Of a stretch of DNA of 64,000 nucleotides, positions 1 through 64,000 are shown in pieces. Both the position numbers and the translations under genes were made by a program. The stretch is taken from NCBI GenBank assembly GCA_029260495.1, contig JAJDDD010000009.1, positions 684,266-748,265 on the forward strand, written 5' to 3'. Within the stretch, counting starts at the first letter, position 1, and each line of letters opens with the position of its first letter. This stretch comes from Phycisphaerales bacterium (GTDB lineage: Bacteria > Planctomycetota > Phycisphaerae > Phycisphaerales > UBA1924). Under the pieces are notes generated by a model. It ran no database searches, was not told where the DNA came from, and saw only the letters and a program-made list of their open reading frames with translations.

Positions 1-2719
1 CAGCGGCGCCGACCTGGGCGGCGGCGAATCGCTGCACCAGGCCTTTGGCGATTTGCATTCTGCCGCGGTGGCGGCGGTCGATTTCAGCCAGGGCTCGAGG
101 CGAGCGCGCGCCTAACGCAAAGCGGTCAGCCTCGCGGCGCCAGGCGCGCCAGAGCTTGAGCGCTGAGCCAGCTGGAGTTTCACTCAACCGGCCGGTGACA
201 GATCCTGGAGAGACGCCTCCGAGAGCTGCGACGATGTTTTCATAGGAAGCACCGATGGTGTCCGCCATCGCATCGACCTGCCCAAGTTCGCCGCGACCTG
301 CCATCAGTTCAATCAACGTTTCCACAAGAGTCCGGCGCGCTTGCTGCATCCATCTTGGATCCTTCACGGATGGAAGGCTTTCGTTGGTGATGTCTTCGAT
401 CAGTTCGCTGGTTTCGATTCGGCGCGGGGCTCTGGGAAGTGTTTCGAGAACGCCATTGACGACAGTTGCTTCCTGACGCCGTTGTCGAATTAATCGACGG
501 GCTCGTTCGCGGATTTCCTTGCTCCCTGTGAGCATGGCTGCTTCGGCGAGGGTGTCGGCGTCAATCTGGCCCAGAGGGTGGCGAATCTCGGACAAAGTCA
601 AGATCGCATCAAGGCGATCTGAGGCTCTTCCTGCAGAGAGAAAGGCCAGGGACCAGTCTCCGTCGCGATAGGCGGCAGCTTCATCTACGCTGGCGCCGCC
701 GCCCTGGGTAGCTGCGATCGCTCGATCAATTGGCCCCCACAAATCAGAGACCACGCTGAATGCGTCCTGATCATTGCCCACCCATTTCATAGCAGCGGCT
801 GCGTTCAGGCGGGAAATGGCGGCGGCATGGGCGAGTGTGCGAAGGATCGCACCTTGTTCGATCGGACGATTGATTTCATCGCGGGCTGCGCGGGTCCAGG
901 CGACCGTGAATGCGTCGATTACGGTCTTGCGCGCGATGTTCCAGGCGCTGGTGTAGCGATCGCGCAACGCTTCACGCTCTTCAGGTTTTGCTGATCGAGC
1001 GAGCGCCATGGAGAGACCCACACCCGGCGCCTGTGATTCTCGCATCAGCCATTCTGTGACGACGGCGAGTTCTTGTGTTGGTATTTTCATGGCGCCGAGC
1101 CAGGTGACGAGGCGAAGCTGCGCCTGCGTTGGGCTGCTCAATCGCTCGTCACCTCTGCGGGCGCCCCAGTCCAGTTGCTCGAGAAGCAGCGCCAGGGCGT
1201 TGCGCACATTGGAATCTTTTGAGGGAGTGCGATCCACTGCTTGAAGAAGTGCTTCACTGGCGTCAAGAAACATTTCTTCGCGAAGGCGTTTTCGTTCGCT
1301 CTCACCGGGCGCCGGGATAAGCTGGGAGACTCCTGCCACGTTGACGATCCAGTCGCGCCACACATCGAGTCTTTGTTCGCTGGTTTCATTCTGAAGTGGA
1401 GCATGAAGCCTGTTCACAGCGTGTTCGAGCGCGACCTGGGCGCCTTCTGTGAAGGTTAGTTTGTTCGTTGGGCGCGCGCCTGCAAGCATTGTGCTTAATT
1501 GGCTGGTGATTTCAGTGCTTGCGCCCGGCGCCAGCTCGCGCTCGCGCGACAGGCGGGTGAGCATTCCTGAGGCCCAGACAAACCTGCGAAGCTGATCGGC
1601 ATTCAACTCCCCACGCCAGGATTCACGAGCTTCACCGCCGGTCGCAACTGCATTGATGGCGCGCCTGGCGGATTCTGATCCCGCGGGCGCTCGATAGAGA
1701 AAGTCCGTCACCGCTTCGTTTGCCGCGGTGAGAGCAGCGGGTTCGAATTCAGGCCACTGGATCGCGAGCTCGCGTATCGCTTTTTCAAATCGCCACGCGG
1801 CATCGCCGGGATTGCGCCCGTATCGTGCGCTGGCGTCGCGCAGAGCGCCCAACACTTCGGCGGGCTCGCGCAGCGCGAGCGCTTCACGGATACGGTGCGC
1901 CTGGGCATCGGAGGCTTCATCAATTTTGCGGCTTGATTGCGCTTCCGCGTCGGCCGCCCCAGTTCCCGACGGCTGCGCTTGCGGTTGCTGGAGTGTCACC
2001 GCTCCGGATTCCGCACCCGGATGGTCGTGTGAGGAACGAAGGACCATCGCGACGGAGCCGATGATGATGACGCATAGAACAAGGAACGCTCCGGTCCCGA
2101 CAGCGATGTTGCGCGTTGCGGCTTGAGCGTTTGCGCTGTCTCGATCCATATCGCCCTGGAGTTCTTCATAGAAGGTGCGAGCCTGAGTGGCAGATGTTGC
2201 TGCGCTTATGTTGTTCCTGATAGGCGCGAGGCTGTCCGGCGCTGTTCTGGCCGAGGCGCTCCCGGGTCGTAGGGCTTGCCTGACTTCGCGCGTATTCAGC
2301 CCGTGAAGATGGGCGAGGGCCAGGAGGCGCTTCTTTGTCTGGCGGTTGAGCCCGCCGCCCGCGACGATTAGGGGCGCCGCGAGCCCTCGGAATGACCGCA
2401 TCCGCTGCGCGCGGTTGGGGTCTTCTCCTGGTGTTATGTCTGGCGCGGTAAACGTTGAAAGACTTCCCTGCCGGGCGAGGTGCTCGCGAACGTCGCGATC
2501 GAGCAACTGGGCTGCGGCGGAAAAAAGCGCGAGACGCACTTCATCTGCTTCGTGGCTGTTGCCCTGGGGGTGCTCTGCCAATCGCGCCAGGCGCCGGCCG
2601 AGGCCTGCATGAACAGCCTCGTTATCGCACTGCAAGAGGTCGAGCCCGAGTAGGTCAAAGGGACCGTGCGAGCCTGCGGGCAGCCCAAGAAAACGCTGGA
2701 TGGGAGAGGGAGCGTCTAT
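1..2719 (-). CDS. large single-TM protein, N-terminal part (runs off left edge), probable ATA start
   Basis: Partial: the minus-strand frame is open from base 2764 to base 1 (over 900 codons). Product not recognised. The first ~75 residues form a block (RFLGLPAG, FDLLGL, HPQGNSHEADEVRLAL) resembling the short 'xxLLGL' opening of other planctomycete envelope proteins. One TM segment lies at about residues 206-227 (GAFLVLCVIIIGSVAMVL), then a long helix-rich Ala/Arg/Glu part, probably extracytoplasmic. No ATG, GTG or TTG lies between the upstream stop and this block. ATA at 2719 sits 6 nt after GGAGG and overlaps the upstream stop as ATAG, mimicking the ATGA overlaps elsewhere in the operon. 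The first in-frame ATG (2401) would delete the conserved block. Last gene seen of the VWA/TolQ/ExbD operon, so probably a partner in that envelope system (inference). Confidence 0.75.
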   Translation of the reverse strand, partial: MDAPSPIQRFLGLPAGSHGPFDLLGLDLLQCDNEAVHAGLGRRLARLAEHPQGNSHEADEVRLALFSAAAQLLDRDVREHLARQGSLSTFTAPDITPGEDPNRAQRMRSFRGLAAPLIVAGGGLNRQTKKRLLALAHLHGLNTREVRQALRPGSASARTAPDSLAPIRNNISAATSATQARTFYEELQGDMDRDSANAQAATRNIAVGTGAFLVLCVIIIGSVAMVLRSSHDHPGAESGAVTLQQPQAQPSGTGAADAEAQSSRKIDEASDAQAHRIREALALREPAEVLGALRDASARYGRNPGDAAWRFEKAIRELAIQWPEFEPAALTAANEAVTDFLYRAPAGSESARRAINAVATGGEARESWRGELNADQLRRFVWASGMLTRLSRERELAPGASTEITSQLSTMLAGARPTNKLTFTEGAQVALEHAVNRLHAPLQNETSEQRLDVWRDWIVNVAGVSQLIPAPGESERKRLREEMFLDASEALLQAVDRTPSKDSNVRNALALLLEQLDWGARRGDERLSSPTQAQLRLVTWLGAMKIPTQELAVVTEWLMRESQAPGVGLSMALARSAKPEEREALRDRYTSAWNIARKTVIDAFTVAWTRAARDEINRPIEQGAILRTLAHAAAISRLNAAAAMKWVGNDQDAFSVVSDLWGPIDRAIAATQGGGASVDEAAAYRDGDWSLAFLSAGRASDRLDAILTLSEIRHPLGQIDADTLAEAAMLTGSKEIRERARRLIRQRRQEATVVNGVLETLPRAPRRIETSELIEDITNESLPSVKDPRWMQQARRTLVETLIELMAGRGELGQVDAMADTIGASYENIVAALGGVSPGSVTGRLSETPAGSALKLWRAWRREADRFALGARSPRALAEIDRRHRGRMQIAKGLVQRFAAAQVGAA

Positions 2720-5478
2720 TTGGCGCCTCCTGCTGGCGGGGCATCCGAGTTGTTGAGTTGGGCATCAAGTTGGCGCAGCTTCTGCGACCATGGCTCCGGA
2801 CCAAGATCAGGATGAAGCACCTTGAGTTGATCGAGAGCGGATCGCGCTCGCGATAGATCAGTCTTGCTCAGCAACTGAATTAATCGATATCGAACTTCAA
2901 ACCAGTCGCGCGATCCGACGCGCAGTCCGGCAGAGAGATCGCGCCAGCAATCAATCGCTGTTTCATAGTTCAGGGCGTCTTCTGAAAGATCAGCCAGCTC
3001 GCGCAGGACCATCCTGCTGCGCGGCTCTATGGTTCGGGCATTGCGAAACATGCGAATCGCCAACCCGCGCATGTTTTCGTCATCGCGCCGGCGCCAGAGG
3101 TCTGCTGCCGCCTCGCCGACAGTTGTCAGCACGGTGAGGGCGACGCCTCCTTGGAGTTGGACATCTTCATTGTTCTCTTGCAAGAGTTTTGCGCCCTGCT
3201 GAACGACGATTTGCGCTGCTTCCAATGTTTCATCTGCGGGGGCGCCGCGCTTCTTCGCGTCGCGCCATCGCATGGTCGCGTGGCGGAACAGGAGTCGTGT
3301 CGCCGCGGAGGCGTATCGCTGGCCATCTTCGCTCTCACTGCTGATGGAGTTGACAATCTCTTTCGCGAGCACAACATCGCCGCGCGCGAGCGCAATTTGC
3401 GCCCGCCTATAGGCAAACTCGGCGGCCAGTTCGCTGCCTTGAAGCAGGCCCTCGTCGTACATGCTCTGGGCCGCGTCCAGTGCGCGATTCGCGCGGGATA
3501 CATCAGGCGCCAGCGAGCCAAGCAGCGCGTCAAGCACGCGCCGGCTGCGCATCATCACAAGCTCAATCGTGCGAGCGTCTCCGCTGCCTGCTCGGACACG
3601 ATCCAGAAAGAGAAGCGGCTCGGCGATTTCTGAATACCGCAGGGCTGTCCACTCTCTTTCATCAGGTGGGGATTCGCGATACTGTTTCCATAACAGTCGC
3701 GACGCGTGTCGCCGGGCTGTCTCGTAGGCTGGTGAGTCCGCGCGGATGCGCAGCAGCAACTCGACCGATTCCTCTGCTGATAGCTCCCCGCTCGTCCCCT
3801 GTTTGAGCAACATCGAGGCGGCGAGGCGATGCGTTGAATGCTCTTCAATGAATTGCTTGACTAACGTCGATCGTTCGGTTCGGGCATCGTCGTCAGCACC
3901 TGAGGCCAGGCCCATATCCAGAGCACGGATTGCCAGAGCAAGCGCGTCGGCGGCGCGGGCATCGTCGGACATGAGGAGTGATGCCTGAGCCAATCGCCTG
4001 GCTGCATTGCGCAAGTCTTGAACAGAAACACTGGCTTGTGCGCCAGTTGGCGCTGCACCGTAGTACAGGCTTAATCCCAGCAAGAACGCGGTATTTCCTC
4101 GCGCCCGTTCAAACTGCGTTGCGTCGTCGGCGGCGAGGGCTGCTTCGAATGAGACGACCGCTTGTCGATAGGTTTGTGCGATGTCGGCGGACTTGGTTGG
4201 CTTTCCTGAGTCTTCGTTTCCGGATTGGTGGGCCGCCCGGGCGCTTTCATAGGCGCGCAGGCCGCGCACATGATGCGCGATGAATCCGGTCGAGCCGATT
4301 GGCGCGGTGCCATACTTCGTTGCCAGGTCGAGCACCTGGGCGAGTTCGCCCTGCTGGACAAGCGATGTGAGGGCTGTTTGTGCGAGTGATCGTGTCGCTT
4401 CAATGAGCTCTTTCCGATGCGGATCCGCATCCAGCGCAAGCACCGCAAGCATCCGTGCTTCACCAACTGACAATCCACTTCCGCCTCTTTTGCGCAGAAC
4501 CTCTGTGATAAAGCGATCAAGATCAAACCAGCGCTGAGCTCGCGCGAGCACAGTCATGCGCCGAGCTGGTAGCTCTGCGAGGACAGGCGGCGCTGCATGC
4601 TCTTCTATTTCAACTTTATCAAGCCACCGCAGCGCTTCATCAGCGTTGCCACGGATGCTCTCGCATATTCCAACGCCAATTGCCGCCCGGGCGACGTGTT
4701 CGTACGCGAGCAAATTGCCATGTACACGATCAATCTCCGGCGCCTTGCCGGGTTGGGCGTTGAGGAGCCAGCCAAAGCTCTGCATGGCGTCTGTCGCGGC
4801 GCCAGGGGCATTGGTGAGTTCAGCGGTGTAAGTTGCAGCCCACCCAGCGAGGAACATGGCGAGTGAACGCTGGCGCCGGGCGATGGCGAGGCGCTCGCCG
4901 ATCAGATCTAGATCTGCCTCGCGCGCCGCTTCCTCCTGGCGTTCGAAATCTTCAACGATGCGATGGGCAGCAGCGCCAATCGCTTCCAGCTCTCGACGTA
5001 GACCACGAAATGCCCGCAAGGCTTCGTCGCGTTGAACTGGCTCGACGAGTCTCAGGCGCCATGATTCAGCTGTTTTTTCCGCTCGCTTGAAGACGGCGCG
5101 GTGCAGACTCAGCCGTAAATCGGTAGAAGCCGCCTTGGGCGCCGCTGACAATAACTCGCGCCCCAGCGCTTCAAGCCGGTCGCGTTCATCGTCCGTTTCA
5201 GCGGCGTCCATGAGTTTGACATAGAGCTCTGCTAACTGCTCTGCGAGCTCTGCCTGCCTGGCGCCCACGCTCTGCGACAGTCGTGCTCGCAACTGCACAG
5301 CGAGCAGCGCGTCGAGCCCGCGATCGGCCAGATATGTCTCAATGGCGTCTTCGGCTTCAGCAAACTCCGCGGTGCTCGCGCGTGCATGCGGTGTGTGCGT
5401 GGGCGCTATCAACACCACGACTAATGCGGCCCCAAGCAGCAAGCCTCGTCGATGATATTGCTCACTCGACTGGCACAT
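2716..5478 (-). CDS. exported alpha-helical (TPR-like) protein, 920 aa
   Basis: Unrecognised large exported protein. The N-terminus has a signal peptide (RRGLLLGAALVVVLIAP, then HARAST). The rest is almost entirely helical, rich in Ala/Leu/Arg/Glu, with TPR-like spacing (for example NADEALRWLDKVEIEEHA and RARSALDQLKVLHPDLG). No catalytic motif is visible. The ATG at 5478 overlaps the upstream exbD-like gene by 17 nt, and the stop overlaps the next gene. The context (VWA, TolQ- and ExbD-like genes) suggests a periplasmic scaffold or partner of a proton-motive-force-driven complex. That role is inference; the helical repeat nature is read from composition only. Confidence 0.85.
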   Translation of the reverse strand: MCQSSEQYHRRGLLLGAALVVVLIAPTHTPHARASTAEFAEAEDAIETYLADRGLDALLAVQLRARLSQSVGARQAELAEQLAELYVKLMDAAETDDERDRLEALGRELLSAAPKAASTDLRLSLHRAVFKRAEKTAESWRLRLVEPVQRDEALRAFRGLRRELEAIGAAAHRIVEDFERQEEAAREADLDLIGERLAIARRQRSLAMFLAGWAATYTAELTNAPGAATDAMQSFGWLLNAQPGKAPEIDRVHGNLLAYEHVARAAIGVGICESIRGNADEALRWLDKVEIEEHAAPPVLAELPARRMTVLARAQRWFDLDRFITEVLRKRGGSGLSVGEARMLAVLALDADPHRKELIEATRSLAQTALTSLVQQGELAQVLDLATKYGTAPIGSTGFIAHHVRGLRAYESARAAHQSGNEDSGKPTKSADIAQTYRQAVVSFEAALAADDATQFERARGNTAFLLGLSLYYGAAPTGAQASVSVQDLRNAARRLAQASLLMSDDARAADALALAIRALDMGLASGADDDARTERSTLVKQFIEEHSTHRLAASMLLKQGTSGELSAEESVELLLRIRADSPAYETARRHASRLLWKQYRESPPDEREWTALRYSEIAEPLLFLDRVRAGSGDARTIELVMMRSRRVLDALLGSLAPDVSRANRALDAAQSMYDEGLLQGSELAAEFAYRRAQIALARGDVVLAKEIVNSISSESEDGQRYASAATRLLFRHATMRWRDAKKRGAPADETLEAAQIVVQQGAKLLQENNEDVQLQGGVALTVLTTVGEAAADLWRRRDDENMRGLAIRMFRNARTIEPRSRMVLRELADLSEDALNYETAIDCWRDLSAGLRVGSRDWFEVRYRLIQLLSKTDLSRARSALDQLKVLHPDLGPEPWSQKLRQLDAQLNNSDAPPAGGAK

Positions 5479-5878
5479 AGTTCACTTTCTCAAAGCCAGC
5501 ATCCCTGCACGCCTGGAGCGCTGCCGCGGACCATCCCACATGCACGTTGCGATCCACACGCACGAAAACTCCACCCTCCTTGGGAAGAGTTCGCAGGAGT
5601 TCCGTGAGCGAAGGTTGATCGCGCGTGACACGATCACCCAGGACAAAGGCGGGGGCGCCATCGACAAGCATCGCCTCGACAATCTGGGGCTGAAGGTCTG
5701 CCGCCTTGCCGGTTTTTCGCTCTGTGTGCAGCGAAGAGGCGAGCTGGCGCTCAGGCGCGCTGAATGTTGTCGTCACCATAAAAAAGATGAGCAGCAGGAA
5801 GATGACATCGATCATGCTCGTGAGCTGCAAGCGAGGCAGTGTACTGCGCAGCTGGCTGCGAGGGGGCGTGAAGTTCAT
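5462..5878 (-). CDS. ExbD/TolR-family biopolymer transport protein (second copy)
   Basis: 138 aa, normal for ExbD/TolR. The N-terminal TM helix carries the family signature (LQLTSMIDVIFLLLIFFMV) with the proton-pathway Asp, followed by a periplasmic domain ending VNYVPVE. In the ExbB-ExbD and TolQ-TolR families this subunit couples proton flow through the ExbB/TolQ channel to envelope work. The ATG at 5878 overlaps the stop of the upstream exbD-like gene by 4 nt (ATGA). The two ExbD-like proteins differ, which suggests a heteromeric complex as in other planctomycete TolQ-TolR-TolR clusters (inference). Confidence 0.92.
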   Translation of the reverse strand: MNFTPPRSQLRSTLPRLQLTSMIDVIFLLLIFFMVTTTFSAPERQLASSLHTERKTGKAADLQPQIVEAMLVDGAPAFVLGDRVTRDQPSLTELLRTLPKEGGVFVRVDRNVHVGWSAAALQACRDAGFEKVNYVPVE

Positions 5879-6321
5879 GAGGCGCCTCCTGCGGAACCGG
5901 GCGATGGAGCTTCTGTCGCCAGTCGCCAGCTTCTTACTCCGAGGTCCGTGACGCCGAGCGCAATGTCATTGACGACACTTGTCGGAGCTGATTGATCTGC
6001 ACGAATCCAAAGCTGCACATTTGCAGCGTCGCCGCTGGCCTTCCGGATTTCAGCGTTGACCATGCCGAGAAGCTCACGGAATGAAACTTCGCGCTGATCC
6101 ACAATGATTCCGCCGAGCCGGGTGACGTTGATAACAAGGCCGGTCGTCTCTTCAACTTCTTTTTCACCTTGCTGTTCTGGAAGCTCCACTTCGGTGCGCG
6201 TGAGGCGGGCAAACTGCGCCGTCGTCATGAAGAAGACGATCAGTAAGAATACGACATCGACCATTGGCGTTAGGTCGAGGTTGAGCAAATGCCCGCCACG
6301 ATGTTCCGGGGTCAGCTTCAT
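5875..6321 (-). CDS. ExbD/TolR-family biopolymer transport protein (first copy)
   Basis: 148 aa. The N-terminus MKLTPEHRGGHLLNLDLTPM precedes a single TM helix with the ExbD signature (LTPMVDVVFLLIVFFM) containing the conserved Asp. A periplasmic domain follows with the usual 'IRADQSAPTSVVNDI' type segment (family consensus I-x-AD-x-x-x-x-Y/V). It starts in a 4-nt ATGA overlap with the TolQ/ExbB-like gene and ends in the same kind of overlap with the second ExbD-like gene. Expected partner of the channel protein next door. The absence of tonB, pal or tolB in the visible part makes a classical Tol-Pal or siderophore role unproven. Confidence 0.93.
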   Translation of the reverse strand: MKLTPEHRGGHLLNLDLTPMVDVVFLLIVFFMTTAQFARLTRTEVELPEQQGEKEVEETTGLVINVTRLGGIIVDQREVSFRELLGMVNAEIRKASGDAANVQLWIRADQSAPTSVVNDIALGVTDLGVRSWRLATEAPSPGSAGGAS

Positions 6322-7151
6322 GCGCCCTTTGCTGGAGATGATGGTGGAGGCCCGGCAATTGCTGTAGCGCCGCCCTGCTGGACTCGCGGGGTTGGCGCTC
6401 GAGCAGCAGGTGCGCCCGCGCTCGCCGAGCTTGGCGTACTCCCCGTCGCGTCGGCGTGTTCAATCAATGCTGCGAGATCAGCGATGGTCAAAGCAATTTC
6501 CGAAACCAGCGCATCGATTCGATTCCGAAAGTAGGTGAACGCCGCCATGCTGGGGATGGCGAGTGTGAGCCCCATGAGCGTAGTCACGAGCGCCTGGCTG
6601 ATATCGCCAGCGAGTTGATCAGGCCTGGCGAAGCCTTGGGTTGTGCTAATTGTATTGAACGCTCCCACCATGCCGACCACTGTTCCAAGCAGCCCGAGCA
6701 TCGGCGCAATCCCGGTGATCAATCCCAGGCCATCCGTGGAGCGATACATCCGTGACGCCTGCTCCTGCCCCGCTTCTTCCAGCGCCCCCTTTAGCTCCAG
6801 CATGCCGAACGGTGAGCGCTGCGCGCGTGAGAGCCCGGCGCCGACAACATTTGCAAGAAAACTTTGATGATCCTCGTCCTGACAGTACGCGACGGCGCCC
6901 TCGAGATTTGCCTCTGAGAGAAGCCGCTCCAGCTCCTTGACATCTTCGTCCGGCGCTAGCCGCGTGCGCCGAAGCTGAAGCATGTGCATCACCATGAGAG
7001 CGACCGCGACGAATGAGAGCAGAACGATCACATATGCCACGGAGCCGCCTGCGACGATCATCTCAAGCACTGAAAAGCCTGAATCTCCGCCCTCCTCCTG
7101 CGCAAGCGTGAGCGCCTGATGTGTGGATTGAAACGCGCTCAGATAAGTCAT
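6318..7151 (-). CDS. MotA/TolQ/ExbB-family proton channel protein
   Basis: 277 aa with three expected TM regions: about residues 35-58 (AYVIVLLSFVAVALMVMHML), 140-165 (GIAPMLGLLGTVVGMVGAF, the most conserved motif of the family) and 188-210 (ALVTTLMGLTLAIPSMAAF). The C-terminus has a Pro/Ala/Ser-rich tail of ~40 residues that the family does not normally need. It forms the inner-membrane stator channel that works with the two ExbD/TolR proteins encoded directly downstream. ATGA overlaps on both sides show tight translational coupling. Substrate or mechanical target unknown. Confidence 0.93.
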   Translation of the reverse strand: MTYLSAFQSTHQALTLAQEEGGDSGFSVLEMIVAGGSVAYVIVLLSFVAVALMVMHMLQLRRTRLAPDEDVKELERLLSEANLEGAVAYCQDEDHQSFLANVVGAGLSRAQRSPFGMLELKGALEEAGQEQASRMYRSTDGLGLITGIAPMLGLLGTVVGMVGAFNTISTTQGFARPDQLAGDISQALVTTLMGLTLAIPSMAAFTYFRNRIDALVSEIALTIADLAALIEHADATGSTPSSASAGAPAARAPTPRVQQGGATAIAGPPPSSPAKGA

Positions 7152-8305
7152 ATCGCGGATGCCTCACTTTCGTTTCGTTGCCCAACTGCGTTTTCGTTTT
7201 CTCTCGGCGCACTCCGGCTTGCTGCCTCAGTTTGCATCAGAAGCCGTAGTGCCGGGTGGTTTTCATCGCGCGCTATTAACTCGGCCCGAAGCAGCGCCGC
7301 GCCGGTGTGATGGCCATTACGATCAAGCTCGCGGCTCGCCTCAGCGAGCGCGACGCCAACCAGAAATGGTTGCCCACTTCCAAAGCGAGCCGGCACATGC
7401 AGGAGATGCACCACGCCCAACGCTCGCTCATCCTCGTCTGGCTCCATGAGCAATGACCGTCCTATTGCGATCCGACTCCACGCTTCGCGCCAAGTTGCCA
7501 GATTTCTCTCGAGCTGTTCCAGCAACTGGGTTCGGGCGCTTCGCCGCCCGCGTTCATCTTGTTGTGTTGCAGAGACGATCAACTCCGCGAAGCGAACTCC
7601 CGGGTGCTCCGTCGTCAGGTCGCTTGTTGCAGCGCCGGCGCGCCCGACCGATTGCAGCGCCGCCCGACGCCAGACACTCGCCAGCTCCGCTGCCAACCCC
7701 TCGTGATCCTGCTCGTTCGCCAGAGCGCCTCCCGGCTCGAGCATTACCTCGACGGCGGGGCCGCCAAGAAACATCGGGGGCAACTCCGGCGCAAGCCCCC
7801 ATCTGCGATCGACGCCAAAGGAGTCAAGAGTGTCAGCATCTATGTCGCGTATTTCGCCTTGCGCATCGGCTGGGCTCCCCATGCCGGCGTCAATAAGGCG
7901 CACTGTCTCAAGCCAGGGCGCAACAGCCCCGATCTGCGAGCCTGCGCTCAGGCGACATTTCAGAAGCCCCTCAGCGACGATCAGTGTTGTTGGCCCGTTG
8001 ACTCCAGCAACTTTTTGAAACAGCTCTTCAAAGAGCGGCCGAGAGAGCGAAACGTCCCCCCGCGCCAGCCGAATGCGTGCCCGCCAGGCAAGTTCACCAA
8101 GCTCAACGAATGGCTCTGCGTCATGCGCAAAATCGCCCGTCACCCTTTTGACACGATCCCAGCCGATCAGTCTTCCCGGCTCAGGGCCCAACTGCACGCC
8201 CGCAAGCGACACGCTTTCGATTGGCGCTTCGATTGTTTCGGCGCCTGCGCCGCGAAGCTCGACCGGCCCCAACGCAGCCATCATGATGATCGCGGGAAGA
8301 ATCAC
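7148..8305 (-). CDS. exported protein of unknown function, 385 aa
   Basis: Not recognised. I place the start at the GTG at 8305, which overlaps the stop of the VWA gene in a GTGA 4-mer, matching the ATGA junctions in this operon, and which begins directly with a signal peptide (ILPAIIMMAALGPVELRGAGA). An ATG 96 nt further upstream would add 32 residues encoded inside the VWA gene. The mature part is mixed helical with no visible catalytic motif; an early segment (VSLAGVQLGPEPGRLIGWDRV) resembles short beta elements of planctomycete periplasmic proteins. Co-translated with the VWA and TolQ/ExbD genes, so probably a component of the same envelope system (inference). Confidence 0.8.
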   Translation of the reverse strand: MILPAIIMMAALGPVELRGAGAETIEAPIESVSLAGVQLGPEPGRLIGWDRVKRVTGDFAHDAEPFVELGELAWRARIRLARGDVSLSRPLFEELFQKVAGVNGPTTLIVAEGLLKCRLSAGSQIGAVAPWLETVRLIDAGMGSPADAQGEIRDIDADTLDSFGVDRRWGLAPELPPMFLGGPAVEVMLEPGGALANEQDHEGLAAELASVWRRAALQSVGRAGAATSDLTTEHPGVRFAELIVSATQQDERGRRSARTQLLEQLERNLATWREAWSRIAIGRSLLMEPDEDERALGVVHLLHVPARFGSGQPFLVGVALAEASRELDRNGHHTGAALLRAELIARDENHPALRLLMQTEAASRSAPRENENAVGQRNESEASAI

Positions 8306-9267
8306 AGGTTCGGGTCTACAACATGCGTGTATGTGCCGCCTGACTGGCTCGCCATTTGTCGCAAGAGTTTCTCGGCCTCCTGGCTTACAAACGAGATGCA
8401 ATGGATCGGCGTGAGGCGTCTTCCCTGTTCATTGAACTCCATGACAACCGATGCGACGCGTGAGTCAAAGAGCCCATCGGTCATAAAGTAGATCGCGTCA
8501 GGGCGGGGCTTCATGCGAAATGCAATTTCGAATGCTGGAAGCGGCTCTGTGCCGCCATAGGCGGGGACCGCCCGAATCTCCCGACTTGCCCAACTCTTGT
8601 GTCTTTCGTTCCCGCTGAGCCAGCGCGTTTTGCTGCCGATCAGATGCGCATTGCTCGAATAGAACAACACCTGAAATGACGAATGTTCCAGAAGTCCATC
8701 AATGGAGTTGACGAGCTCTCGGCGCAGCGCCTCGATCTTCGGCCCCGCCATAGAGCCGGACACGTCTACGATGTAGATAAACCGCGAGCCCCGGGCTTCG
8801 ACTCCGAAAAAGGAAGCTGAAGAAGCGGCGCCCCCCACTGCTGCATCCATTCCATCGCCGAGTCCGTCGGCGGCGCCACCCAGAGGTGAAATCTGACCGG
8901 GATCGAGCGACGCGAGTTGTGGCTCGGGGATCGGCCCCTCAAGGTCGGGCGAGCCGACCATTTCGAGTTCAGGAAAGTCGTCGATCGCGAGAACCTCATC
9001 GGGGAGGGTCAGGCGCAGATCCGTGAGCTCCTGCTGGGTGACAACAGCGAACTCAACCTCCTTGGGCCCGCCCTGGGGCGAGCCCTCAGGCCGATCGAGC
9101 CACACCAGCGCGAAGATGAGGGCCAGGGTCGCATGGACGAGCAATGAAACCGCGATCCCCACCACCGAGGCGCGGAAGATCCATTGGCTGACTTTTGTGC
9201 CAAGTGATTCCTCCGGACTCACATCTGGGGAGCCGTCTACAGGTTGCTCCATATTTCCTTCTACCAT
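8302..9267 (-). CDS. membrane-anchored von Willebrand factor A domain protein
   Basis: 321 aa. A short cytoplasmic N-terminus is followed by one TM segment (about residues 33-57, SVVGIAVSLLVHATLALIFA), a Pro/Gly-rich linker, then a VWA domain from about residue 160. The MIDAS motif DVSGS is visible (FIYIVDVSGSMAGPKIEALR), with later TDGLFDS and conserved Thr/Asp positions. VWA domains bind partners through a divalent metal. First gene of the overlapping envelope operon, divergent from pyrH across a 179-nt gap that must hold both promoters. A role as adhesive or assembly factor of the TolQ/ExbD complex is inference. Confidence 0.92.
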   Translation of the reverse strand: MVEGNMEQPVDGSPDVSPEESLGTKVSQWIFRASVVGIAVSLLVHATLALIFALVWLDRPEGSPQGGPKEVEFAVVTQQELTDLRLTLPDEVLAIDDFPELEMVGSPDLEGPIPEPQLASLDPGQISPLGGAADGLGDGMDAAVGGAASSASFFGVEARGSRFIYIVDVSGSMAGPKIEALRRELVNSIDGLLEHSSFQVLFYSSNAHLIGSKTRWLSGNERHKSWASREIRAVPAYGGTEPLPAFEIAFRMKPRPDAIYFMTDGLFDSRVASVVMEFNEQGRRLTPIHCISFVSQEAEKLLRQMASQSGGTYTHVVDPNL

Positions 9268-9446
9268 GCGATCTCCAGCCCGCGCTCGGGGCTCAGGGCA
9301 TCTGCCCCGTCACTCAATCGGTCCGCGCGGCTCCCTCACGATACGCACGGACCTTCGTGCGGTTTCACGTTCGCCCCGGCTTGACCACTTCCCTGACCCC
9401 CGATCCAATGCGCATCCAGCCTCTCGCAGCCACCACGGAGCCACTC

Positions 9447-10175
9447 ATGCCCACGCCGCGCCAGCGACTTAACCGCGTTCTCGTCAAGCTAAGCGGTGAG
9501 TCATTCTGCGAGGAGGGCGGGTTCGGCATCAACACGGAGCGGCTCGCCATCATCACCGAGCAGTTCACTCTGGCGGCTCAAACGGGCGCCCAAATCGCTG
9601 TCGTCGTTGGTGGCGGCAACATTATCCGCGGGGCCACCCTCTCACAGGAAGGTCTAATCCACGCCGCCACGGCGGATTACATGGGCATGCTCGGCACCGT
9701 CATCAACGGGCTGGCTCTCAAGGAAGCCCTGGAAAGCCAGGGGCAACCCGCCCGCTGCATGACGGCGATCGATATCCCGGCAGTCGCCGAGTCGTTTATT
9801 CGCGGGCGGGCGATCAGGCATATGGAGAAAGGGCGCATCGTTGTTCTTGCTGCGGGCACGGGGAATCCATTCTTCACCACGGATTCCTGTGCTGCCCTGC
9901 GAGCGACGGAGCTGGAGTGTGACGCTGTCCTCAAGGCGACCAAGGTGGATGGCGTCTACACCGCCGACCCCGTGACGCATCCGGAAGCCACACGCTTCGA
10001 TGAGCTCACATTTGCCGAAGCGTTGGAAATGCAACTGGGCGTCATGGACCTGACCGCTCTGACCATGTGCCAGGAACGAAGGCTGCCTGTCATTGTGTAC
10101 CGCTTCGCAGAGCCTGGCGCCATTAAGCAGGTGATCGAAGGTGAATCGATTGGAACGCTGGTCCACAACGCCTGA
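9447..10175 (+). CDS. pyrH: UMP kinase
   Basis: 242 aa, typical for bacterial PyrH (hexameric, amino-acid-kinase fold), which phosphorylates UMP to UDP with ATP. Visible signatures: VLVKLSGESF at the N-terminus, VVVGGGNIIRG, DYMGMLGTVINGLAL, GTGNPFFTTDSCAALRA and VDGVYTADP. The ATG at 9447 has GGAG 6 nt upstream. An upstream in-frame extension is open but has no homology-like content. In many bacteria pyrH sits in rpsB-tsf-pyrH-frr-uppS-cdsA; here uppS and cdsA follow, but frr is missing from between them. It links functionally to the UMP-producing operon further along the window. Confidence 0.97.
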   Translation: MPTPRQRLNRVLVKLSGESFCEEGGFGINTERLAIITEQFTLAAQTGAQIAVVVGGGNIIRGATLSQEGLIHAATADYMGMLGTVINGLALKEALESQGQPARCMTAIDIPAVAESFIRGRAIRHMEKGRIVVLAAGTGNPFFTTDSCAALRATELECDAVLKATKVDGVYTADPVTHPEATRFDELTFAEALEMQLGVMDLTALTMCQERRLPVIVYRFAEPGAIKQVIEGESIGTLVHNA

Positions 10176-10279
10176 CGCCATTGATTATTCGACTGTTCGG
10201 TTGAACTTCCCGACCTCGATCCCGTAAGAGGGCGTGGGCCGCCTGTCGCCCCGACCCGCTCTACACTGCCCGACTTGCT

Positions 10280-11092
10280 ATGACGACCGTTCCTGCCCAA
10301 TCCGCCGCCCCTGTTGACTCCGAGCGAAGTCCCAACCCGGCCGCTCTGGCGCCGGACGTGCCGATCGAGCGCATTCCCCGGCACATCGCGATCATCATGG
10401 ATGGGAACGGTCGCTGGGCCGCTGAACGTGGCGATCCCCGGTCTGTCGGTCATCTTGAAGGCGTGAAGGCTGCTCGCCGAACGATTGAAAGCTGTAGCAA
10501 GCTCGGGGTGGAAGTGCTGACTCTTTTCTCGTTTTCCTCCGAGAACTGGAAGCGCCCGACGGCTGAGATCAGCGCTTTGATGGAGCTCTACTGCCAAAAC
10601 TTGCGAGCAGAACGCGATGGCGCGGTCAAACGCAACATTCGTTTTCGGCAGATCGGCCGGCGCAATGGCCTACCCGAGGAAGTGCTTCGCGAAGTTGACG
10701 AAATGGTCCAACTTACGTCTGCATGCACCGGCCCCACGCTCTGCCTCGCGATCAACTATGGTTCGCGGGCTGAGATTACCGACGCTGTCCGCAATATCGC
10801 GGTTCGCGTTCAAGATGGCGAGCTTGCTCCTGAGAACATCACCGAGGATGTTATCGGCCAGGAGCTTTCAACCGCCGGCCTACCCGATCCTGACCTGCTC
10901 ATTCGCACAGCCGGCGAAATGCGCATCAGTAATTTTCTGCTGTGGCAAATTTCCTACGCTGAGTTGTACGTCACCGACACGCATTGGCCTGCATTCGATG
11001 AGGCAGCCCTGCTTAAGGCGATCCGCGACTACGCCTCACGCGAACGCCGATTTGGCGGACTCAAGAAAGACCCCACCGCGCCCCAAGCCTGA
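10280..11092 (+). CDS. uppS: isoprenyl transferase (undecaprenyl diphosphate synthase family)
   Basis: 270 aa. It adds cis isoprene units from IPP to FPP to make the C55 carrier for cell-wall and LPS precursors. The family signature HIAIIMDGNGRWA is at about residues 36-48, with the catalytic Asp in MDGNG. FSSENWKRP, LCLAINYGSRAEI and DLLIRTAGEMRISNFLLWQ are also diagnostic. The N-terminal ~35 residues are an unconserved Pro/Ala-rich extension. Its presence argues for a lipid-carrier pathway, in line with the Kdo transferase at the window end. No clear Shine-Dalgarno precedes the ATG. cdsA follows after 32 nt. Confidence 0.96.
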   Translation: MTTVPAQSAAPVDSERSPNPAALAPDVPIERIPRHIAIIMDGNGRWAAERGDPRSVGHLEGVKAARRTIESCSKLGVEVLTLFSFSSENWKRPTAEISALMELYCQNLRAERDGAVKRNIRFRQIGRRNGLPEEVLREVDEMVQLTSACTGPTLCLAINYGSRAEITDAVRNIAVRVQDGELAPENITEDVIGQELSTAGLPDPDLLIRTAGEMRISNFLLWQISYAELYVTDTHWPAFDEAALLKAIRDYASRERRFGGLKKDPTAPQA

Positions 11093-11124
11093 CCGGCGCC
11101 TCGCGGCTGACTACCCTGTCGAGC

Positions 11125-12012
11125 GTGCTCTCCACACGACTCATGCTCGGGCCCGTGATGATCGCCGCGTTGATTCTGATTGCGTGGCTCGATGGCCTCG
11201 TCGAAGGCGCGCCGATGCCGGCTGGCCTGCACGCCATCCTGGGGCGGGAGAGCGCTCCACCAGGTGTGGTCATCGGCTTCACGATCGCCGGCCTGATTGT
11301 TGCCGCCTCGCTGGAACTCACGCGCATCTTCCGTGCTAACAGCATCGCGGCCTCTTCAACGCTGACTGCCGCCGTCGCGTTGCTCGGTTTCGCCATATCA
11401 ACCATCGCGCCAGCCTTCGCTCCGGGCGTCGCTGGGCCGATCGTTGCGACGGCCTGCGTCGCGGCGCTGCTCGCCTCCATGCTCCACCACACGCGTGATA
11501 AGACGGTGGAGGGGGCGATTGCAGCCGCTGGCGCCACGCTTTTTTCCTTTGTGTATCTCGGCGTTCTCTTCAGCTTCTTCATGCTCATTCGCAGCCAGCA
11601 TTCAGCGTGGGTCGTTCTCGGCGTGTTGCTCGTGATCAAGTCCTGTGATATCGGCGCCTACTTCACAGGTATGGCGCTGGGTAAACGCAAGCTCATCCCG
11701 TGGCTCAGTCCGGGCAAGACATGGGAGGGTCTGATAGGAGGCGTCATCACGGCTGGAGCGATCGCCGCCCTTCTCGCTGCGATCGCTCCGCAGGATTCCG
11801 CCAACCTCACTGTCAGCCAGGCGGTGATGGCCGGCGTGATTTTCGGCATCGTCGGACAGGCTGGCGACCTGGCGGCGAGCCTCCTCAAGCGCGACGCCGG
11901 CATCAAGGATTCTTCTCGCATTCTCCCCGGGTTCGGAGGCATCCTCGATGTGGTCGATTCGCCGCTCCTCGTCGCGCCGATAGCCTTCTGGCTGTTGCAT
12001 TCGCTCACTTGA
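11125..12012 (+). CDS. cdsA: phosphatidate cytidylyltransferase
   Basis: 295-aa polytopic membrane protein starting at GTG 11125. It converts phosphatidic acid and CTP to CDP-diacylglycerol, the precursor of bacterial phospholipids. About eight hydrophobic segments are visible. The C-terminal third contains the CDP-diglyceride synthetase signature: SCDIGAYFTGMALGKRKL, LSPGKTWEGLIGG, GDLAASLLKRDAGIKDSS and LPGFGGILDVVDS, including the Asp residues that bind metal. The gene follows uppS closely, the usual order in bacteria, so they are probably co-transcribed. Confidence 0.95.
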   Translation: MLSTRLMLGPVMIAALILIAWLDGLVEGAPMPAGLHAILGRESAPPGVVIGFTIAGLIVAASLELTRIFRANSIAASSTLTAAVALLGFAISTIAPAFAPGVAGPIVATACVAALLASMLHHTRDKTVEGAIAAAGATLFSFVYLGVLFSFFMLIRSQHSAWVVLGVLLVIKSCDIGAYFTGMALGKRKLIPWLSPGKTWEGLIGGVITAGAIAALLAAIAPQDSANLTVSQAVMAGVIFGIVGQAGDLAASLLKRDAGIKDSSRILPGFGGILDVVDSPLLVAPIAFWLLHSLT

Positions 12013-12103
12013 GCAATCGACGAGCCCATTTTCTTCCGTCACGCTCGCGCCGGTCTGTGTACACTCGTGTATGCAAGAGTTGAAGACCCCTCCAGGAGCG
12101 TCC

Positions 12104-12862
12104 ATGTCCGTCACGGAGAAGCTGCTTCGTTTGTTCCGAGTTGATCAGCAGATCCGCGGCCTTAAGAGCCGTGTTGATTCAGCTGAGCGGTACCTCAAAC
12201 AACAGGACGCCCAGCTCGAGCAGCTCAACGCCAAGCGCGAGGCGTTAATTATTCAGGCTCGCCAGCTTGAAGCCGCTGTTCACAACAATGAAGCTGAAAT
12301 GGGTGCTCTGGACGCGCGCATCGCCACGCTGCGCGACAAGCTCAACGCCGCGACGAGCAACAAGGAATACACAGCCCTGTTGACCGACGTCAACACGCAA
12401 AAGGCTGACAAGGGTGAGATCGAAGAGCGTTCTCTTGAAGCTCTTACACAGCTTGATGATGTACGAGCCGCACAGAATGAAGTTGAAGAGCAACTCGCCG
12501 AGCGTGGGAAAATCCGCGAGGTCGCGCTGGCTGACCGAGACACCCGCGCCGCGGAAGTGAAGGACAGACTTGAAGAACTTCAGGGCGAGCGCAAGGAAGC
12601 AGCCTCTGATGTCCCCGCTGATACCATGCAGGTCTTCGAATACGAGACAAATCGTCTCGGGGGTGAAGCTATGGCCGCCATCGAAGAGCACAGCCGCCGA
12701 CATATGGAGTTTTCCTGCGGCGCCTGTCAGGTTCTTCAGCCCATGGAGACCATCTCCACACTGCTCGGCGCTACTGCTCCGGTCACGCAGTGCGTCAGTT
12801 GCGGCGCCATCCTCTATGTCGAGGAAGCGCTCCGCGAGTCGATGACCTCCTCCAAGCGATGA
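12104..12862 (+). CDS. coiled-coil protein with C-terminal C4 zinc ribbon
   Basis: 252 aa. The ATG at 12104 is preceded by AGGAG at good spacing; the ATG at 12071 is less likely. Residues 1-175 form a long coiled coil (RVDSAERYLKQQDAQLEQLN, then QLDDVRAAQNEVEEQLAER). The C-terminus is a zinc ribbon, CGAC near residue 205 and CVSC about 30 residues later, typical of the zf-RING_7 / C4-type zinc ribbon family. Those proteins are widespread bacterial regulators or scaffolds of ill-defined function. It lies 91 nt after cdsA and could be the end of that transcription unit. Confidence 0.88.
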   Translation: MSVTEKLLRLFRVDQQIRGLKSRVDSAERYLKQQDAQLEQLNAKREALIIQARQLEAAVHNNEAEMGALDARIATLRDKLNAATSNKEYTALLTDVNTQKADKGEIEERSLEALTQLDDVRAAQNEVEEQLAERGKIREVALADRDTRAAEVKDRLEELQGERKEAASDVPADTMQVFEYETNRLGGEAMAAIEEHSRRHMEFSCGACQVLQPMETISTLLGATAPVTQCVSCGAILYVEEALRESMTSSKR

Positions 12863-12886
12863 AATTTCGGCCCTGAGTTTGTTTGG

Positions 12887-13411
12887 CTACCTGTTCTGCG
12901 CCAGGGCTGACACCATCACATACCCCGTATGATCCGCGCCGCCACCCTGCTGCTCGGGCAGCAGCGCCATGCTTGCGCGCTCCACTCGAAAATCTCGCGC
13001 CTGCCCCTGTCGCTGTTCGATGAGTCGGCGCCCCGCCTCCACTGCAGCTCGCTTGGTTGCAAGAACGCCCTGTCCCAGAGCTTCTGCTGTCATGTAGATC
13101 CGCCCTTCTTCCAGTCTTGGCGCACGCATCCACCACCCCGGCCGCGATGCGTCATGGATCGCTGCTGCATCAAGCGTTTGGAGTGATGCAAGATTGCCGC
13201 CATCTGCTGCCTCTCTTTCCGCCTCTCGGTCCGCCTTCGCAAGCATTTCTTTGGTCGGCGCCGCCGGGCCGATCATCAGAGGGGGCATTTCAGCGACTGT
13301 CTGTTTGTCCGGCCGGCGGCACCCATCCGTGAATACAACCGCCAGGCATCCGGCGAGACAGGCCGCCAGATTCAGCCCACTCCTATTTCGTCGTGTGATC
13401 CAAGTCATCAC
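12887..13411 (-). CDS. putative lipoprotein, 174 aa
   Basis: Not recognised. The basic N-terminus (WITRRNRSGLN) is followed by a hydrophobic stretch with Cys residues usable as lipobox (LAACLAGC or FTDGC), so it is probably a lipoprotein. The mature part is predicted mixed: EMLAKADREAEREAADG, then a segment with EGRIYMTAEALGQGVLATKR. It starts in a 4-nt overlap with the stop of nrdR upstream, so it is co-transcribed with that repressor. That link looks positional rather than functional. Confidence 0.72.
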   Translation of the reverse strand: MMTWITRRNRSGLNLAACLAGCLAVVFTDGCRRPDKQTVAEMPPLMIGPAAPTKEMLAKADREAEREAADGGNLASLQTLDAAAIHDASRPGWWMRAPRLEEGRIYMTAEALGQGVLATKRAAVEAGRRLIEQRQGQARDFRVERASMALLPEQQGGGADHTGYVMVSALAQNR

Positions 13412-13911
13412 TCAAACAACCGCTGCTGATCTTTGACATCTTTCACTCGATCCCCCAGTTGCTGGATAGTCTCCAGAATGTCGCCCACACTTCGGAACTG
13501 CTCGTATTCACTGGCAAATCGCACATAGGCGATCTCGTCGATGTCCCGAAGCCTCGCTGCGACCTTCCGCCCGATCACGCCCGCTTCGACTTCCCGGTCA
13601 AACTCCCGGTGGACCTCATCCTCCACCTCCGAGACGAGCCGCTCCTTGTCTTCCGCGGTGATGGGGCGCTTCCCGCAGGCTGCGAGCACGCTGGAGAGAA
13701 TATTCTCCGACTTGAAAGGCACGCGCGAGCCATCCCTCTTGATGACCACCAGCCGATTTGTCTCCTCGACGCGCTCGTAGGTGGTGAAACGCCTTTCACA
13801 CGCTTCACATTGCCTGCGCCGACGGATCGCCCGCCCCGCCTCGCTGGCGCGCGAGTCAATCACACGATCGTTGTCCGCGTTGCAATATGGACAGATCACA
13901 CACCGCTCCAT
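13408..13911 (-). CDS. nrdR: transcriptional repressor NrdR
   Basis: 167 aa, standard for NrdR. The N-terminal zinc ribbon has four Cys (CPYC near residues 8-11 and CEAC about 27 residues later, followed by RRFTTYERVE). An ATP-cone domain follows (VIKRDGSRVPFKSENILSSV), which senses dATP/ATP and controls binding to NrdR boxes upstream of ribonucleotide reductase genes. No nrd gene is visible in this window. Divergent from thrS. Confidence 0.96.
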   Translation of the reverse strand: MERCVICPYCNADNDRVIDSRASEAGRAIRRRRQCEACERRFTTYERVEETNRLVVIKRDGSRVPFKSENILSSVLAACGKRPITAEDKERLVSEVEDEVHREFDREVEAGVIGRKVAARLRDIDEIAYVRFASEYEQFRSVGDILETIQQLGDRVKDVKDQQRLFE

Positions 13912-14055
13912 CTCACCCGTTCGCTCGCGCCCAGAAACCCTGCGACGCTATCATGCGCCTCGCAGCTTGCTGGGCGCCCTTGCATGGTGAGCCCGCTGCC
14001 GTTCCGCGTCAATACTCACATCTTCACCCTCCATTTCACGTATCTGAAACACCCC

Positions 14056-16122
14056 ATGCCTCGCATCACACTCCCAGACGGCTCCACCAAGGACTTCGAT
14101 CACCCTGTCACAGCATTCGAGGTCGCCGAATCTATCGGCCCGCGCCTCGCTCAGGCGGCGCTGGGCGCCAAGATTGATGGAGAGCTTGTTGATCTGGGCG
14201 CGACCATTACTCGCGATGTCGCCCTCGCGATCATCACCGAGCGCACGCGCGATCGCGCTCTTGATCCGGACGCTCTCTTCCTCCTGCGTCACTCCGCGGC
14301 GCACGTCATGGCCGAAGCCATCCAGCGTCTCTATCCCGGCGTTCAGCTTGTCTATGGGCCGCCGCTGGATCATGGGTTTTACTACGACATCGCGATCCCC
14401 AAAGGCGCCAGCATCTCCTCTGACGATTTCGAAAAAATCGAAAAGGAGATGGCGAACATCATCAAGGAAGATCGCCCCTTCTCCCGCTATGAGCTTCCCA
14501 TTGCGGAAGGGGTCGCCAAGCTCAAGAAGGAAGGAAGCAAGTACAAACTCGACAACGCCCAGCGAGCTATAGACGCTGGCTCGGATGCTCTCTCCTGGTA
14601 CGCCACCGGATCCCCTGGTGAAAATTGGGAGGATCTGTGTCGCGGACCTCATGTGCCTTCCACCGGACGCATCGGCGCCTTCAAGATCATGTCCATCGCC
14701 AGCTCCTACTGGCACGGCGACGAAAACTCCGACGTGCTCACTCGCGTGTACGGCACAGCTTTTCCCACTAAGAAAGACCTCGGTCATCATCTCGAGCAAC
14801 TCGAAGAAGCCAAGAAGCGCGACCACCGCGTGCTTGGCAAACAGCTTCACCTTTTCCATATCGACGAAGCCGTCGGGCAGGGACTCATCCTCTGGACTCC
14901 CGAAGGCGGCGTGGTGCGCGCTGAGCTGCAAGCCTTTATCGGTGAGGAACTGCGCAAGCAGGGATATCACCAGGTATTTACCCCGCACATCGGCAAGCTG
15001 GAGCTTTTCAAGACCAGCGGGCACTTTCCGTACTACCAGGACTCTCAGTACCCGCCGATTGTCATGCGCGAATCGCTCGACTTGATGGCGACCGAGGGCT
15101 GCTCCTGCGCCGAGCTCTCCAATCGAATGCGTCAGGGCGAGATCGAGGGCTACCTGCTTAAGCCCATGAACTGCCCGATGCACATCAAAATCTTTGGCTC
15201 CCGCCCCCATTCTTATCGCGATCTTCCCGTTCGTCTGGCTGAGTTTGGAACCGTCTACCGCTGGGAGCAGTCCGGCGAACTCAACGGCATGACTCGTGTC
15301 CGCGGCTTCACTCAAGACGACGCCCACCTCTTCTGCACCGAAGAACAAATCGCAGAAGAAATGACCGGCTGCCTGTCACTTGTGCGCACCATTTTCGACA
15401 CTCTGGGTATGGAAGGCTACCGCGTGCGTGTGGGCTTGCGCGATCCGGACTCATCGAAATACATTGGAGACTCGGCGAACTGGGATCGCGCCGAAGAAGC
15501 CTGCCGCCAGGCAGCTGCCACCCTCGACGCCCCGTTTTCCGAGGAAGCAGGCGAGGCAGCCTTCTACGGCCCGAAGATCGACTTCATCATTCGCGATGTC
15601 ATCGGCCGCGAATGGCAACTTGGCACTGTTCAGATCGACTACAACCTGCCTGAGCGATTTGACCTTTCCTACATCGGCGCGGACAACAAGCCCCACCGAC
15701 CTGTCATGATCCATCGCGCGCCGTTCGGCTCGATGGAGCGATTCATCGGCGTCCTGATTGAACACTTCGCCGGCGCTTTTCCCATATGGCTCAGCCCCGA
15801 GCAGGTTCGCGTTCTGCCGATCAGCGAAAAGTCCAACGAATACGCCACCCGCGTTCACGATGCTCTGCTCGCTGCCCGCGTACGCACAAGGATGGATGCG
15901 GACAACGATCGCATCCAGGCCAAGATTAAGATGGCGGCTGAAGAAAAGGTTCCCTATATGGTGGTTGTCGGCCCGCGCGACGCAGAAGCGGGCGCCGTCT
16001 CTGTGCGGGCGCGCGGCGTGCAAAAAGACCTTGGCTCCATGCCTCTGGATCAGTTCGTTGAAGCTGCCAAACAGGAAATTGCCACCCGAGGGCAGTCCCG
16101 GGTGATTGATCATTTCTCGTGA
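14056..16122 (+). CDS. thrS: threonine--tRNA ligase
   Basis: 688 aa from the ATG at 14056 (MPRITLPDGS). The frame stays open further upstream over the nrdR promoter side, but that part has no ThrRS-like sequence. Domains in order: TGS (about 1-62), editing domain with HSAAHVMAEA, class II catalytic core (about 255-560) with motif 2 region FGTVYRWEQSGELNGMTRVR and MNCPMH, then the anticodon-binding domain. It charges tRNA-Thr. infC follows after a 321-nt leader, the usual thrS-infC neighbourhood. Confidence 0.97.
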   Translation: MPRITLPDGSTKDFDHPVTAFEVAESIGPRLAQAALGAKIDGELVDLGATITRDVALAIITERTRDRALDPDALFLLRHSAAHVMAEAIQRLYPGVQLVYGPPLDHGFYYDIAIPKGASISSDDFEKIEKEMANIIKEDRPFSRYELPIAEGVAKLKKEGSKYKLDNAQRAIDAGSDALSWYATGSPGENWEDLCRGPHVPSTGRIGAFKIMSIASSYWHGDENSDVLTRVYGTAFPTKKDLGHHLEQLEEAKKRDHRVLGKQLHLFHIDEAVGQGLILWTPEGGVVRAELQAFIGEELRKQGYHQVFTPHIGKLELFKTSGHFPYYQDSQYPPIVMRESLDLMATEGCSCAELSNRMRQGEIEGYLLKPMNCPMHIKIFGSRPHSYRDLPVRLAEFGTVYRWEQSGELNGMTRVRGFTQDDAHLFCTEEQIAEEMTGCLSLVRTIFDTLGMEGYRVRVGLRDPDSSKYIGDSANWDRAEEACRQAAATLDAPFSEEAGEAAFYGPKIDFIIRDVIGREWQLGTVQIDYNLPERFDLSYIGADNKPHRPVMIHRAPFGSMERFIGVLIEHFAGAFPIWLSPEQVRVLPISEKSNEYATRVHDALLAARVRTRMDADNDRIQAKIKMAAEEKVPYMVVVGPRDAEAGAVSVRARGVQKDLGSMPLDQFVEAAKQEIATRGQSRVIDHFS

Positions 16123-16443
16123 ACAATGGACTTCAACTCCGATAATTCTCTATTGGCGTCACAATGGGTCAGCTTTCGTGCAAGTTTTTCTTGCCCCGTC
16201 AAGGCGCCGATAGTAAGGTTCCTATGCAGCGGGCTTTGGTTGCCTGCTCGTTTTCGTACGCCGGAGCATCGTCCTGATGATGATCTCGACAACTGATCGT
16301 CGCCCAGCCGCCGGCTCACGCTGCGGCTGCCCTCGCGCATGATCCGGCCTGCCCCCAACCATCCAAACCCACTCGTGTGCGAGTCCGCATCAACGGCGCG
16401 GCATCGCTCGGTTCGTTTTTGATTTTCTCAAAGGAGACCTCTC
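16123..16443 (+). promoter_or_regulatory. thrS-infC intergenic leader
   Basis: 321 bases without a convincing gene. It holds a short GC hairpin (arms 16228-16234 and 16242-16248, 7 bp) followed by a T-rich stretch, and ends in a strong Shine-Dalgarno (AAAGGAG about 16430-16436) 7 nt before the infC ATC codon. It is probably the 5' leader and promoter region of infC. No T-box or known ribosomal-protein leader could be recognised by eye. Confidence 0.45.
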
Positions 16444-17172
16444 ATCGCCAGACGACGCTACTTTCGTGAGACCGGACCCGTCCGCAGGACGCGTGTCAAC
16501 CACTTGATCCGCGTGCCGCAAGTTCGGCTCATTGACGAGAACAACGAGCAGGCGGGTGTCGTTGACACGTCCGATGCTCTACGCCGCGCGGAAGGCGCCG
16601 GCCTCGATCTCGTCGAAATCTCGCCCGAGTCCAACCCCCCGGTTTGCAAGATCATGGACTACGGCAAGTACAAGTATGAGAAGTCCAAGAAAGATCAGCG
16701 TACACGCGCTGCATCCAAACAAGCTGAGATGAAAGAGGTTCGTCTCGGGCGATCCATTAAGATCGATCCGCACGACGTGCAAATTCGTATCGAACAGGCT
16801 CGCAAGTTCCTCATGGACGGCCACAAGGTGCTTCTTGTTCAGCAGTTCCGTGGACGCGAGATGGCCCACCGTGAGTTGGGCGTTGAGCGACTTCGCGGCA
16901 TTGTTGAAGCGCTGGCCGACATCTCCAAAGTCGAGATGACCCCGCGCCAGGCGGGCCGGCGACTTTCACTCATGCTCGCCCCGGACCGCAACAAGGTCGA
17001 GAAGGCCAAACAGCGGGCTGAGCAACTCAAGAGAGATGCCGCAATGACAACTCCCTCGGATATGGAAACGGCTGACGAACCCAATGAAGCGCCGCCGGCT
17101 CCGTTGGAAGTCGAGGTCGAGTCGACATCCGAGCAAGCCTCGGCTGAGCAAACCGCCACCAGCGGCAACTGA
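16444..17172 (+). CDS. infC: translation initiation factor IF-3 (ATC start codon)
   Basis: 242 aa from ATC 16444. IF-3 binds the 30S subunit, prevents premature 50S joining and proofreads start codons. The ATC is placed ideally behind AAAGGAG, and the residues it opens (ARRRYFRETGPVRRTRVNHL) fit IF-3 N-termini; TTG at 16506 would truncate the first domain. Visible: VRLIDENNEQ (N domain), PPVCKIMDYGKYKYE (linker), KEVRLGRSIKIDPHDV and LVQQFRGREMAHRELG (C domain). A ~45-residue acidic Pro/Ala/Glu tail is extra to the family. Noncanonical start codons on infC are known to provide autoregulation by IF-3. rpmI and rplT, the usual next genes, are absent here. Confidence 0.93.
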   Translation: MARRRYFRETGPVRRTRVNHLIRVPQVRLIDENNEQAGVVDTSDALRRAEGAGLDLVEISPESNPPVCKIMDYGKYKYEKSKKDQRTRAASKQAEMKEVRLGRSIKIDPHDVQIRIEQARKFLMDGHKVLLVQQFRGREMAHRELGVERLRGIVEALADISKVEMTPRQAGRRLSLMLAPDRNKVEKAKQRAEQLKRDAAMTTPSDMETADEPNEAPPAPLEVEVESTSEQASAEQTATSGN

Positions 17173-17344
17173 GCTTTGCAGGGCTTCCATACCCTTGATC
17201 TATCCCACAACCGGACGTCCGCTCCCCCCAAGTCTCGCTTGAGCGCCATTTCTCCGCTATTCTCTTCCGCTTCGCCGCCTTTCCAGGGGACAATCGCCTC
17301 CGTCGGCGTCAACTGATCGACACTCCGAAGTGTGGAGCATCAGG

Positions 17345-18097
17345 ATGCCGCGCATCGCGTTGGTTTCGGACATCCATGGCAACCTCGAAGCGTTCGAGGC
17401 GGTTCTTAACCACATCGCCGTTGCTGATCCCGACCTCACCCTCTGCCTCGGCGACGTTGTCGGATACGGGCCCGACCCCGGCGCCTGCTTCGATCTCGCT
17501 GAGCAGGCCTGCGATGCGATTGTCGTCGGCAATCATGATGAAGCGCTCATCAATCCCCGTGCCGCCGGGGCTTTCAACAACGCCGCCTCAGAATCTCTCG
17601 CCTACTCGGCCCGCGTTCTGACGCGCGATCAAATGCGCCGCATCGAAGAGTGGCCGCGCAAGCTCAATCTCGATGGCCTCGCGATCACGCACGGCTCATT
17701 CGGCCGCTTCCAATACGAATACATCACCAACGCGCCCATCGCTGCTGAATCCATGCTCGCGATGGACGCCCGCGTCGGCGCCGTCGGTCATACACATGTC
17801 CCTTCCGCCTTCGTTGGTCCAGCACAAGGCGAAGTCAACGCGGAAGACGTTTACTGCGTGCGCATGCCCGAGCGAATCGCGCTGACACTTTCTGAGAGCC
17901 AAAGGTTCATCATCAACCCCGGCTCCGTCGGTCAGCCCCGCGACGGCGACCCCAACGCTGCGTGGGGCATGCTCGATACCGAACTGCTTACCTTCGAGGT
18001 TCAGCGGGTTGAATACGACGTTGATCTTACGACCAAGAAAATTCGTGCCGCTGGCCTTCCAGACTTTCTTGGCGAGCGCCTCCGTGTCGGGGCGTGA
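17345..18097 (+). CDS. metallophosphoesterase (YfcE/Ser-Thr phosphatase-like)
   Basis: 250 aa from the ATG at 17345. Calcineurin-like fold motifs are all visible: SDIHGN (D-x-H), LGDVVGYGPDPG (GD-x-x-G), VGNHDEA (GNHD), then a His at ITHGSFG and GHTHVPSAF. These coordinate two divalent metals. The VGYGPDP form is common in predicted phosphodiesterases or diadenosine-tetraphosphate-type phosphatases; the substrate cannot be assigned. Stand-alone between infC and a lipoprotein gene. Confidence 0.9.
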   Translation: MPRIALVSDIHGNLEAFEAVLNHIAVADPDLTLCLGDVVGYGPDPGACFDLAEQACDAIVVGNHDEALINPRAAGAFNNAASESLAYSARVLTRDQMRRIEEWPRKLNLDGLAITHGSFGRFQYEYITNAPIAAESMLAMDARVGAVGHTHVPSAFVGPAQGEVNAEDVYCVRMPERIALTLSESQRFIINPGSVGQPRDGDPNAAWGMLDTELLTFEVQRVEYDVDLTTKKIRAAGLPDFLGERLRVGA

Positions 18098-18134
18098 TGT
18101 TTTTCATTTCAAGTCCTCTTTTTTCAAGACGTCG

Positions 18135-18689
18135 ATGATCGAGTCAACACGCACACTCATCCGGATTCTCGTCCTCACCGCAGCGGTTCTTTCGATCGCC
18201 GCCTGTGCTGCTGCTCCCCAGCGCGCCCAATCAACCCCCAACGCTCACCTAGCTCCACTGAATCCCTGGCTTGGCAAGACGTGGAAAGCGCTTGTTGACG
18301 TAGAAAAAAATGTCTACGACATCGCCCGCTGGGAACTCGTCCTCGATGGGCAAGCTGTTCGCATTCTTCACTCCGTCGCCGACGGCGCGTACGGCGGCGA
18401 GACGCTCGTTGTGTGGGATCAGCAGCGAGAAAGTTTGGTCTACTACTACTTCACGACCGCAGGCTTTTATACGCATGGAACCATGCGCGTCGACGACGCT
18501 GGCCGGCTTATCTCCGAAGAGCGCGCTTCCGGCGACGCCGGCGGAGTGACTGACATTGTCGCGACGCAGGAAGTGATTTTCGACACCCAGTTGCGTGTAC
18601 ACACCAAGATGCTCCGCAATGGCCAGTGGGAGGATCGCGGTGAGGTGATCTACACCGTGGACGACAGCGCAGAGGTCATCCTCCCCTGA
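18135..18689 (+). CDS. putative lipoprotein, 184 aa
   Basis: The N-terminus is a lipoprotein signal (RILVLTAAVLSIAAC) with the lipid-carrying Cys near residue 22. The mature part is beta-rich (NPWLGKTWKALVDVEKNVYD, ETLVVWDQQRESLVYYYF, GEVIYTVDDSAEVILP), suggesting a small beta-barrel or lipocalin-like fold. The ATG at 18135 is chosen because it opens the signal peptide; further upstream the frame overlaps the metallophosphoesterase. No specific function recognised. Convergent with purE. Confidence 0.78.
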   Translation: MIESTRTLIRILVLTAAVLSIAACAAAPQRAQSTPNAHLAPLNPWLGKTWKALVDVEKNVYDIARWELVLDGQAVRILHSVADGAYGGETLVVWDQQRESLVYYYFTTAGFYTHGTMRVDDAGRLISEERASGDAGGVTDIVATQEVIFDTQLRVHTKMLRNGQWEDRGEVIYTVDDSAEVILP

Positions 18690-18693
18690 TCGC

Positions 18694-19188
18694 TCAGGAT
18701 TCAGGCTGACTCTCCATCACTCGCTTGGCCTGGGCTGCCCGATACGCTTTGAGCTTCTGTGTCAGCTCTGCATCTTCCAGCGCCAGAATCGCCACGGCGA
18801 AAAGGGCAGCGTTCTTCGCCCCCGCGTCGCCGATCGCCATCGTCGCGACTGGCACCCCACCCGGCATCTGCACCGTCGAGAGCAGTGAGTCCAGCCCGTT
18901 GAGCGCATCGCTCTTGATGGGCACACCAATTACCGGCAGAGTCGTCTTGGCTGCGATCACGCCCGCCAGATGCGCCGCGCCTCCTGCTCCGGCGATAATC
19001 ACAGCGTATTTCTCCGCAGCCGAGGCTGCGAAAGCGAACGTTTCATCAGGTGTTCGGTGCGCGCTTGAGACGATCACGTCGTGGACCACGCCAAAACTTT
19101 CAAGAATGTCCGCCGCCTTGCGCATCGTTCCTAAATCCGATGCGCTGCCCATGACAACAGCCACCCGCTGATTCTCGTGTGTGCTCAT
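18694..19188 (-). CDS. purE: N5-carboxyaminoimidazole ribonucleotide mutase (PurE class I)
   Basis: 164 aa. It interconverts N5-CAIR and CAIR in purine synthesis. The signatures [25 protein letters not shown] (catalytic His), [14 protein letters not shown] and [20 protein letters not shown] are all visible, and the length matches bacterial class I. Such an enzyme normally works with PurK, not seen here. It is divergent from the purC-led operon with a short gap, so both share one control region. Confidence 0.97.
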
Positions 19189-19347
19189 GGCGTGCGACTT
19201 TGCCGGCGCCTCGCGCTCCCGTCAACCGCGCCGACAGCTTTTCCACGCCGATGGCCGGCAGGGCGACTCCTACACACGCGCTGGCTTCGCCGCTACAGTA
19301 CGCCAAGGTTCGCCGCGTCCATCTGCCCAATCACGGAGCCCTCACCA

Positions 19348-20280
19348 GTGACCAGCAGCGCCGCCACATGCGATTCCCCGGATTCACTGCTTCCAATTGC
19401 TCATATTGCCGACTTGCCTCTCATTGCGACGGGCAAGGTGCGCGAAATCTACGACGCCGGCTCAGGGCGTTTGCTTCTGGTGACTTCAGAGCGTGTCAGC
19501 GCTTTCGATGTCGTCTTCAAAGAGACCATCCCGGCCAAGGGGCAGGTGCTCAACCTCGCCAGCGCCCACTGGTTCGAGAAGACCCAGCACATCGTCCCCA
19601 ACCACATGCTCGAAACCCGCACGGCCCGCATTCTTGGCGACTCTCCCGATGCGGCCTCCCATCACGGGCGCCTGCTCCTGGCGAGGCGGGCTGAGGCCGT
19701 CCAGTTCGAGTGTGTCGTTCGCGGACATCTTGATGGCTCCGGCTGGCGCGACTATCAGCGCACCGGCGCCATCGCTGAGCACTCACTCCCGGCAGGCATG
19801 GCTCGCTACGACCGTTTCCCTGAGCCGCTCTTCACTCCCACGACCAAAGCGCACACCGGCCACGACGAGAGCGTCACTTTTGATCAGATGGCCCGCGCCC
19901 TCCCAGACGGCCTTGCAGAGCGACTCAGGCAAGTCAGTCTCGATCTCTACAACTTTGGTTATCGCGAGGTCGCCACCCGAGGCATCACCCTCGAAGACAC
20001 CAAGTTCGAGTTCGGCCTCATCGATGGTGAGATCATCCTCATCGACGAAGCCCTCACCCCTGATTCCTCGCGGTACCGCATGGCTCAGGCCGACGCGGAG
20101 CCCCTCGCTCTTGACAAGCAATACCTTCGCGACGCGCTGGAATCGCACGGCTATATGGGTGAGGGCCCGCCGCCGCCCCTTCCCGGCGAAATCGTTGCGG
20201 AACTCTCTCGTCGCTACCGTCAGGTCTTTCGTCTCATCACCGGCCACACTCTCGATGAAGCTCTCGCCCAGTGGGGCTAG
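19348..20280 (+). CDS. purC: phosphoribosylaminoimidazole-succinocarboxamide synthase
   Basis: 310 aa, close to the longer SAICAR synthetase type. It joins CAIR and aspartate with ATP. Visible: GKVREIYDAGSGRLLLVTSE, SAFDVVFKETIPAKG, ECVVRGHLDGSGWRDY, DTKFEFGLIDGEIILIDE and TPDSSRYR. I choose the GTG at 19348 (GGAG 10 nt upstream); the frame is open further upstream but would run through purE. First gene of the 13-gene nucleotide operon; purS follows after 57 nt. Confidence 0.95.
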   Translation: MTSSAATCDSPDSLLPIAHIADLPLIATGKVREIYDAGSGRLLLVTSERVSAFDVVFKETIPAKGQVLNLASAHWFEKTQHIVPNHMLETRTARILGDSPDAASHHGRLLLARRAEAVQFECVVRGHLDGSGWRDYQRTGAIAEHSLPAGMARYDRFPEPLFTPTTKAHTGHDESVTFDQMARALPDGLAERLRQVSLDLYNFGYREVATRGITLEDTKFEFGLIDGEIILIDEALTPDSSRYRMAQADAEPLALDKQYLRDALESHGYMGEGPPPPLPGEIVAELSRRYRQVFRLITGHTLDEALAQWG

Positions 20281-20337
20281 TATTCTCAATCAGCGTCTAC
20301 CGACCAGCCATCAACACCAAAGCAGAAGCGAGCAAAC

Positions 20338-20583
20338 GTGCGTTTCCATGTGTTGGTCCATCTCAAGCCCGACGTTCTCGACGCCCAGGGGCAAGCGATC
20401 GAGCAGGCGATTCATTCCGCCGGCTACGAATCCGTCCATAGCCTGCGCGTGGGTAAGTCCTTCTATCTCGATGTAGACGCTGACAACCCCGCCGACGCCC
20501 GGGATGAGATTGAGCGCCTTTGCGCTGAAACTCTCTGCAATCCTCTCATCGAAACCTTCACCTATGAGGCGGCGCCCGCATGA
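20338..20583 (+). CDS. purS: phosphoribosylformylglycinamidine synthase subunit PurS
   Basis: 81 aa, the normal size of PurS, the small structural subunit that bridges PurQ and PurL in the three-part FGAM synthase. GTG start at 20338. Visible: HVLVHLKPDVLDAQGQAI and VGKSFYLDVDA. It ends in an ATGA overlap with purQ. Its presence fits the short PurL encoded two genes on. Confidence 0.95.
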   Translation: MRFHVLVHLKPDVLDAQGQAIEQAIHSAGYESVHSLRVGKSFYLDVDADNPADARDEIERLCAETLCNPLIETFTYEAAPA

Positions 20584-21323
20584 CCCACGCGACGTTCGCC
20601 GTCGTCGTCTTCCCCGGTTCAAACTGTGATCGTGATTGCGTGCATGCCTTGCGCGATGAGCTTCAACAGCGCGTCGTCGAAGTCTGGCATCGTGACGCCA
20701 TCCCCGCCAATGTCGATTGCATCGTTATCCCCGGCGGCTTTTCCTACGGCGACGCTCTCCGCGCCGGCGCTCTCGCTGCCCTTTCGCCTGTCATGGGTTC
20801 CGTCAAACGCTTCGCCGACGCGGGCGCCCCGATCATCGGCATCTGTAATGGCTTTCAGGCTCTGCTCGAAGCGAAGCTCCTCCCCGGCGCGCTGCTGCGT
20901 AATCGCTCTCTCCGCTTTCGGTGCAAGCGCGTTCATGTGCGCATTGAAACTACCGCCTGCGCGTTTACTTCCAGCGGCCTCTCCATTCACGACTCCCTCT
21001 CGCTACCCATCGCACACGGCTTCGGCGCCTACCACCTCCCTAAAGACCAGCTCGCCCATCTTGAATCGAGCGGTCAGATCGTCCTCAGGTATTGCGACTC
21101 CACCAGCGCCGTCACAGATGGCGCCAACCCCAACGGCTCCGTCAACAACATCGCCGGTGTGATGAATGCGCAGGGAAACATGCTCGGCCTCATGCCCCAC
21201 CCCGAACGCGCCTCGTCCGAGCTTCTCGGCGGCGCCGACGGCTTGAAGCTCTTCCGCGCCGCCATCCAATCCGTCTCCAACACACCATTTGCAAACGCCC
21301 CCGCCGATGGAGCGCCCGCATGA
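20580..21323 (+). CDS. purQ: phosphoribosylformylglycinamidine synthase subunit PurQ (glutaminase)
   Basis: 247 aa class I glutamine amidotransferase. It supplies ammonia to PurL in FGAM synthesis. The nucleophile Cys is at about residue 89 (PIIGICNGFQALLEA), PGGFSYGDALRAGA precedes it, and the catalytic His is in LMPHPERASS near the end. Overlaps purS and purL by 4 nt each (ATGA), consistent with stoichiometric production of the three subunits. Confidence 0.97.
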   Translation: MTHATFAVVVFPGSNCDRDCVHALRDELQQRVVEVWHRDAIPANVDCIVIPGGFSYGDALRAGALAALSPVMGSVKRFADAGAPIIGICNGFQALLEAKLLPGALLRNRSLRFRCKRVHVRIETTACAFTSSGLSIHDSLSLPIAHGFGAYHLPKDQLAHLESSGQIVLRYCDSTSAVTDGANPNGSVNNIAGVMNAQGNMLGLMPHPERASSELLGGADGLKLFRAAIQSVSNTPFANAPADGAPA

Positions 21324-23515
21324 GTGTCGCCGTCCCATCCATCACGCCCGAAGTCATCGAGCAGCACGGCCTGACCTCCGCCGAATATCAAACCATCCTC
21401 GATCAGCTTGGCCGAGAGCCCACAATCGCTGAGCTTGGTGTGTATTCCGTCATGTGGTCCGAGCATTGTTCCTACAAGCATTCGCGCCGCCACCTTGCCA
21501 CGCTTCCAACCTCGGGCGACCGTGTTCTTCACGGCCCGGGCGAGAATGCCGGCGTCATTGACCTTGGCAATCAACTTGCCTGCGTTTTCAAAATTGAATC
21601 GCACAATCATCCCAGCGCTGTCGAGCCACATCAGGGCGCCGCGACCGGTGTCGGCGGCATCCTTCGCGATATCTTCGCGATGGGCGCGCGCCCGATTGCT
21701 CTCCTCGATGCGATCCGCTTCGGCCCTCCTGATAAAGCGCGCAACGAGTGGATCATCCGCGGCGTTGTGAATGGCATCGCTGACTATGGCAACTGCGTGG
21801 GCGTGCCCACCGTCGGCGGGGAGTTCTGCATCGACGACGCTTACTCCGACAACTGCCTGGTCAATGTCATGTGCGTCGGCGTCGCTCGCCATGATGAACT
21901 CATGACCGCACGCGCCGAAAAAGCCGGTGATCTTCTCGTCTACTACGGAGGCTCGACCGGTCGTGACGGTGTTCACGGCGCCACCTTTGCCTCCATGGAG
22001 CTCACCGATGAATCCGCTGATAATCGCTCCAGCGTGCAGGTCGGCGACCCCTTCATGGAGAAGCTCATCCTCGAAAGCACACTTGAGCTGATTGAGCACA
22101 ACCTACTCGTTGCGCTGCAGGACATGGGCGCCGCAGGGCTTACCTGTTCATCAACCGAGATGGCGGATAAAGCCGGGCTCGGCGTCGATCTTGATCTCGA
22201 CGCGGTTCCCCAGCGGGCCCGCAACCTCTCGGCCTATGAGCTGCTCCTTAGCGAATCACAGGAGCGCATGCTCGCGGTTATTTCACCCGACAAACTTGAG
22301 CAAGTCCGCGCCGTTCTCAAGAAGTGGGATCTCAATGCCCACGTTGTCGGCGCTACGACCAACACCGGCCGCCTTGTGGTGCGACATCACCGTGAAGTTG
22401 AAGTCGATGTTCCGCTGGATTCCATCTGCTCAAGCATCCCCGCTCCAGCGCCTGTCGCGTCCGCGCCCCCTACATCTCACACACGCCACTTCACCAGTGT
22501 CACCATCGCTGACAAGGAATGGCAAGCCGCCCTGCTAGACGCCCTCGCCTCTCCTCACTTTGCCTCCAAACGGTGGATCTACGAACAGTACGATCACGAC
22601 GTGCAGACCAATACCGTGGTCGGCCCGGGCGCCGGCGTCGCCGTACTGAGATTGCGCCAAACTCCAAACAGGTTTCTCGCAGTCACTTGTGATGGAAATG
22701 GCATCTGGGTTGCGCTTGATCCTTACGAAGGAACACGCGCTCTCGTCACTGAAGCCGCTCGAAACCTCATCGCCGCCGGTGCTGTTCCACTTGCTGTCAC
22801 CAATAATCTTAACTTCGGCAATCCGCGCGACGGTGAAATTGCTTGGCAATTTGCTGAGTCTGTGCGCGGCCTTGCGGATGCCTGCCGCGCCCTTGACACG
22901 CCCGTCACCGGAGGCAATGTCTCATTTTATAATGAATCGCCGCGCATGGCTGTTTTCCCGACGCCGGTGATCGGCATGGTCGGCGTCATCGAAGATCGCG
23001 CTCATATCACGCCCGCTTCATTGCAACACGAGGGCGATGCGCTTTACCTTGTCGGCCCCCGCGCGACGCACGCCGGCGCCAGCAAAATCCTTCGCGATCG
23101 AGTCGGTGAACTTGTCGGCCCCGCCATCTCGCTTGATATGGACGCTGAGCAAGCCAGCCACGCCCTCGTGCGCGACGTCATCCGTGCTGGCCTCATCGCC
23201 AGCGCGACTGACATCTCGGAAGGCGGTCTGCTTATTGCGCTCGCGGAGATGTCGTTGTGCTCACCAAAGAATCTTGGCATTGAAATCTCACTCCCAGGTG
23301 ACGAAGACACAACGCCGTCGCTTCTCAGTGAAGAGCCTTCGCGATTCATCCTCGCCTGCCCTATCGAGCATGAGGAAGCGCTGTGCGAGCATGCGCATCG
23401 AGCGGGCGTTCGCTGCGTGCGCCTTGGCGCCGCCGAGCGCAACGATTTCCACATCACGGGACTGATTGATCTCAACCTCGCACAACTCCGCGAACCCTGG
23501 GAGCGAGGTCAGTAA
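21320..23515 (+). CDS. purL: phosphoribosylformylglycinamidine synthase subunit PurL
   Basis: 731 aa, the Bacillus-type small PurL that needs PurS and PurQ. It converts FGAR, ATP and ammonia to FGAM. The start at 21320 overlaps purQ as ATGA. Visible: ELGVYSVMWSEHCSYKHSRR, KIESHNHPSAVEPHQGAATG, DMGAAGLTCSSTEMA, GGNVSFYNES and SATDISEGGLLIALAEM, covering both AIRS-like halves. The stop overlaps the purF start as TAATG. Confidence 0.97.
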   Translation: MSVAVPSITPEVIEQHGLTSAEYQTILDQLGREPTIAELGVYSVMWSEHCSYKHSRRHLATLPTSGDRVLHGPGENAGVIDLGNQLACVFKIESHNHPSAVEPHQGAATGVGGILRDIFAMGARPIALLDAIRFGPPDKARNEWIIRGVVNGIADYGNCVGVPTVGGEFCIDDAYSDNCLVNVMCVGVARHDELMTARAEKAGDLLVYYGGSTGRDGVHGATFASMELTDESADNRSSVQVGDPFMEKLILESTLELIEHNLLVALQDMGAAGLTCSSTEMADKAGLGVDLDLDAVPQRARNLSAYELLLSESQERMLAVISPDKLEQVRAVLKKWDLNAHVVGATTNTGRLVVRHHREVEVDVPLDSICSSIPAPAPVASAPPTSHTRHFTSVTIADKEWQAALLDALASPHFASKRWIYEQYDHDVQTNTVVGPGAGVAVLRLRQTPNRFLAVTCDGNGIWVALDPYEGTRALVTEAARNLIAAGAVPLAVTNNLNFGNPRDGEIAWQFAESVRGLADACRALDTPVTGGNVSFYNESPRMAVFPTPVIGMVGVIEDRAHITPASLQHEGDALYLVGPRATHAGASKILRDRVGELVGPAISLDMDAEQASHALVRDVIRAGLIASATDISEGGLLIALAEMSLCSPKNLGIEISLPGDEDTTPSLLSEEPSRFILACPIEHEEALCEHAHRAGVRCVRLGAAERNDFHITGLIDLNLAQLREPWERGQ

Positions 23516-24948
23516 TGCCCGAGGCGCCGACCTTCACCGCCGCTGACTACGCTGCCCGCGAACCAGAAGGGTGCGGCGTTGTCGGTGTGTACAACCATCC
23601 TGATGCGGCACGTCTGACGGCGCTCGCCCTGCGCGCCCTGCAGCATCGCGGGCAGGAATCCGCCGGCGTCGCTTCCTATGACGGCGCCCAAATTCATCTT
23701 CGCAAGGGGCAGGGCCTCGTCGCGGAAGTCTTTACGACAGATGACCTGCACGGTCTGCCCGGTTCCGTCGCGATCGGTCATGTTCGCTACTCAACCACCG
23801 GCGACACGATCGCATGTAACGCCCAGCCGCTCACCGCCAACTACTGGGGTGGCGCGATCGCGGTCGCGCACAATGGCAATCTCACCAACGCAGACGCGCT
23901 CGCCACCGAACTCGAATCCAACGGCGCTATCTTTCAGTCCACCACCGACTCCGAGCTTCTCATTCATCTCATAGCTCAATCACCAGATCGCAACTTTTCT
24001 TCAGCCCTGCGCAGCTCGCTCGCGTGCCTGCGCGGCGCCTATTCCATGGTCCTCTTACGCGATGATGAGCTCTGGGCTTTCAAAGATCCGCGAGGATTCC
24101 GCCCACTGTGCATCGGCAAGCTCGATGGCGGCTGGGTTGTCGCTTCAGAATCATGCGCTCTCGATGTCATCGGCGCCCAGCGCGTTCGTGAAGTCGCTCC
24201 CGGCGAGCTCATCGCGTTCCGCGAAGGTCAATTAGTCAGCCAGCAACCACTCGAAGCCCGCAAGCAAGCACTTTGTGTTTTCGAGCTCATCTATTACTCG
24301 CGCCCTGACAGCTCGATTGACGGTGACAATATCTATGAATATCGCCTCCGTCTCGGCGTCGAGCTTGCCCGTGAGCACCCCGCCAACGCTGACGTCGTCA
24401 TATCTGTCCCCGAGTCAGGCAATGTCGCAGCGATGGGCTACGCCCGCGCCGCAGGCATCCCCTTTGAAATGGGGCTCATCCGTTCGCACTATGTCGGCCG
24501 AACCTTCATCGAGCCCACCCAATCCTCGCGCGACGCCACCGCACGAATCAAGTACAACCCTGTCAGCCACGTTCTTGCGGACAAGCGCGTTGTTGTTGTT
24601 GACGACTCCGTCGTTCGCGGAACAACGATTGGAAAAATCACCGGCCTTTTGCGCTCCGCTGGCGCGCGCGAAGTTCACTTCCGCGTCAGCGCTCCGCCAT
24701 GGCGCCATCCTTGTGTCTACGGCATCGACACCCCCGACGAAAACGAACTCATCGCCAACCGCTGCACCATCGAGGAAATGCGCAAACTTATAGAGGCAGA
24801 CTCGCTCGGCTTCCTCTCCACCGAGGGCGTCATGCGCGCCGTTCCCGGCTCCCTCAGCTATTGCACCGCCTGCTTCACCGGTGACTATCTCGAAGGCCGC
24901 CCGTCCCGGAAGCACAAAAACATCGTCAAGCTCCGCGTGCAAGCATGA
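23515..24948 (+). CDS. purF: amidophosphoribosyltransferase
   Basis: 477 aa, first committed enzyme of purine synthesis (PRPP plus glutamine to phosphoribosylamine). An N-terminal propeptide of 19 residues precedes the catalytic Cys20 (EPEGCGVVGVYNH). The Ntn glutaminase part runs to about residue 240; the PRPP-binding motif VVVVDDSVVRGTTIGKI follows. Cys residues in CVFELIYYSRPD, HPCVYGID and YCTACFTGDY match the [4Fe-4S]-containing Bacillus-type enzyme. It overlaps both neighbours and is the last purine gene before the pyrimidine block. Confidence 0.97.
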   Translation: MPEAPTFTAADYAAREPEGCGVVGVYNHPDAARLTALALRALQHRGQESAGVASYDGAQIHLRKGQGLVAEVFTTDDLHGLPGSVAIGHVRYSTTGDTIACNAQPLTANYWGGAIAVAHNGNLTNADALATELESNGAIFQSTTDSELLIHLIAQSPDRNFSSALRSSLACLRGAYSMVLLRDDELWAFKDPRGFRPLCIGKLDGGWVVASESCALDVIGAQRVREVAPGELIAFREGQLVSQQPLEARKQALCVFELIYYSRPDSSIDGDNIYEYRLRLGVELAREHPANADVVISVPESGNVAAMGYARAAGIPFEMGLIRSHYVGRTFIEPTQSSRDATARIKYNPVSHVLADKRVVVVDDSVVRGTTIGKITGLLRSAGAREVHFRVSAPPWRHPCVYGIDTPDENELIANRCTIEEMRKLIEADSLGFLSTEGVMRAVPGSLSYCTACFTGDYLEGRPSRKHKNIVKLRVQA

Positions 24949-25886
24949 CTGTCGCCACCCCACAACACCTTTCCGTCAAAAGCCTGCTGGCAATCGAAGA
25001 CCTTTCTAACCAGGACATTCTCGCCATCCTCGATGAAACCGCGCGCATCAAGCAGGCTTGCGCTTGCAACGAAGATCTTCGCCACACACTTCCAAATCGC
25101 ACCCTCGTCAATCTCTTTTTCGAAAACTCAACACGAACTCGCCTCTCCTTCGAGATTGCTGCCCGCAAGCTTGGCGTCGATGTTGTCAACTTTGAAGCTC
25201 CCAGCTCAAGTCTCACCAAGGGCGAATCACTCATCGACACTGTGCGCACCATCGACGCGATGCGCCCAGATTTTCTCGTCGTGCGCCATAGCAGTTCAGG
25301 CGCCGCCCACATTGTCCAGTCTCACGCCCGAGCCGCCATCCTCAACGCCGGCGACGGCGCCCACGAACACCCCACGCAATCGCTTCTCGATTGCTTCACC
25401 ATCCGCGAAGCTGTTGGCGCCATCGAAGGCGCCAGCATCGCCATCATCGGCGACCTGCTTTACAGCCGTGTCGCCCGCTCCAATGTCTTCGCGTTCACGA
25501 AGCTCGGCGCCAACGTCACCATCTTCGGCCCCCCGGCGCTCGCGCCCGGTTCCTTCCGAACGCTTGGCGTCACCGTCGCTCGCTCGCTCGAGGAAGCCCT
25601 CGACGGCGCCAACGTCGTCTACCTCCTTCGCATCCAGCGCGAGCGCCAGGCTGACGGCCTCGCGCCCGCGCCGGCTGAATACCGCCGTCTCTTCGGCATC
25701 GATGAAACCCGGTTGAGTTTCACTGCCCCCGGGGCCATCCTCATGCACCCCGGGCCTGTCAATCGCGATGTTGAAATTGACGCCCACCTCTTGAATCACC
25801 CGTGCAGCGTCATCGAAACGCAAGTCGAAAACGGCGTTTTTGTGCGCATGGCTGTGCTTAAGCTATTGGTAGAGGCGCGACCATGA
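24945..25886 (+). CDS. pyrB: aspartate carbamoyltransferase catalytic subunit
   Basis: 313 aa. It condenses carbamoyl phosphate with aspartate. Visible: FFENSTRTRLSFEIAARKLG (phosphate-binding STRTR), HPTQSLLDCFTIRE, IAIIGDLLYSRVARSN and ILMHPGPVNRDVEID. No pyrI regulatory subunit follows. ATGA overlaps with both purF and pyrC physically fuse the purine and pyrimidine parts of the operon. Confidence 0.97.
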   Translation: MTVATPQHLSVKSLLAIEDLSNQDILAILDETARIKQACACNEDLRHTLPNRTLVNLFFENSTRTRLSFEIAARKLGVDVVNFEAPSSSLTKGESLIDTVRTIDAMRPDFLVVRHSSSGAAHIVQSHARAAILNAGDGAHEHPTQSLLDCFTIREAVGAIEGASIAIIGDLLYSRVARSNVFAFTKLGANVTIFGPPALAPGSFRTLGVTVARSLEEALDGANVVYLLRIQRERQADGLAPAPAEYRRLFGIDETRLSFTAPGAILMHPGPVNRDVEIDAHLLNHPCSVIETQVENGVFVRMAVLKLLVEARP

Positions 25887-27226
25887 CCACCACTCTCATC
25901 CACAGCGGCGCCGTCGTTGACCCCTCGCAAAACCTACATGCGCCCATGGACATCCTCATCCATGACGGCTGCATCGCGCGCTTGGGCCAGAGTCTTTCTC
26001 ACGAGCCCCACGAACATACCTTCGACGCAAGTGGTCTCTTCATCACGCCCGGCTTCATCGACATACACGCCCACCTGCGCGAGCCCGGCGGCGAATCCTC
26101 CGAAACCATCCATTCCGGCGCGCGCGCAGCGGCGGCAGGCGGCTTCACCACAGTCTTCGCCATGCCCAACACCAACCCCACCTGTGACTCCCCGCTCATC
26201 GCTCGCTCCACACTCGATCGCTCGCGCCAGGCGCGAGCCGCCCGTGTGATCCCTATTGGCTCTGTCACCAAAGGCCTCGCCGGCGAAGAGTTGACCGATT
26301 ACTCCGCGCTTCAAGCCGCCGGCGTCGGCGCCCTGAGTGATGATGGCAGGCCTGTCGCCAACGCGGATCGCATGCGCCGCGCTCTCGAACTTGCTGCCCA
26401 GCTTGATCTCGTCATCCTCGACCACTGCGAAGACCTCTCCCTCACAGGCGCCGGCGTCATGCACGAGGGTGTGATCTCCCTGCGCCTCGGCGTGTCCGGC
26501 ATTCCGCGCCAGGCGGAGTCGCTCATCGTCGCGCGGGACGGCGCCCTCTCAGCGATGACCGGCGGGCGTTTGCACATCTGCCATGTTTCCAACATCGAAT
26601 CCATCGAGGCCATCCGGCACTGGAAGTCGCGCGGCGCCCCCATCACTGCGGAAGTCTCCCCCCACCACCTCTTGCTGACCGATGAGCGCCTGGCTAACTA
26701 TGACACCAACGCCAAAATGAAACCACCACTCTGCGAGGAATCCGACCGTCAGGCTCTGATCAAAGCCCTTGAAGATGGAACAATCGACTGCATCGCCACC
26801 GACCACGCTCCGCATTCCCAGCAGTCAAAGCACACCACGCTCGATGCGGCCCCCTTTGGCATTCTCGGATTCCAGACCGCCTTCCCCGCGATCTATGAAG
26901 GTTTCGTTGTCCCAGGCCGCTGGTCGCTCGATTTCCTCGTCGAAAAGTTGACCATCGCCCCAGCCCGAGTTGTGAATCTGGATTCACAAGGCGCCGGCGC
27001 CCTCACCCCCGGTTCGGCGGCGGATATCACCCTCCTCGATCTCAACAGCCCCTGGCGCCTCACAGAAGATTGCATTCTTTCCCGCAGCACGAACACCCCA
27101 TGGCTCGGCGCCCAGTTCCGCGCCCAAGCCGCCGGCGTCTTTGTCGATGGCCGGCTCGTTCATGCGAGTGAAACTTTTGCGAATCGCATCGCCAAAGCCC
27201 GAGACATAGAACAGCACGCTCGCTAG
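25883..27226 (+). CDS. pyrC: dihydroorotase
   Basis: 447 aa, type I (amidohydrolase) dihydroorotase, which cyclises carbamoyl aspartate. Zinc ligands are visible in GFIDIHAHLREPG (H-x-H), ILDHCEDLSL, LHICHVSNIESIEAI and CIATDHAPHSQQ (catalytic Asp). NTNPTCDS is typical of the family. Its active-site set is complete, unlike the inactive PyrC paralogues that accompany some PyrB enzymes. The next gene starts 13 nt after the stop. Confidence 0.96.
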   Translation: MTTTLIHSGAVVDPSQNLHAPMDILIHDGCIARLGQSLSHEPHEHTFDASGLFITPGFIDIHAHLREPGGESSETIHSGARAAAAGGFTTVFAMPNTNPTCDSPLIARSTLDRSRQARAARVIPIGSVTKGLAGEELTDYSALQAAGVGALSDDGRPVANADRMRRALELAAQLDLVILDHCEDLSLTGAGVMHEGVISLRLGVSGIPRQAESLIVARDGALSAMTGGRLHICHVSNIESIEAIRHWKSRGAPITAEVSPHHLLLTDERLANYDTNAKMKPPLCEESDRQALIKALEDGTIDCIATDHAPHSQQSKHTTLDAAPFGILGFQTAFPAIYEGFVVPGRWSLDFLVEKLTIAPARVVNLDSQGAGALTPGSAADITLLDLNSPWRLTEDCILSRSTNTPWLGAQFRAQAAGVFVDGRLVHASETFANRIAKARDIEQHAR

Positions 27227-27239
27227 TATCAGCGCTTTG

Positions 27240-28043
27240 ATGCCGACGGCGACACCCGCTCAGCACACTCTGCACCACACCGGCTCGATTGTCGAGGTGC
27301 AACAACTCGCGCCCCTCATCTGGGCGCACCGCTGTCATATTCCGGAAATTGCTGCCTCAGTTCACCCCGGGCAGTTTGTTCACATGCGCATCACCGAGGG
27401 AAGCGCCCCCTTGCTGCGCCGCCCGTTCAGCGTTCTTGACGCCAACCCCCGGGACGGAACCTTCCGCATCCTCTTCAAGGTCGTCGGCGTCGGCACGCAG
27501 ATCATGACCGGCTTCCGCGCGGGTGATCCCGTGGACATGCTCGGCCCGCTTGGCTCCGCTTTCAACGTCCCGCGTGCAAACAAACGCCTCCTCATGATCG
27601 CAGGCGGGATCGGCATGGTCCCGCTCTACTTTCTCGCGAAGAAACTCTTTGAATCACGGCGCGGCATCGAAGTCGATTATTGGTTCGGCGCCCGTGATGC
27701 TGAGGAAATTTACCTGCTCGATGATCTCCGCCAATGGTGCAACACGGTCGTGCCTGTCAGCGAGGACGCCGGCTTCGAGAAACGCGGTCGAGTGACGGAC
27801 TTTGCAAATGAATGGGGATCACCAAACCTTGTACTGACTTGCGGCCCCACTGCCATGCTTCGGGAAGTCCAGCGAATCACGCGCGATATGAACTTTCCGG
27901 TTTACGGAGCCCTCGAGAGTTTCATGGGCTGCGGACTTGGCGCCTGCCTTGGGTGCGTCTTGAACACGACCGACGCTGGCTACGAGCGTGTCTGTACCGA
28001 AGGGCCAGTTTTCGATCTCCATCGACTGGAGCTTGGGCCATGA
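27240..28043 (+). CDS. pyrK: dihydroorotate dehydrogenase electron-transfer subunit PyrK
   Basis: 267 aa. FAD and [2Fe-2S] subunit that passes electrons from type 1B dihydroorotate dehydrogenase to NAD. FAD motif RRPFSVLDAN, NAD-binding LLMIAGGIGMVPLYFLAKKL, TCGPTAMLREVQ, and a C-terminal Cys cluster (MGCGLGACLGCV plus a Cys in VCTEGPVF, spacing C-x4-C-x2-C-x11-C). The ATG at 27240 is preferred over the adjacent TTG. Overlaps pyrD by ATGA. Confidence 0.94.
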   Translation: MPTATPAQHTLHHTGSIVEVQQLAPLIWAHRCHIPEIAASVHPGQFVHMRITEGSAPLLRRPFSVLDANPRDGTFRILFKVVGVGTQIMTGFRAGDPVDMLGPLGSAFNVPRANKRLLMIAGGIGMVPLYFLAKKLFESRRGIEVDYWFGARDAEEIYLLDDLRQWCNTVVPVSEDAGFEKRGRVTDFANEWGSPNLVLTCGPTAMLREVQRITRDMNFPVYGALESFMGCGLGACLGCVLNTTDAGYERVCTEGPVFDLHRLELGP

Positions 28044-28981
28044 CCGCTGCTGCTGCAACCTGCGTTGATTTGAGCGTCAAGCTCGGCTCGCTACGCCTGA
28101 AGAATCCGGTCACTGTCGCGTCGGGGACGTTTGGCTACGGCACAGAATATGCTCATGTTTTCGATTCCACCCTCCTCGGCGGTGTCTTTCTCAAAGCGCT
28201 GACAATGAACCCGCGCCCTGGCAATCCGCCCAACCGAATCTGCGAAACTTCTTCGGGCATGCTGAACTCGATCGGCCTGCAAAATGTCGGCATTGATCGA
28301 TTCTTCTCCGAAAAAGAGCCAAACTGCCAGAGAATAGCTAGCGCCGGCGTCACCATCTTCGCGAATCTCGCTGGCCAGACGATAGAAGAGTTCGAACAAC
28401 TGATTGATCATCTTGAAACAACGACTGCCGTTCATGCCTACGAACTGAACGTATCCTGTCCGAATGTGAACAAGGGTGGTTGCCAGTTTGGCCAGGATCA
28501 AACGCTCTTGCGCGAGTTGGTCATCGCGACGCGCAAGCTCACACAACGCCCCATCATCGTCAAGCTCTCACCGCAAGTGACGGATATCGCAGCGATGGGT
28601 GTTCTTTGTGAACGCGCCGGTGCCGACGCGCTTTCGCTTATCAACACCTTCCCCGCCATGGCGATTGATGCGCAATCGCGCCGGCCTGTCCTCAATACGA
28701 TCGCCGGCGGCCTTTCCGGTCCCGCAATTAAGCCCATCGCCCTGCGCATGGTCTACCAAACAGCTCAGGCAGTCAGTATCCCCATCATCGGAATGGGCGG
28801 AATCATGAACGCCACTGACGCCATCGAGTTCCTCCTCGCCGGCGCCAGCGCCATTTCCAGCGGCACAGCTAACTTCGTCAACCCCAACGCCCCTGTCGAA
28901 ATCTTGCGCGGGCTTGAGGCCTACTGCATTGAGCACTGTGTCGATCGCGTTGAACAACTCATCGGAGGGCTTCAGGTCTGA
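28040..28981 (+). CDS. pyrD: dihydroorotate dehydrogenase, class 1B catalytic subunit
   Basis: 313 aa, FMN-binding TIM barrel that oxidises dihydroorotate to orotate with PyrK. Visible: LKNPVTVASGTFGYG, ILNPRPGNPP-like segment (TMNPRPGNPPNRICE), GLQNVGIDRF, YELNVSCPNVNKGG (catalytic Cys in the NVSCPN motif), PIIVKLSPQVTDI, and IIGMGGIMNATDAIEFLLAG. Starts in the ATGA overlap with pyrK; the stop overlaps the pyrF start as TGATG. The last gene with the C-rich sense strand. Confidence 0.96.
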   Translation: MTAAAATCVDLSVKLGSLRLKNPVTVASGTFGYGTEYAHVFDSTLLGGVFLKALTMNPRPGNPPNRICETSSGMLNSIGLQNVGIDRFFSEKEPNCQRIASAGVTIFANLAGQTIEEFEQLIDHLETTTAVHAYELNVSCPNVNKGGCQFGQDQTLLRELVIATRKLTQRPIIVKLSPQVTDIAAMGVLCERAGADALSLINTFPAMAIDAQSRRPVLNTIAGGLSGPAIKPIALRMVYQTAQAVSIPIIGMGGIMNATDAIEFLLAGASAISSGTANFVNPNAPVEILRGLEAYCIEHCVDRVEQLIGGLQV

Positions 28982-29805
28982 TGGGAACCGCTCTGGAAAA
29001 ACTCATTCTCGCCCAGCGAGAAACCCAAAGCCTGCTTTCCGTCGGGCTCGAACCATGCCCGGAGTATTTGCCCTGCGGATTTGAGCCAACCCTTGCAGGC
29101 TACCGCGGCGCGATGCAGCTTATGGTTGACGCGACGCGCGGGCTCGCGGCTGCGTACAAGCTGAACCTCGCGTTCTTTGAATCGCTGGGGCCAGATGGCG
29201 CCGACCTGCTCTATGACGTTCGCGCCATGATTCCCGACAGTACGCTATCCATCGCAGACGGCAAACGCAGTGATATCGGCTCCAGCGCCCGCCGGTATGC
29301 CCAGGCTCTTTTTGATGAGTTGGCTGTCGACGCCGCGACGGTGAATCCTTTGATGGGTCGTGATTCTGTTGAAGCCTTTCTTGCGCACGAACAAAATCTG
29401 AGTTTTGTGCTGGCGCTGACATCAAACCCGGGCGCCGAGGATTTTCTCACCTCCGGAGATCTTTGGAAGCGAATCATTGAGCGCTCGCTGGATTGGGCGA
29501 CGGCGAAGAACTGCGGGTTCGTTGTCGGAGCGACGCGCTCGGGCATGATCGGCGACGTGCGCGCGCTGGCGGGGAATGCGCCTCTGCTTGTGCCGGGCGT
29601 GGGCGCACAAGGCGGCAGCATGACCGACTCTGTGCGCGCAGCGGTGGTCTCGCCGGACCAGCCGCGCGCGCTCATCCACGCGACACGTGGTTTACTCGGC
29701 GTCGAGTCCGACCAGGGGGATCCGGCAGACATCATCCATAACAATGCGCTCAACATGGTCATACGCATGCGGGAGGCGATCAATCATGAATGCGCCAACG
29801 ACTGA
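28981..29805 (+). CDS. pyrF: orotidine 5'-phosphate decarboxylase (subfamily 2)
   Basis: 274 aa, the long subfamily-2 form of OMP decarboxylase, which makes UMP. The catalytic D-x-K-x-x-D region is seen as ADGKRSDIGSSARRYA; LSVGLEPCPEYLP, YKLNLAFFESLG and VVGATRSGMIGDVR also match. Base composition of the sense strand changes from C-rich to G-rich within this gene. The pyrE start lies 20 nt inside its end. Confidence 0.94.
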   Translation: MGTALEKLILAQRETQSLLSVGLEPCPEYLPCGFEPTLAGYRGAMQLMVDATRGLAAAYKLNLAFFESLGPDGADLLYDVRAMIPDSTLSIADGKRSDIGSSARRYAQALFDELAVDAATVNPLMGRDSVEAFLAHEQNLSFVLALTSNPGAEDFLTSGDLWKRIIERSLDWATAKNCGFVVGATRSGMIGDVRALAGNAPLLVPGVGAQGGSMTDSVRAAVVSPDQPRALIHATRGLLGVESDQGDPADIIHNNALNMVIRMREAINHECAND

Positions 29806-30397
29806 CTTATCCACCCAGCAACGCACGCTGACCATCCTGAGGGAGGCGGGCGCTCTGTGCGATGGGCACTTTCTGCTCAGTTCTGGTTTGCATAGCGATC
29901 GGTACTGCCAATGCGCCGCAGTCTTCGAACAGCCAGAGCGCGGCGCCGAACTCGCAAGGCTGATGGGCGAGCGTTTGCTCAAGGATGTTTCCGTGGATGC
30001 CGTGCTGGCGCCGGCGCTCGGCGGAATTCTATGGGGGCACGAGCTGGCGCGTGCGATCGGAGCGAGATCGCTCTTTGCGGAGCGAAGTGAAGGCGGCAGC
30101 TTCGCGCTGCGGCGGGGGTTTGAGATTGCGCACGGATCGCGTGTGTTGGTCGCGGAAGATGTGGTGACCACGGGCAAGAGCGCGATGGAAATGACACCGC
30201 TCATACAAGCTGCTGAAGCCAAGGCGGTGGGGTATGCAGTGATTGCGGATCGGAGCAGTGGCATATTCTCACCCGACGCTCCTTTTTATGCGCTAACGAA
30301 GCTTGATTTTGAAATACACAATGCAGCGACATGCCCAATGTGCGCGCGGGGAGACATTCCAGTTAAACCCGGAAGCCGGAAAGGGATCGAAGCATGA
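29786..30397 (+). CDS. pyrE: orotate phosphoribosyltransferase
   Basis: 203 aa from the ATG at 29786, which has GGGAGGCG 9 nt upstream inside pyrF. It transfers ribose-5-phosphate from PRPP to orotate. Visible: FLLSSGLHSDRYCQC, VLAPALGGILWGHELARA and the PRPP loop VLVAEDVVTTGKSAMEM. A C-terminal segment with CPMC is seen (ATCPMCARGDIPVKPGSRKG), as in the CPLC-type PyrE group. Overlaps carA by ATGA. Confidence 0.95.
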   Translation: MNAPTTDLSTQQRTLTILREAGALCDGHFLLSSGLHSDRYCQCAAVFEQPERGAELARLMGERLLKDVSVDAVLAPALGGILWGHELARAIGARSLFAERSEGGSFALRRGFEIAHGSRVLVAEDVVTTGKSAMEMTPLIQAAEAKAVGYAVIADRSSGIFSPDAPFYALTKLDFEIHNAATCPMCARGDIPVKPGSRKGIEA

Positions 30398-31563
30398 GCC
30401 CGTCTATGCGAGAGACCGACGAAATACAGCGCACAGCGCCAGCGGAAGTATCGATTGTTGAGGACACAAGATGTAGAGGCAGTTGGCGCGAAGACGACAT
30501 GCTGCGCGCAGAGCTTGAGCTTGAAGATGGCACGGTGCTGCACGGGCGGTGCTTCGGGCATCCGGAGTCGGTGGCGGGTGAAGTCGTATTTAATACAGGG
30601 ATGGTGGGGTATCCGGAGATGCTGACCGACCCGTCGTACACAGGGCAGATCGTTGTGGCGACGTACCCGCTTATCGGCAACTATGGAGCGCCTCCACCAT
30701 TGGCTCCGAACGAACTGGACGCGCCTTATGAATCAGCGAAGATCCAGGCTGCGGGATTGATCGTTTCGGAATACTGCGCGAAGCATAGTCATTGGAATGC
30801 GGCGCGCAGTCTTGGGAGTTGGCTTGAGGATGAGCGGATTTGTGCGATCGCCGGAGTTGATACACGTATTTTGACCCAACGCCTGCGCAACTGCGGGACG
30901 ATGCTTGGTGTGATCCGCGTGAACGGCGCCGACACGCCGTTTGTCGACCCAAACCAACAGAATCTGGTGGCGCGGGTTAGCATTGCAGAGCCGATTCTCT
31001 ACAAAGCGGGCGAGAAGAGGGTTGCGATTATTGATTGTGGCTGTAAGCACAACATCATTCGGTCGTTGCTGGCGCGTGATCTCTCCGTCATACGTGTGCC
31101 TTGGGATCACGATCTTTCAGAAGAAAGATATGACGGCGTGGTCCTTTCAAATGGTCCGGGTGATCCAGAGATGGCAAGCGTGGTCGTCAAGACAATCGAG
31201 CGTCTTCTTGAATACTCCGAGCCTGTCTTTGGAATATGCATGGGACATCAGCTCATGGCGCAGGCAATTGGGGCGAGAACATATAAACTTAAGTACGGTC
31301 ACCGAGGACAGAACCAGCCGGTGATCGAAACGGGAACCGACACCTGTTCCATCACGAGTCAGAATCATGGATACGCCGTGGATGCATCAACGATTCCTCG
31401 CGACTGGCGCGAGTGGTTTACGAATCTGAATGACGGAACCAATGAAGGGCTTCGACATACGTTCTGGCCACACCGAAGTGTGCAGTTTCATCCGGAGGCA
31501 TGTCCCGGGCCGACGAACACAGCATTTCTCTTTGATGAGTTCGCAAGGATGGTGCAAGGATGA
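30394..31563 (+). CDS. carA: carbamoyl-phosphate synthase small subunit
   Basis: 389 aa glutaminase subunit giving ammonia to CarB. ALELEDG-like opening appears as RAELELEDGTVLHG after a ~35-residue extension; an internal ATG at 30499 would give the usual length, but the ATGA overlap with pyrE supports the longer form. Visible: TGMVGYPEMLTDPSYTGQ, GVDTRILTQRLRNCG, LSNGPGDPEM, the Cys nucleophile in FGICMGHQLMAQA and the HPE triad residues in VQFHPEACPGP. Confidence 0.96.
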   Translation: MSPSMRETDEIQRTAPAEVSIVEDTRCRGSWREDDMLRAELELEDGTVLHGRCFGHPESVAGEVVFNTGMVGYPEMLTDPSYTGQIVVATYPLIGNYGAPPPLAPNELDAPYESAKIQAAGLIVSEYCAKHSHWNAARSLGSWLEDERICAIAGVDTRILTQRLRNCGTMLGVIRVNGADTPFVDPNQQNLVARVSIAEPILYKAGEKRVAIIDCGCKHNIIRSLLARDLSVIRVPWDHDLSEERYDGVVLSNGPGDPEMASVVVKTIERLLEYSEPVFGICMGHQLMAQAIGARTYKLKYGHRGQNQPVIETGTDTCSITSQNHGYAVDASTIPRDWREWFTNLNDGTNEGLRHTFWPHRSVQFHPEACPGPTNTAFLFDEFARMVQG

Positions 31564-34500
31564 AACGAGCGATACCGAAAAAGACTTTAGTGCTCGGAAG
31601 TTCGGCGCTAAAAATTGGTGAAGCTGGAGAGTTTGATTATTCGGGTAGCCAGGCGATCAAAGCGCTGCAGGAAGAAGGCGTTGAGGTCGTGTTAATTAAC
31701 CCCAATATTGCGACGGTGCAGACCTCCGAAGGGCTCGCAGATCACGTTTATTTTTTGCCAATCACGCCTGAATTCGTCCAGCGTGTCATCGAACGTGAAA
31801 AACCGGACAGCATTCTCTTGGGATTTGGCGGGCAGACGGCGCTGAACTGTGGATTACGTTTGGATGAATTCGGAGCGCTCAATAAGCATAACGTGCGAGT
31901 TCTGGGGGCGCCGCTCGCAGCGGTCCGGGATTCGGAGGATCGTGAACGTTTTACTGCGCGTCTTGACGAGATTGACGTAAAGACGCCTGCAGGGCGCACG
32001 GCGACGAGCGTAGAAGGCGCGCTTGATGCAGCAACCTCGATCGGCTATCCGGTGATGATGCGCGTTGGCTTTGCGCTCGGCGGACTTGGTTCGGGCGTGT
32101 GCCGGGATGAACAGTCGCTGCGCGAGCTAGCTTCGCGTGCCCTGGCCCATGCGCCGCAAGTGTTAATCGAAGAATATCTGGAGGGCTGGAAAGAGATTGA
32201 GTATGAGGTGATGCGAGACGTGAACGGCAACTGCATCATCATCTGCAATATGGAAAATCTTGATCCGCTCGGGATTCACACGGGGGAAAGCGTCGTGGTG
32301 GCGCCGAGCCAGACCCTAACGAATCATGAATATCACAAGATGCGCGAGATTGCCACAAAGGTAATTTCACATCTTGGAATCATCGGCGAGTGCAATATTC
32401 AATATGCTCTGGACCCGATACGCGATGACTATCGTGTGATCGAAGTGAACGCGCGACTCTCGCGCAGCAGTGCGCTGGCATCGAAAGCGACGGGATACCC
32501 GATTGCATTCGTTGCCGCCAAGCTCGCGCTGGGTTACGGAATGCATGAGCTAACAAACCGCGTGACCGGGGTGACCACGGCGTTCTTTGAGCCTTCGCTT
32601 GATTATGTGGTGGTGAAGGCGCCGCGATGGGATCTTAAGAAGTTTCGCAATGTCTCAAGACAAATCGGATCACGGATGAAATCCGTCGGCGAGGTCATGG
32701 CAATTGGTCGTTCGTTTGAGGAAGCGGTGCAAAAAGCGATGCGCATGCTCGATACGGGCGAGCCCGGGCTGATCGGCGGATCGAACTGTGAGTTTGATGA
32801 TCTTGAGCGGGAACTGGCTGAGCCGACGGAAGAACGACTCTTCGCAGTAGCGCATGCGCTGACGGCTGGTTGGAATGTTGACGCCGTTCACAAGTTGTCA
32901 CACATTGATCGGTGGTTTCTGGAGCGGGTTGCGAATATTGTTCGTATCGGCGCCAGGCTGCAGGAACGGGGGTCTGCTACGTTGAATGATGGCGAGCTTC
33001 TTGGGCTGGGGAAGCGAACTGGTTTTTCTGACGTGCAAATTGCGGCGTTGGCTGGTGTGGAAGAAAGCGACGTGCAAGACGCGCGAGTAACATTTGATCT
33101 TCATCCTGTCATTCGGCGAATTGACACACTCGCCGCGGAGTACCCAGCTCGCACGAACTATCTCTATCTGACTTATCACGGTGAGCAAGATGAGTATATT
33201 GCCCACGATGAGAACGGCGTGATGGTGTTGGGATCGGGCGCGTATCGAATTGGGTCTTCGGTGGAGTTTGACTGGTGCTGTGTGAATACGGTGCGGTCGC
33301 TGCGCGAGATGGGGGAAACGACGATCGTCGTGAACTGCAATCCGGAGACAGTAAGCACAGATTATGACGAATCGGATTATCTGTTTTTCGAAGAAATTAC
33401 AGTTGAAACAATAAGCGAAATTCACACAAAGATGGCTGCGCAGGGTGTGATTGTTTCGATGGGCGGCCAGACGCCGAACACGCTTGCGATGAAGCTCGAT
33501 CGCGCGGGCGTTCGCGTGTTGGGAACTTCTGCGGTGGAAATTGATCGTGCGGAAGATCGGCATAAGTTTTCAAGTTTGCTTGATTCGCTGGGTGTGGATC
33601 AGCCGCCGTGGCGAGAGGTGGCATCGATTGAGGACGCATGCGAGTTTGCGCAGGCGGTTGGGTATCCCGCGCTGGTGCGGCCTTCGTATGTATTGAGTGG
33701 GGCAGCGATGGCGGTGGCGTCAAATGATGTGGAACTGACGAGCTATCTGGCGCATGCAGCAAAGGTGTCGCCGGAACATCCGATTGTCATCAGTAAATAT
33801 TTGCGGAATGCGAAGGAAATTGAGTTTGACGCGATCGCGGATGATGGTGAGATCGTGGTGTATGCGATTAGCGAGCATGTTGAGAATGCGGGTGTGCATT
33901 CGGGCGATGCCACGCTGGTTTTTCCGCCACAACGAATGTACTTGGAGACGGTGCGGCAAATTCGGCGCATTTCCAAGCAAATTGCGACGGAGCTGCAAAT
34001 TAATGGGCCGTTGAATATTCAGTTCATTGCGAAGGACAATGAAGTGAAAGTGATTGAGTGCAACCTGCGAGCGTCGCGGAGCTTTCCGTTTGTATCGAAA
34101 ATATTGCGGCAGAACTTCATTGATATTGCGACGCGGGTGATCATGCAGGCGCCATATAAAAGGCCGGCGAAAGAGGTGTTTGAACTGAATCATGTTGGCG
34201 TAAAAGCGCCGCAGTTTTCGTTTGCGCGGCTGGATGGGGCGGACCCGACGCTGGGTGTTGAGATGGCTTCAACCGGGGAGGTTGGTTGCATCGGTGAAGA
34301 TTTCAATGAGGCGTTCTTAAAGTCGCTAATGTCGGTGGGGTATCAATTCCCGATACACGCGGTGCTGTTTTCCGTGGGGTCGATTGAAGCGAAGGCGGAC
34401 CTACTCAAGAGCGCACGGCAGCTTCGTGACCTGGGTGTGAAGTTCTTTGCAACGCCCGGGACTGCGAGATTTTTGCGAGAAAATGATATTGAGACGAAGC

Positions 34501-34778
34501 GGGTTTGCTGGCCGTTGGATGATGTCGCGAGTGAAAATAAAATGAATGCTGTGGAGCTATTACGGCGGCGCAAGGTGGATATTGTTATTAATATTCCGCA
34601 TGAGGATCGGGAAGAGGAACTGACGAATGGGTATGCGATCCGGCGCGCTGCGGTGGACTTTAATGTGCCACTGATTACGAACCGGCAACTGGCGGTACGA
34701 CTGGCTGAAGCGCTTTCACGGACGAAGGCTGGCTCACTGGCGATTCGGAGTTGGGGTGAGTACGCGACGGTCGGTTGA
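31560..34778 (+). CDS. carB: carbamoyl-phosphate synthase large subunit
   Basis: 1072 aa, full length. Two homologous ATP-grasp halves (carboxyphosphate and carbamoyl-phosphate domains) with LVLGSSALKIGEAGEFDYSG and VMVLGSGAYRIGSSVEFDWC, followed by the C-terminal MGS-like regulatory domain (FATPGTARFLRENDIETKRV). GFGGQTALNCG and MGGQTPNTLA are the paired signatures. It supplies carbamoyl phosphate to pyrB. Ends the operon; no arginine genes are nearby. Sense strand strongly G-rich, unlike the purine genes of the same operon. Confidence 0.98.
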   Translation: MKRAIPKKTLVLGSSALKIGEAGEFDYSGSQAIKALQEEGVEVVLINPNIATVQTSEGLADHVYFLPITPEFVQRVIEREKPDSILLGFGGQTALNCGLRLDEFGALNKHNVRVLGAPLAAVRDSEDRERFTARLDEIDVKTPAGRTATSVEGALDAATSIGYPVMMRVGFALGGLGSGVCRDEQSLRELASRALAHAPQVLIEEYLEGWKEIEYEVMRDVNGNCIIICNMENLDPLGIHTGESVVVAPSQTLTNHEYHKMREIATKVISHLGIIGECNIQYALDPIRDDYRVIEVNARLSRSSALASKATGYPIAFVAAKLALGYGMHELTNRVTGVTTAFFEPSLDYVVVKAPRWDLKKFRNVSRQIGSRMKSVGEVMAIGRSFEEAVQKAMRMLDTGEPGLIGGSNCEFDDLERELAEPTEERLFAVAHALTAGWNVDAVHKLSHIDRWFLERVANIVRIGARLQERGSATLNDGELLGLGKRTGFSDVQIAALAGVEESDVQDARVTFDLHPVIRRIDTLAAEYPARTNYLYLTYHGEQDEYIAHDENGVMVLGSGAYRIGSSVEFDWCCVNTVRSLREMGETTIVVNCNPETVSTDYDESDYLFFEEITVETISEIHTKMAAQGVIVSMGGQTPNTLAMKLDRAGVRVLGTSAVEIDRAEDRHKFSSLLDSLGVDQPPWREVASIEDACEFAQAVGYPALVRPSYVLSGAAMAVASNDVELTSYLAHAAKVSPEHPIVISKYLRNAKEIEFDAIADDGEIVVYAISEHVENAGVHSGDATLVFPPQRMYLETVRQIRRISKQIATELQINGPLNIQFIAKDNEVKVIECNLRASRSFPFVSKILRQNFIDIATRVIMQAPYKRPAKEVFELNHVGVKAPQFSFARLDGADPTLGVEMASTGEVGCIGEDFNEAFLKSLMSVGYQFPIHAVLFSVGSIEAKADLLKSARQLRDLGVKFFATPGTARFLRENDIETKRVCWPLDDVASENKMNAVELLRRRKVDIVINIPHEDREEELTNGYAIRRAAVDFNVPLITNRQLAVRLAEALSRTKAGSLAIRSWGEYATVG

Positions 34779-34848
34779 TGGGAAGTGAATCGCATGCCCA
34801 GGGGCGCACCACCACATGCGTTATTATGAGGCGCGTACTCCATTTCAC

Positions 34849-35823
34849 CTAAGGCAGAAGCTGAAAACGCTTCGGTATGCGCGGCACGAGGAGAATCACC
34901 CTGCGGGGAGTGTCGCCAGTGGGGTCTGACGTATCGAGTAGTGACAGGAGCGCATCGCCCAGCGTTGGTAAGCGTGGTGGAGCAGGGCCGGCTGGCGCTG
35001 GACGATGGGAAGGGTTGGCGTCGTGAGTCGCGTTCGTTGAGCCTTGATTGGGATCCAGCTCGTTCGCTGGCGCGGAAGTCGATCCCGAATCTGGCGCATC
35101 TCTTGCCGGCGATATTTCCCAATCCTGCTCAGGAGATTCGGGAATAATCAGCAGGGCTTCTCCCGGTGCGAGCGAGAGATGTGACGTCAGTGTGCGGAAG
35201 ACGTGGCCTCGCTCTTCCTCTGTCAGGCGTCGGGATTGAAATGGCGCCCGACGATTGTTCCTCTCGTCATGTGCGACGTGTTGGAATGCGAGTTCAAGAT
35301 GGAGTTTATCAAGAGCAGGTGTTGGAACAACCCAGTCTCGAATGAGAATGCGAAGGGCGCCGGGCTTGAGGTCAAGGGGAGCATTTGAGATACGGAACAG
35401 TCTCGCAGTATGAAACTCCGGACCGGCGACGAGTTGAGTCCAGGCGGCGGGCTGGCCGAGCCAGCGCGCATTCACGACGGACTGTGGAATGAGCTTTTCC
35501 ACGACGGCGGCAGTTTCGTCCAGAGGGATGAGCACGAGGCGCAGGCCATTTTTTTCCCATCGGCTGGCGACCTCGCCAAATCGGTCCGCGGCCGCTTGTT
35601 CATAGGGAGCGAGAGTGGCGGAGAAGTCGTCGGAGGATGCTCGTGTCGCCCAGGATCGCAGTTCGACACCGGCGCCGGTACTGGGAAAGATATTGGAAGT
35701 CGTGCTTTTGACGGGGTCGGTTGTTTCTGCACCAAGATCTGAAGGCTTTGTGTTCGATGCGCATGAAGCCATGCAGAGCAGAACCGCGGATAAAATCCAA
35801 CTCGCATCAGTCTTGCGGATCAT
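34849..35823 (-). CDS. putative lipoprotein, 324 aa
   Basis: Unrecognised. Signal with lipobox (ILSAVLLCMASC, Cys near residue 21). The middle part contains helix- and strand-forming segments (RFGEVASRWEKNGLRLVLIP, RLTEEERGHVFRTLTSHLSL), then a Pro/Ser/Asp-rich linker of ~60 residues and a short C-terminal block (TPRRVILLVPRIPKRFQLLP). The start overlaps the stop of the LOG-family gene as TGATG, so both are co-transcribed. Convergent with carB. Confidence 0.75.
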   Translation of the reverse strand: MIRKTDASWILSAVLLCMASCASNTKPSDLGAETTDPVKSTTSNIFPSTGAGVELRSWATRASSDDFSATLAPYEQAAADRFGEVASRWEKNGLRLVLIPLDETAAVVEKLIPQSVVNARWLGQPAAWTQLVAGPEFHTARLFRISNAPLDLKPGALRILIRDWVVPTPALDKLHLELAFQHVAHDERNNRRAPFQSRRLTEEERGHVFRTLTSHLSLAPGEALLIIPESPEQDWEISPARDAPDSGSTSAPANELDPNQGSTNATHDANPSHRPAPAGPAPPRLPTLGDALLSLLDTSDPTGDTPRRVILLVPRIPKRFQLLP

Positions 35824-36920
35824 CAGTCGCGCGCATCGAACTCGTTAATACGGTCAATCAGTTTGCGAACCAGTCCGTACGCTCGTTTGGTGTGCGTGAA
35901 GGCGAGGCGCGGGAGATCAAGATGATCATCCTCAGCGGTGTATGGCCCGCGCTGAACGATTGACCCGCTCTTGACGAGCGTCGCAAACTCGGTGTTCAAG
36001 CGAGCGACATCTTCATCACGCAACGCACGGTTGATGCGGATGACGAGATCGTCCTTCACGTACCGCGATGAGTGATAGTTACGATAGAAACGGCTGATGT
36101 GGTCCACTGCGTCTTCGACTGTCTTGGCGATGTAGAATAGGCCCAAATCAACCTCAGAGATGAACTTCCCGCCGAGCAGCTGTTGCTTGATGTACTCTTC
36201 CCAGTGATCCCAGTAGTTTCCGTCGCCTTCCATCATGACGATGGGCACGATGCTGGATTTTCCGGTTTGCACGAGTGTGAGCGTTTCGAAGGCTTCATCG
36301 TGCGTCCCGAACCCGCCGGGGAAGACAACGACGGCGTCGGACTGGCTGACGAACATGAGCTTGCGTGTGAAGAAGTAGCGAAAGTTGATGAGTTTGGAGT
36401 CGCCGTCAATGATGGTGTTGGCAGTCGTCTCAAAGGGCAGGCGGATGGAAAGGCCGAATGAAGCATCCCGGCCTGGCCCTTCATGGCCTGCTTTCATGAT
36501 GCCATCGCCTGCGCCGGTGATGACGAGCCAGCCACTCTCGGCGATAATTCGGGAGAACGTGACGGCTTCGATGTAGTCGGGATGATCGGGGGGCGTGCGA
36601 GCAGAGCCAAAGATGCTCACCATCCGGGCATCGGGATACTCAGCGAATACGCGGTAGGCGTGGCGCAGCTCCTTCATGGAAGCGGCCATCAGCTTGAGTT
36701 CACCTGTATTGCGACCGTCTGAGACAAGCTTGAGTGAAGTGATGAGGAGATCGCGAATGAAGCGGGAGTCAGGCGACGCTGGATCGCCCCCAACTTCGCG
36801 GATGAGCTCGTCGAGTCGGGCTTTGACTTCCGGGCTCGCAAGGTGCGGCCTGGTCGTGGCGCGGGGGGCGACGGGGGTATTCGGGGCGTCAGAAAGTCGG
36901 TTGTCTGGTTGATCTCGCAT
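35823..36920 (-). CDS. LOG-family (TIGR00730-like) Rossmann-fold protein
   Basis: 365 aa, longer than the ~190-aa core. The core is visible: MVSIFGSARTPPDHPDY, WLVITGAGDGIMKAGHEG and VVVFPGGFGTHDEAFETLTL, i.e. the PGG-x-GT-x-x-E motif of LOG/lysine-decarboxylase-like proteins. Members studied are cytokinin-activating nucleoside-5'-monophosphate phosphoribohydrolases or nucleotidases of the PpnN type. The N-terminal ~80 residues and the C-terminal extension suggest the PpnN-like long group (inference). Co-transcribed with the following lipoprotein gene. Confidence 0.88.
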   Translation of the reverse strand: MRDQPDNRLSDAPNTPVAPRATTRPHLASPEVKARLDELIREVGGDPASPDSRFIRDLLITSLKLVSDGRNTGELKLMAASMKELRHAYRVFAEYPDARMVSIFGSARTPPDHPDYIEAVTFSRIIAESGWLVITGAGDGIMKAGHEGPGRDASFGLSIRLPFETTANTIIDGDSKLINFRYFFTRKLMFVSQSDAVVVFPGGFGTHDEAFETLTLVQTGKSSIVPIVMMEGDGNYWDHWEEYIKQQLLGGKFISEVDLGLFYIAKTVEDAVDHISRFYRNYHSSRYVKDDLVIRINRALRDEDVARLNTEFATLVKSGSIVQRGPYTAEDDHLDLPRLAFTHTKRAYGLVRKLIDRINEFDARD

Positions 36921-36983
36921 AGTGGGCAGAGAGTCTACCCATCGGAGCGGGCCGACGGGTGGGAGTGATGCTCGAGCGGGCGG

Positions 36984-39900
36984 TCATTTGGGTTGGGGCG
37001 GGGCTGGATCGTTCTTTTTCTCCGCTTCAGGGCTGAAAACGCCCTCGAAAAGTTCGGAGGTTTTGGAAAGGTGTTTGGCGCCGAAACGAGGGTCGGCGAG
37101 GCTGCCGGTGACGGTGACGGTGACCACTTCATCGGAGAGCGCATCGAAGACCTCGCTAATAAGCGGGATTCGGCGGCGCCCGCGCGTTGAGAAGCGAAGG
37201 TCAAGGGCCAAGTCGGGGAGCGACATGGTTCCGCTGCCGAGCACGTCGATCGTGTTGGAACTGGCTGTGAGCTTGTCAAAGCGCAGGGTGGACCCGCGAA
37301 TGAAAAAAGACGCGTCGGCGGAGGCAAGCGCGTCCCCGACTGGCGGCTGAAGTTTGCTGAGTTCTACAATCCGGGTGAGCAGCGGCATGCGGACCACCTG
37401 CGTGTCCTCGAGCGTGACGCGACCACGCCCGAGAAGAGATTCATCGTCGTCGATCCTTCCGCTGAGGGAGAGTATGGCGTCGAGCTCGCCTTGACGAACT
37501 GCGTTGGCTGGCGGGGTGTCGGAAGATGCGTCATCGGCGAAGCTCGCGATGATCGCGCTGGAGTTGGCGTCGCTCAATCGAAGATCAAGATTGAAGGCGC
37601 TGCGTGCTGGACCTTCCAGATTTTCTGCGACAGATGGCTGCCAGATGGTGAGCGAGCCGGTCAGCGTGCCTTCAGCGACATTGGCAGTGAGTGAGGGCAA
37701 CTTCAGCACGCCGGTGTCGGGCGACTGCTCGACGCGCGTGTGCATATTGGTGACGATGACGCCTTCGACGGCGGCACGCTGCGCATCGATATCGATCGCA
37801 ACTTCAGGCCAGCGGTCACTGGCAGTCTGCGTGATCGCAAGATGCGCGTTGCCGGCGAGCTCTGTAATAGGAGTTGCGGGGTCGATTGAAACATTGGCAA
37901 ACTCAAGGTCGCCAGTAAATGCGACAGTAGGTTCTAGGGCTGCTTCGTACTTTTCATAGGTCAGACGCGCGTTTGAGAGTGTGAATCCCTCTGGCATCGC
38001 GAGTTTGAGACCTTCAAGCGGCTCGATCGCCTCTTCCGGGAGGAGCGCAAGAATATCCTCAGAGAGTTGGTCAGCGATGGCGGAGATACTGATATCGGCG
38101 CTGCTTTGTGGATTAGTTGTGAGAGTTCCGTTGAGTGTGGCCTGCCAGAGAGGGGCGTGAAGATTAATTGCATGCAAGCCAACTTGACCTGGCGCCAGTT
38201 GCAAGGCCCCTGAAATAAATGGGATTTCGATCCGCTCAGCGCCGCTGTTGAAAGCCAACGAGCGAGGGCGAATTTCACCGATGAATTCAACGGACGCCGC
38301 GTCCGTGGAGCGGACGACTTGGAAATCGGCGTCAAGAACTCCCGCGACCTGACGGTCAACATGAGCGTTGGCGCTTGCTTGCACATCAGCGAGCCGCAGC
38401 CCAGCTCGGACGAGCGGCGACTTGATCTGAATATCGCGCGCGATGAAACTGAAATCGAGCGATTTCCTGTCTACCAGACGGGCAGCCCCATTGATGGTGA
38501 GGAGCTGTTGCGGAGATTCCGGCGCGCCTGGCAGCGCAAGCTGCAGGTCGAGAGCCTCAAGGCGTTCATTTTCAATCACCAGACGACCACCTTCCGAAGA
38601 CATTGTGATCCGCTGGGTATCGAGGTTAATTGAAACATCCGCAAGACTGGATATTTCCGTGCGCGAGGTCCAGTGCTCGCTGGCGTCTCGCACAAGGCGC
38701 GTGCTAAGATGAATCGACCCGGCTGGATCATACCGGGCTCGCCAGCGAGCAAGCTGTTCGGCGCGCAATGGATTGCCAAGGCGAACCAGCGTTTCAATCG
38801 GGTCGTTGAGGTTGAGCCCCTGCACATCAATCTGAAACTGGGCCAGCGTGGCATCATCTTTGCGCGATAAAGGCATTTCGCCAGTCACCACACACTTTGC
38901 GTCTGCGCCGATGGAGCCAATGATTGGGCCGAACGTGAATAATCCGTCATGCAGATGGATGGGCCCATTCAAGTTGGATGCGATGGGCTGCTCATTCTCA
39001 GCGTGAGCGCTTGCAGCAGCAATACGAACTTCTGCCAGCTCAAGATTCAAGTTCAACGTGGGTTTGTCCGCCGCGATGGCGAGCGACAGGCTGCCTGAAA
39101 CCTGGCCGGCAAGCCTGAGCTGGGCGAGCGCCTCGCCAAGAGCTTCGGACGCATTCATATCTGCTGTGCTCGTTAAAATGGCGCGAAGGAGCAGATCATC
39201 GACAGCAAGCTTTGCCACTTCGGCGGTTGCGTAAATATCTATGATCTCGGAATCCGCGAGCGAGAGGGAAAGCGCCGCCCTTCCCGGTTCGCTGTAGAGA
39301 CCGCGCAGATCGTTGCACTCAACGGCAACTTGATCCTTCGTGATGTTAATCGTGAGCCCGCGTGCGATGAGTGGGTATGGAAAGTCCGCAGGGAGGAGCC
39401 TAACTTCATCGAAGGTGACGCGGACAAGAGTAGTCGTGTCTGTGCCGGGTTCCTGGCGCAGCAGGATTTCGATTGAACACATCCCGCCGGGGGTGAACAC
39501 AGGGCGATTGAGATGTTTCCTGAGCGCGTCACGACGACGCTCGAGCTCGACACGCCGCATGGCGTCTTCGTCGGCGGCGATGAGCTCATCAATCTCGGCC
39601 TGCATAGCGCTAATCTCATTTTGCAACCGGGTAAGATCATCGGCGGAGTTCACAAGCCCTGCCTGACGCAGTTGATTGTGCGCCGGCATGTGAAAGATCC
39701 GATCAATAAACTCCACATATGCCGGTGGAATGACTCGCTTGAGCTCAGCGTCGACGGGGACGTCGATAAAAGTGATGTCAGTGTGCGCAGCGGGCGTCTG
39801 GGAGACATCCACCCACCCGGAAACCAGCATGCGCGCCCCGGTGGGGCCGACGCCAGTGAGTCTTTCAAATGTGATGCGCTCATCTCGAAATCGAATTCGC

Positions 39901-41201
39901 CCAGCAATGCTTGAAACAGGGTACGGAATGAGTTCGTGCGCAGCGGCGCCGTTGGTGAACTCAAGCAAGCCGGATGTGTCGATCGTTGCGACGTCCTGCC
40001 CGTCAACGGCGCGCAGGCGGGAAATAACGACCTTGCCATTGACGCGGGCTGTCGGGCCGGAATATTCGCGGAAAAACTCGCGCACGCTCTGAGGCGCATA
40101 GGGCAGGAGCTCCGGGCGCTCAGCCACGATGAACTCGTCCGTCTTGATTTCACACACAAAAGGCGCGTTCGGATCAAGTCCTTCGGTGGTGAAATCGACG
40201 TGTGTGGGAAAATCGACAACTTCGCCATTGAGTGAGGCAACGATCCCACGCGATGTAAGCTTGACTTCGCCTTGAACACTGCGCATTTCGATGCGCTCAT
40301 CAGGCGTTGCTCCATCCGGCGCGGGAACGGGAAGATCAACATCCACGCCCTCGAGCGAAAGCTCTGCGAAAGGGCCATCTTCAGGATTGTACTTGAAGAT
40401 CGCATTTGTAAGGGGGCCGGAGATTCGAAACTGCCCCCACAACGAGCGCGCAGCTGAGGAGGCAGACGGACTGAATTGCTCGAGCGCGATTCGATCAAAC
40501 TTTATTTCAACTGAAGAGGATGCGAGATCGAACCATCCATCGAGAAGTGTGGGGCTGTCTGTATCCAACTCGAGGCTCTCAAGCCGGATGGTGTAGCGAT
40601 TCGGCGCATCGCTATCCGGCGTCAGAACACCATTGACCGGAATATCGATGAGCTCGAGAAAACTACTGCCTGTTCGTGTTTCGCCCGCAATCAGACGGCC
40701 GCTGCGCACAGTGATCGCAGGGAGTTTCAACTGGGACGCTGACGTTGTCGCTCTCGGGCTGGCGCGGTTGAAGAAGGCGTCGAGATTAAGCTCGCCGGTC
40801 TCAACATTATGAGCGATGCGCAGCAGCGGCTTTTCCAGTTCAATGGCGTCAATCACAGTTGTCGAAGCGCCCCCGCTCAAGAGAAGCCGAAGCCATCGCA
40901 CATTGAACGTCGCCCGGTCGGCGCTGAGAAACTCGTTTTGAGAAATGGAGGCGCCGTCGGGTTGGAGCACGAGGTCTTCGATGACGAGGTCAAAGGAACG
41001 GTTGAGGCGAACGCGCGTCGCGGTCGCATCGCAGGCGAGTGCAGCAGCGAGGCGGGGCAGGGCGAGGGCGCGGAGAACGGCCGGGCGAGAGAGCACGAAC
41101 AACGCGCCTGCCACAACGAGTAAGGCGGCCGCGAGAACGATCGTGAGTCGTCGGCGCCATCGGCGAGGTTTGGCGGGTCTTGTTGAGTTTGTTCGCGTCA
41201 T
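36984..41201 (-). CDS. AsmA-like giant membrane-anchored protein, 1405 aa
   Basis: N-terminal anchor (RRRLTIVLAAALLVVAGALFVL) followed by over 1300 residues of beta-rich repeats as in AsmA/YhdP/TamB-type proteins, which form long hydrophobic grooves moving phospholipids between membranes. Visible hints: an AsmA-like LVIEDLVLQPDG opening, a central KRVIPPAYVEFIDRIF segment, and a C-terminal region (STRGRRRIPLISEVFDALSD, then VTVTGSLADPRFG) typical of the C-terminal AsmA_2/DUF3971 end. ATG at 41201 chosen over an in-frame TTG at 41237. Assignment rests on architecture. Confidence 0.8.
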   Translation of the reverse strand: MTRTNSTRPAKPRRWRRRLTIVLAAALLVVAGALFVLSRPAVLRALALPRLAAALACDATATRVRLNRSFDLVIEDLVLQPDGASISQNEFLSADRATFNVRWLRLLLSGGASTTVIDAIELEKPLLRIAHNVETGELNLDAFFNRASPRATTSASQLKLPAITVRSGRLIAGETRTGSSFLELIDIPVNGVLTPDSDAPNRYTIRLESLELDTDSPTLLDGWFDLASSSVEIKFDRIALEQFSPSASSAARSLWGQFRISGPLTNAIFKYNPEDGPFAELSLEGVDVDLPVPAPDGATPDERIEMRSVQGEVKLTSRGIVASLNGEVVDFPTHVDFTTEGLDPNAPFVCEIKTDEFIVAERPELLPYAPQSVREFFREYSGPTARVNGKVVISRLRAVDGQDVATIDTSGLLEFTNGAAAHELIPYPVSSIAGRIRFRDERITFERLTGVGPTGARMLVSGWVDVSQTPAAHTDITFIDVPVDAELKRVIPPAYVEFIDRIFHMPAHNQLRQAGLVNSADDLTRLQNEISAMQAEIDELIAADEDAMRRVELERRRDALRKHLNRPVFTPGGMCSIEILLRQEPGTDTTTLVRVTFDEVRLLPADFPYPLIARGLTINITKDQVAVECNDLRGLYSEPGRAALSLSLADSEIIDIYATAEVAKLAVDDLLLRAILTSTADMNASEALGEALAQLRLAGQVSGSLSLAIAADKPTLNLNLELAEVRIAAASAHAENEQPIASNLNGPIHLHDGLFTFGPIIGSIGADAKCVVTGEMPLSRKDDATLAQFQIDVQGLNLNDPIETLVRLGNPLRAEQLARWRARYDPAGSIHLSTRLVRDASEHWTSRTEISSLADVSINLDTQRITMSSEGGRLVIENERLEALDLQLALPGAPESPQQLLTINGAARLVDRKSLDFSFIARDIQIKSPLVRAGLRLADVQASANAHVDRQVAGVLDADFQVVRSTDAASVEFIGEIRPRSLAFNSGAERIEIPFISGALQLAPGQVGLHAINLHAPLWQATLNGTLTTNPQSSADISISAIADQLSEDILALLPEEAIEPLEGLKLAMPEGFTLSNARLTYEKYEAALEPTVAFTGDLEFANVSIDPATPITELAGNAHLAITQTASDRWPEVAIDIDAQRAAVEGVIVTNMHTRVEQSPDTGVLKLPSLTANVAEGTLTGSLTIWQPSVAENLEGPARSAFNLDLRLSDANSSAIIASFADDASSDTPPANAVRQGELDAILSLSGRIDDDESLLGRGRVTLEDTQVVRMPLLTRIVELSKLQPPVGDALASADASFFIRGSTLRFDKLTASSNTIDVLGSGTMSLPDLALDLRFSTRGRRRIPLISEVFDALSDEVVTVTVTGSLADPRFGAKHLSKTSELFEGVFSPEAEKKNDPAPPQPK

Positions 41202-41511
41202 GGAGGATGTCGGCGCCAAGTCTGAGAAGACAGGCAAGAGGGGACGTGTTGCGGAGAAAGAACTCCAGATTTTCGTTGACTCGACCTTCGGAGTCTAGTA
41301 GAACGATATCTGCACAGGAAAGGAGTTTCTCCACGACATTTTTAGGATTCGGCTTCGGCGCCTGACGCTGCGAGCGGTTGGCCTCTTTGCAATGAGCTTC
41401 CGCCTCAGTGTCGGCGAGGCCGTCACGCTGTCCTTTTATCGGCAGCGGGGTGGGTTGGTGATGGCGTGGGGAGGCTCGTTTGCGAAAAGCGAGCGCGATA
41501 TGAGAGAAATC
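41202..41511. other. intergenic region between divergent genes
   Basis: 310 bases between the asmA-like gene (minus) and the P-domain protein (plus). A short inverted repeat (GACTC...GAGTC near 41279-41296) is the only structure seen. It must hold both promoters; none could be assigned with confidence. Confidence 0.4.
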
Positions 41512-42144
41512 ATGATGCAGAGCAAGTGGAATCGAATTTTCGGTGCGGCAGCGCTTTCGGCTGCAGCGACCGCATGGGCGACGGACGGCGGATCGATCAT
41601 GACGGGAGGCGCCGGCGGCGATGTTCCTCCTGATGCCAAAGCTGGCGAAGGCGTCTTTGAATCAGAAGTGATTGTCACGACCAATGCGCCGATTAAGTCA
41701 GTTATGCTTACGCTGACAGATTTGACGCATTCCTGGGCTGGCGATCTTTCGATTGAGCTGGCGAATCTCAACACAGGTGTATCGGTGACATTGCTTGATC
41801 GGCTCGGGCTTCCCGAAGGGCCGTCGAGCTTTGGCGACTCCAGCGATTTCAGCGGAACCTATATTTTTCATGACGAAGCTGGCGGTAATCTTGAGACAAC
41901 CGCGGCGGGTCTTGGAGGCTTTGACGCCATTCCCGGCGGGGAGTATTTCCCTCCGGATGGAACGCTTGGCGATTTCGCCGGCTCAAGCTCAGCGGGAACG
42001 TGGAAGCTGACCATCACCGACAGCAGCAGCGCCGACAGTGGCGGGCTCGGTGGCTGGACGCTGACATTATCTGTTCCCGGGCCCGGTCCGAGTGTCGCTC
42101 TGCTTGGAGCATGCAGCATCATGGGACTTCGACGCCGAAGATGA
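41512..42144 (+). CDS. exported P-domain protein with PEP-CTERM-like tail
   Basis: 210 aa from the ATG at 41512 (GAGAGAA just upstream). Signal peptide (WNRIFGAAALSAAATAWA), then a proprotein-convertase P-like jelly roll (SVMLTLTDLTHSWAGDLSIE, later GTWKLTITDSSSADSGGLGG). The C-terminus is a short Pro-Gly motif, hydrophobic helix and four Arg (PGPGPSVALLGACSIMGLRR), the tripartite layout of PEP-CTERM-type sorting signals cut by exosortase-like enzymes. No protease domain is present, so it is a free-standing P domain. Surface location is inference. Confidence 0.82.
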   Translation: MMQSKWNRIFGAAALSAAATAWATDGGSIMTGGAGGDVPPDAKAGEGVFESEVIVTTNAPIKSVMLTLTDLTHSWAGDLSIELANLNTGVSVTLLDRLGLPEGPSSFGDSSDFSGTYIFHDEAGGNLETTAAGLGGFDAIPGGEYFPPDGTLGDFAGSSSAGTWKLTITDSSSADSGGLGGWTLTLSVPGPGPSVALLGACSIMGLRRRR

Positions 42145-42253
42145 ATCGACTGCTCCGCTGGCGATCTGACTAGCGATATACTCCTGCGTCGAGTTTTCTT
42201 TCTCATGTGAGGACGGCGCAGCGTGTGACACTCGCGCGGGCCGTCAGTTGGCA

Positions 42254-42656
42254 GCGCTCGTAGCTCAGCAGGACAGAGCAGCGGTTTCCTTCTGTGAAAA
42301 GAGGGGCCCGGTCTGGCGACAGATCGAGGCGAACCGGGTGAATTCGGGGAAGCCCACACTTCGCAAACCATGCGAAACGGGTAATCCCGAGCCGAGCCGT
42401 CGTCGGGATGCGTCGCGGCGCCAAGCCTCCTTATGGAAAGCTTGTGCTCGTGAGGCTGGTCGGCGGAAGGTGTAGAGGCCAGCGGGTGAGCGGTCCCAGC
42501 AATACGCCCGCGTAGGGAGAGATGATTTTTGGCTCCCGAAGCGCCCGGCGGCCACGGTGACGAATGTCGTCGGGGTCGAAGAGATGGTGCAGGCCGGCGG
42601 GAAACCGACGGATCAACTGAAACCGCAGGTCGGAGGTTCGAGTCCTCCCGGGCGCA
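42254..42656 (+). tRNA. tRNA-Arg(CCU), interrupted by a group I intron
   Basis: Two exons, 42254-42290 (37 nt) and 42620-42656 (37 nt), fold into a complete tRNA: acceptor GCGCTCG/CGGGCGC (one G-U pair), D stem GCTC/GAGC, anticodon stem GCGGT/ACCGC, loop TTCCTAA with anticodon CCT at 34-36, variable loop AGGTC, T stem GGAGG/CCTCC with TTCGAGT loop, discriminator A; CCA is not encoded. The anticodon reads AGG codons. The intron sits immediately after position 36. Unspliced, the tRNA could not fold or function. Confidence 0.93.
42291..42619 (+). ncRNA. group I self-splicing intron in tRNA-Arg(CCU)
   Basis: 329 nt. P1: exon/intron strand 42287-42293 pairs with 42300-42306, placing the exon's last U (42290) in the required U-G wobble. 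P2: 42307-42312/42333-42338. P4: 42344-42349/42385-42390. P5: 42352-42355/42379-42382, capped by hairpin 42360-42365/42371-42376. Q-like AATCCCGAGCC, R-like GTGTAGAGGCC (42470-42480) and S-like AAGAGATGGTGC (42579-42590) elements are in the correct order. P9 has a GAAA tetraloop (42598-42607). The last intron base is G42619. No endonuclease ORF. Resembles bacterial tRNA introns of the IC3 type. One P7 position is noncanonical. Confidence 0.9.
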
Positions 42657-42793
42657 TTCATTATTGGCATGGTCGCAAGTGGCGAGGAACCACGACCGTA
42701 ACCCCCGCGAAGAACAGTGTGAGAGGCCGCGCTGGAGGAGCGCGCCTGGAACGGCGCAATCCTCGAACACACATTACAGATTCGGAGATCAGC

Positions 42794-44584
42794 ATGACTG
42801 ACAGGACTCCCCGAAGAGCCTCTTTCATCAGCCTCGCCGGCGCGTTCATTGTGCTGGCGTGTTCCGCTCCCGCCTCCGCCCAGCCGCGCGAAGTACAGTT
42901 GAGCCAACTGACCGGAGCCAATGGGTTCACCATTCGAGCCGAAGCGATACCGGATGCGCAGGCAGGGCGCACCGCCAAGCGCATCGGCGACATCAATGCA
43001 GACGGTATTGATGACATTGCCATTTCTGCGCCGTTCGCTGACTTCGATAAGCAATTGTCTGTTGGTCGTGTGTACATCATTTTTGGTCAAAAACACACCG
43101 AGGATCTCGTCAATCTGGAACTGGGATCGCTGAATGGCGTCAACGGCTTCGTGATCATTGGTCGAGGCGTCGATTTGAAAGCGGGTTTCTCCATAGATGG
43201 ACTTGGCGATTTCAATGGCGATGGTTTTGATGATTTGCTGATCGGCGCCCCCGAAGCTGCGCCATTGCCACGATCCCCCGGTGAGGCGTACATCATTTTC
43301 GGCAGGCCCGAAATCGGCGCGGGGGGAGTTTTTCACATCGCTGATGTGAATGGACTGAATGGACTTCGGCTCGGAGGCGATGACTTCGGCGAAGCCTTCG
43401 GATTTGTTGTGGTCGGCCTGGGTGATATCAATGGAGATGGACTCACAGACGCTGCGATCACGTCGCCGGGCAAGCAGGATGTGAATGGGCTTCCCGGCGT
43501 TGGACAGGTGCTCATTATCTACGGCAAGCAGATCGCCGAGTCGGTCGCTGCGCCTCGTGGTGGTTTGGATGGTTTTGCTATTCAGGGCGAAAATGCGTTT
43601 GACAACCTGGGCTTCAGCGCCGCATGCGCTGGGGATGTCAATCAGGATGGCGTGGCGGATCTGATCCTCGGCGCTTCCGGGGCTGGCCCCAATGGCTCGC
43701 CGCTCTCAGGTCGGGCGTACATCGTCTCAGGATTGATCTCGCCGAATGACACTGTGATTTCAATCGATTCGCTGACTGAAAAGGAAGAGGTGTTCACCTT
43801 CGATGGCGTGGGTGTAGGACATCGGTTTGGCGCCAGCGTCGGAAGCGCCGGCGATGTGAACGCTGACGGATATGTGGATGTTGTCGTCGGAGCGCCCACC
43901 GCGACTCCGGCCGGCGCACGATCGGGGCAAGCGTATGTTCTCTTCGGCGGAGCCGGCGGCCCGCCCAGCGCCGGCTCCAATCTCGCGGATTTGACAGGCG
44001 AAACTGGTTTCGTCGTCAATGGAGCGACGGGAGATCAGACGATAGACGCGGGCGACCTGATCGGCTTCACGGTCGGGCCGGCTGGGGATGTCAATGGCGA
44101 TGGGATCGATGACCTCGCGCTCGGCTCACCGACGGCGAATGTGATCGAAGGCGTTATAAACTCCGGTCAAACAATTATTCTCTACGGCTGGCCTCGCATC
44201 GGTGCTGGGGGTGTTGTTCGCATCAATGAAATTGAAAAAAAGGAAGGTCTGCTCGCCAAGGGCTTCGGCATCAACACGCTCTCGGGGAGAAGTGTTTCTC
44301 CCCTGGGCGATATGAATGGTGATGGCGCCGATGACCTGATCATCGGTTCGGTGGGGGCGGATCTCCCAAATGCTCGCAACGCTGGCGAGGTCTACGTCGT
44401 CTTCGGCATCCGCGAGCTTCTCGCGGATGCGACCTGCGACGGGCGTGTCAATCATCATGATCTCGCGACCCTTCTTGGACTGTGGGGGAGCGCGGCCCGT
44501 CAGGGGGATATGAATGCTGACGGAACAGTCAACTCCACCGATCTCACCTTCCTGCTCGGCTCCTGGGGCACAACGCATGAGTGA
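42794..44584 (+). CDS. exported FG-GAP beta-propeller protein with C-terminal dockerin
   Basis: 596 aa from the ATG at 42794; the same frame is open upstream, but that part lies in the tRNA. Signal peptide (FISLAGAFIVLACSAPASAQ). Seven FG-GAP blades with Ca-binding D-x-N-x-D-G loops: DINADGIDDIAISAP, DFNGDGFDDLLIGAP, DINGDGLTDAAITSP, DVNQDGVADLILGAS, DVNADGYVDVVVGAP, DVNGDGIDDLALGSP, DMNGDGADDLIIGSV, i.e. one integrin-alpha-like seven-bladed propeller. It ends with two type I dockerin repeats (CDGRVNHHDLATLLGLWG, DMNADGTVNSTDLTFLLGSW). Probably a surface binding protein; ligand unknown. Confidence 0.92.
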   Translation: MTDRTPRRASFISLAGAFIVLACSAPASAQPREVQLSQLTGANGFTIRAEAIPDAQAGRTAKRIGDINADGIDDIAISAPFADFDKQLSVGRVYIIFGQKHTEDLVNLELGSLNGVNGFVIIGRGVDLKAGFSIDGLGDFNGDGFDDLLIGAPEAAPLPRSPGEAYIIFGRPEIGAGGVFHIADVNGLNGLRLGGDDFGEAFGFVVVGLGDINGDGLTDAAITSPGKQDVNGLPGVGQVLIIYGKQIAESVAAPRGGLDGFAIQGENAFDNLGFSAACAGDVNQDGVADLILGASGAGPNGSPLSGRAYIVSGLISPNDTVISIDSLTEKEEVFTFDGVGVGHRFGASVGSAGDVNADGYVDVVVGAPTATPAGARSGQAYVLFGGAGGPPSAGSNLADLTGETGFVVNGATGDQTIDAGDLIGFTVGPAGDVNGDGIDDLALGSPTANVIEGVINSGQTIILYGWPRIGAGGVVRINEIEKKEGLLAKGFGINTLSGRSVSPLGDMNGDGADDLIIGSVGADLPNARNAGEVYVVFGIRELLADATCDGRVNHHDLATLLGLWGSAARQGDMNADGTVNSTDLTFLLGSWGTTHE

Positions 44585-44589
44585 GCCGA

Positions 44590-45753
44590 TCACTCGCTGC
44601 TAATAGCCCTTCGATAGACGAGCAGCACATCGTCGTAAAGCTGCTTCGCGCGAAGCAGACGGAAGCCTTGCCCATCGCTCATGTTGCGTGGCGCTTGCCC
44701 CAATGCTGCGGGCAACGCGCATTCATCCGCAAGCAGGCGCGGCGCAGCATACACATGCGCTTCGTCAATCAGATCATGCGCGAGAAAGCCGCTAATCAGA
44801 TTCGGCCCGCCTTCGAGCATGACGTTGGCAGCATTGTGCTCCCGGGCCAAATGCGCGAGGAGCACGGCAGGATCGATTCTTCCTTCAGCGTTACAAGGAA
44901 ACGGCAGCACATGCACGCCCGCTTCCCGCAGTTTGTCTGCGTTTTCTGTGGAGAAACCAGCGCAGTGATCCGCACAAACGAGCAGCGTGGGTGTTTCTTT
45001 TGCAGTTTGCGCAAGTTGCGATTGCAAACCAAGCCGAGCGCGAGGATCGATGACAACGCGCACAGCGCCCCGGCGAATCCGGGCGACGCCTCGCGCTGTC
45101 AATAGCGGATCGTCAGCAATCGCCGTCCCGACGCCGACAATGATCGCATCCACCCGAGCGCGCAGCTGGTGTACGAGCTGGCGCGATCGCCCGTTGGAAA
45201 TCCATTTGGAATCGCCGGTGCGTGTCGCCACCCGGCCGTCGATTGTCTGGGCCCATTTCGCTATCACCCAGGGCAGCCCGGTGTTCACTCGCCGAGCAAA
45301 TGGCTCAGCGAGCGCGACGGCGTTCGGGCTTGCATCCGTAATCCGCACCTTAATTCCTGCAGCCCGGAGCATCTCAGCCCCCCCGCTGCTAGCGTCGGCG
45401 GGATCGCGCCTCGCTGTGACGACGCAGCCGACTTGAGCCTTGATCAGAGCCGCGGCGCAAGGCGGCGTCTTGCCAAAATGCGAGCACGGCTCCAAGGTCA
45501 CCCACACCGTGGCGCCCGCGGGATTCTCACCACGACTTTCGCAGTCAGCGAGCGCTTCAACTTCAGCATGGGGACCACCGAATCGGCGATGATGCCCAAC
45601 TCCCAGCGTGCGGACGCGCCCGCCTTCGATCCTGCCGATGATGCAGCCAACCGGTGGATTCGGCTCAACATCACCAAGCCCGCGCCACGCCAGCCGGGCA
45701 GCCCGGTCCAGTTGTGCTCGGTCCTGTTGGCGATTGCTCGAGGGAGTGGACAC
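44590..45753 (-). CDS. ribD: bifunctional riboflavin biosynthesis deaminase/reductase
   Basis: 387 aa from the GTG at 45753; a longer frame to 45942 would overlap the RNase HII gene. N-terminal cytidine-deaminase-type domain with zinc ligands in GPHAEVEALADC and TLEPCSHFGKTPPC. C-terminal RibD/DHFR-like reductase domain with WVIAKWAQTIDGRVATRTGD, SKWISN and ANVMLEGGPNLISGFL. It performs two steps from GTP-derived pyrimidine to ribitylaminouracil phosphate. Other rib genes are not in the window. Confidence 0.93.
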   Translation of the reverse strand: MSTPSSNRQQDRAQLDRAARLAWRGLGDVEPNPPVGCIIGRIEGGRVRTLGVGHHRRFGGPHAEVEALADCESRGENPAGATVWVTLEPCSHFGKTPPCAAALIKAQVGCVVTARRDPADASSGGAEMLRAAGIKVRITDASPNAVALAEPFARRVNTGLPWVIAKWAQTIDGRVATRTGDSKWISNGRSRQLVHQLRARVDAIIVGVGTAIADDPLLTARGVARIRRGAVRVVIDPRARLGLQSQLAQTAKETPTLLVCADHCAGFSTENADKLREAGVHVLPFPCNAEGRIDPAVLLAHLAREHNAANVMLEGGPNLISGFLAHDLIDEAHVYAAPRLLADECALPAALGQAPRNMSDGQGFRLLRAKQLYDDVLLVYRRAISSE

Positions 45754-45784
45754 GCCGATAATGGTAGTGGATTGCAGGCGTTTT

Positions 45785-46843
45785 TCAGGCCTGGCGGACA
45801 ATCGCCTCACGCTCCTGCGGGGAAAGAATCGAGGCGGCGTCAACCAGCCACCGCCGCGCGTCAGCGCCATAGCCAGCGGTCGGCTTGAGTTCCGGCAGGC
45901 GAGCGCCAAAGTGCTGATTGAACCTCGCCATCGCGATTTCACGCACCAATTTGGCGGTCATCGACGCGAGGGCTGTCGGAAAATGCGAGTCATCCGCCTT
46001 GACCTGGAACAGCACAGTCATGGATTTCGGCTCCCCGTTGGCAGCCTCAGCGGCTGATTCCTGAACTCGATACAAACTCCTCGAAGTGGATTCATTAAGC
46101 GTGTGTATGTCGGCCTCCGGGAAGAGGGCGCCAAGCGCGTTGGCGTAAAAACGCCTGCCGCCCTGACGATCCACCGCAACCAGCAGACGCTCGCCACCCC
46201 ATGTGGCAAACGCTTTCCGAAGGTGCGAACCGACAAGATCGAAGTTGACATCAGACTTCACGCCCTGCAGAGCGAGCTGTTCGTTAAAGCGGCGTTCGCA
46301 CATCGCGATGCAGGCCAGATCCAGCGCGTCCACTCCCGCCCGTGACGAAGCGGATCGAAGAGAGGCGGTCAGAAGCGACAGGCGGTCTGCTGGCAGGCTT
46401 TGAGGGCTTGGCAGCGCTAAGCCGCCGTAGCAGCCCTCAGCGTCCAGACAGACGCCCAGTCCCTCCATGACCTCTATATCCGTCGCAATGGTCTCGCCTC
46501 GCACGAGAGCAAGCATCGCCAGCACGCCAGGCTCAAGCCGTTCCCAGGGATGGCGAGTGGTTGAATCATTCGGGAGTTTGAGCTGCTTGGAATCCGCGAT
46601 CGGAATCCGGCCGCGATCGAATCCCTTGCCCTCCCGGGTAATCGTCGGCGCGAGCAAACGCCACAGGTCCGGCGGCGTGCGTTGTTTCAATGGATCGCAG
46701 CGAACCGGCGCGCGAAAGACCGACATTCCCACACAAAGCGGGCCCAGTCGCGGGCCATATCCTGCTTCATCAATTCCGGCGTAGACGAGTGTTGACGCTG
46801 GTTCATAAGGCACAGGGCAAGCATAGGAGAACCAAACCGCCAT
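45785..46843 (-). CDS. divergent RNase HII-like protein, 352 aa
   Basis: The N-terminal region carries the RNase HII motif as AGIDEAGYGPRLGPLCVG (consensus GIDEAGRGP-x-x-GP-V), including the metal-binding Asp and Glu. IADSKQLK matches D-S-K, ALDLACIAMCE-like helix and LVAVDRQGGRRFY carry a further Asp, and SMTAKLVREIAMARFN plus KPTAGYGADARRW match the C-terminal family motifs. At 352 aa it is ~150 residues longer than standard RNase HII and the Arg of GRGP is Tyr. Probably a planctomycete-specific nuclease of RNA:DNA hybrids. ribD starts 32 nt downstream. Confidence 0.82.
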   Translation of the reverse strand: MAVWFSYACPVPYEPASTLVYAGIDEAGYGPRLGPLCVGMSVFRAPVRCDPLKQRTPPDLWRLLAPTITREGKGFDRGRIPIADSKQLKLPNDSTTRHPWERLEPGVLAMLALVRGETIATDIEVMEGLGVCLDAEGCYGGLALPSPQSLPADRLSLLTASLRSASSRAGVDALDLACIAMCERRFNEQLALQGVKSDVNFDLVGSHLRKAFATWGGERLLVAVDRQGGRRFYANALGALFPEADIHTLNESTSRSLYRVQESAAEAANGEPKSMTVLFQVKADDSHFPTALASMTAKLVREIAMARFNQHFGARLPELKPTAGYGADARRWLVDAASILSPQEREAIVRQA

Positions 46844-46886
46844 GTTGATGTTGACAGGTCTTGCACGTCGAGTTCAGTTGGCGCAT

Positions 46887-46926
46887 AAAAAAAGGTCGCC
46901 CGCGTGATGGCGGGCGGCCTATTTTT
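46887..46926 (-). terminator. strong intrinsic terminator
   Basis: Ten-base-pair GC-rich stem (arms 46894-46903 and 46910-46919, one G-U pair, 6-nt loop) followed on the minus strand by seven T residues; the plus strand also has a T-rich stretch after it. It ends transcription from the 63-aa and pseudopilin genes before the RNase HII gene. Confidence 0.85.
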
Positions 46927-46945
46927 GTGATACCAGGTTTCTCGC

Positions 46946-47137
46946 TCAGCCGCCCGGTTTAATAGAGCGAGGCGAGCCAGAAAGCTCATTCGTGGTCACA
47001 CCGGGCGTCCCGACATCGCTCGGTGGCGCTGGTGCGCGGGTGTTCATGACATAAACCACCACGGCGACCAGAAGCAACACACCCGCGACGGCGAGCTTGA
47101 TGAGTTTTCCTTTGTCCACTGTTGTCTTTCCGTTCAA
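46946..47137 (-). CDS. small single-TM protein, 63 aa
   Basis: A lysine-rich N-terminus (NGKTTVDKGKLIK), one TM helix (LAVAGVLLLVAVVVYVMN) and a Pro/Gly/Ser-rich extracytoplasmic tail ending SIKPGG. It lies directly downstream of the pseudopilin gene on the same strand and directly upstream of the terminator, which supports a real transcribed gene. AAGAGGAAG-like purine stretch (GAGGAAGGT region) occurs upstream. Function unknown; possible accessory to the pseudopilin. Confidence 0.68.
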   Translation of the reverse strand: MNGKTTVDKGKLIKLAVAGVLLLVAVVVYVMNTRAPAPPSDVGTPGVTTNELSGSPRSIKPGG

Positions 47138-47186
47138 GAGGAAGGTGAATGGGACACAGATGAATCCCTGATGGCGATCTTATGCG

Positions 47187-48281
47187 TTAGCGGAAATCGC
47201 GTCCAGAAGGTCCGCCCTTCACAAACGCGAACCACGCTGGCCCTCCTCCGACGAAGTCCCAAGTGATCTCTGAAGTCACAGCCCAGTTTTCTCCATCCTC
47301 AAGAGCATCCTTATACTCTTCAGAGTTCGGATCGGGCATTTCCTGGCGAGGCCTGACGATCCGTGTGCTGCCATCCACCAACACGGCCGGCACCTGTGCG
47401 GTCAGACCAAGGTAGTAGTTGTTCTGGCGGTCCACCGTCGCCCACATATCCCAGAACATCACCTTCTGTGATGGGAACGCCATTTCAGAGACAGGCACCC
47501 ACCGGGCCATGTTGGCCCAGCTTGCTTGCGGATCACTCCACGGAACTCTGCCAGCCCCGCCTGTACCACCTAAAAGACCAATGCTTTTGCCCCAGAAGCT
47601 CTCATACTTGCCAGTAACATCGACGCCGTACATGCCCGCGAGCGTGTACCGATAGCTGGGGCTCAAAGCCCAGGCAAGACCTTCGTCGGCTTCACCCACG
47701 AATGCGCCTTCACTGAGCATTGGATGATTCGCGTCGACCTGCACGGTAAACTCCGTGGGCCACATAAAGCCCGGATCCGATCGGAGCGAATCAAAGTTGT
47801 CTCGCACATCCACAGCCCCGCTCCGGCCCGGAGAGGTGAAGATCTCATGCAGAAGCCCCAGCCCGGTGGCGTCGTCCAAAATATATTGTCCAAAAGCGAT
47901 GTTGTACGCTTTGTAGGTGTCCTCGTGCCGCAAGGCTGTCATCACACCAGGAGTAGAATCCGTAGTCTCGCTCCACCCATTGTATGGATACACACCAGCC
48001 CAAGCGTATAGTCGCGCGGGGCGCATCGCACTGCCTGTTTTTGGCCCTGATGGATTTGGTCCATCGCGCCCCGCTGGAGCGTTGGGCATTCTGCTCTTGT
48101 TCTCAGCGGCATAGTTTTCCTTCATCGTGCCGTGCTCTTTGAGATGGGTCAGATCGAGCGTCATCTGCGCCGACCGACGAACCTCACCCAGAGCGGGCAT
48201 GAGGAAGCCGAGCAAGAGCGCGATGATGCTGATCACCACGAGCAACTCGACCAACGTGAAAGCATTCCATCTCTTTGTCAT
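47187..48281 (-). CDS. type II secretion/pilin-like protein with N-methylation motif
   Basis: 364 aa. The prepilin signature is at the N-terminus: basic leader (MTKRWNA), FTLVELLVVISIIALLLGF with Phe at the cleavage site and Glu at +5, then a helix. The long C-terminal domain is planctomycete-type, with residues such as WPTEFTVQVDANHPMLSEGA and VMFWDMWATVDRQNNYYLG, a region shared by DUF1559-like pseudopilins. Processed by a prepilin peptidase and probably assembled or surface-anchored. These proteins occur in large families in planctomycetes; the role of each is unknown. Confidence 0.9.
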   Translation of the reverse strand: MTKRWNAFTLVELLVVISIIALLLGFLMPALGEVRRSAQMTLDLTHLKEHGTMKENYAAENKSRMPNAPAGRDGPNPSGPKTGSAMRPARLYAWAGVYPYNGWSETTDSTPGVMTALRHEDTYKAYNIAFGQYILDDATGLGLLHEIFTSPGRSGAVDVRDNFDSLRSDPGFMWPTEFTVQVDANHPMLSEGAFVGEADEGLAWALSPSYRYTLAGMYGVDVTGKYESFWGKSIGLLGGTGGAGRVPWSDPQASWANMARWVPVSEMAFPSQKVMFWDMWATVDRQNNYYLGLTAQVPAVLVDGSTRIVRPRQEMPDPNSEEYKDALEDGENWAVTSEITWDFVGGGPAWFAFVKGGPSGRDFR

Positions 48282-48573
48282 TGGGCAGTCTCCATATCAG
48301 TTTCGTCCGGTGGCCGGGTTGGGTCTGCAGTCTCCGGTACAACATTGAAGCCCGGCCGGCGGACGAATCCCCTCTGCCGAGCTATCTTTCAAGTTTGATC
48401 CGTCAGTATAGCGGCTTATGCCGCAATTTCGATACTTGAACTCTCGATCTATCTCTGATCATTCTCTAACCACTGAAACTCAATCCGGGCGTGTGAACCT
48501 CGCTTTGAGAGACCTAGACGCCCGATAAAACGCGCGGGAAGTCGCCGGCGTCAAGGCCGGACAACAAAGAAAA

Positions 48574-48659
48574 TGCGGCTGAGAGGAGTCGAACCTCCAC
48601 GGGGTTTTACCCCCACTAGGACCTGAACCTAGCGCGTCTTCCAATTCCGCCACAGCCGC
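48574..48659 (-). tRNA. tRNA-Leu(CAG)
   Basis: 86 nt on the minus strand. Acceptor GCGGCTG/CAGCCGC, D arm with GGCGGAATTGG, anticodon stem CTAGG/CCTAG with loop TTCAGGT (anticodon CAG), long variable arm (TGGGGGTAAAACCCCG) as required for tRNA-Leu, T arm GAGG TTCGACT CCTC, discriminator A; CCA not encoded. Confidence 0.95.
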
Positions 48660-48940
48660 AGGCAGCGAAAGGATATCGACCAAACGGCCCCTGACAAGCG
48701 ACAGCAGGCACAGAAAGACACATCCGGCGGGTGTGTCGGGCGCACTCGAAGGGTCACGAAAGGCTTCGCTCATCGCACAGACCTTCGCACCAGACGCTGC
48801 TCGGTTGCAAAAAATAGATGCGCATGGCTTCCAAACCGCACTTAGAATGAAAAAAATCAAGGTTCTTCCCGAATCAGATCTCGTCAGCAGAACCAACGCT
48901 GAATTGCGTCAACTGCTGGCCGAGGATTGGAGACAAAGCC

Positions 48941-49168
48941 ATGTTCGAGCATCTACTGACGCTGGGAGACAGCAGCGAAGTTTTCATAGCGCTGGGAGCG
49001 GGTGTGTTCGGGCTGTGGGTGCTTTGCGCGACGGTTGAGAGCATTCTCAAGACCCGGTCGCGCGAGCGGACCCGGCGGGAAATTGCCGCCTACATCGCTG
49101 AGGGGACGATTTCTCCCGAGCAAGGCGAGCGGCTCATGATGGCTGACCCCAACAAGGATGAAAACTGA
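48941..49168 (+). CDS. small membrane protein A of a three-gene tandem family
   Basis: 75 aa. One TM helix (EVFIALGAGVFGLWVLCATV), then a short basic segment and the family motif RERTRREIAAYIAEGTISPE followed by GERLMMADP. The motif recalls SHOCT-like tails: a charged helix, a turn and a second helix. It overlaps the next gene by one base (TGATG). GGAG lies upstream of the ATG at 48941. Paralogous with the next two genes. Confidence 0.82.
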   Translation: MFEHLLTLGDSSEVFIALGAGVFGLWVLCATVESILKTRSRERTRREIAAYIAEGTISPEQGERLMMADPNKDEN

Positions 49169-49377
49169 TGGACGATGAAATTGTCAAAATCGTTGCGATT
49201 GGCGCCGGAGCACTGGTGGCTGTATTCGCCATCTTCTTTGGGGCGATTAAGGCCGTTTCACAGTCGAAATCCCGGGAGCGATCAAGGCGGGAAATCGCAG
49301 CCTATGTTGCTGAGGGGACCATGACGGCTGAGGAAGGGGAACGGCTCATGAAGGCGGACCCCAAGGCTGACGACTGA
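49168..49377 (+). CDS. small membrane protein B of the tandem family
   Basis: 69 aa. TM helix (IVAIGAGALVAVFAIFFGA) and the same C-terminal motif RERSRREIAAYVAEGTMTAE, then GERLMKADP. Clearly paralogous to its neighbours: over 20 residues of the motif are near identical, whereas the TM helices differ. It starts in a TGATG overlap with protein A. Confidence 0.82.
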   Translation: MDDEIVKIVAIGAGALVAVFAIFFGAIKAVSQSKSRERSRREIAAYVAEGTMTAEEGERLMKADPKADD

Positions 49378-49415
49378 CTCACCAAACACCCTCGTTTGAG
49401 GATGGATATCTGACA

Positions 49416-49706
49416 ATGAATGAACTCATGCACACATTCGCAGTCAAACCTGAGTTTTTGATCGGGCTTGTTCTTGGCACATTGGGAATCTTGGGCGCCG
49501 CGTACATCGTGACGATCTGTGTTCGAACATCGATCAGGGGCACATGCGAACGCGAACAGACCAAGCGGGAGATCGCCGCTTACGTCGCTGAAGGATCGCT
49601 GACATCTGAGGACGCTGAGCGAATTCTCGCAGCGAATGGATGGACGGGTTTTGTCGGATCATGCGGGCGCGAAGCCAAAAAATGGCGAGGCGCGCAGTCA
49701 GCCTGA
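49416..49706 (+). CDS. small membrane protein C of the tandem family
   Basis: 96 aa. The N-terminal TM helix (FLIGLVLGTLGILGAAYIVTI) is followed by REQTKREIAAYVAEGSLTSE, then DAERILAANG and an added ~25-residue basic tail. Third paralogue in the row. The predicted layout is a cytoplasmic helical hairpin beyond a single membrane anchor. Proteins with this motif are seen in planctomycetes; I know no assigned function. Confidence 0.8.
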   Translation: MNELMHTFAVKPEFLIGLVLGTLGILGAAYIVTICVRTSIRGTCEREQTKREIAAYVAEGSLTSEDAERILAANGWTGFVGSCGREAKKWRGAQSA

Positions 49707-49822
49707 GTCTCACGTTTCCGCCTTTCCCGGATCGATCGGACGGCGCAGGCGCATTATCGCTGTATCATAAATAAACGCGGGGAATATCGAGTCGCCAGCC
49801 CGTGAGCCCCGCAGGTTGATAC

Positions 49823-50953
49823 ATGCGAACGCGTGATCTCGAATACCACCTCCCCGAAGACCTGATCGCGATAACGCCGGCCCAGCCGCGCGACTCCGCC
49901 CGGCTCTTTGTTGTCAGCAGGTCAGATGAATCGGTTCGAGAGCATGTTCATGTGCGCGATCTACCCGACTTTCTCAACGCGCACGATGCGCTGGTCTTCA
50001 ATGCGACTCGGGTCGCTCCTGCACGGCTGACTGGCAAACGCATCGACTCCGGCGGTGCTGTCGAAGGCCTCTTCATCGAAGAGCTCGCCGCTGTCGACAA
50101 CCAACTGATCTGGAAGACCTTGCTTCGCTCCAACGGAAAACTTCGTTCCGGCTTGAAGGTCGCGCTTCACTCCGCAAATAGCGCGGTCGCTGTCACACTC
50201 ACGTTAATTGAGCGTGAAGAAGCGGGATGGATCGTCGCCGCTTCTCTGGTTGGCGCTGAGGCGTTGGGGCAGTCGAACACCGACGCTCTGCTGCGACTGG
50301 TCGGCGCAACCCCCCTGCCGCCATACATTCTCCGCCGCCGGCGCGAATGTGACGCTCCGACCAGCGATGACCTCGATCAGCAGTGGTATCAAACGGTGTT
50401 TGCCCGTGATGAAGCTGAGCGCTCGGTGGCGGCGCCGACCGCCGGCCTGCACTTCACGCCTGAGTTGCTCAGTCAGATTGACGCTCGCGATGTTGAACGC
50501 CTCGAAGTCCTCCTCGATGTGGGCGAGGGCACATTCAAGCCGGTCGAAGCCGAACGCATTGAGGATCACACAATGCACATGGAGCGATTCCACGTTCCCG
50601 CACCGACGGTCAAAGCGTTCGCGATGCGCCAGGAAACGAAATCAGAAGGTCATCTTTTCGCTGTTGGCACCACGAGTGCTCGCGCCATTGAAAGCCTGCC
50701 TCGAGCAATTCCAGACCAGGCTATTCATGAAGGATTCACCGGCGAAACGACGCTGCTCATCACGCCGGGGTATCAGTGGAGCCGCGTCGAGGGATTATTG
50801 ACAAACTTTCATCTGCCGCGCTCGACATTGCTCGCGATGGTCGCAGCTCTGTTTCCTGGCGGGCTGGCGCAAACTCTCGATGTCTACGAAGAAGCCATCG
50901 CGCTCCAATACCGCTTTTTCAGCTACGGCGATGCGATGCTTGTCATGCCTTGA
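49823..50953 (+). CDS. queA: S-adenosylmethionine:tRNA ribosyltransferase-isomerase
   Basis: 376 aa. It builds epoxyqueuosine on the wobble base of GUN tRNAs from preQ1 and SAM. Visible: YHLPEDLIAITPAQPRDSAR, ALVFNATRVAPARLTGKR, SVAAPTAGLHFTPELL, HTMHMERFHV-type segment, VGTTSARAIESL and NFHLPRSTLLAMVAAL. Full length. Stand-alone; tgt is not in the window. Its terminal part overlaps nothing; a small minus-strand gene lies 17 nt beyond its end. Confidence 0.96.
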   Translation: MRTRDLEYHLPEDLIAITPAQPRDSARLFVVSRSDESVREHVHVRDLPDFLNAHDALVFNATRVAPARLTGKRIDSGGAVEGLFIEELAAVDNQLIWKTLLRSNGKLRSGLKVALHSANSAVAVTLTLIEREEAGWIVAASLVGAEALGQSNTDALLRLVGATPLPPYILRRRRECDAPTSDDLDQQWYQTVFARDEAERSVAAPTAGLHFTPELLSQIDARDVERLEVLLDVGEGTFKPVEAERIEDHTMHMERFHVPAPTVKAFAMRQETKSEGHLFAVGTTSARAIESLPRAIPDQAIHEGFTGETTLLITPGYQWSRVEGLLTNFHLPRSTLLAMVAALFPGGLAQTLDVYEEAIALQYRFFSYGDAMLVMP

Positions 50954-50970
50954 ATGTTGAAGAATCTCGC

Positions 50971-51189
50971 TCAGGCGAGCATGACGCGCTTATACTTAAT
51001 GATCAGGCGCGTGCGTTTGTGCAGCAGCAGGCCAGCGAGTTGCTCCGTCTCGTTCTCGATCACACCGTCTTCAACAGCGCTCGCACTGAAAGAGAACGCC
51101 TGATCCCCCGCGACGCACGTCGCAACCGCGCCGCCAAGAATGCTCAAGGCCAGCATGCTTCGCCATAAACTTCTCTTGCGATTGAGCAT
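50971..51189 (-). CDS. small exported protein, 72 aa
   Basis: Signal peptide (RSLWRSMLALSILGGAVATC, then VAGDQ). AGGAGA lies 6 nt before the ATG at 51189, a good ribosome-binding site, which argues for a real gene despite its size. The mature ~40 residues include DGVIENETEQLAGLLLHKRT. No homology recognised. Convergent with queA. Confidence 0.6.
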   Translation of the reverse strand: MLNRKRSLWRSMLALSILGGAVATCVAGDQAFSFSASAVEDGVIENETEQLAGLLLHKRTRLIIKYKRVMLA

Positions 51190-51390
51190 GCGTTCTCCTG
51201 GTCTTTGTTTCGCCGCGACGCATCATTGGTGGATGAGCCACAGTTGAGTCTAACACCGTTTTTTCGCGCAGCGACACTAAAATTCAAGTTCGCCGCGGTG
51301 TATTGCGCAATCGCTTCGTCCCTATAACCTCCCTTCTTCTGTTATTCGGAACGACGTGCCTAAAACTTACATCGCAACGTCAAATAACAA

Positions 51391-51420
51391 AGGCGCCGTG
51401 GTCCGAAAACCACGACGCCT
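51391..51420 (-). terminator. intrinsic terminator of the sugar dehydrogenase gene
   Basis: Long hairpin (AGGCG-CGTGGT arms with ACCACG-CGCCT, one mismatch) followed on the minus strand by a T-rich stretch (TTTGTTATTT). It lies 70 nt downstream of the dehydrogenase stop codon. The plus strand also reads into CTTATTTC, so it may work in both directions. Confidence 0.75.
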
Positions 51421-51489
51421 CTTATTTCTATACGGCGCGATCATCGCGCCTGCGTCATTCGCTCCTGGCTGACTTTTTCAGCGATGAAG

Positions 51490-53049
51490 CTATTGCGGGC
51501 AAGCGCCCCAAGCGCCAAGCAACGCCGCCAGATCGCCGGAGCCAACATTTCCATCGCCGTCAAAGTCAGCAGCCGCGCCTGGGTTCGGACCCCAGGACCC
51601 TAGCACCTGCGCAAAGTCCGCCGACCCAACATTCCCGTCGCCGTTCAAATCCCACGGACAGGGAGGCGTGTCACACTCATCGGGAATGCCATTCATATTC
51701 ACATCCGGCGCGTCTCCAGAGAGCACTTCGCACGGATCGCAAACACCATTGTTGTTGCAATCCGGGCCAGCCGGGGGGCCATCAATCACAATCTTGAAGA
51801 TCTCACCGCCGGACTGATCGCAGATGTACATTTCTCCAAACGCATCTTCGCCGAAGCTGGTGATCGAAGTGATGCTCAATCCCCCGCCCGGCGCCAACTC
51901 CGCGGTGCGCTCCTGGAAGTTGTTCATTGCGGCGCCGCCATCGAAGGACCAAATCTGGTTGGAGCAGAAGTCCGCAAAGAAGTATGTGCCCTGGAGCGTC
52001 GGAATCTCACAGCCGCGGTAGACATACCCGCCCGTGATGGAGCAGCGCCCGCCGAAATGGTTGTATTCATGGAACGGGTCGGCCAGCGTCGCTGCGTTGC
52101 ACACGCACGCGCCGGCGCCACAACCGGAAAGGCTCGCGCACTGCAGGCCCTCCATGCAGTCCCATCCATAGTTCTCCCCGCCAACGCTCGCAGCTGCCTG
52201 GAAGTTGATTTCCTCCCGAATGTCCTGCCCGACGTCGGCGATGTACAGATCGTTCGTCGCGCGATCGAAACTGGGGCGCCATGCGTTGCGCAGCCCGTAC
52301 GCCCAGATTTCATCAGCGCCAGCCGCGGCTGCAAAAGGATTGCTCGGCGGAATCGCGTAGTCTCGCTGAGTGTCAGCTGGGAAGTCATCAGAGTTCACAT
52401 CAATCCGCAGCATTTTGCCCAGCAGCAGGTTGATGTTCTGTGATCGTTCCTGAGGATCGCAGAACGAGCCGCCATCTCCAAGCGATATATAGAGAAGACC
52501 ATCGCTCGGACCAAATCCCATCCACCCACCGTTGTGATTGGTAAATGGCTGATCGACGAACATGATTATATCGCCGGCGCCATTTGCCACATTCGGATCC
52601 GCGGAAACCGTGTACCGCGCAATCACAGTGTCATTCGGATTACTGTTGTTCGTATAGCTCACATAGAACTCATCGTTATTCTGATAATCCGGGTGGAACG
52701 CCAGCCCGAGCAAGCCTCGCTCGTCAAAGTCAGACGTTCCGCCACCGACGAGAGCGTCGATGTTGAGGAAAGACGCTGGCAGCAGCACGCCATCCTCAAT
52801 CACGCGAATGCGCCCGCGCTTCTCAATGACGAACAAACGGGTAAAATCGCCCGGAGCGTGCGTCACATAGATTGGACGCTCAAGCCCGTTCGCAAAGAGC
52901 GTGGTGGTGAGCGGCGTTACGCCTCGCTCGCTTTGCTCGACGGGCGCCGGGGCGTCAGCAGCGAAATCATTTCTCGCGCCGAGTTGACTTGTGATCACCG
53001 CCGCTCCGGCGATAGCGATGCTCGCACACACAATCAGACAGCTCTTCAT
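51490..53049 (-). CDS. PQQ-type sugar (glucose/sorbosone) dehydrogenase with C-terminal dockerin
   Basis: 519 aa from the ATG at 53049 (GGAG 11 nt upstream); the longer in-frame start is unlikely. Signal peptide (CLIVCASIAIAGAAVI). Six-bladed GSDH propeller: ANGLERPIYVTHAPGD, RGLLGLAFHPDYQNNDEFYV, NHNGGWMGFGPSDGLLYISL, WAYGLRNAWRPSFD, VGGENYGWDCMEG and AFGEMYICDQSGGEIFKI. A Cys-rich insertion (CSGCGAGACVCN-type) is present. Two dockerin repeats close it (DLNGDGNVGSADFAQVLGSW and DFDGDGNVGSGDLAALLGAW). Predicted extracellular aldose or sugar-alcohol oxidase; cofactor assumed PQQ from the family. Confidence 0.9.
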   Translation of the reverse strand: MKSCLIVCASIAIAGAAVITSQLGARNDFAADAPAPVEQSERGVTPLTTTLFANGLERPIYVTHAPGDFTRLFVIEKRGRIRVIEDGVLLPASFLNIDALVGGGTSDFDERGLLGLAFHPDYQNNDEFYVSYTNNSNPNDTVIARYTVSADPNVANGAGDIIMFVDQPFTNHNGGWMGFGPSDGLLYISLGDGGSFCDPQERSQNINLLLGKMLRIDVNSDDFPADTQRDYAIPPSNPFAAAAGADEIWAYGLRNAWRPSFDRATNDLYIADVGQDIREEINFQAAASVGGENYGWDCMEGLQCASLSGCGAGACVCNAATLADPFHEYNHFGGRCSITGGYVYRGCEIPTLQGTYFFADFCSNQIWSFDGGAAMNNFQERTAELAPGGGLSITSITSFGEDAFGEMYICDQSGGEIFKIVIDGPPAGPDCNNNGVCDPCEVLSGDAPDVNMNGIPDECDTPPCPWDLNGDGNVGSADFAQVLGSWGPNPGAAADFDGDGNVGSGDLAALLGAWGACPQ

Positions 53050-53508
53050 TCTTCGGTCTCCATCCCGATCCGAACCCACGCAGGCGCGCGTTCGATGATT
53101 CGGTCATGTCCTGCCCCGCCTTCGCCCTCAAAACGTCCGGAGCTGCACCGGCGTCCCGAGGCCCGCGAGGGTCTCTATTACTTGGTGACATTCATGGGGC
53201 GGCTCGACATGACTCGCATGCCGACACTCCGCCTTTTCTCTCGCTCTTGCGACTCGCAGCTCTCTCCCACCGGCAAAATCATGACTGAATCCGCTGGCAG
53301 ACCGTCAACCATACCAGAGCCACACCCCCTCTGACCACCATTTTGTCTATTGAAATTGGACCTGATCTTGGGCAATCAGTGGAATATGCTTGGGTTTATC
53401 GGGCGATCAGCCCGATCGAACCCCAAGCGGACCCTGCCTGATGCCGACGCCAGCTTCCGATTGAGACAACAGCGCCAAACAATGCCCCTGGCCGATACTG
53501 GGTGAACA
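53050..53508. other. divergent intergenic region with long inverted repeat
   Basis: 459 bases between the sugar dehydrogenase (minus) and the Fe-S protein (plus) genes. Apart from the inverted repeat at 53388-53428, nothing gene-like was seen; the small frames are on both strands without motifs. It must contain both promoters. Confidence 0.4.
53388..53428. promoter_or_regulatory. 41-nt near-perfect inverted repeat
   Basis: Outer arms GCTTGGG (53388-53394) and CCCAAGC (53422-53428), inner arms ATCGGGC (53398-53404) and GCCCGAT (53410-53416), central GATCA. No poly-T follows, so it is not a typical terminator. It lies 80 nt upstream of the Fe-S/TPR gene and could be an operator or an RNA hairpin in its leader. 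Confidence 0.5.
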
Positions 53509-55560
53509 GTGAGTGATTGCACAGGTAAGAATGGTTCGCGAGAGTTTCCTCTCACCGTGTTGCATGGTGCGGGTCAGCCGGAGCGATCAACCCCTCCGCA
53601 AATGCGAAGATCAAAAATGGGTCCGCGCCGCGCCGCGGTCCTCATCGGAGTTCATCTGCTTATCGCAGCCCACATCATCCACTGGCTCATCGCCGGCCGC
53701 ACCCTTTCGCCCGTCGAACCCAGCGAATCGATGTACACAATCGAACGCGGACAACTCAACGCCGGCTTCATCTTCTTCGCTCTAGCGATTATCTCCACGT
53801 TCATCTTCGGTCGTTTTTTCTGCGGCTGGGGATGCCATTTGGTCGCCCTTCAGGATCTCTGCGGCTGGATGATGAAAAAAATCGGCGTTCGCCCAAAGCC
53901 CTTTCGCTCTCGGCTGCTCGTATGGGTGCCACTTAGCCTCGCGCTGTACATGTTTGTCTGGCCCACCTTCAAACGCGACGTTCTCGCCCCGCAACTACAA
54001 CAGTATTGGCCCGAAGGGCTGACCTACATCGGCGCCTCCCCCCCCTTCCCCGGCTTCACCAACGAACTCATGACCACGGGATTCTGGGACACCTTCGCAG
54101 GCCCGCTGCTCGCGATTCCCTTCCTCCTCATCTGCGGCTTCGCCACCGTCTATTTTCTTGGCGCCAAGGGTTTCTGCACCTACGCCTGTCCCTACGGCGG
54201 CTTCTTCGCGCCTGCCCAGCAGATTGCTCCGGGGCGCATCATGGTTGACCCTGACAAATGCGAGGGTTGCGGCCACTGCACCGCCGTCTGCACTTCCAAT
54301 GTGCGCGTGCATGAAGAGATCAAAGCCTATGGCGGAGTCGTCGATCCAGGCTGCATGCGATGCATGGATTGCATTTCTGTTTGCCCCAACGACGCTCTTT
54401 CCTTCAAGTTCGCCCGCCCCGCGGTCTTCCGCAAAAGAGCGAAAGCCGCCACACCAAAGCCCAACCCGGACTTGAGCTGGTCTGAGGAGTTTGCTCTCGC
54501 GATTGTCTTCCTCGTGACATTTACAGCAATGCGCGGAATCTACGGCCTGGTGCCCATGCTCTTTGCTGGTGGAATAGCCATCTGCGTCACCTTTCTCTCA
54601 TGGAAACTCTGGCGCCTCCCGCATGACGCAAACGTGCGCATCATCGGCGCTCAACTCAAACGAGCTGGCAAAGTGCGCCCATCAGGCTGGATATTCTCAG
54701 TCGCTTCCGTTCTCGTACTGGCTCTCGTCGCTCATTCCGCCTTCATCAAGGCCCATCTGATTCAAGCACGAAGCGCGGACTCCAAAATCCATGTCAACCT
54801 CGCCAGCGTTATGGCAGGCCGTGCCGACCTTGTCCCACAAGAGTCGCGCGCATACGCCAGAAAGGCTCTCGTCCATTATCACGCAGCTTCAAGTATTCAA
54901 TCTGGCGGCTTCGGGCTTGGCGAGACCATCGAAATCCCCATGCGCAGCGCCTGGCTCCACCTTGTTCTCGGAGAACCCGAAAAGGCGAAATTCAATCTTC
55001 AGAGCGTGATCGAGCGAGAAGGACCAAGCGACGGCGTCTACTCTGATCTCGTCCATGTAATGCGCCTGTTGGGCCAGCATGATGAAGCGATCGCATTGAT
55101 GCGCAATACCCTTGCCGACAATGTTGACTTCACAGAGCTGCGCAACGTCGCAGCCCAAATGCTTCTTGCTCGCGGCGACCAAAGTGCAGCGCTCGCTCTC
55201 TTTGACGACGCTGTCAAAGTGTTGCCGTACGATGCCGCCCTCCGCGCTCAGTACGCGTCATACCTCATGAACGCCGGCCAGTTGCCGGCGGCGCTAGAGC
55301 AACTTGGCATCGCCATCGAACTTGATCCAAACAATGGCCGCCTGCGGCACGACCTCGCCATCGCGCTCTTTGCCAATGGCCGAATCGCAGAAGCCCAGAA
55401 TGAGATCGACCGCGCCGCCCGGCTTGATCCGATCAATGCAGCGGCGTATTTCACCAGCGCTGCTGAAATACTCGTCCAACTCGGGCGTCAACAGGACGCC
55501 GCTGAATGGGTCAGGCGCGCCCGCGCAGCGCAGGATGCTGCAAAATCACGCGAATCCTGA
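53509..55560 (+). CDS. NapH/CcoG-like membrane 4Fe-4S protein fused to TPR repeats
   Basis: 683 aa, GTG start. About five TM helices in the first 400 residues, with a Cys pair after the second (FFCGWGCHLVALQDLCGW) and another at FCTYACPYGGFF. Two [4Fe-4S] motifs follow: CEGCGHCTAVC and CMRCMDCISVCP, as in NosR/NapH/CcoG/RdxA families. From about residue 420 the chain becomes TPR repeats (YDAALRAQYASYLMNAGQLP, then AALEQLGIAIELDPNNGRLR). Fusion to TPRs is unusual. Electrons probably pass from a quinone or other donor to an extracytoplasmic partner; no partner gene is adjacent. Confidence 0.88.
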   Translation: MSDCTGKNGSREFPLTVLHGAGQPERSTPPQMRRSKMGPRRAAVLIGVHLLIAAHIIHWLIAGRTLSPVEPSESMYTIERGQLNAGFIFFALAIISTFIFGRFFCGWGCHLVALQDLCGWMMKKIGVRPKPFRSRLLVWVPLSLALYMFVWPTFKRDVLAPQLQQYWPEGLTYIGASPPFPGFTNELMTTGFWDTFAGPLLAIPFLLICGFATVYFLGAKGFCTYACPYGGFFAPAQQIAPGRIMVDPDKCEGCGHCTAVCTSNVRVHEEIKAYGGVVDPGCMRCMDCISVCPNDALSFKFARPAVFRKRAKAATPKPNPDLSWSEEFALAIVFLVTFTAMRGIYGLVPMLFAGGIAICVTFLSWKLWRLPHDANVRIIGAQLKRAGKVRPSGWIFSVASVLVLALVAHSAFIKAHLIQARSADSKIHVNLASVMAGRADLVPQESRAYARKALVHYHAASSIQSGGFGLGETIEIPMRSAWLHLVLGEPEKAKFNLQSVIEREGPSDGVYSDLVHVMRLLGQHDEAIALMRNTLADNVDFTELRNVAAQMLLARGDQSAALALFDDAVKVLPYDAALRAQYASYLMNAGQLPAALEQLGIAIELDPNNGRLRHDLAIALFANGRIAEAQNEIDRAARLDPINAAAYFTSAAEILVQLGRQQDAAEWVRRARAAQDAAKSRES

Positions 55561-55593
55561 CCTCAGCGTTCCGCGTCTCGCCGGAAGCGTCGC

Positions 55594-58500
55594 TCACGAG
55601 ATCGGCGCCTCCCCCGTAGAAGGTGAAGCGGCATGAATCATCATCTTATGCTCGCGCTGCGCAGGGTTGCGCCCATACCACAATCGCATGCCAACGTGAC
55701 GAACATCGTGCCCAGCTAACACCAAACAGGGCAAGACAACAAGCGTCACCATCGTCGCTGCAATCAGCCCAAAGCTGATGGTGATCGCCATGGGGATAAG
55801 GAAGCGAGCCTGGAATGACTGCTCCAGCATCAACGGACTCAATCCCAGAACAGTCGTCATCGTCGTCAGCAAAATAGCGCGTAGTCGCGCGCGCCCTGCC
55901 GCCAACAGCGCATCCCGAGGTAGCGACCCAGCCGCCCGCTCTTCACCGTAAAACTGCATCAAAATCAAGCTGTCATTCACCACAATGCCCGTCAGCGCGA
56001 CGAATCCAATCAGCGAGAGAATCGTCACATCAAACCCGAGAATAAAATGTCCCCAAATAGCGCCGACCGTCGCAAATGGGACAGCGCACAGCACAATGAG
56101 CGGCTTGGTGTAGCTCGCAAACAGCCACGCCAAAATGACATAAATTATGGTAATCGCGACAAGCATCCCTAGCGGCAGCGAGCTCATCGAATCCGCAACT
56201 TCTTTTTGCCGACCTCGCGGCAGGATATTCACACCCAGCACACTCTGCTCCACCTCCCGCAGTCGCGGAGTCAGCGCCGCCATCAAATCCTCAGTGCCGA
56301 TCACCGCGTTTTCAACATCCGCGGTCACCGTCACCGCCCGCCGACTGTCAAGCCGGCGCACACTCGCATAACTTCTCGCCTCTTCAATGTGCACGACCTC
56401 CCGCAACGGAACTGCCTGCCCGCTCGGCGTGAAGATATACATCGATTCAATCGCAGCCAAACTCCGCCGATGCTCCTCATCCAGCATCACACGCACATCA
56501 ACATCCTCACGATCACCCGCAAATGTGTGCGCTTCGAGCCCGTATACCGCTGCCCGCACCTGCTCTGCGACCAGCGCCACCGTCAGCCCAAGCTGGTCCG
56601 CCCCTGGGCGCAATCGAAACTGCAACTCACGCTGCCCCGCGTCAGAGTCGTCCGCAATTCCGAAGACGCCTTCATAGTCGCGCAACACACTCTTCACGCG
56701 CTCAACAACAGGCAGGATCGACGCCAGCGCGTCACCTGTCACCGTAAGCGTCACATCAGGCCCGCTCACACCCCCCTGCAACTCCTCAAATCGCAGGCTT
56801 TTCACGCCCGGCGCCTCGCCGATCTCAGCACGAATCGTGTCGATCACCTCTTCACTGCGCCGATCCCGCTCTTCAATCGGCTTCAGCTCAATGAAAAACT
56901 GCGCCCGGTGGCTTTGTGCAATGCTCGCCTCCCCTTCCACATCCGCCGTCGCACCGACGATCGTGTAGAGCACGTTGACTTCTTCAGCAGTCAGCACAGC
57001 TGCTTCGATCCGTCGCGCAGCTTCATCCGTGCGCGCGAACGCCGTCCCAACCGGCATCGAAAGGTTTGCCACAACAATTTCACTGTCCGCCGACGTCATA
57101 AACGTAAAGGGAACGCGCCCGCCCGCGATCATCCCTGCTGAGAAAATCACAATCGCCACCGCCAACGCCAACGTTAGATACTTCGCGCCAAGACACCGCC
57201 GGATAAACCACATGTAGCCCGGCGTCAGTATCCGCTCGAATAACGCCAACCGTTTATGCTCAAACCACTTCAACCACCGTCTCGGATTACTGCCGCGACG
57301 ATCTGCCTTGAGTAAACTATGCCCCATGTGACTTGGCAAAATGAACAACGATTCAAGCAATGACACACCCAGTGCGCACGCCACCACCACTGGCAGCGCG
57401 CCCAACATGTCCCCCAACCGGCCTTCAATAAACCGAAGCGGAAAAAAGGCAGCAATCGAAGTCAGCACCGTCGCAACGACCGGCCACGCCACCTGCTTCG
57501 CGCCCGCCTCCGCTGCTGAAAGCGCAGGTTCCCCGGCTTCGTGCCTCGCAGAAATATTCTCCGCCACGATGATCGCATCATCCACCAGCAGGCCCAGCAC
57601 AATGATGAGTCCGAACATCGTGAGGAAATTCAACGAGATATCCAGCGCATACATTACCGCCAGTGTCCCCAGCACCGATATGAATAGCCCCATCGTCACC
57701 CAGATCGCTACTCGAGGCGCAAGCAGCAGCAACAGCGTGGCAAACACCAGCGCCAGCCCCCACGTCGCGTTGCGCGAAAGCAACTCCAATCGCTGACTCA
57801 CCAACCGGGCCAGATTATTGTGCGTGATAAGCTGCAAGCCAGACAACGGCGGCTGCGTGAGACCCGTCTCATAAGCCTGAACTCGCGCCGGAAGCTCCCC
57901 GTCGCCGCGCCCTTCCACCATGCCGACCCGGATGCGCTCAACAACACTTGGCGTAAACTCACTGCGCTCCCGCCCCGCTGCATACGCTTTCACCAGTGAC
58001 GCGATATAGGGAACATCCTCCTTCCCCTTCGCGTACGCGGTCAGCGAGACCGCCGGCTGATTACCCAGCCGCGTGCGCAAATCGACATCCGCAAACCCCG
58101 CGCTCACCGTTGCGATCTCACCAAGGCGCACCGATCGCCCCGCGCGATCCGATTTCGCAACAATTTGCCGAACTTCATCTACGCGGTCGTCAGCCCCAAT
58201 CGTGCGCACTGGAACAACGCTGCTCGGCGTGCGGATCGCTCCCCCTGGCGATTCTGCCATCGCCTCGCGCACACGCTGCGCGACAGCCGGCAGGCTCACG
58301 CCATGCTGGATCATCTGCTCATGCTGCACTTCTACGGAAATCTCATCTGTGCGCACGCCCGAGATCACGATATCACCCATTCCCGGAAGCAAACGCAGAT
58401 CGTCGCGCATGTTCTTGATGACATCCTTCATCGTGCGCTCATCCGCATCGCCGTACACAGTAAGACTGATGACGGGCAGCAAAGGCTCGAAGTCATCAAC

Positions 58501-58878
58501 TGTGATTTGCTCTGATCGTTCAGGCAGATCCTCGAGCGCATCGATCTCTCGCTTCACCCGCGCCACTGCTGTATCAATATCGATCCCCGGCTCAAACTCG
58601 ATCATGATGCTCGCGGCGCCTTCGGTGATCGTGGTATTGATCTCCTTGATGTCGCGCAGATCGCGGACGCGATCCTCAATCTTGATCGCCAGAGCATCCT
58701 CAATCTCATCAGGTGACGCCCCGGGATAGGGCGCCAGGATGAGCACCTGATTCGGCCGGACTTCCGGAAAAAACTCGCGCCGAAGTTGCAATCCAAAAAG
58801 AAGCCCAGCGCCGATGATCGTCAGCATCACCAAATTAGAAGCGACCGGCTTGCGGATGCCAAAGGAGATAAAGCTCAC
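55594..58878 (-). CDS. RND-family efflux transporter permease
   Basis: 1094 aa, 12 TM helices typical of AcrB/CzcA/HAE1 pumps: LVMLTIIGAGLLFGLQLRRE at the N-terminus, first periplasmic loop, TM2-6 with LTMFGLIIVLGLLVDDAIIV (the conserved Asp pair), duplicated second half with LIGFVALTGIVVNDSLI. The proton-relay Asp residues are present. Substrate unknown. It follows the periplasmic adaptor by a 4-nt ATGA overlap; no outer-membrane channel gene is adjacent. Confidence 0.95.
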   Translation of the reverse strand: MSFISFGIRKPVASNLVMLTIIGAGLLFGLQLRREFFPEVRPNQVLILAPYPGASPDEIEDALAIKIEDRVRDLRDIKEINTTITEGAASIMIEFEPGIDIDTAVARVKREIDALEDLPERSEQITVDDFEPLLPVISLTVYGDADERTMKDVIKNMRDDLRLLPGMGDIVISGVRTDEISVEVQHEQMIQHGVSLPAVAQRVREAMAESPGGAIRTPSSVVPVRTIGADDRVDEVRQIVAKSDRAGRSVRLGEIATVSAGFADVDLRTRLGNQPAVSLTAYAKGKEDVPYIASLVKAYAAGRERSEFTPSVVERIRVGMVEGRGDGELPARVQAYETGLTQPPLSGLQLITHNNLARLVSQRLELLSRNATWGLALVFATLLLLLAPRVAIWVTMGLFISVLGTLAVMYALDISLNFLTMFGLIIVLGLLVDDAIIVAENISARHEAGEPALSAAEAGAKQVAWPVVATVLTSIAAFFPLRFIEGRLGDMLGALPVVVACALGVSLLESLFILPSHMGHSLLKADRRGSNPRRWLKWFEHKRLALFERILTPGYMWFIRRCLGAKYLTLALAVAIVIFSAGMIAGGRVPFTFMTSADSEIVVANLSMPVGTAFARTDEAARRIEAAVLTAEEVNVLYTIVGATADVEGEASIAQSHRAQFFIELKPIEERDRRSEEVIDTIRAEIGEAPGVKSLRFEELQGGVSGPDVTLTVTGDALASILPVVERVKSVLRDYEGVFGIADDSDAGQRELQFRLRPGADQLGLTVALVAEQVRAAVYGLEAHTFAGDREDVDVRVMLDEEHRRSLAAIESMYIFTPSGQAVPLREVVHIEEARSYASVRRLDSRRAVTVTADVENAVIGTEDLMAALTPRLREVEQSVLGVNILPRGRQKEVADSMSSLPLGMLVAITIIYVILAWLFASYTKPLIVLCAVPFATVGAIWGHFILGFDVTILSLIGFVALTGIVVNDSLILMQFYGEERAAGSLPRDALLAAGRARLRAILLTTMTTVLGLSPLMLEQSFQARFLIPMAITISFGLIAATMVTLVVLPCLVLAGHDVRHVGMRLWYGRNPAQREHKMMIHAASPSTGEAPIS

Positions 58879-60260
58879 GGCCGAACTCCCGCCTCACGAT
58901 TGACAGACGCCGCGCCGACGGGCGTCGGTAGATCTGCCAGAGATGAGCGGCTCACTTCGACCGTCTCCACGCGCACGCCTGGACGCAGATCATCAAGATT
59001 GGAGACGATCACGCGATCGCCCGGCGTGAGCCCTGTACGGATGACAGCCCATTGCGTCACATCAGGCGCCAGCCCGGGGCGCGCGCCGTCGACATATTGC
59101 TCAACAGAGACAGCCATTGTGCGCGCACGGCCTTCATCATCGACCACAAGCACTCGATCGCCTTGAACAGCGCTGCGCGGCACGAGAATCCGCATTTGTT
59201 CAGATGCCGATACTATGCGCGCAATCACGAACTGTCCCGATCGCAGCAGTTTGTTCGGGTTGACTTCATCGCGCTGTTCAACCTCGACATAAACTTCAAT
59301 CGTGCGCGTGGCGCCGTCCGCTTCCGGCGCGATGCGCGCAATCGCGCCCTTCCACGACGGTGAATCGGGGCTGTCGATGGTGAGGCTTGCATCATCGCCG
59401 ACCTGAATTGATCGCAAACTTGAGACAGGTAGCCGGATTGGCGCCTCCACGCGATCAAGATTAACAATCCGGGCTACGGGCGTTCCAATCGAGACACGAT
59501 CGCCAATGTCGACTTTCACATGTTGGATCACGCCGCCAATCGGAGCCCGAATCTTCGTGCGGGCAAGATCAATCCGAGCAAGCTCAGCGCTCGCCTTCTC
59601 TGCCGTTTCCCTGGCTTTCAGGGCGCTGCGCCGGCTGGGAATGGCTTGCAACCGTTGACGGATGTTTTCTTCGTCAATGCGAAAGCGCGCGAGATCACGA
59701 CGCAAGCGATCCACTTCATTCGCCCGGGCGGCGCCGCGATCGGCAGCCTCTTGCAGACGATCCAGGTCACGTTGGGTTAGCTCGGTCGCGCTCTGTGCAT
59801 GAGAGAGCGTTTCTCGAATCGAGGCTTCTTCAATCGCAAGCCCTTCCAGTTCAGCGCCAGTGCTCTCAATGGCGCCTTGTGTGCGCGCAAGCCGCTGCTC
59901 AAAGTCCGCACGGTCAACTCCAACGATGACTTCTCCGCGCTCGATCGGTTCGCCTGGCTCGACGCGCGCGGGCCGTTCGACAACTTCGCCCGCCACCTGA
60001 GCTGCGACCTCGGCGGCGGCCAACGGGCGCACCGTGCCATACCCTTCCCATGCGGGGGGTGACGATGTGAACCGGGTCGTCATTACCTGTACAGGGATGG
60101 AGACTTCCACATTCTCAGATTGTGGCGGCATGGATTTTGTCAGCACCATCGCCTGGTAGAACATGACAGCTAGAGCCAGCGCGACAACACCAACGACGGC
60201 GCGCAGCGCCATCGCCCGGCGAGTCGGCTTGGTGAGAGTTTCTTTCGGCACGGGTCGCAC
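58875..60260 (-). CDS. RND efflux periplasmic adaptor (HlyD/MFP) subunit
   Basis: 461 aa. N-terminal TM (AMALRAVVGVVALALAVMFY), barrel-sandwich (lipoyl) half PLAAAEVAAQVAGEVVERPA, long coiled-coil hairpin (about residues 130-240; LDRLQEAADRGAARANEVDR), second lipoyl half RAPIGGVIQHVKVDIGDRVS, then beta barrel. It bridges the inner-membrane pump and an outer-membrane channel. First gene of the two-gene unit. Confidence 0.94.
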   Translation of the reverse strand: MRPVPKETLTKPTRRAMALRAVVGVVALALAVMFYQAMVLTKSMPPQSENVEVSIPVQVMTTRFTSSPPAWEGYGTVRPLAAAEVAAQVAGEVVERPARVEPGEPIERGEVIVGVDRADFEQRLARTQGAIESTGAELEGLAIEEASIRETLSHAQSATELTQRDLDRLQEAADRGAARANEVDRLRRDLARFRIDEENIRQRLQAIPSRRSALKARETAEKASAELARIDLARTKIRAPIGGVIQHVKVDIGDRVSIGTPVARIVNLDRVEAPIRLPVSSLRSIQVGDDASLTIDSPDSPSWKGAIARIAPEADGATRTIEVYVEVEQRDEVNPNKLLRSGQFVIARIVSASEQMRILVPRSAVQGDRVLVVDDEGRARTMAVSVEQYVDGARPGLAPDVTQWAVIRTGLTPGDRVIVSNLDDLRPGVRVETVEVSRSSLADLPTPVGAASVNREAGVRP

Positions 60261-60607
60261 GGGAGGAATGACTTTCGGGCTGGAAGCTTCTCACGGGTGA
60301 GTCGCGGGTGGCAGGCCACCGCGAATCGAAGGGCGGGCTTAGGCAAGTGTAGCCAACCACCGGTGACTATTTACTTGCCCGCCATGGGCGACTATTGGAC
60401 GTTGTCCTGGCGATCGGCTCGCTGCAGCGACTCTGTCTCAACAACCTGAGAGAATGCTGTAGATCGCTCCCTGAGTAATACGGCTGAGAACGGCGCCGTC
60501 CGATCATGAGCTGCGCGAACAAGCTCGAGGACTCGATGTTGCGTCGTCGCGTTGGTGTGGCAAGAATACAAGACTCTCCCCTCGGGTTTCGACGGGGGTG
60601 GATCGCC
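60261..60607. other. divergent intergenic region (efflux operon / tRNA-Cys)
   Basis: 347 bases with no convincing gene. An imperfect palindrome (60303-60323, core GGTGGC-AG-GCCACC) lies about 45 nt upstream of the adaptor start and is a possible repressor site. The rest must include the tRNA promoter. Confidence 0.35.
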
Positions 60608-60681
60608 GGCCGTGTACCCAAGTGGTCTAAGGGGACGGATTGCAAATCCGTTATTCGTGGGTTCGAATCCCACCGCGGCCT
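60608..60681 (+). tRNA. tRNA-Cys(GCA)
   Basis: 74 nt. Acceptor GGCCGTG/CGCGGCC (one U-G pair), D arm TACCCAAGTGG, anticodon stem ACGGA/TCCGT with loop TTGCAAA (anticodon GCA), T arm GTGGG TTCGAAT CCCAC, discriminator U73 as required by CysRS; CCA not encoded. Confidence 0.95.
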
Positions 60682-60704
60682 TTTCTCCTGCATGACCTCC
60701 GCTC

Positions 60705-61796
60705 TCAGTCGAGGCCGACGAGAGCGAGAATCTCGGGATCAAGCTCACTGCCAATGTGCTGCGTCAGATCCTCGAGAGCTGCGGACATCTCAATCCCAAT
60801 CGAGTTCGGCAGGTCGGCGTCAGGATCGGTGGTCTTCGAGTTGACGATATCAAAGAGACGCCGTTGAGCGGATGAGAAGAACCAATCCGGCGACTTGCCC
60901 GCCGCGATGGCGGCATTTGCCCGAGCTGCCTGGGTTTCGGTCATCGGCACATGCCGCCATGCGGTCTTGGCGAGGTGCCACTTGTCGTCCTTGGGCGTCG
61001 GGCGGATCGCCTCATCCGTGCGCACGACAGCATGTTCTGCGACGGCATTCGCTGCTGATCGCTGCTGATCTGTGCGCGCGTACACGCGATCAGCACAGTC
61101 CATGGATTGCGCTTCCTCGACGAGCTGCTCATAATCAATGATGGCGGGATTGAAGAACAGTTCGACCACCTCACGCTCGTCCAGCCAGCCCGTGCGCGTG
61201 TGCGCGACGCCATCCAGCGCCCCGAGACGGGCTTCTCCATCCCAGAAGCAGTGCATCGCGAATGTGGCTTGTTGGAGATCAGCATTCCCTGCTGATTCCT
61301 CAGCCAGCAGGCGAAGGTAGGCGGGAACCTCTTTGCCGGTCTTCTCAAGGGCGGTTGCCATCGCGTGCGCCAAGCCCGCGACGGAATAGTCCCCAGCGTG
61401 GCGCGGAGTTCGCTCCTGGCGATCAGCCCCAATAATGCGCACGACGGGGTTGTTCCACGTTGGCTCATCAAACGAGAGCAATACCTCCCGATCTCGGCCC
61501 TCGATGTTGTTGTAGACAGCGACGGGCACGAAGTGTGTTTGAGCAGCTTCGACAATCAACGGATGTGAGAGCACAAGACTGCCGAAGTTCACGCACGTCG
61601 AACACCCGGGCACTTCATCAAAGAGAACAAGAACGGGCTTGTCGGTCTGCTTTGCCTGCGCGATCGCATGATCAAAATCACGATCCCACTGGATTCTTCC
61701 AAGCTCGGCTGGGGGGTCGGCGTTCAACCCCTGATCTGCAAGTGCGATCGAGCCAAAGACCACACCCATGAAGCAAGCCAGGATTGTTCGTTTCAT
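60705..61796 (-). CDS. exported thioredoxin-fold protein with CxxC, 363 aa
   Basis: Start at ATG 61796, with AAGGAG upstream; signal peptide (TILACFMGVVFGSIALA). Thioredoxin-like domain at about residues 30-160: AKQTDKPVLVLFDEVPGC, then STC giving a CSTC redox pair, and SFDEPTWNNPVVRIIGADRQ near the cis-Pro. The remaining ~200 residues are helical and not recognised. The VPGCSTC motif resembles proteins of the DsbD-gamma/thioredoxin_7 class. Probably an extracytoplasmic disulfide or peroxide-handling protein (inference). Confidence 0.75.
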   Translation of the reverse strand: MKRTILACFMGVVFGSIALADQGLNADPPAELGRIQWDRDFDHAIAQAKQTDKPVLVLFDEVPGCSTCVNFGSLVLSHPLIVEAAQTHFVPVAVYNNIEGRDREVLLSFDEPTWNNPVVRIIGADRQERTPRHAGDYSVAGLAHAMATALEKTGKEVPAYLRLLAEESAGNADLQQATFAMHCFWDGEARLGALDGVAHTRTGWLDEREVVELFFNPAIIDYEQLVEEAQSMDCADRVYARTDQQRSAANAVAEHAVVRTDEAIRPTPKDDKWHLAKTAWRHVPMTETQAARANAAIAAGKSPDWFFSSAQRRLFDIVNSKTTDPDADLPNSIGIEMSAALEDLTQHIGSELDPEILALVGLD

Positions 61797-61938
61797 CAGT
61801 GAAGCTCCTTGATTCGCACATTCGTCCTTGAAAATAGAGAACATGCGGAATGATCGCGCCATCAGCTGCGCACGTCAAATAAAATGAACAAAATCAAAAG
61901 AGCAGCTTCGAACGGACTTCCTTCTGACCTGCCGGTAG

Positions 61939-63276
61939 TCAGAGGATTTCGAGTTCATCAAGAGCAGGAGCATCACCCGGATCAGCCGGCTCGTCGCTGT
62001 CTCCGCGATCGGCGCGGGTTCCCCAGGCGCCGAGGAGGATGAACATATCTGCTGTTGTGACCCAGCCATCGCCGTTGAGATCCCCGGAGCCGCCGGCGTT
62101 GCCAATTTGACCCAGCAGCAGCGCGAAATCGTGATACCCCACCACGCCATCGTGATTCAGATCGCCAAGAAGATCAGGCACAATGCGTAGTTTCAGACGA
62201 ACGCCGCGTTGACGCGGCTCATGCGGACCATTGCCGGAGAGGATCGTCACGGCGGTGATCTCATTGTTGCTGTTGACATCGGTCGCCCGGATGAACTTTC
62301 CGAAGCTGGATCGTGGGAGTAGATCATTGAGATCGATCATCCCCTCACCTTCGATCCAGACGAAGGCGCACTCCTGCTGTCGATCGTTTCTGAACCAACC
62401 CACCACCACGCCGTCGTCATTTACACCCAGCGCCTGACTGGCGAGCACATTTTCTGAAGCGATCTCGCTGAGATCGACCATCGGGCTGTCACCTCTCTTG
62501 CGGAAGGCTCGCAGGACGCCATCGCCATCACGAGCCCAGCCGACGACGTGCCTTGTCTCACTGATGGCGGTCGCCTCGGAAAAGCCGCCGCCAAAATCGC
62601 CAAGATCACGCACGGCGCCGTTCTTCTCATAAACAACCGCCCGGGTTTGGCCATCCACGTCAAGGCTTGAGCCCGCAACGACCCCGCTTGAGGTGAGACT
62701 GGTCGCCCAACTATGACCGACAGCGTCATCAAGGAAACCGAGATCCTGCACTGCTGGGCGCCCTGATTGAGCATCCAGCAGACCATTGGTGCGGAAGGCG
62801 CGGATGTAGCCATCGGCCGTTTCGCTGTATCCCGCCACGGTGTCAGCCTTGACGGCGGTCGCCCGGTTCGTTGCGCCACCAAGCGTTGGCAACAGTTCAA
62901 TATTAAACCCTGATTCAAAGGTAATTGCCCGAGCCTGATTCACATTGCTGGCGAATCCCCAACCCACCACGCGGTCCACATCAATATCAGTCGCCTCAAC
63001 ACGAGCGCCGCTTAGCAGCCCGAGCGCCGAGAGCGTCCCGAACCGGTCATAGCGGAATGCCCTGCGGACTGGTGTTGGCAACATTCGCGTGTTTGAGACC
63101 TGCGGCACCTCAACGCCGACACCGACGACGTTCCCATCGTCGTCAATCGCGAGCGCAGCGCTGGCGCCGAGATTAATCACCTCGACACTCTCGATAGAAA
63201 CTTCGGCTCCCGCCTGCCCCGATCCAACCATCGCGATGATCGCTGCTGCTACAAAAATGCTGGCGCGTTGTGACAT
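61939..63276 (-). CDS. exported HAF-repeat protein with C-terminal dockerin
   Basis: 445 aa from the ATG at 63276 (GGGAGG upstream). Signal peptide (ASIFVAAAIIAMVGSGQAGA). Repeats of the extracellular HAF type: INLGASAALAIDDDGNVVGV, TAISETRHVVGWARDGDG, ATDVNSNNEITAVTILSGNG, ALGVNDDGVVVGWFRND. These give a beta-propeller-like surface protein. It ends with two dockerin loops (DLNHDGVVGYHDFALLLGQI, DLNGDGWVTTADMFILLGAW) and a ~25-residue acidic tail. Function unknown. Confidence 0.85.
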   Translation of the reverse strand: MSQRASIFVAAAIIAMVGSGQAGAEVSIESVEVINLGASAALAIDDDGNVVGVGVEVPQVSNTRMLPTPVRRAFRYDRFGTLSALGLLSGARVEATDIDVDRVVGWGFASNVNQARAITFESGFNIELLPTLGGATNRATAVKADTVAGYSETADGYIRAFRTNGLLDAQSGRPAVQDLGFLDDAVGHSWATSLTSSGVVAGSSLDVDGQTRAVVYEKNGAVRDLGDFGGGFSEATAISETRHVVGWARDGDGVLRAFRKRGDSPMVDLSEIASENVLASQALGVNDDGVVVGWFRNDRQQECAFVWIEGEGMIDLNDLLPRSSFGKFIRATDVNSNNEITAVTILSGNGPHEPRQRGVRLKLRIVPDLLGDLNHDGVVGYHDFALLLGQIGNAGGSGDLNGDGWVTTADMFILLGAWGTRADRGDSDEPADPGDAPALDELEIL

Positions 63277-63432
63277 TGACAGGCCTCCCTCGCCAGCGAA
63301 ACCTTTATTCAGGCCGAGCCGGCGGGTGAACGGGTACAGATTAAAAAATGGCGATCCTTGCTCTCTCTTCAATGCCCGCCTGACTGTGCAAGACGGCCCC
63401 ACCGAGTCGGCAAGGTAGTCGCAGAACACTAC

Positions 63433-64000
63433 TTACCGCAAATCACTTGCCGTGCTGACGGTGGCTGGCTGGGCTCCATTCTCGATGCCAGCGTCTTCCT
63501 GGCGTTGACTACCCAGCAACTCCAGCAGCAGGCCGGCGTGCCGCTCGGTCGCGCCAGCGTGCCGCTGAACGCAGGCCAGGGCCCGATCACTGAGGGTCTG
63601 CCGGCCTTCGTGATCGCTCAAGAGGCCGTCAAGCACCCCGGGGAGTTCCCCGCGGGTTGTTTGCACAATGGCGGAGTCTTCAGCCAATTTGGCGACCGCG
63701 TCCTGAAAATCTGCGATCGCCGGCCCGATCACAATGGGCTTGCCCAAACCCGCGGGCTCCATGGGATCTGACCCATGCAGATCGCCGAACGAGCGCCCGA
63801 TGATGACGACATCGGCCAGCGCGTACGCGAGGCGCAGCTTGCCGATCGTGTCGAGCAGGAATCGTCCTGAGGCCGACGGGGGTTCGCTGTCTTCTATCGT
63901 CTCACTCCAACGCATGCAGCCGGGCAAATCGCGAGCAGCGTCATCGAACCATTCAGGTCGGCGCGGTGCGCACAGGAGTTGAACATCCGGCGGACATGCC
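63433..64000 (-). CDS. waaA: 3-deoxy-D-manno-octulosonic acid transferase, C-terminal part (runs off right edge)
   Basis: Open to the window edge (at least 188 codons; the 5' end is missing). The residues match the C-terminal GT-B domain of KdtA/WaaA: CAPRRPEWFDDAARDLPG, LRLAYALADVVIIGRSFG, GSDPMEPAGLGKPIVIGPAI. The enzyme adds Kdo to lipid A precursor in the cytoplasm. Here the usual GGHNPLEP appears as GSDPMEP, so function could differ. The stop is at 63433. Confidence 0.85.
   Translation of the reverse strand, partial: ACPPDVQLLCAPRRPEWFDDAARDLPGCMRWSETIEDSEPPSASGRFLLDTIGKLRLAYALADVVIIGRSFGDLHGSDPMEPAGLGKPIVIGPAIADFQDAVAKLAEDSAIVQTTRGELPGVLDGLLSDHEGRQTLSDRALACVQRHAGATERHAGLLLELLGSQRQEDAGIENGAQPATVSTASDLR

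Follow-up and report, generated by a model that had tools for sequence, protein, structure and literature searches.

The described system closest to the one reported here is the group I intron of the alphaproteobacterial tRNA-Arg(CCU) gene (Agrobacterium; BbgpI of Bartonella), which splices in vivo and self-splices in vitro (PMC7717549; sources with PMC numbers are cited throughout for their accessible passages). Group I introns also lie in other bacterial anticodon loops, i.e., those of tRNA-Ile(CAU) in Azoarcus and of tRNA-Leu(UAA) and tRNA-fMet in cyanobacteria (PMC4033280, PMC8450103), a comparison in which our direct alignment is with a single intron (L102, below). The Azoarcus and Synechococcus introns are called IC3 in a title cited by PMC3984707. 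Introns in tRNA-Ile2 are given for Acidovorax and Burkholderia by PMC8450103, together with 36 genomes whose fMet or Ile2 genes were missed by the program through such introns; going by the accessible passages, these 36 may include Isosphaerales. As hosts of such introns in bacterial tRNA genes, the accessible passages of PMC4033280 name cyanobacteria, alphaproteobacteria and betaproteobacteria, and Planctomycetota are absent from that list.

Two other kinds of bacterial intron are comparable by description. Those of tmRNA genes are short, have a P7.1 region, lie in a tRNA-like gene and in a few cases carry nuclease genes; they differ from the introns studied here in sitting in the T loop, not the anticodon loop, and their nucleases were found by LAGLIDADG homology (PMC11915505). 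The group IA2 introns of IStrons share with the present ones P7.1 and P7.2 in domain 7 but have P9.0, P9.1 and P9.2 and accompany transposase genes (PMC4227781), whereas the planctomycete introns have only P9.0 and P9 and lie in tRNA genes. Class IA2 is described as having the two hairpins P7.1 and P7.2 plus an extended domain 9 (PMC4227781), and P7.1 and P7.2 are among the features that sort group I classes (PMC3984707).

An interrupted tRNA-Arg(CCU) gene in a planctomycete

The window (the whole stretch of 64,000 nucleotides that was analysed) encodes on its forward strand a tRNA-Arg(CCU) gene, at 42254-42656, that is split exactly between the anticodon base U36 and A37 by 329 nt (Table 1). 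The initial annotation had described two perfect halves of this tRNA with such an insert after position 36, which can be read directly in the sequence: the 5' half ends in ...GCGGTTTCCT, and the joined halves give a 74-nt tRNA-Arg(CCU) in ARAGORN. With the insert present, neither ARAGORN nor Rfam at gathering sees a tRNA at this place. The host had been called a planctomycete, and named members of its family are indeed labelled Phycisphaerales or Phycisphaeraceae.

A second intact tRNA-Arg(CCU) gene had been named as what would turn the interrupted one into a pseudogene. The window genome (22 contigs) has 44 Rfam tRNA hits, with anticodons taken from 42 of them (one unnameable by ARAGORN) and from the 2 in the window, and no further CCU tRNA is among these 44; the assembly is 96.8% complete, so a second copy is possible in the missing part. 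The other arginine anticodons are ACG (two), CCG and UCU, and no tRNA-Leu(UAA) was seen among the same 44 hits. Both exons are free of decay, the joined exons fold as a tRNA and the gene is the sole copy found, as befits a functional gene. The tRNA-like gene L070 (G000:C15:28062-28234, minus strand), unnameable by ARAGORN, has a six-base anticodon loop and 47.8 bits in Rfam. When the flanks of the window locus were compared by blastn with 53 loci (52 from other genomes, some twice), the sole match was to the window itself in a second copy, and the comparison thus yielded no syntenic empty site.

Table 1. Features of the interrupted tRNA-Arg(CCU) gene of the window. Double changes are pairs changed on both sides among the 23 tRNA-Arg introns compared.
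Feature	Position	Strand	Remarks
5' half of tRNA-Arg(CCU)	42254-42290	+	last base is U36
Group I intron, 329 nt	42291-42619	+	TCTGTG...CAACTG
P1	42287-42306	+	exon 42287-42290 and intron 42291-42292 with guide 42301-42306; U42290.G42303 at the 5' splice site; double changes at both intron-side pairs (4 and 5 sequences)
P2	42307-42329	+	double changes in 6/8 pairs
P3, 5' strand	42334-42340	+	partner 42542-42548; one pair with double change
P4 enclosing P5	42343-42391	+	P4 42343-42348/42386-42391; P5 42353-42355/42379-42381; near-constant, little covariation
P6 and P6a	42392-42470	+	P6a with double changes in 4/6 pairs; P6 constant
P7, 5' strand	42475-42481	+	G at 42478, mostly A elsewhere; G in 4/23 including the window
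P7.1 with inner hairpin	42482-42511	+	covaries in the family; inner pair 42492-42498 is a G.A mismatch in the window copy
P7.2 hairpin	42515-42537	+	predicted from window fold; variable, no room in some relatives
P3, 3' strand	42542-42548	+	pairs with 42334-42340
P8	42549-42578	+	double changes at two pairs (9 and 7 sequences)
P7, 3' strand	42585-42590	+	42589 is G; C in the 22 other aligned tRNA-Arg introns
P9.0 enclosing P9	42591-42618	+	P9.0 42591-42592/42617-42618, first pair GC in 15, AU in 4 and GU in 4; P9 42594-42611, inner pairs kept in only 78.3% of cells
Terminal G of intron	42619	+	23/23
3' half of tRNA-Arg(CCU)	42620-42656	+	AAACCGC...GGGCGCA; first base is A37

Family-wide comparison identifies a group I intron

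A homologous insert was found in 9/80 relatives; eight of these could be parsed with both exons, the ninth (G040) being cut by a contig end, and one relative (G042) gives a match over nearly the full length (E 9.6e-62). At 17 of 20 other loci retrieved by exon match, the tRNA-Arg(CCU) gene is uninterrupted. For the analysis of covariation we used 23 tRNA-Arg introns (288-349 nt), of which 22, window included, belong to the family of the window and one comes from G282. Over these, 70 base pairs are paired in 97.6% of cells, against 29.8-51.5% when the partners are slid, and 24 of the 70 change on both sides, compared with 10.6 in shuffles (0/500 as high) and 4-8 in the slid controls. All core helices from P3 to P8 form, including the P3/P7 pseudoknot. 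P5, P6 and most of P7 are near-constant, and covariation therefore gives no test of these helices. Each of the 23 introns has the U.G pair at the 5' splice site, ends in G and restores a tRNA-Arg(CCU) when removed. P10 was not identified.

The anatomy, the exact restoration of the exons, the conserved and covarying pairing and the uninterrupted genes of relatives are observed features of this family, and by this comparison the insert is a group I intron of a family predicted to splice. The initial annotation, which had reached the same identity from the window alone, thus holds, also for the tRNA, the site after U36, the splice-site U-G pair in P1 and the terminal G; it had missed P7.1 and P7.2 as well as a mismatch in P7 (42477 versus 42589).

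The search with the Rfam model Intron_gpI (RF00028) that had been proposed as a check gave 20.3 bits at 42278-42611 (E 0.0056 over the 451 bases searched), far below the gathering score of 50, which is a detection threshold and no structural feature. Among 17 loci of relatives and controls, the two that reach this score are introns in tRNA-Asn (79.6 and 83.7 bits); those that fail are 5/5 alphaproteobacterial tRNA-Arg intron loci, 6/6 named Phycisphaerae tRNA-Arg loci, L094, L095, L096 and L102. The threshold says little here, since it misses all five loci of the alphaproteobacterial kind known to self-splice in vitro. The predicted folding of the 403-nt stretch is equalled by 1/100 shuffles (z -2.57).

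P7.1 is known as a mark of subgroup IA at large. The corresponding trait, P7.1 and P7.2 between P7 and P3, is present in the planctomycete introns, P7.1 by covariation and P7.2 in the window by fold only. An extended domain 9 (P9.1, P9.2) is absent, since the stretch from P7 to the 3' end has room for no more than P9.0 and P9, and we thus do not file the window intron as IA2.

Related introns in tRNA-Arg, tRNA-Ile and tRNA-Asn genes of Planctomycetota

We searched planctomycete samples at the levels of family, orders, class and phylum with two covariance models, R1 (the 3' core) and R2 (built with three planctomycete outliers added); both derive from the window and its relatives, whose scores are therefore not independent. 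Within the family of the window, R1 finds the intron in 23/163 genomes (window included) and 16/74 genera, a patchy distribution. In the phylum sample it has hits in 10/392 genomes, three of them outside the family and read by eye: G282 in tRNA-Arg(CCU), G543 in a tRNA with anticodon CAU and G375 in tRNA-Asn(GUU). R2 has hits in 19/397 genomes of the class sample (13 in the family, two in tRNA-Asn at L099 and L100, one in tRNA-Leu(UAA) at L102 and three taken as chance) and in 25/400 of the window's order (23 of the family, one from another family, G942, and G851, a presumed chance hit). The orders of G375, G615 and G282 have hits in 1/5, 2/78 and 1/3 genomes, respectively. At the same bond, 22 related insertions are present in other planctomycete genomes; outside the family, this bond is occupied in G282 and G942. 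The window genome has no second such intron, the next scores being 16.3 bits and lower. For the weak R2 hits L101 (in G851), L103 and L104, our script found no flanking tRNA halves, and we took them as chance.

In three genomes (L010, L087 and L091), the tRNA-Arg(CCU) that hosts the intron differs in its exons (GCTCCGG...CCGGAGC). These three introns form a group in the core tree described below (89/83), a grouping compatible with transfer of entire tRNA genes together with their intron. The L102 intron (about 1360-1660) splits tRNA-Leu(UAA) on a 7 kb contig of an assembly of the window's class; it is a group I intron without P7.1, which we take to resemble the cyanobacterial tRNA-Leu(UAA) kind, and either transfer or contamination would account for its presence there.

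In the Isosphaerales (the order of G543), 40/45 genomes and 19/21 genera have model hits. At each of the 13 loci that we read (28 further hits lie outside this reading), a CAU tRNA is split after U36. Carriers include Isosphaera pallida ATCC 43644 and Singulisphaera acidiphila DSM 18658. In the two-contig genome of I. pallida, 47 Rfam tRNA hits correspond to 47 ARAGORN genes, two with anticodon CAU and one unnameable, and the interrupted gene is a third CAU gene. By their features, the two intact ones are presumably fMet and Met, and the interrupted one is thus most likely tRNA-Ile(CAU), in which case the reading of AUA would depend on its splicing. The number of 47 tRNA genes is also that given for this genome by PMC5352709, where the word "intron" does not occur in the accessible text.

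Introns in tRNA-Asn(GUU) occur in three genomes, inserted one base earlier than in tRNA-Arg and tRNA-Ile, i.e., after U35. Two of them, L099 and L100, carry frames (136 and 138 codons) with PHROGs matches to HNH endonuclease families of phages (E 1.6e-28 and 3.1e-27); Pfam and NCBIfam give these frames no name, and the PDB has nothing firm. The interrupted gene at L099 (minus strand) is preceded, 100 bases upstream, by another tRNA-Asn 5' end, which is broken (918 and 1018 of the reversed locus) and is perhaps a scar of intron movement. Comparison of the window intron with phages by blastn gave 19 records; the best 10 of the 19 align with 15-18% of the query and fall within tail or repressor genes, and we took them as chance.

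The window copy has a broken pair in P7

In the window, 42589 is a G, whereas the other 60 of 61 sequences aligned over the core (alphaproteobacterial, Ile, Asn and Leu introns included) have a C. We take this position to be C311 of the guanosine-binding pair G264-C311 in Tetrahymena numbering. The predicted guanosine-binding pair, G-C in the 22 other aligned tRNA-Arg introns, is thus a G.G mismatch in the window copy, which we assign to the family by descent and structure because this pair is absent from it. Since the pair is broken, we put the chances that the window copy still splices at about even; it may be inactive, slow or mis-sequenced in the assembly.

The window copy could accordingly be a decaying intron that no longer splices, in an otherwise functional family, with tRNA-Arg(UCU) reading AGG by wobble. 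Besides G42589, the neighbouring pair is weakened to G.U, the inner pair of P7.1 is mismatched, and the copy has 5 changes at columns invariant in the other 8 sequences of our alignment A1 (against 1-4 in seven of the sequences and 18 in the most distant); the genome does encode a tRNA-Arg(UCU), which could cover AGG. Against decay, the exons are perfect, the other core helices are intact, the A-to-G change at 42478 is common to three other tRNA-Arg introns and keeps a G.U pair, and a single wrong base in the assembly would account for the worst change. We regard decay as a possibility, somewhat short of an even chance. A more elaborate proposal is that the intron splices through a re-formed guanosine site (e.g., G42477-C42590 with G42589 bulged out) and that, at the same time, the planctomycete introns are one old lineage that passed from tRNA to tRNA by guide change, reached the alphaproteobacterial bond independently and became near-universal in the tRNA-Ile of Isosphaerales. 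As a whole, this proposal seems unlikely to us.

Probable separate occupation of the alphaproteobacterial bond

To collect alphaproteobacterial introns, we scanned named genomes with a pattern for interrupted tRNA-Arg(CCU). It matched at least 119 stretches; among the matches listed, 103 could be parsed as half, insert and half, and 16 could not. A loose motif divides the 103 parsed among the matches listed into 80 of alphaproteobacterial type, 11 of planctomycete type and 12 of neither, these 12 being nine from alphaproteobacterial records and three that resemble tRNA scars. In the latter (L139, L186 and L215), a tRNA-Arg(CCU) 5' part precedes another with an intact 3' part, and the inserts end in T; by appearance, these are tandem or integration scars rather than introns.

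The alphaproteobacterial and planctomycete introns share the tRNA, the bond after U36, the terminal G and similar sequence in P4-P6 and J6/7, but differ in P3 and J8/7. Lengths are 212-318 nt in the alphaproteobacterial introns parsed (the longest with masked bases), against those given above for the planctomycete ones. A further difference lies in domain 7: in the nine alphaproteobacterial introns examined, P7 runs straight into P3 without P7.1 or P7.2, whereas the planctomycete ones have a conserved P7.1 with its inner hairpin and, in most, a variable P7.2. Across 40/40 alphaproteobacterial loci there is no room for P7.1, and R2 scores them at 20-32 bits over only 63-80 nt, against 72-117 bits on 11/11 planctomycete loci.

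We then compared the introns in a core tree of 93 columns and 61 rows: 24 planctomycete tRNA-Arg introns, 13 Ile, 3 Asn, 20 alphaproteobacterial tRNA-Arg (sampled as every fourth of the motif-bearing introns free of masked bases) and 1 Leu. One branch, with support 100/99, separates the 40 planctomycete rows from the 20 alphaproteobacterial ones and the Leu row; as the root may lie among the planctomycete rows, this is no proof of a clade. The core of the window intron appears to group with the tRNA-Ile(CAU) introns of planctomycetes and, less firmly, with the tRNA-Asn(GUU) ones: the three Asn rows are unplaced (51/82), and L099 has a shorter path to the Leu row (0.21) than to the Arg rows (0.23). 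Constraining the tRNA-Arg introns to a single group gives a tree worse by 17.4 log units (p-AU 0.08), which is thereby disfavoured but not rejected. The columns of P7.1, which agree with the tree, were kept out of it except for two at the border.

The introns of the two groups might nonetheless go back to one insertion, or the planctomycete one might have come from alphaproteobacteria, with P7.1 and P7.2 gained later or lost on the alphaproteobacterial side. The common tRNA and bond, the similar P4-P6 and J6/7 sequences and the p-AU value for a single clade speak for this, and the missing P7.1, the different P3 and the place of the planctomycete tRNA-Arg introns on the side of the Ile and Asn ones in the best tree speak against it; we find it quite improbable. 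A reading of the insert as no ribozyme but another kind of mobile or integrated element is so improbable that we set it aside: tRNA genes are common integration sites, and 3/103 parsed stretches among the matches listed look like tandem tRNA scars with inserts ending in T, but the group I helices covary, P1, P3, P8 and P9.0 included, and two relatives pass RF00028. Two structural kinds of group I intron have thus probably reached the same bond separately. The comparison with alphaproteobacterial introns, proposed in the initial annotation as bearing on transfer or ancient descent, favours neither transfer from alphaproteobacteria nor common descent, but separate occupation, at the p-AU value above and with a patchy distribution in the family.

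Discussion

Taken as a whole, the locus very probably harbours a group I intron of the kind found here in Planctomycetota, with P7.1 and often P7.2, that arrived at this bond by separate colonisation. Catalysis in the family would follow the usual two steps. A guanosine held in P7 would attack after U36, itself held in the U.G pair of P1 by the guide of the intron; the freed exon would then attack after the last G of the intron, so that U36 and A37 become linked and the anticodon loop is whole again. Genes for tRNA-Ile(CAU) and tRNA-Asn(GUU) contain similar introns, with an HNH frame in two of the Asn ones, which makes movement between tRNA genes probable, and with such movement the presence at the alphaproteobacterial bond is best read as a separate colonisation. 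We thus consider it likely that a change of guide sequence took this kind of intron from one tRNA gene to another, with or without an HNH nuclease.

Our search of the open-access literature (subscription journals and preprints being outside its scope) found, among the titles listed, none reporting tRNA group I introns in planctomycetes. Planctomycetota would thus be an added phylum relative to the host list in the accessible passages of PMC4033280, with a structure that is absent from the alphaproteobacterial tRNA-Arg intron. The bond in tRNA-Arg, used by two kinds of ribozyme, offers a clean case for asking why it is favoured. The tRNA-Ile intron of the Isosphaerales would be order-wide, comparable in this to the tRNA-Leu intron of cyanobacteria, and is present in sequenced type strains, which makes it amenable to laboratory test. 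In I. pallida, the tRNA presumably needed to read AUA was found only in interrupted form.
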